From the IMG/VR virus record IMGVR_UViG_3300021093_000236, positions 1 to 32,335 of that record: DNA of 32,335 nt; one strand, given 5' to 3'. How positions within the stretch are numbered: the stretch's first letter is position 1; each line of letters starts with the position of its first letter. Below the pieces are notes generated by a model. That model saw only the letters and a program-made list of their open reading frames with translations. It searched no databases and was not told the DNA's origin. This document shows, piece by piece, positions 1 to 32,335 of this stretch. The stretch is from a virus. The position numbers and the translations under genes were made by a program.

Positions 1-720
1 GACGACGGCAAGTGGGTCGACGTGTGGCTGTCGTCCTCGCCGCCGCGCGCGGCGAAGGTCGAAGTCGTGCGCCGCGACTTCGTCGAGCCGCTCGTCGGCA
101 TCGCGCTCTGGTCGGAGTATTGCCAGACGAAGCGCGACGGCTCGCCGATGGGCCTCTGGGGCAAGCTCCCGTCGGTGATGATCGCGAAGTGCGCCGAGTC
201 AATCGCGCTGCGGCGAGCGTTCCCGCAGGAACTCTCTGGCCTCTACACGAGCGACGAGATGGCGCAGGCCGACGGCGAGCGCACGGCGCACGCACCGACG
301 CCCGCGCCGCTTGCGATGCGCGACGTGAACCCCGACAGGTTCATGCCGCTTGTCGATGGAGAGCCGGAGCCGCCGCCGTCAACGACGCGCACGGCGACGG
401 TCATCCCGCCGCCCCGCGCCCCGGAGCCGGAGCCGATCTCGACGCTCGCCGAGGTCGCCGCCAACGGAGCGCCGGAGTTCGCGACGCCGACCGAGGACTT
501 CGCCTTGCTGCGCGCCGCGCTCGTCGAGATGCGCGCCGCGAACGACGTGCCGTCTATGTCGGCAGTCGTCGCGAAGTGGAAGGGCAAGCTCGTCGACGAC
601 CTCGCCCTGCGGATGTTCGGACGCTCCCGCTACAACGAGCAGCGGAAGGCGAAGCCAGACGCCGGCATGAACGAGAACGAGAAGCGCGCGCTCGCGAAGG
701 CGACGTCGCTGCTCGCGTGA
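1..720 (+). CDS. bet: Bet/RecT-family single-strand annealing protein, 5'-truncated by window edge
   Basis: Single-strand DNA annealing protein of the lambda Bet / RecT type, used in phage recombination and replication. The frame is open from base 1, so the true start lies upstream and 239 residues are visible. The diagnostic block is present: [20 protein letters not shown] followed by [11 protein letters not shown], which is the family signature near the end of the core domain. After it comes a Pro/Ala-rich linker (about residues 90-150) and a short helical, charged C-terminus. No exonuclease partner is visible in the window; it may lie upstream. SSB follows about 115 bases downstream, which fits a recombination/replication module. 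Function is inferred from the motif, not tested. The internal GTG at base 22 is not a likely start because homology-like sequence runs straight through it. Confidence 0.9.
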
Positions 721-725
721 AACGT

Positions 726-761
726 GAGGCCCGCTCGGTCAGGGGAAACCGGGCGGGCCTC
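726..761 (+). terminator. Strong stem-loop between bet and ssb
   Basis: A 14-bp stem (726-739 with 748-761, one G:U pair) closes an 8-base loop directly after the bet stop codon. It lacks a good T-tract afterwards (CTTGACGC), so it may be a leaky terminator, attenuator or mRNA-stabilising hairpin rather than a full stop. It would set the ratio of annealase to SSB transcripts. Confidence 0.6.
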
Positions 762-836
762 TTGACGCACAAGACGACAACGAGTGCGACGGCGCGAACG
801 TAGCGTCGTCGCCGAGAAACACAAGGAGAGAGAGAC

Positions 837-1250
837 ATGGCTGGACTGAACAAGGTGATGGTGATCGGCAACCTCGGCAAAGACCCGGAGTTGAAGAGCA
901 ACGGCAAGGGCTCGTGGTGCGACCTGAACGTCGCCGTCAACGAGCGCCGCAAGGTCGGCGAGACGTGGGAGGACAAGGTCGAGTGGGTGTCCGTCCGCGT
1001 GCTCGGTCGCGCGGCGGAGAACTGCGGCAAGTACCTGAAGAAGGGACGCAGCGTCTATTGCGAGGGTCGCCTTGAAACGTCGTCGTGGACTGACGAGAAG
1101 ACGAAGGAGAAGAAGTACATGACGCGCGTCGTGTGCTTCGACGTCCAGTTCCTCGCCGACGGCAAGGGCAACGGCGGCGGCGGCGGTGACGCACCGTCGA
1201 GCGCACCTGCTCCGGCGGCGCAGGCCGACGACGACGATCTGCCCTTCTGA
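837..1250 (+). CDS. ssb: Single-stranded DNA-binding protein
   Basis: Binds and protects single-stranded DNA during phage replication and recombination. The 137-residue protein has a bacterial SSB-type OB fold from residue 5 (NKVMVIGNLGKDPEL) through about residue 108, with the usual strand pattern (KVEWVSVRVLGRAAENCGKY, then KGRSVYCEGRLETSSW). A Gly/Ala-rich linker leads to the acidic tip DDDDLPF, the classic partner-docking tail. The start is set by AAGGAG at 823-828, eight bases before ATG. Length is short of the roughly 170-180 residues of cellular SSBs but normal for phages. It sits between the annealase and a helicase gene, as expected. Confidence 0.96.
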   Translation: MAGLNKVMVIGNLGKDPELKSNGKGSWCDLNVAVNERRKVGETWEDKVEWVSVRVLGRAAENCGKYLKKGRSVYCEGRLETSSWTDEKTKEKKYMTRVVCFDVQFLADGKGNGGGGGDAPSSAPAPAAQADDDDLPF

Positions 1251-1270
1251 ACAACAACGACGAGGACGCG

Positions 1271-1954
1271 ATGCCCTGCACTCTTTTCTTCGGCGAGGAG
1301 CGCCGGGCGCGCGTCCTCGTCACTCTCGAAGACGGAACGACGCTGAAGCTCGAAGGCGTCGTCGCCGTCGACGTGCTCGACGAAGGCGAGCGTCGACGAA
1401 CGACGATCGCTCCGGTGAAGCAGAACAAGAAAGCCGCACGCACCTACGGCAGCGAAGCGGCGGTGACGGACGACGAGGCGAAGGAACTCCTGCGCGGCTC
1501 CTTCGACGGACGCTCTCTCGGGCGCGACGAGCGCGAGCGACTGATGCACGTCCTGACCCATCTCCGGCGGCGGTGCTTCAAGGCATCGGCAGCGGTGTGG
1601 GTCGTCGGCGACATCTCGATCATCGGCTCCGCGCTGACCGCTGGCGTGAAGCCAAGCGATCTCGGCAAGGCGATCGTCGCCGCTGCGCGTGACGCGTGGT
1701 GGAAGTCGCGCGGCGATCTGTCCTTTCAGACGCTGGTGAAGCACGTCGGCTCGCTGGCCGCACGGTACGAGCAGACGAAGGACGGCAAGCACGCGCTCGT
1801 CGCGATGCTCGTCGACGTCGGGCGCATCGACCCGATCGCGCGCGCGCAGATCGAGGAGCGGCTGTCGACGATGACCGACGCCGAGGCAACGGAACTCGTC
1901 GCAACGTGGCGACGAAAGATCGAACTCACGAACAGGGAGAAGACCGATGGATGA
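1271..1954 (+). CDS. Unknown early protein upstream of replicative helicase
   Basis: 227 residues; I do not recognise the family. The N-terminus (residues 1-45) looks like a small beta-rich segment (TLEDGTTLKLEGVVAVDV). The rest is mostly helical and charged, with a central DDEAKELLRG / RDERERLMHVLTHLRRR region and a C-terminal helical part (FQTLVKHVGSLAARYEQ). It begins 20 bases after ssb with GAGGA just upstream and overlaps the helicase start by 8 bases, so the two are probably translationally coupled. By position it could be a replisome organiser or helicase loader, but no motif proves this and it has no Walker A box. Confidence 0.75.
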   Translation: MPCTLFFGEERRARVLVTLEDGTTLKLEGVVAVDVLDEGERRRTTIAPVKQNKKAARTYGSEAAVTDDEAKELLRGSFDGRSLGRDERERLMHVLTHLRRRCFKASAAVWVVGDISIIGSALTAGVKPSDLGKAIVAAARDAWWKSRGDLSFQTLVKHVGSLAARYEQTKDGKHALVAMLVDVGRIDPIARAQIEERLSTMTDAEATELVATWRRKIELTNREKTDG

Positions 1955-3311
1955 CAACGACAAGCTGGAGTCGATGCTGCTCGCGGAGCGCGTGATCGGG
2001 TGCGCGATGCGCGACGTGGCGATGCTGGAGCGGCTCGTCCGCGCCGGCGTCTCGGCGCACGAGTTCGAGAACGAGAAGCACCGCGCGCTCTGGACGGCGG
2101 CGCTTGCCTGCTTCGAGCGGTACGGCGCGGCCGACAGCGCGATCGTCGCTGACCACCTGCAACGCTCGTCGGGATGGAAGGCCGACGACGCGAAGACGTG
2201 GATCGGCGAGGCGATGCGCTCGTCGTGGGCGAGCGTCGACGACGAGACGCTCGGCGCGTACGCCGACCGCCTCCGTCACGGCGCGGCGATGCGTCGGATG
2301 CGGAAGCTCGCGGAGCGCATCGAACGCCTCGCGGGCGACGGCGAGGAAGCCCCGGCGATCGCCGCCGAGGTCGAGGTCGAGCTTCAGTCGATCGTCGCCG
2401 GGTCTGCCCCGCGTCGAGCGCACGACGCAGAGAGCCTCGCACGCGAGTACGCAACGGAGCTTTCCCGCGACGAGGAAGTCGTCGAGCGGATCGCGACCGG
2501 CCTCGGCGTCGTCGATCAAGCGATGCGCGGCGGTGCCCGACGAGGCGCGGTGCTGCTCGTCGGTGCCGACACCGGCGTCGGCAAGACGACGTTCGGCACG
2601 CACATCGCTCTGACGATGGCGCGCGCCGGAGTACCGCTCGTGTTCTTCACCTTCGAGACGAAAGCCGCGCGCATCTTCTCCGGCCTCGTCGAGATGCACG
2701 CGCGACGACGAACGGAGCGCAGCAACCGCGCCGCCGTCTCCGCGCTCCTGCACTCGGCAAACGAGGTCAGCGGCTTGCCGGTGTGGGTCGACGACAGCGA
2801 GTCGATGACCGTCGAGGAACTCGCCTCCAAGGTTCACGGGCACGTCAAGCGGAACGGCGTGCGCGTCGTGTTCGTCGACTACGTTCAGGACCTCGAACGC
2901 TCGACGCGGCACGCGCGCGACGACCTGAACTTCGCGCACATCTCGAAGGTGCTCCGACGGATGGCCGCTCGGTACAACGTCCTCGTCGTCGGCTTCGCGC
3001 AGCTTGCCGACACCCGAGAGGCGCAGCTGAAGGCGAAGAACTACGCCGGACCAACCGAGGCGGACATCGCGTACACGCGGCAGTTCGCGAAGGACGCCTC
3101 GTACATCGTGCTCCTCGACCGCATGAAGCTCGCCGACGATCCGTCGCTGCGGAACCTGACGCGCGTGCGCCTCGTAAAGAACCGCGCGGAGTCGACGCTG
3201 ACGACGGGGTGGATGCGCTACGAACCGACGACGACGACGCTGTCGCCGGCCGACGAGCGCGGTCGTGACAACGTGTCGGTGACGGTCGACGACGACCCGT
3301 TCGGGGTGTGA
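1947..3311 (+). CDS. dnaB: DnaB-like replicative DNA helicase
   Basis: Hexameric RecA-fold replicative helicase. The 454-residue protein matches the DnaB family length. The N-terminal helical domain (about 1-115, opening LLAERVIGCAM and LWTAALACF) is followed by a linker and the ATPase domain from about residue 180. Walker A is GADTGVGKTT (206-215). The FETK motif at 236-239 corresponds to the FSLEM-type glutamate position. Walker B is VVFVDYVQDL (307-316), then the motif VVGFAQL (347-353) and a basic VRLVKNR near 408-414. The C-terminus is acidic (VTVDDDPFGV). GGAG eight bases upstream supports ATG 1947. It lies in the early operon with SSB and an annealase and is probably the phage's own replication helicase. 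Confidence 0.95.
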   Translation: MDDNDKLESMLLAERVIGCAMRDVAMLERLVRAGVSAHEFENEKHRALWTAALACFERYGAADSAIVADHLQRSSGWKADDAKTWIGEAMRSSWASVDDETLGAYADRLRHGAAMRRMRKLAERIERLAGDGEEAPAIAAEVEVELQSIVAGSAPRRAHDAESLAREYATELSRDEEVVERIATGLGVVDQAMRGGARRGAVLLVGADTGVGKTTFGTHIALTMARAGVPLVFFTFETKAARIFSGLVEMHARRRTERSNRAAVSALLHSANEVSGLPVWVDDSESMTVEELASKVHGHVKRNGVRVVFVDYVQDLERSTRHARDDLNFAHISKVLRRMAARYNVLVVGFAQLADTREAQLKAKNYAGPTEADIAYTRQFAKDASYIVLLDRMKLADDPSLRNLTRVRLVKNRAESTLTTGWMRYEPTTTTLSPADERGRDNVSVTVDDDPFGV

Positions 3312-3394
3312 CGTGGGTTTAGAAGCGACGATGGCGATTGACTCTGTAGGAACAACGCCCGCGAAGAAAGAGCACGGGCACTGCGAGGCACGAC

Positions 3395-3757
3395 GTGGAC
3401 ACCGACGAAAGACGACGACTGACCGAGGAGTGCCGCGCGATCATCGAAGCGCGCGTGCGAGAGCCGGGCGAGGACGACGATCTCGACGACGAGAACCTGA
3501 TGCCGCTCGGCAGGGCGCTTGCCGCGATCCGTCTCGGCCTCGCGCCGCGCGTCGAGATCGATCCACCGACACGCGCGCCGCCGGAATGGCTGACGACGTG
3601 CCTCGACGGAACCGCCGCGCTGCTCGACGGAGCGCGCGAACGATACCGCGCCGCTCCGTGGGCGGCGACGGAAGACGACATCGAGTGGGGACGCCTGCTC
3701 GCACAACACGTCGACGAGCTTCGCGCGTTGCTCGACGACTACGAGGAGGGACGATGA
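3395..3757 (+). CDS. Small acidic early protein, unknown function
   Basis: 120 residues, acidic and helical, with no recognised domain. Visible features are an N-terminal charged helix (ERRRLTEECRAIIEARV), an acidic stretch (GEDDDLDDENL, residues 25-35) and a C-terminal helix. The start is a GTG with a weak GAGG six bases upstream. The gene follows an 83-base gap after the helicase. Its TGA overlaps the next ATG (ATGA), so it belongs to the same translational unit. It could be a host-takeover or replication accessory protein; nothing in the sequence decides. Confidence 0.7.
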   Translation: MDTDERRRLTEECRAIIEARVREPGEDDDLDDENLMPLGRALAAIRLGLAPRVEIDPPTRAPPEWLTTCLDGTAALLDGARERYRAAPWAATEDDIEWGRLLAQHVDELRALLDDYEEGR

Positions 3758-4239
3758 TGCAAGAGGACTTGTTCGCAAGGATTCCAACCGTTCACGAGAA
3801 GGTGCACGCCCGCGTCAACGAGGCGCGGACGATCGCGACCGAGGAGCAGACGCAGGTGCTGAACGCGCTCGTGCTCGCGCACGGCAAACTGACGCAGCGC
3901 GATCTCGTCGATGCCTGCCCCGGTTTCGGTGCTCACCGTCGCGAGGTCGACGCCGGAGTCGCTTCGCCCGTGTCAATGGAGACGACGCTGCGTCGCGTGA
4001 GGCAGATCGTGCGCGATCTTCGTGTCGAGCTTCGCGTGCCGATCCTCTCCGACCCGTCCGGCTACTGGCTCCCGCGCACCGACGACGAGGTTGCCGAGTA
4101 CGTCGATCGCGTCGAGAAGCAGGCGAGGGCGACGGCGCGCGCGTGGTTCGAGACGCTGCGCTCGCTCGACGGATTCCTGAACGACGGGCGACAGCGTGCG
4201 CTGTTCGACGTCGTCGCCGCGCTCGGGGGTGAGCCGTGA
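3754..4239 (+). CDS. Winged-helix-like phage protein
   Basis: 161 residues. The arrangement LTQRDLVDACPGF ... TTLRRVRQIVRDLRVELRVPILSDPSGYWLP resembles winged-helix domains found in phage replication and regulatory modules: a helix-turn-helix followed by a wing ending in GYWLP (about residues 48-109). A helical C-terminus follows (DEVAEYVDRVEKQARATARAW). The first of two adjacent ATGs (3754) overlaps the previous stop codon and has GAGGAGGG just upstream. A longer reading frame back to 3313 exists but lies over the preceding gene and has no start signal. Probably a DNA-binding protein; target unknown. Confidence 0.8.
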   Translation: MMQEDLFARIPTVHEKVHARVNEARTIATEEQTQVLNALVLAHGKLTQRDLVDACPGFGAHRREVDAGVASPVSMETTLRRVRQIVRDLRVELRVPILSDPSGYWLPRTDDEVAEYVDRVEKQARATARAWFETLRSLDGFLNDGRQRALFDVVAALGGEP

Positions 4240-4868
4240 CTTTTCTCGCCGTGATGGACCCGCCGTGGGATCGAGAACGTGGCGGCGGAGGACGTGGCGC
4301 GGAGAACCACTACCCGCTCGCAGGACCGAAGGAGATCGCGCGCGCCGTCAAGGACAGCGGCGCATGGGTCGACGTTGGCCCGGCGCTCGTGTGGGTGTGG
4401 ACAACGTCGGCGGCGATGATGCGCGGGGACTTCGCCGCGCTCGTCGACGGCCTCGGCGTTCGTTCGTGCGCCGGCTTCGTATGGGCGAAGGTCGACGTCG
4501 TCGACGCCTACCGCGAGAAGACGCCGTGGTCGGCGAGCGAGCCGCTGTTCTCCGCGCCGGCGAAGCCCGGCCTCGGTCAGTGGACACGCTGCGAACACGA
4601 ACATCTGATCGTGTGCCGACGAGGCGACGTGTCGGTGCCGCCGCCGGTGCGCCGTCAGCGGTCGATGATCTACGCGCCGCGCGGTCCGCACTCGCGCAAG
4701 CCCGACGCGGCGTGGTCGATCATCGAGGAGACGTCGGCGCATCTTGCAACGACGGGCATCGAGTTCTTTGCGCGAGAGCGTCGACGTTCGAGCCTGATCA
4801 AGTGGAGCGCGTGGGGCAGGGTCGACGGCGAGTCGATGCCGGTGCGCCACGCAACGGAGGAAGCGTGA
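4236..4868 (+). CDS. MT-A70 family DNA N6-adenine methyltransferase
   Basis: Predicted S-adenosylmethionine-dependent adenine-N6 methyltransferase. The catalytic tetrad is DPPW (residues 8-11), close to the N-terminus as in other short phage MT-A70 proteins. Supporting family blocks are LVWVWTTSAAM (51-61), GLGQWTRCEHEHLIVCRRG (112-130), HSRKPDAAW (152-160) and IEFFARERR (175-183) before a WSAWG segment. The GTG start overlaps the upstream stop (GTGA) and has GGGGGTGAG as ribosome site. It may protect phage DNA from host restriction or regulate expression. No cognate restriction enzyme is present, so it is an orphan enzyme here. Recognition sequence is unknown. Confidence 0.92.
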   Translation: MTFLAVMDPPWDRERGGGGRGAENHYPLAGPKEIARAVKDSGAWVDVGPALVWVWTTSAAMMRGDFAALVDGLGVRSCAGFVWAKVDVVDAYREKTPWSASEPLFSAPAKPGLGQWTRCEHEHLIVCRRGDVSVPPPVRRQRSMIYAPRGPHSRKPDAAWSIIEETSAHLATTGIEFFARERRRSSLIKWSAWGRVDGESMPVRHATEEA

Positions 4869-5071
4869 CGACAGACGACGCGCTCGACGAGGCGAGCGAA
4901 CTGCGCCGACTCCTCGTCGGGCAGATCAAGAGGAACGATGAACTCGCGAGAGAGAACGCGACGCTGCGATCGATGATCGCCGCAACCGTGTTCGATCTCG
5001 ACAAGACGGGGCGCGTTGCCTCGTCGACGGAGAACGCGCTGCGAGTCGCGGCGCAGAAGGAGGATAAGTGA
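4865..5071 (+). CDS. Small coiled-coil protein (68 aa)
   Basis: 68 residues, starting at GTG 4865 inside a GTGA overlap with the methyltransferase stop, with GGAGG as ribosome site. The predicted protein opens MTTDDALDEASELRRLLVGQ and continues with NDELARENATLRSMIAAT, a leucine/asparagine heptad pattern typical of a short coiled coil. It ends KEDK, overlapping the next GTG by four bases. Function unknown. The conserved junction style and ribosome site make it more likely real than chance. Confidence 0.72.
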   Translation: MTTDDALDEASELRRLLVGQIKRNDELARENATLRSMIAATVFDLDKTGRVASSTENALRVAAQKEDK

Positions 5072-5388
5072 GTTACTGGACCGAGAGGATCAAGAAGAAA
5101 CTCGACGAGGTCGACGCTGCTGTTATGGAGGTGCGCGCGTCGATCAACGACACGATCGCCGGGGCGGAGGGCGAGGCGACGCACTGGTCGACGGAGGCCG
5201 CGCGTCTGCGTGCCGACAACGAGAAGCTCCGCGCGCGCATCGCGTCGCTGCTCGACGTGCTCCGCGCCGCGCGACCGGAGATCGAGGTCGACGTTGCGAC
5301 CGCGCGCGAGGAGGGTCGCGCGTTCCACGCGAAGCAGATCGGAGACGTCCTTACGCGCATCGACGACGCGCTTCGAGGTGAGTCGTGA
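5068..5388 (+). CDS. Small coiled-coil protein (106 aa)
   Basis: 106 residues, almost entirely helical. Heptad-like stretches include WTERIKKKLDEVDAAVMEV and STEAARLRADNEKLRARIASL. GTG 5068 lies in a GTGA overlap and is preceded by AAGGAGG. It may pair with the preceding 68-residue coiled-coil protein, since the two are adjacent, similar in character and coupled; that is inference. No enzymatic motif is visible. Confidence 0.75.
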   Translation: MSYWTERIKKKLDEVDAAVMEVRASINDTIAGAEGEATHWSTEAARLRADNEKLRARIASLLDVLRAARPEIEVDVATAREEGRAFHAKQIGDVLTRIDDALRGES

Positions 5389-5984
5389 GACAGTCCATCG
5401 ATCTCCCGGCGGTGTTCGTCCACGTCGCGCGCAAGCATTACGCGGCGAAGCCGATGGTGCTCGCCGTCGATCCCGGCAGGAAGTGCGGCGTCGCCGTCCT
5501 CGACACGGAGCGAGGAAGGTGCTTCTCGTCGACGTCGTTGCTCGTCGACGTCACGACGTGCATCGCCGATCTGCTCGACGAGGCGCACGCACACTCCGCG
5601 TTCGCCCCGCGTGTCGTCCACGCCTTCGCACGCGAGGCACCCTACTCGACGAGCAACGCGGCGCTCGCCGCCGGGCGCGCGAACGCGGGCGCGCTCTGGT
5701 CCCTCGGCTACGCCGCCGGGTGGGTCGACGCGGCGGCGACGAGATGGATCAGAAGCGCGGCGAAGTGGGACCCGCAGCCGGTGACGTGGCGCAGCGTCAT
5801 CGGCCTGAACTCCGGCGAGCGAAGACGCGACGCGGTGAACGAGCGCGTGCTCGCGTGGGCGGAGGCGACGACGAAGAAGGAACTGCGCTCGAAGCGAGGG
5901 GCGAAGCTGTACGACGAAGCGAATGCGGTCGCGCTTGCCTATGCGACCGCGTCGGTGTTCGATGCCGCACGGAGGACAGAGTGA
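5385..5984 (+). CDS. RuvC-like Holliday junction resolvase
   Basis: RNase H-fold nuclease expected to cut branched recombination or replication intermediates before packaging. The first strand carries the catalytic aspartate in LAVDPGRKCGVAVLD (D29). The second acidic residue is in FAREAPYS (E84). The C-terminal helix has YDEANAVALAYA (D177), where RuvC-type enzymes usually show Asp-x-x-Asp-Ala; here Asn180 replaces the second Asp. At 199 residues it is a little longer than cellular RuvC (about 170), with an N-terminal extension of about 20 residues. GTG 5385 overlaps the upstream stop and has GAGGTGAG upstream. Fits with the annealase at the left edge. Confidence 0.85.
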   Translation: MRQSIDLPAVFVHVARKHYAAKPMVLAVDPGRKCGVAVLDTERGRCFSSTSLLVDVTTCIADLLDEAHAHSAFAPRVVHAFAREAPYSTSNAALAAGRANAGALWSLGYAAGWVDAAATRWIRSAAKWDPQPVTWRSVIGLNSGERRRDAVNERVLAWAEATTKKELRSKRGAKLYDEANAVALAYATASVFDAARRTE

Positions 5985-6322
5985 ATCTCGACGACTACCA
6001 GACGAAGGCGGCGCGCACGGCGAGCCGCGACAACGACCCGCAGATGGCGCTTGCCGTCCTCGGACTCGGCCTCACTGGCGAGGCGGGCGAGGCGGCGGAC
6101 CTGATCAAGAAGCACGTCGGGCACGGACACCCGCTCGACGTCGCGAAGCTGGAGAAGGAACTCGGCGACGTGCTCTGGTACGTCGCGGTCGCGGCGTGGC
6201 AGCTTGGCATCCCGCTCTCGCACGTCGCCGCGAAGAACATCGAGAAGCTCTGGCAACGCTACCCGCAGGGCTTCTCGTCGACGGCATCGATGACGAGAGC
6301 GCACGACACGGAGGGAACATGA
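5981..6322 (+). CDS. MazG-like nucleotide pyrophosphohydrolase
   Basis: All-alpha NTP pyrophosphohydrolase of the MazG/dUTPase-like superfamily, 113 residues. Metal-binding motifs are seen as GLTGEAGEAADLIKK (E34, E37) and LEKELGDVLWYVAVAAWQLG (E60, D63), matching the ExxE ... ExxD pattern. The ending NIEKLWQRYPQGFS is also typical of phage MazG-like proteins. GTG 5981 sits in a GTGA overlap with GGAGG upstream. It could cleanse non-canonical nucleotides or modulate host ppGpp and nucleotide pools; substrate cannot be read from sequence. Confidence 0.9.
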   Translation: MNLDDYQTKAARTASRDNDPQMALAVLGLGLTGEAGEAADLIKKHVGHGHPLDVAKLEKELGDVLWYVAVAAWQLGIPLSHVAAKNIEKLWQRYPQGFSSTASMTRAHDTEGT

Positions 6323-6396
6323 TTCAAACGCGAGCAAGCGTTGACGCGGCCACGCCTGCGTAGGCAACCTTGCCGCTCATCCCACGGAGGCAGGCT

Positions 6397-7008
6397 ATGG
6401 GTTTCAGCATCGTCGGCGCGCCCGCGCGCGTCGTCTCTTTCAGCGGCAAGGAACAAGCGATTCGCAAGGCGAACGAGGAAGGCGCGGCACTCTCGCCGCG
6501 CGTCGTCTCGTTCGTGCTCTCGCTCTCGATGGACGCCGCCGGCCACGAGATCGAACTCGCCGCCCTGTTCCCCGGCATCGACTTCTTGATCCGCGCGATG
6601 GCAGGCGACGAGAACGCCATCGCGCAGGACTGCAAACGACACCGCGCACTCGGCGACGTCACGGTGAAGCTCACCGCCGCCGACGGTAGCGAGGTGCTCT
6701 CCGTCGTCGCGAAGACGAAGGGCAAGCCCGTCGCCCGCATCGCCGCTCGCGGCGAGCGCGTCGAGGTCCCGATCGCAATCGAGTGTTCACTGACCGACGA
6801 CCAGTTCCTCGACGTCGCGCGGCACTACCTCGGAGCCGACGTCGTCGCGTCCGTCGCAACGACACAGCTTGACATCGGCGATGTGGTCGACTCCGTCGCC
6901 GTCTCTTACGACGAGGACGAGGAGCCGATGCAGTCGGCAAAGAAGACCGCGCGCCGCAAAGGCAAGGTCGCCGTCTCGCTTGCTCGCGTCGAGGAAGAGG
7001 CGAACTGA
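6397..7008 (+). CDS. Unknown early protein (203 aa)
   Basis: 203 residues from ATG 6397, chosen because GGAGG ends six bases upstream. The frame is open further upstream (to 6370) without any signal. Visible parts are an N-terminal segment ending in helices (EQAIRKANEEGAALSPRVVS), a middle alpha/beta part, a beta-rich part (VTVKLTAADGSEVLSVVAKT), and a basic, low-complexity C-terminus (AKKTARRKGK) that could bind nucleic acid. It is the first gene of the early set with a 74-base gap before it, and its stop overlaps the next ATG (TGATG). I do not recognise the family. Confidence 0.75.
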   Translation: MGFSIVGAPARVVSFSGKEQAIRKANEEGAALSPRVVSFVLSLSMDAAGHEIELAALFPGIDFLIRAMAGDENAIAQDCKRHRALGDVTVKLTAADGSEVLSVVAKTKGKPVARIAARGERVEVPIAIECSLTDDQFLDVARHYLGADVVASVATTQLDIGDVVDSVAVSYDEDEEPMQSAKKTARRKGKVAVSLARVEEEAN

Positions 7009-7385
7009 TGCCGCGCGCGTCGAGGAAGGCAGTCGCGAAGGCGAAGCCGGAGTCGTCGTTGCAGGACGAGATCGACGCGCTAAAGCTGCGGATGCAGGCG
7101 ATGGAGCAGCGGTTCGACAACATCGGGTCGACGCCGCTGTTCCTCGCCGACGATCAGGCCCTGCTGCGCGACGCGAGGAACGCGGCGGGCTGGTCGATGC
7201 GAGCCGTCGCCGAGGCGCTCGGCGTCTCGTCAAACCTCGTCATGTGGTGGGAGCAAGGCAAGATGCGGATGCCGTCATGGCGCGCGCGTATCGTCGTGCG
7301 GATGTTCCGACGCAGCGGCGCGACTCCTCCGGCGTGGCCGTCGCTCGGCGTCGTCGACGACAACGACGAAGACGCGAGCACCTGA
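7008..7385 (+). CDS. HTH (XRE-like) DNA-binding protein
   Basis: 125 residues. A basic N-terminus and short coiled coil (SLQDEIDALKLRMQAMEQ, 17-34) precede a helix-turn-helix region at about 51-100: LLRDARNAAGWSMRAVAEAL then GVSSNLVMWWEQGKMRMPSW, which has the XRE-type order of helices with the WEQG turn. The acidic C-terminus ends DDNDEDAST. As the last early gene before the convergent terminator, it could be a regulator of early-late switching. No operator sites were identified. Confidence 0.8.
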   Translation: MPRASRKAVAKAKPESSLQDEIDALKLRMQAMEQRFDNIGSTPLFLADDQALLRDARNAAGWSMRAVAEALGVSSNLVMWWEQGKMRMPSWRARIVVRMFRRSGATPPAWPSLGVVDDNDEDAST

Positions 7386-7391
7386 AAAGAA

Positions 7392-7413
7392 ACGACGCCC
7401 TTGCGGGCGTCGT
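7392..7413. terminator. Bidirectional intrinsic terminator between convergent early and late units
   Basis: A perfect 9-bp stem ACGACGCCC / GGGCGTCGT closes a 4-base loop (TTGC). Reading left, the stem is followed by TTTCTTTTC, a good T-tract for the late transcript. Reading right, it is followed by CCCTTGCGCTTCTTTTC, weaker but serviceable for the early transcript. It lies exactly between the last + gene and the last - gene. Confidence 0.85.
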
Positions 7414-7430
7414 CCCTTGCGCTTCTTTTC

Positions 7431-7454
7431 CTGTCGGGAGGGCAGGACCGACAG
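7431..7454. terminator. Second stem-loop in the convergent region
   Basis: A perfect 7-bp inverted repeat CTGTCGG / CCGACAG with a 10-base loop, 17 bases from the main terminator. On the - strand it is followed by GAAAAGAAG rather than T residues, so it is probably a backup hairpin or a 3'-end stabiliser. Confidence 0.45.
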
Positions 7455-7481
7455 AACCGTTTGCGCGACGCCGTCGAAGTG

Positions 7482-7874
7482 TCAACGCATGAAGCCCCGG
7501 TTCAGTCGCACCGGGCAGAACTTCAAGTCGGTGTTGATGCCGTTGTGCGTAAACATGACGTGACCTTGCTTCGTCGCGTCCGTCGTCGAGTGATCGTTGA
7601 ACAGTTCCGACGGGAACGGACCGAGGACGGCGGTGCCGTTCTCCGTCGCGCTGCCGGGGATCGTCGCGGTGAGCACGGTGCGCTCGACGCCGTAGCGGTC
7701 GGCAACGAAGGTCACGATGCGCGCCGACGCGTTCGTGTTCCGCACGACGAGCGCGACCGGGTCGCTGTTGTCGAACGAGTTGCCGGCGGCGGTGCCTTGC
7801 TGCTCTTCGTAGGTCGGGCCTGCGGGAGTCGAGCCGGGTCCGATGACGGTGAGGGTGACGGTTCCTGCGGGCAT
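7482..7874 (-). CDS. Putative virion protein with beta-sandwich-like fold
   Basis: 130 residues, beta-rich, with no catalytic motif. The pattern VALVVRNTNASARIVTFVAD, then LTATIPGSATENGTAVLGPF and a closing KFCPVRLNRG, resembles small phage structural or decoration proteins of the type that display regular short strands. ATG 7874 has AGGAG nine bases upstream. It is the last late gene before the terminator. Role in the particle is inferred from location and composition only. Confidence 0.65.
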   Translation of the reverse strand: MPAGTVTLTVIGPGSTPAGPTYEEQQGTAAGNSFDNSDPVALVVRNTNASARIVTFVADRYGVERTVLTATIPGSATENGTAVLGPFPSELFNDHSTTDATKQGHVMFTHNGINTDLKFCPVRLNRGFMR

Positions 7875-7877
7875 GGT

Positions 7878-8204
7878 TCAGCTCTCCTCTTCGAGTGAAG
7901 CGGCCTGCGCCGCAGCGATGACGACGGCGTCGCTCGTCGGCGCGGCCGGGACGGGCGGGAGTTCCTCCGGCGCGGTCGGCTGGTCTGGCACGAGCGCAAG
8001 CAACTCGCGCGCGATGTCGTCGCCCTCGTCCGCGTCGACGCCGTGAATCTCGACGACGTCTCCGTGATCGCCAGCGACGGCGAGGCGCGCGATCGGCAGC
8101 TTCAGGTCGTACGCGAACGGCGCGGTGTACGCGCGCGGCTGAAGCTCGCCGTCGACGTGCACGAGCAGGTCGCGCGCGAAGCGGAAGCGAACAAGTGCGG
8201 GCAT
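7878..8204 (-). CDS. Small late protein, unknown function
   Basis: 108 residues. The first 60 residues look like a compact beta-rich domain (ALVRFRFARDLLVHVDGELQ, then a block ending VVEIHGV). The remainder is acidic and then Pro/Ala-rich (PTAPEELPPVPAAP), ending in a helix. ATG 8204 has AAGGA seven bases upstream, and the stop is 3 bases before the next start. Lies downstream of the lysis genes; could be a minor virion or lysis accessory protein. Confidence 0.65.
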   Translation of the reverse strand: MPALVRFRFARDLLVHVDGELQPRAYTAPFAYDLKLPIARLAVAGDHGDVVEIHGVDADEGDDIARELLALVPDQPTAPEELPPVPAAPTSDAVVIAAAQAASLEEES

Positions 8205-8207
8205 GAT

Positions 8208-8579
8208 TCAGTCCTTCCCGACGACGGTGATCGTCGAAGCGAGGCGAGCTGGGAATCGCGGGTCGGCGTGCAGTGTGCGCGCGAACGATTGCACGAGGCG
8301 CGTCTCAGACGGTCGAAGACTGCGACCGAGTTCGTTCTCGACGGCGCGGAGAACCTCGACGAGCTTGTCGTCCATCGTCGTCGGAGTCTTCGAGGCGAAC
8401 TCGCCGACCACGATCACAGCCGCCTTGGTCGCCGCAAGCAAACGTCGCCGCTGTTTCTCGTCGATCTTCTGCACGACGGGCGGGAGCGCGAACGGCGCGA
8501 TCATCACGAGCAGCGGAACCAGAAACCCGAACGCCTTCGCGGCGGCGTCGAGGGCGATAGGCAGAAACGACGACGGCAT
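8208..8579 (-). CDS. Putative holin (LLH-type)
   Basis: 123 residues from ATG 8579, chosen because GGAGG ends five bases upstream; the frame extends further to 8642 without support. One strong N-terminal membrane segment (about residues 8-34, FGFLVPLLVMIAPFALPPVV) is followed by a soluble helical domain with RRRLLAATKAAVIVVGEFAS, resembling the LLH family of phage holins. It lies directly downstream of an M15 endolysin-like gene, which supports a lysis role. It could instead be another membrane-anchored lysis regulator. Confidence 0.65.
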   Translation of the reverse strand: MPSSFLPIALDAAAKAFGFLVPLLVMIAPFALPPVVQKIDEKQRRRLLAATKAAVIVVGEFASKTPTTMDDKLVEVLRAVENELGRSLRPSETRLVQSFARTLHADPRFPARLASTITVVGKD

Positions 8580-8607
8580 AGAAACCTCCGGCGTCAGCGT
8601 AGCCGTG

Positions 8608-9141
8608 TCACGACGGCTGCGGAAGATGCGCGCGCCACGCACGCCAGCCGTTCATCTGAACGTGGAACGGATCCCATCCGAACTCGCTGCCGTGTCGACC
8701 ATCCGCCCACGCGCCGACGTTGACGCCGCCCCATTCGAGTCCGTGCTTCTTGATCAGCTCTCCGAAGGTGCGGACGACGTGCGCGACGCCGGGACGAGCG
8801 AGGACGAGTCCGTTCGCCGTCGGGTTGTAGCCGGTGTCCCAGTTCGCTCCGCCGCCGACAGCGATCGGTCGATCGCCGATTCCCTTCCACTCGGGCGACT
8901 TCGGATTGAGGACGACGTCCATCGCGAGGCCCCAAGGGTGCGGGCCGTTCGGGCCTGCCGCCTTGGAGTAGCCCTTCGCGTGAAGCCACGCCTGACGCTC
9001 CAGCGGGCGCAGCGTCTCGAAGACCATCATCGGCAGGTGATCCTCTGCGATCGACGTGAGGAGCGCCTTCGCCTTCGCGCGGAAGGGTTCGTTCAGGCGC
9101 TCGACGTCGTTGACGATGGCGGGAATCTTCGGCGGCGGCAT
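8608..9141 (-). CDS. Endolysin, M15 family (D-alanyl / L-Ala-D-Glu) peptidase
   Basis: Zinc peptidase expected to cut peptidoglycan stem peptides at lysis. In 177 residues the family hallmarks are visible: FETLRPLERQAWLHAKG (41-57), HPWGLAMDVV with zinc ligands H68 and D75, and GWDPFHVQM with the third ligand H160. The start ATG 9141 overlaps the upstream stop (ATGA). No signal peptide or separate wall-binding domain is seen, so export probably depends on the holin-like protein next door. Exact bond specificity is not readable. Confidence 0.92.
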   Translation of the reverse strand: MPPPKIPAIVNDVERLNEPFRAKAKALLTSIAEDHLPMMVFETLRPLERQAWLHAKGYSKAAGPNGPHPWGLAMDVVLNPKSPEWKGIGDRPIAVGGGANWDTGYNPTANGLVLARPGVAHVVRTFGELIKKHGLEWGGVNVGAWADGRHGSEFGWDPFHVQMNGWRAWRAHLPQPS

Positions 9142-9584
9142 CACTTCGCTCCGAGCACTCGATCGACGCGTGAGGTCAAGTCGTCGAAGCGGCGATCGAG
9201 GTCGCCTCGAAGGTCGACAAGCATTGTACGGATTCCGTCGACCGCGTCTCTGTTCGCCTTCTGCGCGTCGAGTCGAGCGACGTCCGCGTGCAACCCGGTC
9301 CTGTCCTGCGACGAGCGACCGAGTTCGACCTGCACGGAGGCGAGGCTTGCCGTCTGCGCCTGCATCGACGACGACAGCGCCGAGAGCGCGGCGCTCGTTG
9401 CCGCCGTCGACGTCGTGAGTTCGGCGAGCTTCGTTGCCTGCAACGACACCTGTAGGGCGAGCGCGTCGACGACCTTGTTCTGAGCGTCGCTGCGCCCCTT
9501 GCCCCGCGCGTCGGCGACGAGCCACGCGACGAGAGATCCGACGACAGACGTGCCGATAGCGACGTACGGGAGCGCGTTGTCCAT
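9141..9584 (-). CDS. Membrane-anchored coiled-coil protein, possible spanin/lysis accessory
   Basis: 147 residues. A single N-terminal hydrophobic segment (about 5-23, LPYVAIGTSVVGSLVAWLVA) anchors a long helical region (30-140) made of Ala/Leu/Ser/Gln heptads (LALQVSLQATKLAELTTSTA). This is the architecture of inner-membrane spanins (Rz-like) and of some holin-associated proteins. It is coupled to the endolysin by a 4-base overlap. AGGAAG precedes ATG 9584. No outer-membrane spanin lipobox partner was found, so the Rz assignment is tentative. Confidence 0.7.
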   Translation of the reverse strand: MDNALPYVAIGTSVVGSLVAWLVADARGKGRSDAQNKVVDALALQVSLQATKLAELTTSTAATSAALSALSSSMQAQTASLASVQVELGRSSQDRTGLHADVARLDAQKANRDAVDGIRTMLVDLRGDLDRRFDDLTSRVDRVLGAK

Positions 9585-9598
9585 GTGTGCTTCCTATC

Positions 9599-12388
9599 TC
9601 AAGAGACGTAGGACGTCTGCGGGCTGTCGGCGGATCTGTTTCCCATCCTGTCACAGTGAACGACCTTGACGCGGTAGGTCGTTCCTGCCGTCATGCCAGT
9701 GACAAGCGCGTTCGTCCCGCGAACGACGACGGCGAGCGTCGACGACGAGGGAGTGAAGTTGTTCGTCGTGCTCTGGTGAACTTCCGTTTCGAGGTAGTTC
9801 CGGTTCAGGTCGCCGCCGGGCACCGACCACGAGACGCGCGCCGCGCGCACCGCGTTCAGCAGGCCGAGGTTCTGCACCGTCGGCGCGAGCGCACTCGGAG
9901 GCGGCGAGAGTCCTCGACCGGGCACCGCGCCTGTCTGCGAGATGATGTCGTCGTACCGCTCGACGCGAGCGACGCGAGCCTTCGACGTGTAGACAACCGT
10001 ATCGACGCGACGAAGCGTGATGCGTGATCGATGCTGCGACTTCGAGATCGTGTGCTGAACACCGACGCACGTTCCGTTGACGTCGGTCCCGAAGAACTGC
10101 GTCATCTGGTTCGGGGAGACGTACTCCTCAACGTCGATCTCGACGGCGTCCTGCACCTGCACGCGCCGGTCATACAGGCACTCGACCTCGACTTCGGCGA
10201 TCGGGTCTTTCATGTCGGCGAGCGCCTGCGTTGCGAGCGCCTGCGCCTCCGTACCGGTGTTGATCAACGAGTCGCTGCCGACGCGGATGCGGGCGAAGCG
10301 CCGCCCGTACGAGCGAATCGACGTCTTGTCGACGGCGGACTTCAAGAACACGCGGCGGTTCGCGCGCGGGTCCTTGTTCGTGTTTTCGGGAAACTCGACG
10401 ACCCACGCGTTGCGAACGTCGTCGACCTTCGTCGAGAGACGCGAGACGCTCATGGTTCCGAACAGGCTGATGAAGTCGTCGCCGCGAAACACCGACGAGC
10501 CGCTGCCGGGATTGAAGTTCGCGAGACGGAACTGCGTGCGAAGCTCGTCCCACTTGTAACGAACACGCCACCCGATCTGCGTCATAATGTCGTCGAGAGC
10601 TTGCAGGACTCCCTTCGACGCCGGCTCGTTCCACCGAAACACCGTCCACGCCGACGACACCGGAGTCCAGAGCGCAGGGCGTCCGCCCTCGTACGAGTAC
10701 GTTGACGCGCCGAGAACTTGACCGACGTTGTTCTCCGTCGCCCACGCCGCCGTCGAGACGCGCGTGAGCGTGATCGTCGTCGACGTTGTCGACGTCACGG
10801 TGTCGACCGTTCCGGCTGGCGTGTTGAAGTTTGTTGTGCCAGAGACGACGAGCTGATCGCCCGCGTTGAAGTGATGCGGCTTGCCTCGTCCGTTCACGTC
10901 TGCCGTTGCCGTCGTAATCGAGAGCAGCGTGAGAACGATCGGCGAACCAAACGCCGCCGTCGACGCGGAGAGAAGGTCGTACCGAGCAGGGTCATTGTCG
11001 GTGATAATCTGCGAGAGCTGCCCCTCGATTGCCGTTCCGCCGACTGTGCCATAGGTGCGATCGGTGCCGTCCTTGTTCGGTTCGATGAACGTGTCGAGCA
11101 GAGTCACGCCGAGGTCGGAGATCGTGACGTTGACGAAGTCGTCGTCGACGTCGACGGCGCGGATGAACCCGTCGAACACGACCTCCCAGTTCACGTCGAC
11201 GTCGGCGTGCGTCATCCCGTAAGGAACGGTCGCCGCTTCGACGCGAACCCGACGCATCGATCGAAGCAGATGGCCGACAGTGCTTCCGTCGATAAACGGG
11301 TTCCCGTCATACGTCGCATCAGAGAACGGGCTCGTGTTGTAGAAACTGAAGTTGCGAAACAAGCGAGCGCGACCGACAGAAACGAAGTCGTCGACGCTGT
11401 CGCTCCACGACACCGACTCGACGAAGTCGATCCCGTTCACGTCGCAGAGATCGATCCAGTCGATGTCTGTCTTTGGCAGGTACGGGTAGGTGTACGTCGG
11501 AGAAGTCGCCGCCGGGTCAACGACGGGAGCTTGCACGAGAACGCGTGCGTGCGTCGACCACGTCTTCGTCAGGCCAAAGGGAAACGAGGGAACGTAGTCG
11601 CGAACCTGAAAGTCGCGCACGCCGTCGGCGTAGAGCTTGCGGAACCATGCCGAGTCGGGCGGGAACTTAGTGACGATGATGTCGTCGACTGCGCCGTTGT
11701 AGAAGTTGCCGTAGGTTCCGACGGCGGTTCCGAGTTCGCGAGACGCGCCGACGATCCATCGCGCCGATGAACCACTGGTCGGCCAAGGGCGATTCCTTGC
11801 GCGCGTGACGTTCACTCCGTTGTGGAAGAAGTCGATCTGCATCTGTTCGACGTTGTCGAGATCGGGCGTCATCCTGACGCCGACGTGCGACCAGACGTTA
11901 GCGACGAGGCGACCCGACCCGCTTCCGTTGTTCCTGCTCGTCCCGGTTCCTTCCTCCCAATCGAGGCGGAAGCTCCCGTCCGTCTGAACACTCAGGCGCA
12001 TCTGAACATTCGTCACCGCCGTCTCCGGCGAGGACCATTCGCCAAGTTCGATCACCGTTCCGCTTGCCGCAAGCGACGACGGCTTCAGCCAGCACGCGAC
12101 GGCGAAGCCTCCGTTTGCCGCCTGAAAGTTCGTTTGATCTCCGTCCGTCGTCAAGCGAACGAACACTTGCGTTGAGCCGTTGAACGTGCGCGCTCCCGTC
12201 GTCGCGTTGTTCTGCATCGCGGCAGGCTCGACGCCGGGCGGACCGACGAACCCGGTAAACGTACGAACCCCGAGCGCATCCGTGAGTTGCGTCGTACCGG
12301 CTGCCTCGTCGCAGCGAAGCTGCATGAGGTAGTCGGTCGTCGTCCCGGTCGGCGACGCCTCGTGGGCGAAGTTCGTCAAGCGTGCCAT
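9599..12388 (-). CDS. Tail-tip protein with LamG-like, hub-like and fibronectin type III regions
   Basis: 929 residues; a large tail protein, likely host-facing. About residues 1-265 look like a LamG/concanavalin-A-type jelly roll (TFNGSTQVFVRLTTD, GGFAVACWLKPSSL, WSHVGVRMTPDL, GAVDDIIV). The centre (about 280-830) is typical of phage baseplate-hub or tail-associated proteins, with VSWSDSVDDFVSVGRARLF and, near the end, a domain with VGVQHTISKSQHRSRITLRR. The last ~85 residues form a fibronectin type III domain (VRAARVSWSVPGGDL ... ALVTGMTAGTTYRVKVVHCD). It follows a Dit-like protein, as expected of a tail tip. No peptidase motif was recognised. Confidence 0.85.
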   Translation of the reverse strand: MARLTNFAHEASPTGTTTDYLMQLRCDEAAGTTQLTDALGVRTFTGFVGPPGVEPAAMQNNATTGARTFNGSTQVFVRLTTDGDQTNFQAANGGFAVACWLKPSSLAASGTVIELGEWSSPETAVTNVQMRLSVQTDGSFRLDWEEGTGTSRNNGSGSGRLVANVWSHVGVRMTPDLDNVEQMQIDFFHNGVNVTRARNRPWPTSGSSARWIVGASRELGTAVGTYGNFYNGAVDDIIVTKFPPDSAWFRKLYADGVRDFQVRDYVPSFPFGLTKTWSTHARVLVQAPVVDPAATSPTYTYPYLPKTDIDWIDLCDVNGIDFVESVSWSDSVDDFVSVGRARLFRNFSFYNTSPFSDATYDGNPFIDGSTVGHLLRSMRRVRVEAATVPYGMTHADVDVNWEVVFDGFIRAVDVDDDFVNVTISDLGVTLLDTFIEPNKDGTDRTYGTVGGTAIEGQLSQIITDNDPARYDLLSASTAAFGSPIVLTLLSITTATADVNGRGKPHHFNAGDQLVVSGTTNFNTPAGTVDTVTSTTSTTITLTRVSTAAWATENNVGQVLGASTYSYEGGRPALWTPVSSAWTVFRWNEPASKGVLQALDDIMTQIGWRVRYKWDELRTQFRLANFNPGSGSSVFRGDDFISLFGTMSVSRLSTKVDDVRNAWVVEFPENTNKDPRANRRVFLKSAVDKTSIRSYGRRFARIRVGSDSLINTGTEAQALATQALADMKDPIAEVEVECLYDRRVQVQDAVEIDVEEYVSPNQMTQFFGTDVNGTCVGVQHTISKSQHRSRITLRRVDTVVYTSKARVARVERYDDIISQTGAVPGRGLSPPPSALAPTVQNLGLLNAVRAARVSWSVPGGDLNRNYLETEVHQSTTNNFTPSSSTLAVVVRGTNALVTGMTAGTTYRVKVVHCDRMGNRSADSPQTSYVS

Positions 12389-12389
12389 G

Positions 12390-12617
12390 TCAACCCTCGT
12401 CGGCGTCTGCGGCGGAGACTTCCTCGATCATCGTCGACACTGCCTCAGAGAATCGACGCACGGCGGAGAACTCCGACGACGCCGGACCGAACTCCGCACG
12501 CAGCGTCGCCTCGATCGACGGCAGGCGCTGAAGCAACGAGAGACGCATCGCGCGCCTCGATCCCTTCCTGCGCGTCTCGGAGAGCGCAAGCTGCAACGAA
12601 AGCTCGTCGTCGTTCAC
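12390..12617 (-). CDS. Small helical tail-region protein (75 aa)
   Basis: 75 residues from a GTG that overlaps the upstream stop (GTGA), with GGAGGA four bases ahead. It reads MNDDELSLQLALSETRRKG at the start and ends MIEEVSAADADEG. Two helices, the first basic and the second acidic, are visible. It lies between the Dit-like and hub-like tail proteins with tight spacing on both sides. Could be a tail assembly accessory; no family recognised. Confidence 0.7.
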   Translation of the reverse strand: MNDDELSLQLALSETRRKGSRRAMRLSLLQRLPSIEATLRAEFGPASSEFSAVRRFSEAVSTMIEEVSAADADEG

Positions 12618-14119
12618 TGTTCCTCCAGCGTCACGTTCAGGATCTTGACGTTCGGCTTCGTCGCGTAGTTCGCCGCCGTCTTGGTGTTCGTGTGAGTGAC
12701 TTGCTCGACGCGACCGAAGCATCGAAGCGTTCGATTGTCGAGGCCGTCGAACAAGTGATCGCCGGTGACGTCGACGAGCGGAGCCGGGCAATAACCACCG
12801 AACGACGGCGAGAGCGTCGTCGTCGAACCTGCCGTCGCCGCGTACTTTCCGACGACGATGGCGTTCTGAACTTGCGCGCCCCACGCGAACACACCGCCGG
12901 TCGCCGCCGTCGTGCTGGCAGGGTAGATGCGAAACAAGTTCGCGTTCGCCGCGATGACGCCGGTCGCCGTGAACGAGATGCGCCACCATCCGTTACCGAC
13001 GTCGACGGGCGCAAAGCGCGTCCCTGATCCCGACATCGTCGAGAGCGTCGGCGATCCGTCCGCGCCCCACGTCACGCGGACGAGATGACGATGGGCGATT
13101 GCCGTGTTGTCGTAGACGCTGATCTCGGTGATCGACGCGGGTGACGGGACGTCGGTTCGCTTCAGGTAGATCGACGCGACCTTCTCGCCGTTGTCTGTGA
13201 ATGTCGTCGAGATCAGTGCTCCGGTGTTCGCAACCGCGCTCGTCATGTTCAGCAGGTACGCCGACGACCCGTCCGGGGAGACTGTCGAGTTAGCCGTTGC
13301 CGTGCAGTTCGCGGAGACGGTCCACGTCGCGCCGAAGTTCTCGCTCTGCGTGACAAGATTCGTGACGTCATCGAACGACGAGCAGTAGGCGTAGAACGAT
13401 GAAACCCATTCGGCCGGCAACACGAACGGGAAGAACACGAGGTCGTCGAAGAAGCGCGTGGTCGCCACGTTCGTCGCCGTGTACGCCCAGATGCCGGTGT
13501 CGGTCGACGAGTCGACCTTCAACATGTTGCCGAACCCGTACGATCCGAGGACTCCGTTTCTGTACTGACGAACGCTCGTCGGATTCGAGACAGCGCCCCG
13601 CGTGACGACGCCGGTGCCGGTGATGATGTAATGGTACCAGCCGTCGGCGGTCACGCCGTCGGCGGCGACGGTGGAGTACATCCACACGGCAACGGTCCAT
13701 CCCTGTCTCGGGTATCCGAACGTGGACCATCCTCCGGCGAGTCCGAACTTGTTGGCGAGCCTGAACGTCAACCCTTCTCCGGCGGTCGGAAGAGAGAGCG
13801 CGCCTCCGCCGTACTTCTTCGTGCCGGACTGAGAGACGCCGGTCGTCGTCGTGTAGTTCGTCACGCCCGCGCCCGAGGCAAGATCGCTGTTGAAGTTCCA
13901 CACTTGCGCGGTGCCTTCGATGATCTTCGCGTACTTCTCGGCGAGCGATGCTTCGAGCGGAGGCGTAGAGAACGAAAAGCGTCGTCGCTTCACGACCATC
14001 GACGAGAACATCGTTCCGCCGATGCTGCGCTGGTACGCGTCGCCGATCGTCACGCGCTGCTCGTCGAACGTGTCGGCGCGGATCGGGATTGTGATTCCGT
14101 TGACGGTGAGTGCGGGCAT
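12614..14119 (-). CDS. Distal-tail-like protein carrying LamG-like and carbohydrate-binding-like insertions
   Basis: 501 residues. The N-terminus (1-66) has the pattern of small phage tail adaptor proteins: ITIPIRADTFDEQRVTIGDA, then GGTMFSSMVVKRRRFSFSTP. A LamG-type region spans about 75-245 (GGGALSLPTAGEGLTFR, WTVAVWMYST, WYHYIITGTG, RFFDDLVFFP). A second lectin-like sandwich spans about 250-435 (TNLVTQSENFGATWTVSANC, SIYLKRTDV, NGWWRISFTATGV). The last 60 residues return to adaptor-like sequence (GRVEQVTHTNTKTAANYA). The gene directly follows the tape measure gene, the usual place for Dit. AAGGAG six bases upstream supports ATG 14119. Likely role: tail tip and glycan recognition. Confidence 0.8.
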   Translation of the reverse strand: MPALTVNGITIPIRADTFDEQRVTIGDAYQRSIGGTMFSSMVVKRRRFSFSTPPLEASLAEKYAKIIEGTAQVWNFNSDLASGAGVTNYTTTTGVSQSGTKKYGGGALSLPTAGEGLTFRLANKFGLAGGWSTFGYPRQGWTVAVWMYSTVAADGVTADGWYHYIITGTGVVTRGAVSNPTSVRQYRNGVLGSYGFGNMLKVDSSTDTGIWAYTATNVATTRFFDDLVFFPFVLPAEWVSSFYAYCSSFDDVTNLVTQSENFGATWTVSANCTATANSTVSPDGSSAYLLNMTSAVANTGALISTTFTDNGEKVASIYLKRTDVPSPASITEISVYDNTAIAHRHLVRVTWGADGSPTLSTMSGSGTRFAPVDVGNGWWRISFTATGVIAANANLFRIYPASTTAATGGVFAWGAQVQNAIVVGKYAATAGSTTTLSPSFGGYCPAPLVDVTGDHLFDGLDNRTLRCFGRVEQVTHTNTKTAANYATKPNVKILNVTLEEQ

Positions 14120-14130
14120 CGTCGTCTCCT

Positions 14131-16689
14131 TCAGTTCTTCTCGTCGCTAGAGAACCTCGACGACGAAGCCTTCTTGCCCTTGTGGCCGTTGCGAGCGATC
14201 CGGCGGAGGTCATCCCAGTCGCGCTGCGAATCGCCCTTCGAGTTCCAGTTCTCGATGTTGATCGTCATCTCCATCGCCTGCATCGGCGTGAACATTCCCG
14301 CGCCGGACTCCGCGTCGGCGCTCGCGTAGATCGCGGCCATCGCCTTGAACCCCGACGGGACGTTCGCGAGGTCTTGCCCCCACGAGTCCTCGGTTGTCGC
14401 CTCCTCTCCTCCGCCTCCGCCTCCGCCTCCGCCTCCGTCACCTGCGCCGCCGCCGCTCGTTGCGCCCTCCTCGGCACCGAGAGCGGCGGCTTCCCTTACG
14501 TCGTTGATCATGTCGTCGACGCCAACCGTCGCGCTTCCGTCTCTCGTCAGGTACTCAGCCTTCGTGCCGAACTCACCCATGCCGGGAATCATTCTGATCA
14601 GATCGATGATCGAGTTGTACGCCATGATGAAGGCGTTCACTAACTCCATCGCTCCGTCGACGAGAGGCGTGAAGAAGTACTGGTCGAGCAACCCGATCCC
14701 GATCGTCAGGTAGTCGACCCAGACGAGAATCACGTTTGCGACTAACGTGATGATCGGAACGAGAAGAAGAAGCAACTGAAAGACGCGAATCGAAGGAATA
14801 AAAGTCGCTATGATCAGTCGCGAGAGGATGATGACGATCGGCGCAAGCGCAACGATCGCGTCGCCGATTGTGACGAAGAGTCCGCCGAGGACGACGAGGA
14901 TCGGTTGCAGCGATCCGATGATCACGCCGATGGCGTCGAACAACGGCGTGAGAACTCCGAGCGACTCGATGAGCTTGTCGAGCGAGTCACCGAGAAGCCC
15001 ACCGAGCATCGAGCCGAGCGCGCTTCCGACTCCGGTGCCGGCCGGACCGGCGACCGCCGTTCCGATCGTCGCTCCGGTGACGCCGCCGAGAGCCTGACCG
15101 ACGCCGGACGCCCCGCTCTCGATCGCCGTCATGGCGATGCCGGCCGCTCCGCCGAGCGAGTCGATACCCGAGGAGAGAGCGTCGATACCCGAGGAGAGAG
15201 CGTCGTTGAACTGTTCGAGCGGACTGCGGAGATCGATCGCGCTCTCCGCGAGTGCGCTCGCGGAATCTCCGGCGGCGAGGAACTGTCGATTCATTTCATC
15301 GATGTCGCTCGTCGTCGCATCGACGGCGTCGACGAAGGCGAGTTCGATGACGTCGGCCGGAGCACTGAAGGCGGACCCGAGCTTGTCGAGCACCTCCTGA
15401 ATCGCCGCGTCGGCCTTCTCCAAGTCGACGCCAGCGAGGTTCGCGTCAAACTGTTCCTTCGACACCTCGAACACGCCGCGATCTTCTCGCGTCGCGCGGT
15501 CCTCGGCGGTGTAGATTTTTTCGCTCAGTTCGGCGTCGACCTCCATCGCGACGGTGTTCTCGTCGATGGACTTGATCAGAGCGTCGAACCTCGCCGACAG
15601 CGCCGCCTCTCCGGCGTCCTTCCCTGCCTCGGCGCGCGTGCCCGCACCGGCTGCCTCGACGCTCGCCTGCCCCGCCGCCGTCGTCGCCTTCACCTTCAGC
15701 TGGAGTTGCTCGTACGTCTTGACGAGCGTGTCGGCGTACTTGTTGAAGCCGGGGTCGCCGGTGTAGCCGAACACGATCTCCTGCGGCACGCGACTCAAGT
15801 CACGCGTCATGTCCTGCACGCCGGAGACTACGCTGCTCAGATTCGCGGGCACGAGGCCGAACCGCTTCTCGAAGTCGCGCAGAGACTTCTGCGCGTCGGC
15901 GGTGTCGACGAACATGCGGACCGTCGCCGTCTGCTCCGCCGACAGGCCGGCGGTCATCTTCTCAATCTCCTTTTCCTTCTTGATCTCAGCGAGGCTCTCC
16001 AAGTCCTTCGCTAGCTGATCGCTCATCGCCTGCGCTTCATCGACGAGCTTCTTGTACGCTTCGCGCGCGCGCTCCGCCGACTTCTCGAACTGCGAGGCGA
16101 GCGCCGCGATGGCGGCACCGGCGATGGTGACCGCCGCGAGTAGCGGGCCGCCGCTCCCGAGGCTCTTCGCGACGTCAGCGACCGCGCCGATGACGTCGGT
16201 CATCGCCTGACCTTGCACTCCGAACGCGGACGCGACTCCGCCGACGCTAGTCTGCAAGGTGCCCATCACCTCGTCGACCTTTCGCGCCTTCTCGCCGAGC
16301 ACGCCGTGCGTCTCCGCCGCGCGCGCCGATTCCTGCGCTAGCTTCTCCGCCGCCTTCGCCTGTTCGTTCTTCGCTTTCTCCGCCGCCTTCGCCGCGTCGG
16401 CCGCCGCCTTCGCCGCCTTCGCCGCCTCCTTCTCGGCGGCGGACTCCTCGTCGAGCCTGCCGGTCAACCTTGCGACGGCGGTTGACGCATCCGCGTGCGC
16501 CGTCTTCAGCGCGCGGATCGCGTCCTCGGAGACGTTGCCCGACGCGGTCGCCGCGTCGAGCGCCACCTTCAGGTTCTTCTCCTTGGCGACGAGTTCGTCG
16601 AGCTTCTCGGAGACGGCCTTCATCGCGGCGGCAGCGCCGCTCGCGTCGCCGTCGAACTCCACCATCACGCCGCCAACGCTGACCGCCAT
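14131..16689 (-). CDS. Tape measure protein
   Basis: 852 residues; sets tail length and is carried inside the tail tube. The N-terminal half is coiled coil and very Ala/Lys/Glu-rich (ASGAAAAMKAVSEKLDELVA; AKAAADAAKAAEKAKNEQAK). A long hydrophobic region at about 540-690 (GGAAGIAMTAIESGASGVGQ; IGVIIGSLQPILVVLGGLFV; LLLLVPIITLVANVILVWVD) may insert in the host membrane. The C-terminus has a ten-residue glycine run. At about 1.5 A per residue this predicts a tail near 130 nm. TAGGAGG lies five bases before ATG 16689. It follows the tail chaperones, as in lambda-like tails. It contains two repeats listed separately. Confidence 0.93.
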   Translation of the reverse strand: MAVSVGGVMVEFDGDASGAAAAMKAVSEKLDELVAKEKNLKVALDAATASGNVSEDAIRALKTAHADASTAVARLTGRLDEESAAEKEAAKAAKAAADAAKAAEKAKNEQAKAAEKLAQESARAAETHGVLGEKARKVDEVMGTLQTSVGGVASAFGVQGQAMTDVIGAVADVAKSLGSGGPLLAAVTIAGAAIAALASQFEKSAERAREAYKKLVDEAQAMSDQLAKDLESLAEIKKEKEIEKMTAGLSAEQTATVRMFVDTADAQKSLRDFEKRFGLVPANLSSVVSGVQDMTRDLSRVPQEIVFGYTGDPGFNKYADTLVKTYEQLQLKVKATTAAGQASVEAAGAGTRAEAGKDAGEAALSARFDALIKSIDENTVAMEVDAELSEKIYTAEDRATREDRGVFEVSKEQFDANLAGVDLEKADAAIQEVLDKLGSAFSAPADVIELAFVDAVDATTSDIDEMNRQFLAAGDSASALAESAIDLRSPLEQFNDALSSGIDALSSGIDSLGGAAGIAMTAIESGASGVGQALGGVTGATIGTAVAGPAGTGVGSALGSMLGGLLGDSLDKLIESLGVLTPLFDAIGVIIGSLQPILVVLGGLFVTIGDAIVALAPIVIILSRLIIATFIPSIRVFQLLLLLVPIITLVANVILVWVDYLTIGIGLLDQYFFTPLVDGAMELVNAFIMAYNSIIDLIRMIPGMGEFGTKAEYLTRDGSATVGVDDMINDVREAAALGAEEGATSGGGAGDGGGGGGGGGGEEATTEDSWGQDLANVPSGFKAMAAIYASADAESGAGMFTPMQAMEMTINIENWNSKGDSQRDWDDLRRIARNGHKGKKASSSRFSSDEKN
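14408..14437 (-). repeat. Five tandem CCTCCG units coding for polyglycine in tape measure gene
   Basis: Five perfect copies of the hexamer CCTCCG (GGC/GGA-type glycine codons on the coding strand) give ten glycines near residues 755-770. Simple-repeat expansion or contraction by slippage would stay in frame and only change the linker length. Confidence 0.9.
15160..15201 (-). repeat. Perfect 21-bp tandem duplication in tape measure gene
   Basis: Two identical, adjacent 21-base copies (15160-15180 and 15181-15201) encode two copies of ALSSGID. The identity at every third position suggests a recent duplication; each copy would add 7 residues to the tape measure helix. Confidence 0.9.
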
Positions 16690-16698
16690 CGCCGCCTC

Positions 16699-17172
16699 CT
16701 ACTCGTCGTCGTCGAGGACGATGCCGTCGGGAAGGTACTCCCGCGTCTCTCGCTCTCGCTTCCGTTCGGCGTTGCGCCTCGCTGCCTGACGGAAGCGCAG
16801 GTACTTCTCGAACGGGTCAGCGAGCAACGGATCGTCTTCGTCGACCTCGCCCAACAATGCCTCAGCGGAAACCTTGTGTCCGCCCATCGTGGCGAGGATC
16901 GCGCTGACGATCGTCGCGTGGCCGTAGCGGTGCTCGCGCTCGCGATCGATCGCGCCGGAGACGTAGTCCTCGAACTCGCCCGGCGTGAGCGACCAGCACT
17001 CGTCGAGCGAGAAGCCGAAGCGACCGGCGAGGCCGATCAGCCTTCCGAAGTCGGGCCAGCCGCCAAGGCGTTCGCGTCGTTCAAGCTCGACGTCGTCGAG
17101 GTCGTCGCCGACAGGACCGCCGCCGCCTCCGCCGCGTTCCTGTCTGCGGCGTTGGCGGCGTTGGCTTCCCCC
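16699..17172 (-). CDS. Tail assembly chaperone GT extension, reached by -1 frameshift
   Basis: Second frame of a lambda G/GT-type chaperone. The frame is open from 17244 to the TAG at 16699, one base back (-1) relative to the G frame. It has no ATG or GTG until 16887, well inside conserved-looking sequence. Before that ATG the frame reads GGWPDFGRLIGLAG, then FSLDECWSLTPGEFEDYV, the pattern of T-extensions of phage tail chaperones, and continues to LPDGIVLDDDE. Translation therefore most likely enters from G by -1 slippage. The exact junction is not proven; coordinates given start at the best candidate slip site. The GT fusion would be about 268 residues and would bridge tube protein and tape measure. 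Confidence 0.78.
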   Translation of the reverse strand, partial: GGSQRRQRRRQERGGGGGGPVGDDLDDVELERRERLGGWPDFGRLIGLAGRFGFSLDECWSLTPGEFEDYVSGAIDREREHRYGHATIVSAILATMGGHKVSAEALLGEVDEDDPLLADPFEKYLRFRQAARRNAERKRERETREYLPDGIVLDDDE

Positions 17173-17507
17173 TCGAACATCCGCTCGAAGCTCGACGTCA
17201 GCGCGGTCGAGACGGCGATGGCGAGCGGGGCGACCTTGCGCGGTTCATCGTCGAGCCAAGCGGCCACGCGCTCCGGGGTGATCACGTCGCGCGATCCCTT
17301 GGCGCGTCCCTCGGTCAGCCCGGCGGCGGCAAGCTCGCAGAGAACGTCGATATCGAGCGCCTGAAGGTCGCGCACGGCGTCCTTGATCGGACGACCGAGT
17401 CGCTTCTTTGCGATGCGGTGAGCGTTCATGGTGAAGCGGATCGTGCGAGTCGCGCCGCCGATCTCGATGGTCGACGCGTTCAACGGTGCGGACGGGTTCG
17501 TGTTCAT
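17037..17507 (-). CDS. Tail assembly chaperone G
   Basis: 156 residues from ATG 17507, chosen because GGAGG lies five bases upstream; an upstream ATG at 17540 sits in a terminator-like hairpin. The N-terminal strand pair and following helix (IEIGGATRTIRFTMNAHRIAKKRLG) are typical of phage and gene-transfer-agent tail assembly chaperones, followed by VLCELAAAGLTEG and a helical region ending EPRKVAPLAIAVSTALTSSF. The C-terminus past residue about 112 is low-complexity Ala/Thr/Ser (NAANAADRNAAEAAAV), consistent with a short product that overlaps the -1 frame of the T extension. Lies between tail tube and tape measure genes, as expected. Confidence 0.88.
   Translation of the reverse strand: MNTNPSAPLNASTIEIGGATRTIRFTMNAHRIAKKRLGRPIKDAVRDLQALDIDVLCELAAAGLTEGRAKGSRDVITPERVAAWLDDEPRKVAPLAIAVSTALTSSFERMFEGEANAANAADRNAAEAAAVLSATTSTTSSLNDANALAAGPTSEG
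17166..17172 (-). promoter_or_regulatory. Candidate -1 frameshift site GGGGGAA
   Basis: On the coding strand the zero-frame codons are G GGG GAA. GGG can re-pair perfectly after a one-base backward slip (GGG to GGG); the A-site codon GAA to GGA is imperfect, so this is not a textbook XXXYYYZ heptamer. It is the only long homopolymer run in the part of G where the T frame is already open (17244-17037). Confidence 0.45.
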
Positions 17508-17539
17508 GCCTGCCTCCGCGTCGCAGGCTACACACGACA

Positions 17540-17562
17540 ACGCCCGGCGAGAAGCCGGGCGT
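17540..17562 (-). terminator. Stem-loop between tail tube and tail chaperone genes
   Basis: A perfect 9-bp stem ACGCCCGGC / GCCGGGCGT with a 5-base loop, 35 bases after the tail tube stop codon. On the - strand it is followed by TGTCGTGTG, a weak T-tract, so partial termination is likely. This would lower chaperone and tape measure transcripts relative to the abundant tube protein. Confidence 0.65.
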
Positions 17563-17596
17563 CGCGCCGACGTTCACGGCGAGAGCGCCGCTTGCT

Positions 17597-18043
17597 TCAG
17601 GGCTGGTTGTCGCGAGTGATCGCGCCGGTGCGCTGCACACTCACCGCATACTTGCCGACGTCTCCCTTGTCCATCGACTCCTCGATCGACGTGATGATGC
17701 CGAGGAAGCGAATCTGCTTTTCGGTCGTCGCGTTGCCCTTCGGACGAACGCGAAACGCGCGAATCTGCTTCGAGAGAAACGACGTCCAGAGGTGCTCCTG
17801 TCCGGTCGCGGCCTCGTCGGCGATGATCTCGAAGCTCATCGTCCCGCCGTCAAACGTCGGCAGGTATTCCTTGGATCCGCCGCTGTCGTTGTTCGTGCAC
17901 TCAGCGGTATCGAGACTCGTCGAAAACTTCGGACTGTTGCACTTCTCGACGTCAACGTATGTCGCGGTCGTGACGTCCGTCGATGCCGCGTTCGACACGG
18001 CGACCTCTGCGACTCGGGCTGCGAAACTTCCTGCTGTGGGCAT
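17597..18043 (-). CDS. Major tail tube protein
   Basis: 148 residues. The pattern FDGGTMSFEIIADEAATGQE, HLWTSFLSKQIRAFRVRPKG and KQIRFLGIITSIEES, ending YAVSVQRTGAITRDNQP, is characteristic of siphovirus tube proteins that stack as hexameric rings. GGAGG lies five bases before ATG 18043. It is followed by a hairpin and then the chaperones, the standard tail gene order. No C-terminal Ig-like domain is present. Confidence 0.88.
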   Translation of the reverse strand: MPTAGSFAARVAEVAVSNAASTDVTTATYVDVEKCNSPKFSTSLDTAECTNNDSGGSKEYLPTFDGGTMSFEIIADEAATGQEHLWTSFLSKQIRAFRVRPKGNATTEKQIRFLGIITSIEESMDKGDVGKYAVSVQRTGAITRDNQP

Positions 18044-18044
18044 G

Positions 18045-18401
18045 TCAACCTCCTGCGCCGAACGGCGACGTCTCAGCGTTGCACGCGATGCATAGCCACG
18101 CTAGGCCACCGGCCTCTCTCATGCCGCCGACCCGTCGACACGACGGGCAGGCGTCTCGCTCGTGAGGCGCCCGGTACGCGACGCGCATCGGGTCGGCTTG
18201 TGCGAACGAATCGAGTCCCGCGTTGGCGAGCGCCTGCTCGCGCGCGTTCGCAGCGACGCGCGGGCCGGCGACGAGGACGAGGCGGATCGACAGCGCATCG
18301 TCGTCCTTGACCTCGTACGCCTCGACAGCGAGGTCGCCGGAGCGAACATCGTCGAGCGCCTTGCCAACGAGGGCGATCGCCTGTTCGTCGAGGAGCCTCA
18401 C
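18045..18401 (-). CDS. Zinc-ribbon protein of the neck/tail region, unknown function
   Basis: 118 residues from a GTG that overlaps the tail terminator stop (GTGA). The N-terminal 80 residues are helix/strand mixed (LLDEQAIALVGKALDDV, LSIRLVLVAGPRVAA). The C-terminus has a four-cysteine zinc ribbon: CPSC at 85-88 and CIAC at 104-107. Such a protein is not part of the usual tail gene set. Its position between tail terminator and tube gene suggests a tail completion or assembly role, or a nucleic-acid-binding moron; the sequence does not decide. Confidence 0.75.
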   Translation of the reverse strand: MRLLDEQAIALVGKALDDVRSGDLAVEAYEVKDDDALSIRLVLVAGPRVAANAREQALANAGLDSFAQADPMRVAYRAPHERDACPSCRRVGGMREAGGLAWLCIACNAETSPFGAGG

Positions 18402-18832
18402 GGCAGCACCTCGGAGACGACGTCGAACGTCTCGATGAAGTACTCGGCCTCGTCGTCACCGGGGCCGACGTAGGACGGCAGGCCCATCGTCGCGCGCACG
18501 TCGACGATCGAGACGCCGCCAACGACGCGTCGCCCGCAGAGGTGCAGCGCGTCGTGGATGCGGTACGCGAGCGCGCGCGCCGCCTCGTACGACGAGCGCG
18601 ATCCGCGCACGGTGACGGTCACGGACGCCGTCGGGCGCGGTCCGTCGTTCGTCCAGTCGGCGATGCCGCCGCTCGCCTGCACGAAGACCATCGGCACTCC
18701 GACGTCCTGCTGCGTGCGGATCGGACCAGCGAGCGCGGTGCGCGCCGAGGCCGGCGACGTGACGATGTCGGCGGGCAGGAGCGTCGCGAGGAGCGACAGG
18801 ATCGCGGCCTCGAAGTCGGGCGTCGTTGCCAT
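18398..18832 (-). CDS. Tail terminator / minor capsid protein
   Basis: 144 residues. It matches the pattern of phage tail terminator or minor capsid proteins: PMVFVQASGGIADWTNDGPR, then SVTVTVRGSRSSYEAARALA with YRIHDALH, then MGLPSYVGPGDDEAEYF. These proteins cap the tail tube and form the interface with the head. It lies between the HK97 gp10-like neck protein and the tail tube gene, as expected. The start codon ATG 18832 closely follows the upstream stop codon at 18836. Confidence 0.82.
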   Translation of the reverse strand: MATTPDFEAAILSLLATLLPADIVTSPASARTALAGPIRTQQDVGVPMVFVQASGGIADWTNDGPRPTASVTVTVRGSRSSYEAARALAYRIHDALHLCGRRVVGGVSIVDVRATMGLPSYVGPGDDEAEYFIETFDVVSEVLP

Positions 18833-18835
18833 CGG

Positions 18836-19444
18836 TCAGCCTCTCCCCGGCGGCGGTGCTCGTCGCCCTTGTCGTTGTGCTTCGATCGACGCCGCACTCT
18901 CACGCGCGCGCCGCTCACGATTCAGCTGTCGCGACGTCTCGCGTTTCGCGACCGTGCGCTTGCTCTTGCGTCGACGGTATCGCCCGGCAAGCCCTTCGAG
19001 GGCGGCGCGGTTCGCATCGTCCATCGGCTCCGTCGGGTGCATCTTCGGGACATCGCTCAGGCCTTTCCCGGCAGCAAGCATCCCGGCAGCAATGCGCGCG
19101 ATATCGGAGAGCATGGACGATGCATGGTAGTTCACCGCCGTCGACAAGAACTTCCATTCGCCGACGATGTAGTCCTTGTTTATCTGATGAACGTAGACAG
19201 CGTATGAAGCAGAGAAGCCAGCTTCGATGCTGAACTTGTTGCCGCTCATCTTCGGCATCCGAACGTAACGAGAAGAGCGAAGCCATCCGGTGTCAACCGG
19301 GGTGAGCCTCATTGCCGTCGAGATCACGGTGGACGTCGCCATGTAGGTCGCAGCGGCGAGTGCTTCAGGTGCGATCTCTCTGAGGATGGCGATGCGGCTC
19401 TCTACCTCCCCGGCGCCGTGCAGCGTGACAGACTGCTTGAGCAC
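18836..19444 (-). CDS. HK97 gp10-like neck / head-tail joining protein
   Basis: 202 residues. The family core is visible: TPVDTGWLRSS (48-58), SYAVYVHQI (80-88) and GEWKFLSTAV (95-104). The C-terminal 50 residues are an unusual, strongly basic tail (RYRRRKSKRTVAKRETSR) that extends past the usual 110-150-residue length and could contact DNA in the neck. ATG 19444 follows the preceding gene by 9 bases. Confidence 0.82.
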   Translation of the reverse strand: MLKQSVTLHGAGEVESRIAILREIAPEALAAATYMATSTVISTAMRLTPVDTGWLRSSRYVRMPKMSGNKFSIEAGFSASYAVYVHQINKDYIVGEWKFLSTAVNYHASSMLSDIARIAAGMLAAGKGLSDVPKMHPTEPMDDANRAALEGLAGRYRRRKSKRTVAKRETSRQLNRERRARESAASIEAQRQGRRAPPPGRG

Positions 19445-19453
19445 TTTGGCACC

Positions 19454-19795
19454 TCAGAAGTAGACGACGATGAACACCGGCTGGCCCCACTTCGTCGTCG
19501 CGCGGTCGATGGCGATCGGCATCCGCGCCGCGTTCGCGCTCGTCGTGTCGTCGGCAGGATCGCCGCCGATCGACGGGAACCAGAACACGTCGGAGAGCGA
19601 GACGTCGAGCGTGTCCGTCGCCATCGTGTACTCGCTCGTCGTCTCCATCCCGACGGAATCGAGGACGCGCTTGCGAGTCTTCTCGACGCGCGCCTTGATC
19701 GCCGTCGCCGCGCCGTACGTCGGATCGCCCTTTGCATTGCTCCCGCTGCGCTGCTTCCGCGTGACGCGGTGAACCATCCACGACGTGATCCGCAC
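19454..19795 (-). CDS. Putative head closure / head-tail joining protein
   Basis: 113 residues from GTG 19795 with GGAGG six bases upstream. The strand pattern (MRITSWMVHRVTRKQRS, IKARVEKTRKRV, TLDVSLSDVFWFP, ending VFIVVYF) resembles small head completion proteins that sit between the connector and gp10-like genes. Assignment rests mainly on size and position; identity with a particular stopper family is not certain. Confidence 0.65.
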   Translation of the reverse strand: MRITSWMVHRVTRKQRSGSNAKGDPTYGAATAIKARVEKTRKRVLDSVGMETTSEYTMATDTLDVSLSDVFWFPSIGGDPADDTTSANAARMPIAIDRATTKWGQPVFIVVYF

Positions 19796-19807
19796 GGCTC
19801 CCCTCCT

Positions 19808-20497
19808 TCAGGTCGACTGCGTCAGCGCACGGTAGGGTGCGAGCATCGCCGCGATCTCCGCTGGCATCCCGCTCGTCCACGAGCCGTCGCCGCCGACGCC
19901 GTCGCGGTAGGTCACGGAGTAGTTCATCAGCGACTCGCTCGCGACGTCCGCGCCCGCGCCGCCGCGCCGCTGATAGGTCATCGTCGCGAGTTCGATCGCT
20001 GCCTGCTCGATGTCGTCAGGCAACGCCGACGCCAGTGCAGGCTTCGCCGAGAGCGGTCCCTGCGCCGGGGTCCAGTAGCCGCCCGCGTAGGTCACGGCGT
20101 AGAGTTTCTCCTCCGCGCCGGGGCGGAAGGGCTGCGCTACGCCGTACTCCCGCGTCGTCGTCCAAAGCCATCCCGTGCGCCGGTAGATGATGCCGGAGAG
20201 AGCGTCGAGGATGTCGTAGTCCGTGGCTGCGATGGTCGCGCCGTCGAAGGCGATCGACGCGACGGACGCGATCGGGAAGCGCGAGACGATCAAGTCCGTC
20301 GTCCCATAGCCACCGACGTTCTCGACGATGCCTGACGAGTAGTGAAGCTCGCGCCCGCAGAACGAAGAGATGCGCCGCGACGCGCGATTGACGGCGCGGA
20401 TAACGGCGTCGTCGTCGTCGCCGACATCGATCCCGATCTGGCCGCATGCCTCGTCGAGAGTCGTCAGTGCATGGTCGGCAAGGATCGCAGAAGTCAT
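19808..20497 (-). CDS. Head-tail connector protein (gp6/gp15-like)
   Basis: 229 residues. The N-terminal helices (AVIRAVNRASRRISSFCGRE) and the following strand region (YDILDALSGIIYRRTGWLW, VTYAGGYW) with the helical ending LPDDIEQAAIELATMTYQRR are typical of phage connector adaptor proteins that dock under the portal. It lies upstream of the closure and gp10-like genes in the standard order. Confidence 0.85.
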   Translation of the reverse strand: MTSAILADHALTTLDEACGQIGIDVGDDDDAVIRAVNRASRRISSFCGRELHYSSGIVENVGGYGTTDLIVSRFPIASVASIAFDGATIAATDYDILDALSGIIYRRTGWLWTTTREYGVAQPFRPGAEEKLYAVTYAGGYWTPAQGPLSAKPALASALPDDIEQAAIELATMTYQRRGGAGADVASESLMNYSVTYRDGVGGDGSWTSGMPAEIAAMLAPYRALTQST

Positions 20498-20500
20498 CGT

Positions 20501-20671
20501 TCACTCCGTCGGCCACGAGGCCGGGTTCGACATGATGGCGGCGGCGGTCGCCTCATCCGCAACGAGCCACCCGTCGCCGTCGACGGCGGAAATCATGTGC
20601 GCCTTGATCTCGTCAGCATCGAGACGACGACGAGGACGCGACGACGTCGCCGCTGGCGCGGTGCGTGTCAG
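20501..20671 (-). CDS. Possible small protein (31-56 aa), start uncertain
   Basis: Small open frame filling the gap between the connector and the next upstream gene. From ATG 20596 it would be 31 residues (MISAVDGDGWLVADEATAAA and onward, ending NPASWPTE). From a CTG at 20671 that overlaps the upstream stop (CTGA) it would be 56 residues and include the basic RPRRRLDADEIKAH segment. The GGAGG nearest the CTG is 13 bases away, too far, and the ATG has only AAGG. The C-terminal half looks protein-like, but reality and start are both uncertain. Confidence 0.4.
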   Translation of the reverse strand: MTRTAPAATSSRPRRRLDADEIKAHMISAVDGDGWLVADEATAAAIMSNPASWPTE

Positions 20672-20931
20672 GCGCTTGTGTCGTCCTCCGCGTCGTCGAC
20701 GTCGACGGCGGAGATTGCGTGAAGCGAGATGTCGCCACGAGCAACGGCGGCGGGCACGATCTCCGCGCGCATCCCGTACACGTCGCCGGGGAAGTACGGA
20801 GCCGATGCGCGGCGCTGAACGACGACGACGTCACCGCGCGGATTGAGTGCCATGCGGAGGCCGTCGACCTCGACGATAGTGCGCGTTTCGGTTGGCGTGG
20901 ACGGAACGGCTGCGGCTTTCTTCGTTGCCAT
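20668..20931 (-). CDS. Small late protein between capsid and connector genes
   Basis: 87 residues from ATG 20931, chosen for AAGGAG seven bases upstream; the longer frame to 21057 runs through a terminator and was rejected. Features are a Lys/Ala-rich start (MATKKAAAVPS), a beta-rich middle (TIVEVDGLRMALNPRGDVVV) and YFPGDVYGM, with an acidic ending (DVDDAEDDTSA). It is the first gene after a terminator hairpin. No family recognised; a minor head protein is plausible by position. Confidence 0.7.
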   Translation of the reverse strand: MATKKAAAVPSTPTETRTIVEVDGLRMALNPRGDVVVVQRRASAPYFPGDVYGMRAEIVPAAVARGDISLHAISAVDVDDAEDDTSA

Positions 20932-20975
20932 GGTTGGACTCCTTGCCTCTCTTGTACCTTTGCACTCACGAAAGA

Positions 20976-21011
20976 CGAAGCCCGCCGAGCGTTTCCACTC
21001 GACGGGCTTCG
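20976..21011 (-). terminator. Terminator downstream of capsid/decoration genes
   Basis: Stem CGAAGCCCG plus CGAG (20976-20989) pairs with 20998-21011, 13 bp with one mismatch, loop 8 bases. On the - strand it is followed by TCTTTCGT. It comes 21 bases after the stop of the decoration-like gene and would cap the highly expressed capsid transcripts, with partial read-through to the connector genes. Confidence 0.75.
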
Positions 21012-21031
21012 CGCTTACCTGCCGTCGGAGG

Positions 21032-21457
21032 TCAGACCGCGAGGCGATCGAAGCCACCGAGAATCACGTCGGCGGCGGCAGGAGTCGCGGGCGTCGTGCC
21101 GCCGGTGAAGGCGACGACCTCGACGGCGCGAATGTAACGCTTCGCCGGGAGCAGGTCGACCTCGCATTGAACGAGAGCGGCGGTGGCCGTCGTCTTCTGC
21201 GCGATCGCCGCACCGGACAGGTCAGCCCATCCGGTCGCACCGTCAGCCGAGTCTTGGATCTTCAGGTCGTAGGTCTGCGCGGTCGGCGAACCCGTGGTCG
21301 CGCCAGTGTTGGCGACGAGCACGAGGCTGTTTGCCATCGCGCCGCTCTGGAGGCGATCGATGGCCGCGCCGTTGCGCGTGCCGGCGGAGTTAGCGAGGGC
21401 GGGGAGTCCGGCGACCGGAAGGATCTCCGCGCCGATGTTGCTTGCGAGGTAGGTCAT
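21032..21457 (-). CDS. Putative capsid decoration / head stabilising protein
   Basis: 141 residues, beta-rich. The blocks SLVLVANTGATTGSPTAQTY, DLKIQDSADGATGWADLSGA and KRYIRAVEVVAFTGGTTPAT are the pattern of small head proteins found directly after phage major capsid genes. GGAG precedes ATG 21457. Gene order (after major capsid, before terminator) supports a head-surface role, but a tail or internal virion position is not excluded. Confidence 0.72.
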   Translation of the reverse strand: MTYLASNIGAEILPVAGLPALANSAGTRNGAAIDRLQSGAMANSLVLVANTGATTGSPTAQTYDLKIQDSADGATGWADLSGAAIAQKTTATAALVQCEVDLLPAKRYIRAVEVVAFTGGTTPATPAAADVILGGFDRLAV

Positions 21458-21538
21458 GTCTGTCTCCGTTGCGTGTGAGTGAGAGAGAGGGAGGCGACGA
21501 CGGCGACGAGCGTGAACCCGTCGCCGTCGTCGAGTTCG

Positions 21539-22852
21539 TCAGGTCGCCGTGATGATGTCCCAGTCGACCTGCTCAAGGACGGCAGCCTCGTTGCCGTCCT
21601 GACGCAGGATCATGTCGATGCGCTGAATGAGGCGCACGACGCTCTCGTCGCGCGAGAAGCCGGCGACGACGTTGCTGCCGTCGAAGTACGCAGCGCCGTC
21701 CGCCATCTGCACCTGCACGCCGAGCGGGTCATCGCCGACCATGACGTGCGACATCTCGACGAGGTAGACCTCGGACTCGTCGCTCGAACCGCCGAGGTTG
21801 CTCGGGATGTTCTGCGTGACGAAGAACGGGATGCCGTACAACTTCCCGGTCGCCATCTCGGGCGCCCACACGAGCGCGCCGTTCGCGTCGCGCGCAGCCA
21901 TCAGGCCGTACTTCACCGTCGGCGAGATGAACCACGCCGGGCGGACGAAGCGAACCTTCGCGTCCTCGATGCGGCGCATCGCGGAGTTCAGGTCGGCGGT
22001 GACGTTCGCGACGTTCGCCGTGGCGTTCGCGTTGAACTTGTTCGCGGCGGCGACCTGCGAGTACACGCCGCGCGGCGCGAACACGGAGCCGGTGCCACGG
22101 ATGAGCGCTGCGTCGACGACGACGGCAGCGTTGTTCGCGAGGTCGTCACGGACGATCGCGTCGAGCGCGGGCGACGAGTCGCGCAGCAGTTCGTTCGAGA
22201 TCGCGGTGAGGACCGACAGCTTCTTCAGGTCGAGGCGACGCTGACCGAAGGTCTGCTCGCTCGCGGCGATGTTGCGGCTCTCACCTCCCCACGTCGCCGT
22301 CGCGCCGGCCGTGAGCTTCGGGACGGTCAGGTTGCCCGACGGAACCGGCAGGCGACGCGGACCGGCCGAGAGGAACGGCGCGGCGTTGTAGAGCAACTCG
22401 ATGTAGTCCTCGGAGATCGCCTGCGGGACGAACGCGCCGCCACCGGCCATCGTCGACTCGCCGAGCGCACGCACGACGATCTCGTCGGCGCCAGCCTTCT
22501 TCGCGATGCGGTACGCGGCGTCGGGGTTGCCCGCGCCACGCATCATCCAGCCGAGGTACGAGGCGGTGTGCATTCCGGCCTTGCCGTTGTCGCGCTTGCC
22601 GGCGCGCACGAGGTCGGACTGCTTCACCTCCCACTGCTTCGACGAGGCGACGCCATCGCGCGAACGCACGGTGTCGTCGGCGGACTTCATCGCTTCGGCG
22701 ACGGACTTGCCGACCTGATCGGCGACGATGCGGACGATGTCGTCCTTCGTCGGCGCGGCGGGCGTGGTGATCACAGCGGGAGCACCGCCGACACCGGACT
22801 CGGCGGGGGCGCAGAGCACGGCGTGAGAGAGCATGGACTTCAGACGCAGCAT
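21539..22852 (-). CDS. Major capsid protein, HK97 fold
   Basis: 437 residues. The N-terminal ~130 residues are helical and charged, fitting a scaffold-like delta region removed by the prohead protease encoded just upstream. The mature-like part begins about GESTMAGGGAFVPQ and has family blocks VPSGNLTVPKLTAGATATWG, LDLKKLSVLTAISNELLRDS, then AALIRGTGSVFAPRGV and a C-terminal VQMADGAAYFDGSNVVAGFS. AAGGAG eight bases upstream supports ATG 22852. It follows the protease, as in HK97-type phages. Confidence 0.93.
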   Translation of the reverse strand: MLRLKSMLSHAVLCAPAESGVGGAPAVITTPAAPTKDDIVRIVADQVGKSVAEAMKSADDTVRSRDGVASSKQWEVKQSDLVRAGKRDNGKAGMHTASYLGWMMRGAGNPDAAYRIAKKAGADEIVVRALGESTMAGGGAFVPQAISEDYIELLYNAAPFLSAGPRRLPVPSGNLTVPKLTAGATATWGGESRNIAASEQTFGQRRLDLKKLSVLTAISNELLRDSSPALDAIVRDDLANNAAVVVDAALIRGTGSVFAPRGVYSQVAAANKFNANATANVANVTADLNSAMRRIEDAKVRFVRPAWFISPTVKYGLMAARDANGALVWAPEMATGKLYGIPFFVTQNIPSNLGGSSDESEVYLVEMSHVMVGDDPLGVQVQMADGAAYFDGSNVVAGFSRDESVVRLIQRIDMILRQDGNEAAVLEQVDWDIITAT

Positions 22853-22864
22853 CGTTCTTCTCCT

Positions 22865-24493
22865 TCAGTCGGGCAGTCGCCCGGTCGTTGCAAGAATCGC
22901 CTTCTCGACGGCGACCTTCGTCACTTCATCGACGAAGGCGCGGAGCGCCTGCGGCGAAGCGAAGTCAGAGTGCCAGCCCTTCGATTCATTGGGAAGTGCA
23001 GCGGCAGCGGCGGCGCTTTCCTCCGCGCTCGCGGCGTCCTCCTTGTCCATCGCTTCGACGAGCTTCGCCGACCACGGCACCGCAGGGTCGCCGCCCCAGA
23101 GCGCCCACGCGACGCGACCGGGCGACGGGTAGCCGTCGTCGCCGGGCTTCGCGCCTTCGGCGTCGAGGTCGACGGCGTGACGCGCGAGCCACGCGCTCAT
23201 CTTGCGCGCCTTGTCGGGAGTGATCGGGTCGCCCGCCGCAAGCTTCTTCGCCCACGCGATCGTCTCCTCGACAAGGCCGTCGCCGCCCTTGCCCTCGTCG
23301 TACCACTCGACGCCCTTCGCGCACTCCTCGCGTACGCCGTCGGGCGGCGAGAAGTCGATCGACTCGTACGCCTTCGCCGACTTCGTGTGCGCGCCAAGGA
23401 ACGCGGCAGCGTCGTCGACGTGTCCGCAGTTCGGACAGACGAGCTTGCCCGCCTCCTCGGCGGGCTTGAACTCGTCAGGCTCGCCGGAGTAGCCGCACGA
23501 CGGGCAGGCGTTCATCGGCTTCGTCGTCGTCTCCGAGAAGCCCATCACCGGCTCGCCCTCGCCCGACTCTGGCTCCGCGACCGGCTCGCCTTCGGCGGAC
23601 GGCGCTTCGTTCTCGCCGACACATACCTCTACACTGATCTCGATCGGTGGCATCTCGGCGAGCTTCACGTCAAGGCCGCCGACGCCGCCGACTTCGAACA
23701 CGAGCGACGAACGCTTCCCGATCTTCGCCATGCGCTCGACGGTCGCGCGCGGCAGGACGACGACGCGATCGCCTTCGTCGGCAAGCACGCGCTCCGCCCA
23801 CGCGCGAACGACGGCGAGGTCGGCGCTGCCGATTGACTTCGCGTCGACGAGCGCCTCGGGGTTCGCGGGGATCGGGACGGCGGAGAACTCAAGCAGCTTC
23901 GACTTCACGAAGTCGAGCGGCGGCTGAAGACGCGACCACGCGTCGTCGGGGTTGATTCGATCTTCGGCGACGCGCACATCGACGGGCATGAAGCCGACGG
24001 AGCCGGCCGAAAGGAAGCCGCCCTTGACGAGACGACCGACGGTCGCGCCGAACGCGTACACGCTCTCCGGCGTGAACTTGAACGTGCCGCGCAGAGCGCC
24101 AGCGACGACGGCGGCACCGAGCGCCTTGCCGACCGGCGGCGAGTTCGCGTCGTGACCGAAGAGCATGACGGGGTTCGAGCGGAACTCGGAGAGGTCCCAT
24201 CCGGTCTGGTCGATGCGGTCGCCGGGTCGATCGACGACGTCGGTGCTCATCGTGTACGTCGCGACGACGTCGCCAGCGTCGACGCCGTCGAGTGCGCGCT
24301 CGACATCGACGTCGGGCATCTCGATCTCGCGGAGCATCCGCGCGACGGCGTCGACGTTCGCGCGCTTCGCGGCGACCTCGACGACGGCGGGAGCGACGAC
24401 GAGCGGAGTCATGGCAACGCCCGCGTCGAGGCGAGCGTCGTTCCTCTTCTCGACGAAGGCGGACTTCCACGCCTTCAGGTTCAGCAGCTTCAT
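22865..24493 (-). CDS. HK97-type prohead protease with C-terminal zinc ribbon and extra domain
   Basis: 542 residues from ATG 24493, supported by AAGGAG eight bases upstream. Protease core at about 75-215: STDVVDRPGDRIDQTGWDLS, NPVMLFGHDANSPPVGKALG with H114, GGFLSAGSVGFMPVDV with S165, and LLEFSAVPIPANPEAL. It cleaves capsid and scaffold during maturation. Unlike the usual ~200-residue enzymes, it has a long C-terminus: a four-Cys zinc ribbon (CPSC 330-333, CPNC 353-356), then a domain at 381-477 (PPDGVREECAKGVEWYDEGK; ITPDKARKMSAWLARHAVDL; PSPGRVAWALWGGDP), then an Ala/Glu-rich helix that may act as internal scaffold. The function of the extra domain is not known to me. Confidence 0.9.
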   Translation of the reverse strand: MKLLNLKAWKSAFVEKRNDARLDAGVAMTPLVVAPAVVEVAAKRANVDAVARMLREIEMPDVDVERALDGVDAGDVVATYTMSTDVVDRPGDRIDQTGWDLSEFRSNPVMLFGHDANSPPVGKALGAAVVAGALRGTFKFTPESVYAFGATVGRLVKGGFLSAGSVGFMPVDVRVAEDRINPDDAWSRLQPPLDFVKSKLLEFSAVPIPANPEALVDAKSIGSADLAVVRAWAERVLADEGDRVVVLPRATVERMAKIGKRSSLVFEVGGVGGLDVKLAEMPPIEISVEVCVGENEAPSAEGEPVAEPESGEGEPVMGFSETTTKPMNACPSCGYSGEPDEFKPAEEAGKLVCPNCGHVDDAAAFLGAHTKSAKAYESIDFSPPDGVREECAKGVEWYDEGKGGDGLVEETIAWAKKLAAGDPITPDKARKMSAWLARHAVDLDAEGAKPGDDGYPSPGRVAWALWGGDPAVPWSAKLVEAMDKEDAASAEESAAAAAALPNESKGWHSDFASPQALRAFVDEVTKVAVEKAILATTGRLPD

Positions 24494-24522
24494 CGGTCTT
24501 TCTCCTTGCGTCGATCGACGCC

Positions 24523-26922
24523 TCACAACTTGGCGAGCGCGTCGAGTACGGCGCGCTCTTGTTCACGGAACCCGGCGGACAGGGACTTGGAGTAGCGCGC
24601 GTCCCACGCCTGCGCCTTGCGATCGAGCGCACGCCACACCGACTCGCGCTCGTCCTTCGTCATCGTCGACACGACGACCTCGCCGTTGCGGTACGCGCTC
24701 GCCGGCACGACGGAGTCGTCCTCGACGACGAGCGACGGAGCGATGGCGCAGCGGCAGTTGATGTCGAGCGCGCCGATGCCGAAGCCGCCGGGGTACATCG
24801 TGCGCGCGCCGGAGTACCTGCCGATCGTACACTCGAAGGGCTTGTCGAGGTCGCGCCGCTGCTCGTCCATCGCGCGGTGTTCGTCGCGCGCGCGACCGTC
24901 CATCGTCGACAGCCACTCGTTCTGCATGACGACGCCCGACTGCGTCATCGCTTCCTTCGTCGCGAACATCGACGATCGGCGCACCTCCGTCTCGGCGATG
25001 ATGTCGCTGCGCTCGATCTCCGCGCGCGTGAACACCGCGCGCACCGCCTCCGCCGGGTCCTCGTCGTTCTCGATCGATGCCTCGATCGCCGTCTTCAGTT
25101 CGGCCTTCGTCGTCGTGTTGACGAGGCGACCGAGTCGGTCGGTGACGTACTCGCGCAGGTGCGCCTTCACGTTCGGGTCGTTCAGGTCGAACGGCTGACG
25201 GTCGAAGCCGGTCGTCGCGCTTTCGACGGACTTCAGCGTGTCGTTGCCCCACGCCTCGACGAGTTGACGGACGAGCGGTTCGAGGCGCTTGCCGAGCGCG
25301 TCGACGTTGACGGCTTCGAGGAGCGCGTCGATCTGCGCCTTCGAGATCGAGCGGCGCACGCGCGGCAGCGAACGGCGCGCGCGCTCGACGGCGGCGGTGT
25401 TCGCCATCTGCGCTTCGGGAGGCAGCGGCGACGCGGAATCGGGCGACGAGAGCAGCATGTTCGGGTCGACGTACATGCCGACGGCGCGATCGCCGCCCCA
25501 CGTTTCCGTCGACGGCGGCAGACCGAGACTCGTTCGCACTTCGTTGTTCGTGAGCACACCGGCGGAGAGGTGGTATCCGAAGATCGGGTTCGTCGCCGAC
25601 TTCGATAGATCGAGGGTGTACTGCTTCCCGCCCGTCATCATGAACGCGTTGCCCTTGCCGTCGGGCAGCGGGTCCATCTCGGCGAGCGCGCGAATCTCGT
25701 CGATGGTGAACATCTCCGAGAACGCCTGCATCGTGCGTAGCTTGTACTCGCGGTCGCCGGGGACGGGCGACTCGTAGTCGAGGATCAGTCGTTGATCGAA
25801 GCGATCGACGAGCTTGTTCTGAAGTTCGGCGCGCCAGAGTTCCGCGCGCGGAACGAGGACGTCGTTTGCGAAGATGAACTGCGCCGACTCCGACGTCGAG
25901 CGGTTCGAGTTCTCGATGATGCCGAGCTTCTCCGGCGGAACGCCGAACACCTGCACAATGGTGTTCCGCTCGAAGGAGCGGATCTCGATCAGCGCCATGT
26001 CTTTGAACGCGGTGTCGAGTCGCTTGACGTCGAGCTTCGCCCCGGTCCAGTGCGTGCGGTACGCCTTCGCGAACCCGCGCGTGGCGTTGTCCCATCGGCG
26101 CTTCGCTTCTTCGAGGAGGGGCCGCGACGCGCCTTCGAGCGAGATGAGCATGTCGGGCATGCCCTTGTTGTGGAACCACGTCGCGACGTGCTTCGCGGCG
26201 AACTCGTCGATGTCGAGTTCGTCGGCAAGCGCGATGCCGGTGCCGACTCCGCGACCATAGGGATCGGCGGGGTTCTGGTCGCGGATGACGAGCATGTTCT
26301 CGATCGGCACGTCGAACGAACCGCCGTCGACCTCGACGCGGAAGACGGGGTTTGTCTCCGTCGGAACCTGCTTCACCCACGTCGGCGGGATCGGCCACAT
26401 CCGCACCGGCATCCCGGCGGGGTTCGTGTCGAGGACGATGTACGTCTCGCCGAGAAGGTCGAGGTGGACCTGACACACCTGTCGGAACGCGCGCCCCGAC
26501 ATGAGCGGGTTCGGCTTGTCGAGGAGAACCTGAAGCGGGTGCTCGTCGAGCAGCACGAGGTCGCCCGAGACGCGCGCCTTGCGGACGAGCGCGGGGCGCA
26601 AGGCGGGCGGCGCGGAGCGGAGGACGTTGTCGGCGACGTACTTCGTCGAGCCGTCGGCGGCGCGCGACTGCCGGGCGTAGACCTTCCACTCGATCGAGGC
26701 GAACGACGACGCGATCTTGTGCGTCGTCGCGCGGAGCCACGGCGAGGACTTGAACAGGTCGAGGAGTTCGTACGACCCGCGCGGCGGCGGTGCGCTCTGC
26801 TTGTAGACGCCGCCCGAGACGTGGCCGGGCATGAGCGTGTCATCGATCCCCATCGTCACGACGCCGTCAGATGTCGGCGTCACGGAAGCGGAACGGCGGA
26901 AGAGCGTGTCGAGGAAACCCAT
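24523..26922 (-). CDS. Portal protein fused to Mu gpF-like minor head protein
   Basis: 799 residues. Residues about 50-420 are a HK97/SPP1-type portal (SSPWLRATTHKIASSFASIE, SGRAFRQVCQVHLDLLGETY, RDQNPADPYGRGVGTGIALA, QVFGVPPEKLGIIEN), forming the DNA-entry ring. Residues about 580-730 are a Mu gpF-like domain: FTRAEIERSDIIAETEVRRS, then MQNEWLSTMDGRARDEH (H682) and INCRCAIAP (722-725). Such domains are normally a separate minor head protein, so this is a natural fusion. ATG 26922 lies in a hairpin loop and has no ribosome site. The next gene is the protease, as expected. Confidence 0.92.
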   Translation of the reverse strand: MGFLDTLFRRSASVTPTSDGVVTMGIDDTLMPGHVSGGVYKQSAPPPRGSYELLDLFKSSPWLRATTHKIASSFASIEWKVYARQSRAADGSTKYVADNVLRSAPPALRPALVRKARVSGDLVLLDEHPLQVLLDKPNPLMSGRAFRQVCQVHLDLLGETYIVLDTNPAGMPVRMWPIPPTWVKQVPTETNPVFRVEVDGGSFDVPIENMLVIRDQNPADPYGRGVGTGIALADELDIDEFAAKHVATWFHNKGMPDMLISLEGASRPLLEEAKRRWDNATRGFAKAYRTHWTGAKLDVKRLDTAFKDMALIEIRSFERNTIVQVFGVPPEKLGIIENSNRSTSESAQFIFANDVLVPRAELWRAELQNKLVDRFDQRLILDYESPVPGDREYKLRTMQAFSEMFTIDEIRALAEMDPLPDGKGNAFMMTGGKQYTLDLSKSATNPIFGYHLSAGVLTNNEVRTSLGLPPSTETWGGDRAVGMYVDPNMLLSSPDSASPLPPEAQMANTAAVERARRSLPRVRRSISKAQIDALLEAVNVDALGKRLEPLVRQLVEAWGNDTLKSVESATTGFDRQPFDLNDPNVKAHLREYVTDRLGRLVNTTTKAELKTAIEASIENDEDPAEAVRAVFTRAEIERSDIIAETEVRRSSMFATKEAMTQSGVVMQNEWLSTMDGRARDEHRAMDEQRRDLDKPFECTIGRYSGARTMYPGGFGIGALDINCRCAIAPSLVVEDDSVVPASAYRNGEVVVSTMTKDERESVWRALDRKAQAWDARYSKSLSAGFREQERAVLDALAKL

Positions 26923-26933
26923 GCCGACACGCT
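26903..26933 (-). promoter_or_regulatory. Hairpin holding the portal start codon in its loop
   Basis: A perfect 9-bp inverted repeat, AGCGTGTCG (26903-26911) and CGACACGCT (26925-26933), flanks a 13-base loop that contains the portal ATG (26920-26922). No Shine-Dalgarno-like sequence precedes it, although nearly every other gene here has one. The structure could control portal dosage. Confidence 0.5.
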
Positions 26934-26946
26934 ACGCCGTGCGGCA

Positions 26947-27285
26947 CTATCCGGGAAGCCCGCCGTCTTGCACGCGGACGTGAAACGCGCCGTCGGTCGG
27001 CACCGTCTGCGTCTTCGACAACGGCCACGCGATCACGAACTCGGCGAGGTAGTCGCCTACCTCGTTAGTGTCGCCCGCCGTCCAGTCGTAGCGCACGGTG
27101 CCCGATGCTGGCGTGACGACGACGGCGGCGGTGTTCACCTTGTACGCTCCGCCAGAGACGCGTTGTTTCCACATGCGGAACGTCACACCGAGCGCGGTCG
27201 TCAAGTCGACAACGGCGCCGTCGCTCTCGTTCTTGATCGTGGCCTCCAACGACGGGAGCCGGTCGCCTTGCTTGATCACGAACAC
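26947..27285 (-). CDS. BppU N-terminal-like baseplate/fibre adaptor protein
   Basis: 112 residues. The pattern IKQGDRLPSLEATIKNESDG, VVDLTTALGVTFRMW, SGTVRYDWTAGDTNEVGDYL and TDGAFHVRVQD matches the small beta-sandwich at the start of phage baseplate upper proteins (BppU), here as a stand-alone domain. AGGAGG at 27290-27295 could serve GTG 27285 (4 bases away) or the inner GTG 27279 (10 bases), so two residues at the N-terminus are uncertain. Likely an adaptor of a receptor-binding structure. Confidence 0.75.
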   Translation of the reverse strand: MFVIKQGDRLPSLEATIKNESDGAVVDLTTALGVTFRMWKQRVSGGAYKVNTAAVVVTPASGTVRYDWTAGDTNEVGDYLAEFVIAWPLSKTQTVPTDGAFHVRVQDGGLPG

Positions 27286-27293
27286 AACACCTC

Positions 27294-27575
27294 CTATGCG
27301 ACGACGAGCGCCGACGAGACAAGATCGACCACGAGGGACGACGACGCAACGGCTGGCCCCACTGCGGTCGAAGCAACCTCGACGACGACGGTGGACGAGA
27401 CGAGTGCGACGGCGACGGACGAGTCGACAAGTTCCACGTCCGCCTTGTTTCCGCCGACGAAGTCTACGAAGTGCGTCAGCGACCCGGCGACGACACCGCC
27501 GGCAACGATGCCGCCGGCAACGGGCAACCAGAAGTAGCCGTCGACGAACGTCGTTGCTCCGGAGTCATGTTGCAA
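27294..27575 (-). CDS. Hydrophobic protein with 9-residue repeats
   Basis: 93 residues from TTG 27575, with AAGGA about six bases upstream; no ATG exists in this frame nearby, so the start is a judgement. A hydrophobic segment (YFWLPVAGGIVAGGVVAGSL, residues about 14-33) is followed by imperfect 9-residue repeats: VAVALVSST, VVVEVASTA, VGPAVASSS, LVVDLVSSA, LVVA. The alternation suggests short beta strands, perhaps a solenoid or fibre. It sits 3 bases from the stop of a membrane protein gene. No family recognised. Confidence 0.6.
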   Translation of the reverse strand: MQHDSGATTFVDGYFWLPVAGGIVAGGVVAGSLTHFVDFVGGNKADVELVDSSVAVALVSSTVVVEVASTAVGPAVASSSLVVDLVSSALVVA

Positions 27576-27577
27576 GC

Positions 27578-27898
27578 CTAGTCCTTCTGCGGGGGCAGAG
27601 CGATCCTCTCCGCCGCTTGCGACGCCGCGTCGACAAGGTAGCAGAACGCTGACGAGGCGAACGCCCATGCGAGCGAATGCGTTGCGGCGGCAACGCTTGC
27701 CTCGACGCCGTAGATTGGTCTTGTCATCAGCCAAGCCAACCAGCCGCAGTGGAAACCCGAGCAGTATGAGCAGGTCAGCATGCGCGTGAAGAACGCGCCC
27801 AACGGCCACTGATGCGAGCGCAGGACCTCGACCTTGTTCTGTAGACCGAAGCAGACGCCGTAGGCGATGAGCAGGTCAATGATGGTGGGCACGGTCAT
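27578..27898 (-). CDS. DUF1360-like membrane protein with CxxC motif
   Basis: 106 residues from ATG 27898, which overlaps the upstream stop (ATGA). The protein has N-terminal, central and C-terminal hydrophobic segments (IIDLLIAYGVCFGL, about 5-18; GWLAWLM, 52-58; SLAWAFASSAFCYLVDAA, 75-92). Between them is the motif TCSYCSGFHCGW (42-53), which I recognise as the DUF1360-type CxxCxGFxxG signature. Function of the family is unknown; it is common in phage genomes near tail or lysis genes. Coupled to the EF-hand-like protein upstream. Confidence 0.72.
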   Translation of the reverse strand: MTVPTIIDLLIAYGVCFGLQNKVEVLRSHQWPLGAFFTRMLTCSYCSGFHCGWLAWLMTRPIYGVEASVAAATHSLAWAFASSAFCYLVDAASQAAERIALPPQKD

Positions 27899-28200
27899 GC
27901 CTTTCGACGGGGGGAAACGTACTGACGCGGGGCGCGCGACGAGTCCGAGGGCACGATACGGCAGCACGACGTCTCGGCGGCTTGCTTGAAAATCTCGACG
28001 GTGTCGGGGACGCCGTCGCTGTTGCAGTCGAATCCGAGGTCGAGCTTGTGCGTGTTGAGCGCCGCCACGATCATATCGCGTTCAGCGGCGAGTTGTTCGG
28101 GCACCTTGGAGTAGCCGTTTCGGCGCATCATCTCGACGTGCATGAGTCGCTGGATGGCTTCGCCGAGGCCCATCTGCATGGTCTTGTTTACGTCGGTCAC
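27895..28200 (-). CDS. Small protein with EF-hand-like calcium-binding loop
   Basis: 101 residues from GTG 28200, with GGAGG five bases upstream. The N-terminal half is helical (LGEAIQRLMHVEMMRRNGYS, EQLAAERDMIVAALNTHKLD). Residues 58-69 read DCNSDGVPDTVE, an exact EF-hand or dockerin-type pattern with oxygen ligands at positions 1, 3, 5, 9 and 12, followed by a helix and a vicinal pair SCC. The C-terminus is basic. It is the first gene after a terminator and is translationally coupled to the membrane protein. Calcium binding is inferred, not shown. Confidence 0.72.
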   Translation of the reverse strand: MTDVNKTMQMGLGEAIQRLMHVEMMRRNGYSKVPEQLAAERDMIVAALNTHKLDLGFDCNSDGVPDTVEIFKQAAETSCCRIVPSDSSRAPRQYVSPRRKA

Positions 28201-28252
28201 GCACGCCTCCGTTGCAACAACACACCGTAGACATCAGTCGGGGAAAAAGGAA

Positions 28253-28286
28253 ACGCCCCCAGTGAGCCACAGCGCACCGGGGGCGT
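28253..28286 (-). terminator. Intrinsic terminator after the fibre-like gene
   Basis: A 12-bp stem (28253-28264 with 28275-28286, one G:U pair) with a 10-base loop, followed on the - strand by TTTCCTTTTTCCCC. It lies about 20 bases after the stop codon of the 433-residue protein and separates the fibre genes from the accessory cassette. Confidence 0.88.
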
Positions 28287-28306
28287 CTCGCCTGTCACGC
28301 CGTCGT

Positions 28307-29608
28307 TCAGAGAACCACGATCGCCTTGGGTTGCCAGAGCACGCTCGCCGCCGCAGCACCGCCGCCGGCCGTGTTCACGGTGACGATGATGCCGAGTTCG
28401 GCGACGACCTCACCGGCCGCCGACGGAGCGACGTTCGTCAGCTTGCCCGCGTTCGCTGCCGACAGGTACACCGCGTCGCCCGCCGCGAGTGAAAGGCTGC
28501 TGTCAAAGTTGCAGTCTGCGATGATGCCGAGGACGTAGACGAAGGAGCCGTCCTTGGCGATGCCCGCCACGCGCGACGTCGACGCCGTCGTCGCAATCGC
28601 GTTGCCTCCTGCCACCGTGGTTGCGTTGCCCGCCGTACCGTTCGCGATAGCGACGAGGGAGTAGTCCGTCGCGGCGGGGATCGTGTACCACGAGACGCCG
28701 CCCTCCTCGTCGCTGTCCGCTTGGAGCACCTGACCGTCGGTGCCCACGCCGACCGCGACGTAGCCCGACGCGGCGCTGCCCGCGAGCAAGTCACCCTTGG
28801 TGACTGCTGCGTTGTCGTACTTCGTGATGCGCCCGTTGCTGTCGATAAGGAGCTTCTCCGCGACGGAGAACAACGTCGTCGGCGCGTTTGTGCCGATGCC
28901 GACGTTCTGCGAGGTCTGACCGTCGACGTAGAGCAGCGGTTGCCCGCCAAACGAAGAACCACGAACTGCGAAGTTAGTGGAGTTGTACCCAAAGTTGACA
29001 ATGACGGAGTCGCCAGTACCACCGGGGTTCAAGTTGATGCTGTTGCTCGACTGCAACGTAATGTCGTCGCCGCCGACGGTAGTCTCGATCGTGAGCGGTG
29101 CGTTGCTGGACAGGGAACCCGCGTTGAAAGAGAGCGCCGCGCTACCTGTGATGCCCGTGCCGTCGCCGATTGCGACATTGGTGTTGCCGACGTTGACGCT
29201 CGGGATGGCGTTGTCGACGTAATCCTTCGTCGCAGCGTCCTGCGCGTCGAACGGATTGGCGAGGTTTGTGATCTTGTAGGTCGCATCGCCGCCCATGTTG
29301 ATGTTGCTGATCACGGTCGTCGCGTCGTCGAACGACACCGTGTCGCCCGCGTCGCCGTTGCCGAACGTGACCGCGCCCTCAAACGTCGCGTCCGTCGTGA
29401 AGGTCGTACCGCCGACCGTCGTGACGTCGCCGGGGATCGACACGGGGATGGTCGCCGAACCGAGCGTGATGCTGGTGGCGGTCGTGCCACCGATGGTGAG
29501 CACGCCTGCGGTTGCCGCGTCGATGCCGACGCCGACGATCAGCGTGTCAGCGTCGGGAATCCGCTGCGTCGTACCGTCAGTGATCACAAGAGACTTGAGG
29601 TTGGCCAT
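28307..29608 (-). CDS. Tail fibre-like structural protein
   Basis: 433 residues, beta-rich and Thr/Ala/Gly-rich. The segment ITNLANPFDAQDAATKDYVD is a typical fibre motif just before a repeat-containing shaft, and QNVGIGTNAPTTLFSV is also fibre-like. A central region has regular short strands (TIGGTTATSITLGSATIPVS). The C-terminal 150 residues form another domain (GNATTVAGGNAIATTASTSR; AAGDAVYLSAANAGKLTNVA). TAGGAG six bases upstream supports ATG 29608. Likely a receptor-binding fibre or appendage, though an internal structural role is possible. Confidence 0.78.
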   Translation of the reverse strand: MANLKSLVITDGTTQRIPDADTLIVGVGIDAATAGVLTIGGTTATSITLGSATIPVSIPGDVTTVGGTTFTTDATFEGAVTFGNGDAGDTVSFDDATTVISNINMGGDATYKITNLANPFDAQDAATKDYVDNAIPSVNVGNTNVAIGDGTGITGSAALSFNAGSLSSNAPLTIETTVGGDDITLQSSNSINLNPGGTGDSVIVNFGYNSTNFAVRGSSFGGQPLLYVDGQTSQNVGIGTNAPTTLFSVAEKLLIDSNGRITKYDNAAVTKGDLLAGSAASGYVAVGVGTDGQVLQADSDEEGGVSWYTIPAATDYSLVAIANGTAGNATTVAGGNAIATTASTSRVAGIAKDGSFVYVLGIIADCNFDSSLSLAAGDAVYLSAANAGKLTNVAPSAAGEVVAELGIIVTVNTAGGGAAAASVLWQPKAIVVL

Positions 29609-29655
29609 TGTAAACTCCTACATGAAACAGACGTTGTGACGGGAAGGGTGAGCGG

Positions 29656-29874
29656 TCAGACAGTCACTTCTTGGAAGCGGGTGTCCGCTCGCAGGAACAT
29701 GAGCGAGAGCTGGTCGGTGAAGTCATGGGGGAGCACGCCGCCGATCGGGAACCCGGTGGGGTTCTCCAACACGGTCTTGCTGCCGTCCTTCTTCGGGACC
29801 GCGATCTTCTTCGTCGGGCCGTAGGCCGCGACGAACGAGCGCGGCGGCTCGCCGAGATACCTGAACTTCGACAT
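29656..29874 (-). CDS. Small virion-associated protein (72 aa)
   Basis: 72 residues from ATG 29874, with AGGAG six bases upstream; a longer frame to 30030 overlaps the neighbouring gene and was rejected. It reads MSKFRYLGEPPRSFVAAYGP at the start, then KKIAVPKKDGSKTVL and FPIGGVLPHDFTDQLS, ending with FLRADTRFQEVTV. I recall similar short proteins near fibre or head genes in other phages but cannot name a function. Lies between two fibre-like genes. Confidence 0.72.
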   Translation of the reverse strand: MSKFRYLGEPPRSFVAAYGPTKKIAVPKKDGSKTVLENPTGFPIGGVLPHDFTDQLSLMFLRADTRFQEVTV

Positions 29875-29941
29875 GTCTATCTCCTCTCTGAGCTTCGCCG
29901 TTGCGGCGTAGCAAGCAAAGACTGCTACCCATCGAACCGGG

Positions 29942-31681
29942 TCACAAGAGCACAGGGTCGCTGATCTGCACGAGCACCTTCGGGCTGACGCTACCGTCGA
30001 CGAGCACGCCCACTCGCTGAACGACGTCACCAGTCGCAGTAGGAGCCGTCAACGTGATCCGGCCTGCTGTCGTCGCCATCCACACTCGCTGACCTACGTT
30101 TGCCGGAGCGGGCGCTGCGTCGAACAATGCGACCGGAACATCGACAAGACCATCGACTCGAACCGTGACCGTCGCGTTCGCGCCCGCCGCCGCGATGGCA
30201 AAGCCGATCGGGTTGAGACGCTGGAGCATGGCGGTCGCGTTAGCCTTCTGCGTGCGCGGGCTCCCCGCCGCGTTCACGACGCACACAAGGTCGCCCGCGA
30301 CGAGGATCTCCTGCGCTGTGGCTACGATGTCGACTACCGAAGACGACGACGCGCTATCGCCGTCCGTCCACCTACGCGGGCGAAAGTCGACGTGGGTCGC
30401 TCCGATGTCCGTCGACCGGAAACGCGCCTTCGGCGTGTTCTCGTAGGCGCTCGACGCCTGCACGATGACGGAGCCGAGCGCCACGATCTCCGGGAACGGC
30501 AGTCCGGTGAGCGCGTTGATCTCCGTCGTCGCGCCCGCGCGTGCCGCGCTCTGCGTGTCGTACTGCGCGATCCCCTGCACCGCGATGATCGGCGCGGCGA
30601 TGTTGTTCGTGGCGAACAAGTGGAGGACGAAGAACTTGTTCTCGGCGACCTCGACGAGCGACCACGATCCGCCGGTGCCGTCGTTGAACGGCGGACGCCC
30701 GTTCGCGCCGGTGAAGCCCGCCGTGCCCGAGTAGATGAACGGGAACGAGTCGGCGGTCTTGCGTCGCCACGCCGTCGACCCGGAGCGGTAGAACACCGGG
30801 ACGAGCGCGACGGGCGCAAGGTCCTGAGGCGCGCCGTCGACGATGTCGGCGCGGATGTCCTCGTCGTTGAAAAAGCCGTCGGAGACGGACAACTGCGCGT
30901 GCGAGTCCAGCGAGCCAGACCCGTCGACGGTCAGGTTTCCGAGAGCGAGGCCTGCGCCGTACACCGCGCCGCGCGTCGTGTGTTGGTAGGCGTGCGTCGC
31001 CGCGTCCATGACGAGGCCGTGTCGCTCGTCGGCGAGGAAGATCGCGACGTCGTTGACGGCGTCGAAGTAGAGGACCGACACGAAGGCGTGTTGCGTGATG
31101 ATGAGGATCGAGAACGTCTGCGTCGCAACGAGCGCGCCTGTCGTTGAGTCGACGTAGACGTACCAGAGGCCGTCGTCGTCGGTGAGCGTGACGGTGAGCG
31201 CCGACGTGAAGGTGCGCTTGATGCCAGCGAGGAACACGTCGAACGACGATGCGACCGGGGCGAGCGTGAAGACGCGCGTCGATCCGTTGAAGGCGATCGT
31301 CGTGTCCGTTCGGTTCGGGAAGCCGGTCGGCTCCGACGTCGCGACGATGGCGTCACTCGGCGGCTGAAGCATCGAGGCCGGCGCGTCGACGAGGACGTCG
31401 CGCGTGCCGGCGACGAACGGGATCGGTGACGTCGAGCCGGTCGCGTTCGGTCCGCTCGCTGTCTCGATCGCGACGACGACGAGGCGCGGAGGCGAGAGGC
31501 GGAACGTGTACGTCCCGACCTCACTGTCGCCCGTCGCACGGTCGAGGATCGAGACGTTGACGATGTCGCCGTCGACGAAGGCGGAGGCGAGCGTGCGACA
31601 GTTGCGGATCGCTCCGCCGTCGAGCAGTCGATCTCCGATGCCGGTCGTGGACGAGGTCTGCCCGCAGAGGTTCTTGATCAT
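29942..31681 (-). CDS. Large fibre/appendage-like structural protein
   Basis: 579 residues from ATG 31681. It is beta-rich with regular strand blocks (DIVNVSILDRATGDSEVGTY, TRVFTLAPVASSFDVFLAGI, DDDGLWYVYVDSTTGALVAT) and the compact pattern AQLSVSDGFFNDEDIRADIV. A C-terminal domain (VDVPVALFDAAPAPANVGQR, ITLTAPTATGDVVQRVGVLV) resembles fibre or whisker caps. It is the first late gene in the window and lies upstream of another fibre-like protein, so a host-binding appendage is the best guess. The start has no ribosome binding site; a GC hairpin sits just before it, so the N-terminus is less certain than the rest. Confidence 0.78.
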   Translation of the reverse strand: MIKNLCGQTSSTTGIGDRLLDGGAIRNCRTLASAFVDGDIVNVSILDRATGDSEVGTYTFRLSPPRLVVVAIETASGPNATGSTSPIPFVAGTRDVLVDAPASMLQPPSDAIVATSEPTGFPNRTDTTIAFNGSTRVFTLAPVASSFDVFLAGIKRTFTSALTVTLTDDDGLWYVYVDSTTGALVATQTFSILIITQHAFVSVLYFDAVNDVAIFLADERHGLVMDAATHAYQHTTRGAVYGAGLALGNLTVDGSGSLDSHAQLSVSDGFFNDEDIRADIVDGAPQDLAPVALVPVFYRSGSTAWRRKTADSFPFIYSGTAGFTGANGRPPFNDGTGGSWSLVEVAENKFFVLHLFATNNIAAPIIAVQGIAQYDTQSAARAGATTEINALTGLPFPEIVALGSVIVQASSAYENTPKARFRSTDIGATHVDFRPRRWTDGDSASSSSVVDIVATAQEILVAGDLVCVVNAAGSPRTQKANATAMLQRLNPIGFAIAAAGANATVTVRVDGLVDVPVALFDAAPAPANVGQRVWMATTAGRITLTAPTATGDVVQRVGVLVDGSVSPKVLVQISDPVLL

Positions 31682-31872
31682 GCGCGGAGCGTAGCCGCGC
31701 GCGGACGCTTGCGGAACGAACGAACGAGGCGCACCCTGCGAGTCTCGGTGAAGAAGTGGAAGGCAAGTCCACAGACGGCACCGGGGCGCGGGCGGCATGG
31801 TGCCGCTCGCGTCGTTTGCGGCGGACCGTTGACGCTCCGCGCGCGGCACGCCCACGATGGCGCGTCAGGCAT
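31678..31872 (-). CDS. Possible small protein upstream of the 579-aa protein
   Basis: 64 residues if ATG 31872 is used; the frame stays open to about 32019. Its TGA overlaps the next ATG (ATGA), the same junction style used elsewhere, and the C-terminus reads VCGLAFHFFTETRRVRLVRS. Against it: composition is Arg/Ala/Pro-rich like a shadow frame and no ribosome site is clear. Kept only as a weak candidate. Confidence 0.2.
   Translation of the reverse strand: MPDAPSWACRARSVNGPPQTTRAAPCRPRPGAVCGLAFHFFTETRRVRLVRSFRKRPRAATLRA
31682..31700. other. GC-rich hairpin directly before the 579-aa protein start
   Basis: GCGCGG (31682-31687) pairs with CCGCGC (31695-31700) around a 7-base loop. It ends right at the ATG of the large fibre-like gene. 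No Shine-Dalgarno sequence is present, resembling the situation at the portal gene. Confidence 0.4.
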
Positions 31873-32335
31873 GGCGCTCGACCGGAGGGCAGCGAGCCGG
31901 CGGCGGGCAACGCCGACGACGTGAGCGGACGACGGGCATAGGCTTGCGGGACGACAACGCGAGCAGAGGACGACGACACAAGGGTCAACGCAGACACCCG
32001 AGGTCGTCGCCGGGGATCACGGCAAGGCAGCCGACGGCACGACTCGATCCCTGTACTCCGCGACGGACTCACGCCGACCACGCCGGGATGAACGCCGACG
32101 GCTCTCGACGAGAGGGCTTGTCGGCGCATCACGGCAGGCGCAGCACGACTCGCGCGAAGCGCGCTCCGGCGAAGCTCGCTGACTTGAACCAGCACCGGCG
32201 AAGTTCGCGGGCGCGAACGCCGCCGACCTTGACGCCTGCGACGCGAACTTGCGCCGGCCTCGTCGACCGCGTCGAACTGTTGCAGAAAGCGCAACGGTTC
32301 ACCGAAGCCGGAGACGCACGAGGCGACGCGCCTTC
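31701..32335. other. Divergent end region with no convincing complete gene
   Basis: About 635 bases at the right edge. Open frames run off the edge on both strands: on the - strand from 32335 to a stop at 32129 (containing CAFC and a later RRCWFK), and on the + strand from ATG 32088 (ending VELLQKAQRFTEAGDARGDA). Neither is long enough to judge. No clear -35/-10 promoter, terminator or tRNA was found, although late promoters must lie in or beyond this stretch. The last 170 bases contain repeats listed separately. Confidence 0.5.
32166..32257. repeat. Direct and inverted CCGGCGAAG(C/T)TCGC repeats
   Basis: CCGGCGAAGCTCGC (32166-32179) and CCGGCGAAGTTCGC (32195-32208) are direct repeats 29 bases apart. 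An almost perfect inverted copy, CGCGAACTTGCGCCGG (32242-32257), follows 32 bases later with one inserted base. They may be regulatory, or remnants of a pentapeptide-repeat-like coding region. Confidence 0.55.

Follow-up and report, generated by a model that had tools for sequence, protein, structure and literature searches.

Two adjacent small genes, A and B, form an obligate pair that marks a diverse group of uncultured phages and is represented here in the window, a viral DNA of 32,335 nt (positions 1 to 32,335 of IMG/VR record IMGVR_UViG_3300021093_000236). B is a small membrane protein that is best called a remote clade of DUF1360, and these relatives of DUF1360 in large uncultured phages are paired with a conserved cysteine-bearing partner, the product of gene A. 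Neither the A family nor the A-B pair seems to have been described before, there being no matching database families. Our tentative reading, held at somewhat less than even confidence, is that A and B constitute a late inner-membrane docking site or chaperone complex for virion assembly.

An earlier note on this DNA had described four tightly spaced genes between a terminator and the portal gene, and the gene order, spacing and terminator are all as it described (Table 1). A and B overlap by 4 bases (ATGA), B and C are separated by 2 bases, and C and D by 8. GC3 is 0.79–0.87 for A, B, C and D and the codon-position GC pattern matches that of the neighbouring genes, which supports the assignment of all four as coding. 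The hairpin of the terminator upstream of A has a folding energy of -34.7 kcal/mol (z -3.55), with a U-rich run after it; a simple terminator scan of the window did not report it. The first large gene downstream is identified as a portal-MuF fusion by matches to PF04860 (E 1.5e-46) and PF04233 (E 9.8e-8) in a Pfam profile search of the window. Beyond it, the gene at 22865-24526 encodes a prohead protease-like protein with an S78 match slightly below the cut-off and a Cys-rich, zinc-ribbon-like insert at around residues 334-373. Gene X lies outside the four-gene interval (26947-28200), with the terminator between it and A, and a second X-type gene is located upstream of X at 29942-31855, its 637-aa product having a C-terminal Phage_cement_2 match just above the cut-off.

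Table 1. Coordinates of genes, motifs and signals at the A-B locus of the window.
Feature	Coordinates	Strand	Description
Gene X	28307..29608	-	Fibre-like repeat protein, 433 aa; conserved C-terminal domain resembling stand-alone cement-like proteins
Intrinsic terminator between X and A	28243..28289	-	Hairpin 28250-28289 and U-rich tail
Gene A	27895..28200	-	GTG start, 101 aa, predicted soluble; EF-hand-like loop, three invariant Cys, basic C-terminal tail
EF-hand-like loop of A	27994..28029	-	Residues 58-69, DCNSDGVPDTVE
CCR motif of A	27958..27966	-	Residues 79-81; 100% in 26 members
Gene B	27578..27898	-	ATG start, 106 aa; membrane protein, remote DUF1360 clade, three membrane helices
CxYCxGFH motif of B	27749..27772	-	Residues 43-50; probable cytosolic end of helix 2
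Gene C	27294..27575	-	TTG start, 93 aa; predicted membrane segment and five 9-residue repeats
Gene D	26947..27285	-	GTG start, 112 aa; weak BppU_N similarity; membership in the unit not supported
Portal-MuF fusion gene	24523..26922	-	First large gene after A-B-C-D

Both proteins were searched against uncultured viral contigs, and A also against GTDB genomes, which yielded 43 A loci, 31 of them non-redundant, on contigs of uncultured tailed phages with lengths of up to 308 kb. With the start of B set at its conserved N-terminus wherever the longest open frame began earlier, B directly follows A on the same strand, at a spacing of -4 to +20 bases, in every one of the 30 non-redundant loci whose contig continues past A. 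One contig (L061) matches the window at 99.9% identity across 12.7 kb and does not count as independent evidence. B is present in a single copy in all 14 contigs tested, and both genes are under purifying selection (pN/pS 0.06–0.48 for A). Five contigs encode B without A, and a run that lacked a positive control found no A elsewhere in them. In the GTDB genomes A is confined to three MAG contigs, which we read as stray phage contigs. INPHARED contains no close relatives of either protein, and B has only weak matches there, including a DUF1360-type protein of phage phiSAJS1. No known defence or anti-defence family was matched above noise by the pair in PADLOC, NCBIfam or Pfam.

The suggestion that this region holds a linked, undescribed membrane-related system thus stands for A and B, and fails for the four-gene extent, as relatives carry other genes in place of C and D. 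The next relative (L002/L062), for example, lacks C and has a different membrane-type gene after B. Co-occurrence of the first three genes in other phages, which had been put forward as a check, is strong for the A-B linkage and does not extend to C, and we have discarded the notion of A-B-C-D as a single system. The 9-residue repeats reported for C are nonetheless real, the periodicity giving an identity of 0.39 vs 0.18 for shuffles (p 0.001); a tandem DNA repeat was considered as its origin and rejected, only weak short-period arrays being present. The BppU-like domain ascribed to D is a similarity that falls short of the BppU_N cut-off (E 0.0016; 18.6 bits vs 23.1 bits). Kinship of D with the Ig-like proteins encoded downstream of B in some relatives was likewise rejected (hhalign probability 0.1).

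Members of the A family share 38–79% identity with the window protein, and their invariant residues include G11, G13, R18, E40, A47, C59, F71, C79, C80 and R81. The calcium-binding-like loop that the earlier note had recognised is borne out, with DCNSDGVPDTVE filling EF-hand loop positions 1, 3, 5, 6, 9 and 12, and the pattern (acidic or polar ligands at positions 1, 3, 5, 9 and 12, and Gly at 6) is present in most other members as well; D58, D62 and D66 are conserved in 96%, 92% and 96% of a 26-member alignment, respectively. The DxDxDGxxDxxE pattern is shared with EF-hand and thrombospondin type 3 calcium loops, from which A differs in having a single loop that is flanked by invariant Cys residues and is lost in three of the 26 members (L028, L036 and L046). 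Because these three lack the loop, calcium binding by A may not be essential, and in them the three Cys residues are still invariant. The tail beyond the CCR motif is strongly basic in most members. A has no match above threshold in Pfam, PHROGs, NCBIfam, PADLOC or PDB sequences, and no Pfam EF-hand or TSP3 match; its AF2 model is of low confidence (pLDDT 71, and about 60 in the loop).

The AF2 model of B has a pLDDT of 93 and a pTM of 0.79, and its elements are arranged as a first membrane helix, a loop containing 3.6 Lys/Arg residues on average, the CxYCxGFH motif opening helix 2, a long helix 3, and a C-terminal tail that is mostly acidic. C43, Y45, C46, G48 and H50 are invariant among 27 members. 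By the positive-inside rule, B would have an N-out/C-in topology. The window protein has no direct PF07098 match, and the best among the 27 B-family members (E 0.036) is below the Pfam curated cut-off. However, alignment of the B family to 19 actinophage DUF1360-type proteins gives an hhalign probability of 94% (E 9.8e-8) over the CxxC region, and a BFVD fold search with B returns a DUF1360 protein as its top match (TM 0.72, probability 1.00, E 4.3e-3). The description of B as a CxxC membrane protein of the DUF1360 type is therefore sustained at the level of profile-profile and fold comparison, and it is on these grounds that we assign B to a remote clade of the family although single sequences miss the Pfam cut-off. 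In common with the actinophage proteins, B is a small multi-helix membrane protein with CxxC and then G at the start of its second helix, encoded in virion-gene surroundings. It differs in motif (CxYCxGFH rather than the CPWCxGxW or similar of most DUF1360 relatives) and in context, being paired with A and, in most loci, beside the fibre gene X, whereas the relatives are beside the portal. PDB sequences gave only noise for B (ZorA, E 0.23), the best VIA-align Z score of 5.4 is within the range expected of helical proteins, and a PDB fold search with the A and B models returned no E below 1.

The association of DUF1360 with portals is apparent from 19 actinophage records, picked for diversity from phages of Mycobacterium, Gordonia, Streptomyces, Arthrobacter, Rhodococcus and Microbacterium. 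In 16 of these the gene directly downstream of the DUF1360-type gene encodes a portal, by annotation or by homology, a count that includes phiSAJS1, in which that gene shares 48% identity with an annotated portal; in Thing3 and Audrey the gene in this place is unnamed and portal-sized, and in ReqiPine5 one small gene intervenes. A DUF1360 profile matches seven of eight of these genomes tested, in the same places, with six matches above the cut-off. The sampled actinophages may owe this adjacency to one ancestral gene order. Among the A-B phages the pair is about 30–49 kb from the portal in the five genomes with a T4-type portal, so that portal adjacency is not general in this group; the presumed portal is 15–19 kb away in two further genomes (read by eye), and no PF04860-type portal was found in the other A-B contigs. 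Portal adjacency is thus a property of DUF1360 in actinophages and, loosely, of the window, in which the order is A-B-C-D-portal. Because mycobacteriophages that have been isolated and are genetically accessible consistently have DUF1360 next to the portal gene, the relationship between portal and membrane can be tested directly. A literature search made largely outside subscription papers found almost no functional literature on DUF1360, with a single paper that mentions the family.

The usual third partner of A-B is the fibre-like X, upstream of A. The X C-terminal profile matches the gene immediately before A in 19 of the 31 non-redundant loci, a gene of at least 500 aa occupies this position in seven more, and five have no large gene there. 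In the L063 group the X-type match is one small gene upstream of A, and in several contigs a stand-alone copy of the X C-terminal domain is a few genes downstream of B (both placed by coordinates).

Pairwise identities among the A proteins rise and fall with those among the B proteins (Mantel r 0.58, p 0.0002), a pattern that shared ancestry alone can produce. The net charge of the A tail and that of the B C-terminus are anticorrelated (Spearman -0.59, p 0.003), and remain so when independent contrasts are used (r -0.50, one-sided p about 0.03). The charge relationship suggests that A may touch B on the cytosolic side.

We favour a docking or chaperone function over superinfection exclusion or lysis, and an assembly role in particular because late virion genes, especially the portal, surround B and its DUF1360 relatives. 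A and B would be made late in infection as one complex, with B in the host inner membrane, turning its C-terminus and CxYCxGFH face towards the cytosol. A would be its soluble, co-translated cytosolic partner, with a metal- or calcium-binding-like loop and three invariant cysteines, and the basic tail of A would meet the acidic C-terminus of B. The complex could then bring a virion component, either the portal/prohead initiator or X, to the membrane during assembly. Such a role would parallel that of gp40, on which T4 relies for a portal initiator bound to the membrane (PMC9958956). Procapsids of both SPP1 and T4 begin at the inner membrane, with a portal-dependent start in SPP1, and a 2026 cryo-tomography study describes the portals of several phages as membrane-associated by an unknown molecular mechanism (PMC13212656). 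The likeness to gp40 would be in proposed role only, as a small membrane-associated helper of portal/prohead initiation: neither A nor B has sequence similarity to T4 gp40, and there is no A-like partner beside T4 gene 40. The gp40 family (PF11113) has no match above the cut-off in 12 A-B genomes, five of which have T4-type portals (the T4 control gives E 4e-30); this is consistent with, and not proof of, A-B acting as a gp40 substitute. A broader proposal, in which A and B together make up a membrane platform where virion assembly starts, possibly under metal or calcium control, and in which DUF1360 is a widespread portal-to-membrane anchor, we consider fairly unlikely as a whole. If true, a DUF1360 anchor would explain how procapsids are tethered to the host membrane in phages without gp40.

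Several other functions are compatible with parts of these data. The pair, or either protein, could instead be carried in the particle, at the portal, neck or fibre vertex, and work on the host membrane as the DNA enters, as might be expected from its constant place among structural genes, the position of DUF1360 beside the portal gene and the linkage to X; a virion that has no membrane would nevertheless be an unusual place for a three-helix membrane protein of this size lacking a soluble domain, and we regard this as unlikely. We give about as little credence to receptor masking or superinfection exclusion, the latter raised in the earlier note together with envelope contact at infection, in which B, with A, would sit in the infected-cell membrane and keep a second phage from adsorbing or delivering its DNA. 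The membrane protein does adjoin a fibre-type gene in most A-B loci, and a parallel exists in phage T5, where llp is encoded beside the receptor-binding protein gene. However, the A and B cores are well conserved in alignments in which X is highly diverse, making exclusion less likely, since a receptor-specific blocker would not be expected to behave in this way. The DUF1360 relatives, moreover, adjoin portal genes rather than fibre or immunity genes, and there is no match in PADLOC, a database that covers this function poorly.

The same conservation of A against a widely varying X bears on the improbable case that A alone is a dedicated assembly chaperone of the fibre, of the Tfa or gp38 kind, and that B, though adjacent, does something else. 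A directly follows X in most loci, and four of the five contigs with B and without A show no X-type domain (two are under 13 kb), the fifth having one about 12 kb from B; yet no A locus whose contig runs on lacks B, and five of 31 loci have no large gene directly upstream of A. A lysis function, with B as a holin or holin regulator and A as a soluble antiholin-like partner, is very doubtful. The size and three membrane helices of B fit a class I holin and the gene position is late, and holin-named proteins do occur among the BFVD matches of B, if only among the insignificant ones (E 2.4 and above). Against this, no endolysin was recognised beside A-B among the neighbour families scanned, the invariant CxYCxGFH is not a holin hallmark, and in a mycobacteriophage that encodes a DUF1360 protein the annotated lysin A and holin are at another site (gp47-48), which makes lysis less likely. 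The docking or chaperone complex thus remains our preferred, if tentative, interpretation.

The neighbours of the pair in other contigs include baseplate wedge, tape measure or major capsid genes. A thymidylate kinase gene (PHROG 761, E 1e-27) is located amid virion genes near B in L044 (4770-5399), and members of its cluster are found in several other contigs. A cluster 17 protein of about 98 residues, which we take to resemble DUF3467, is encoded downstream of B in L030, L069, L070 and L100, and follows B in many loci. Lastly, the Ig-like/connector-type gene downstream of B is split in L006 (6194-8529) and L007 (6480-8800), as read by eye, in the order of an N-terminal part that runs into an intein-like start, a free-standing endonuclease-like frame, an intein-like C-terminal part, and resumption of the gene at SYSIGGVS, an arrangement reminiscent of a split intein with a homing endonuclease between its halves.
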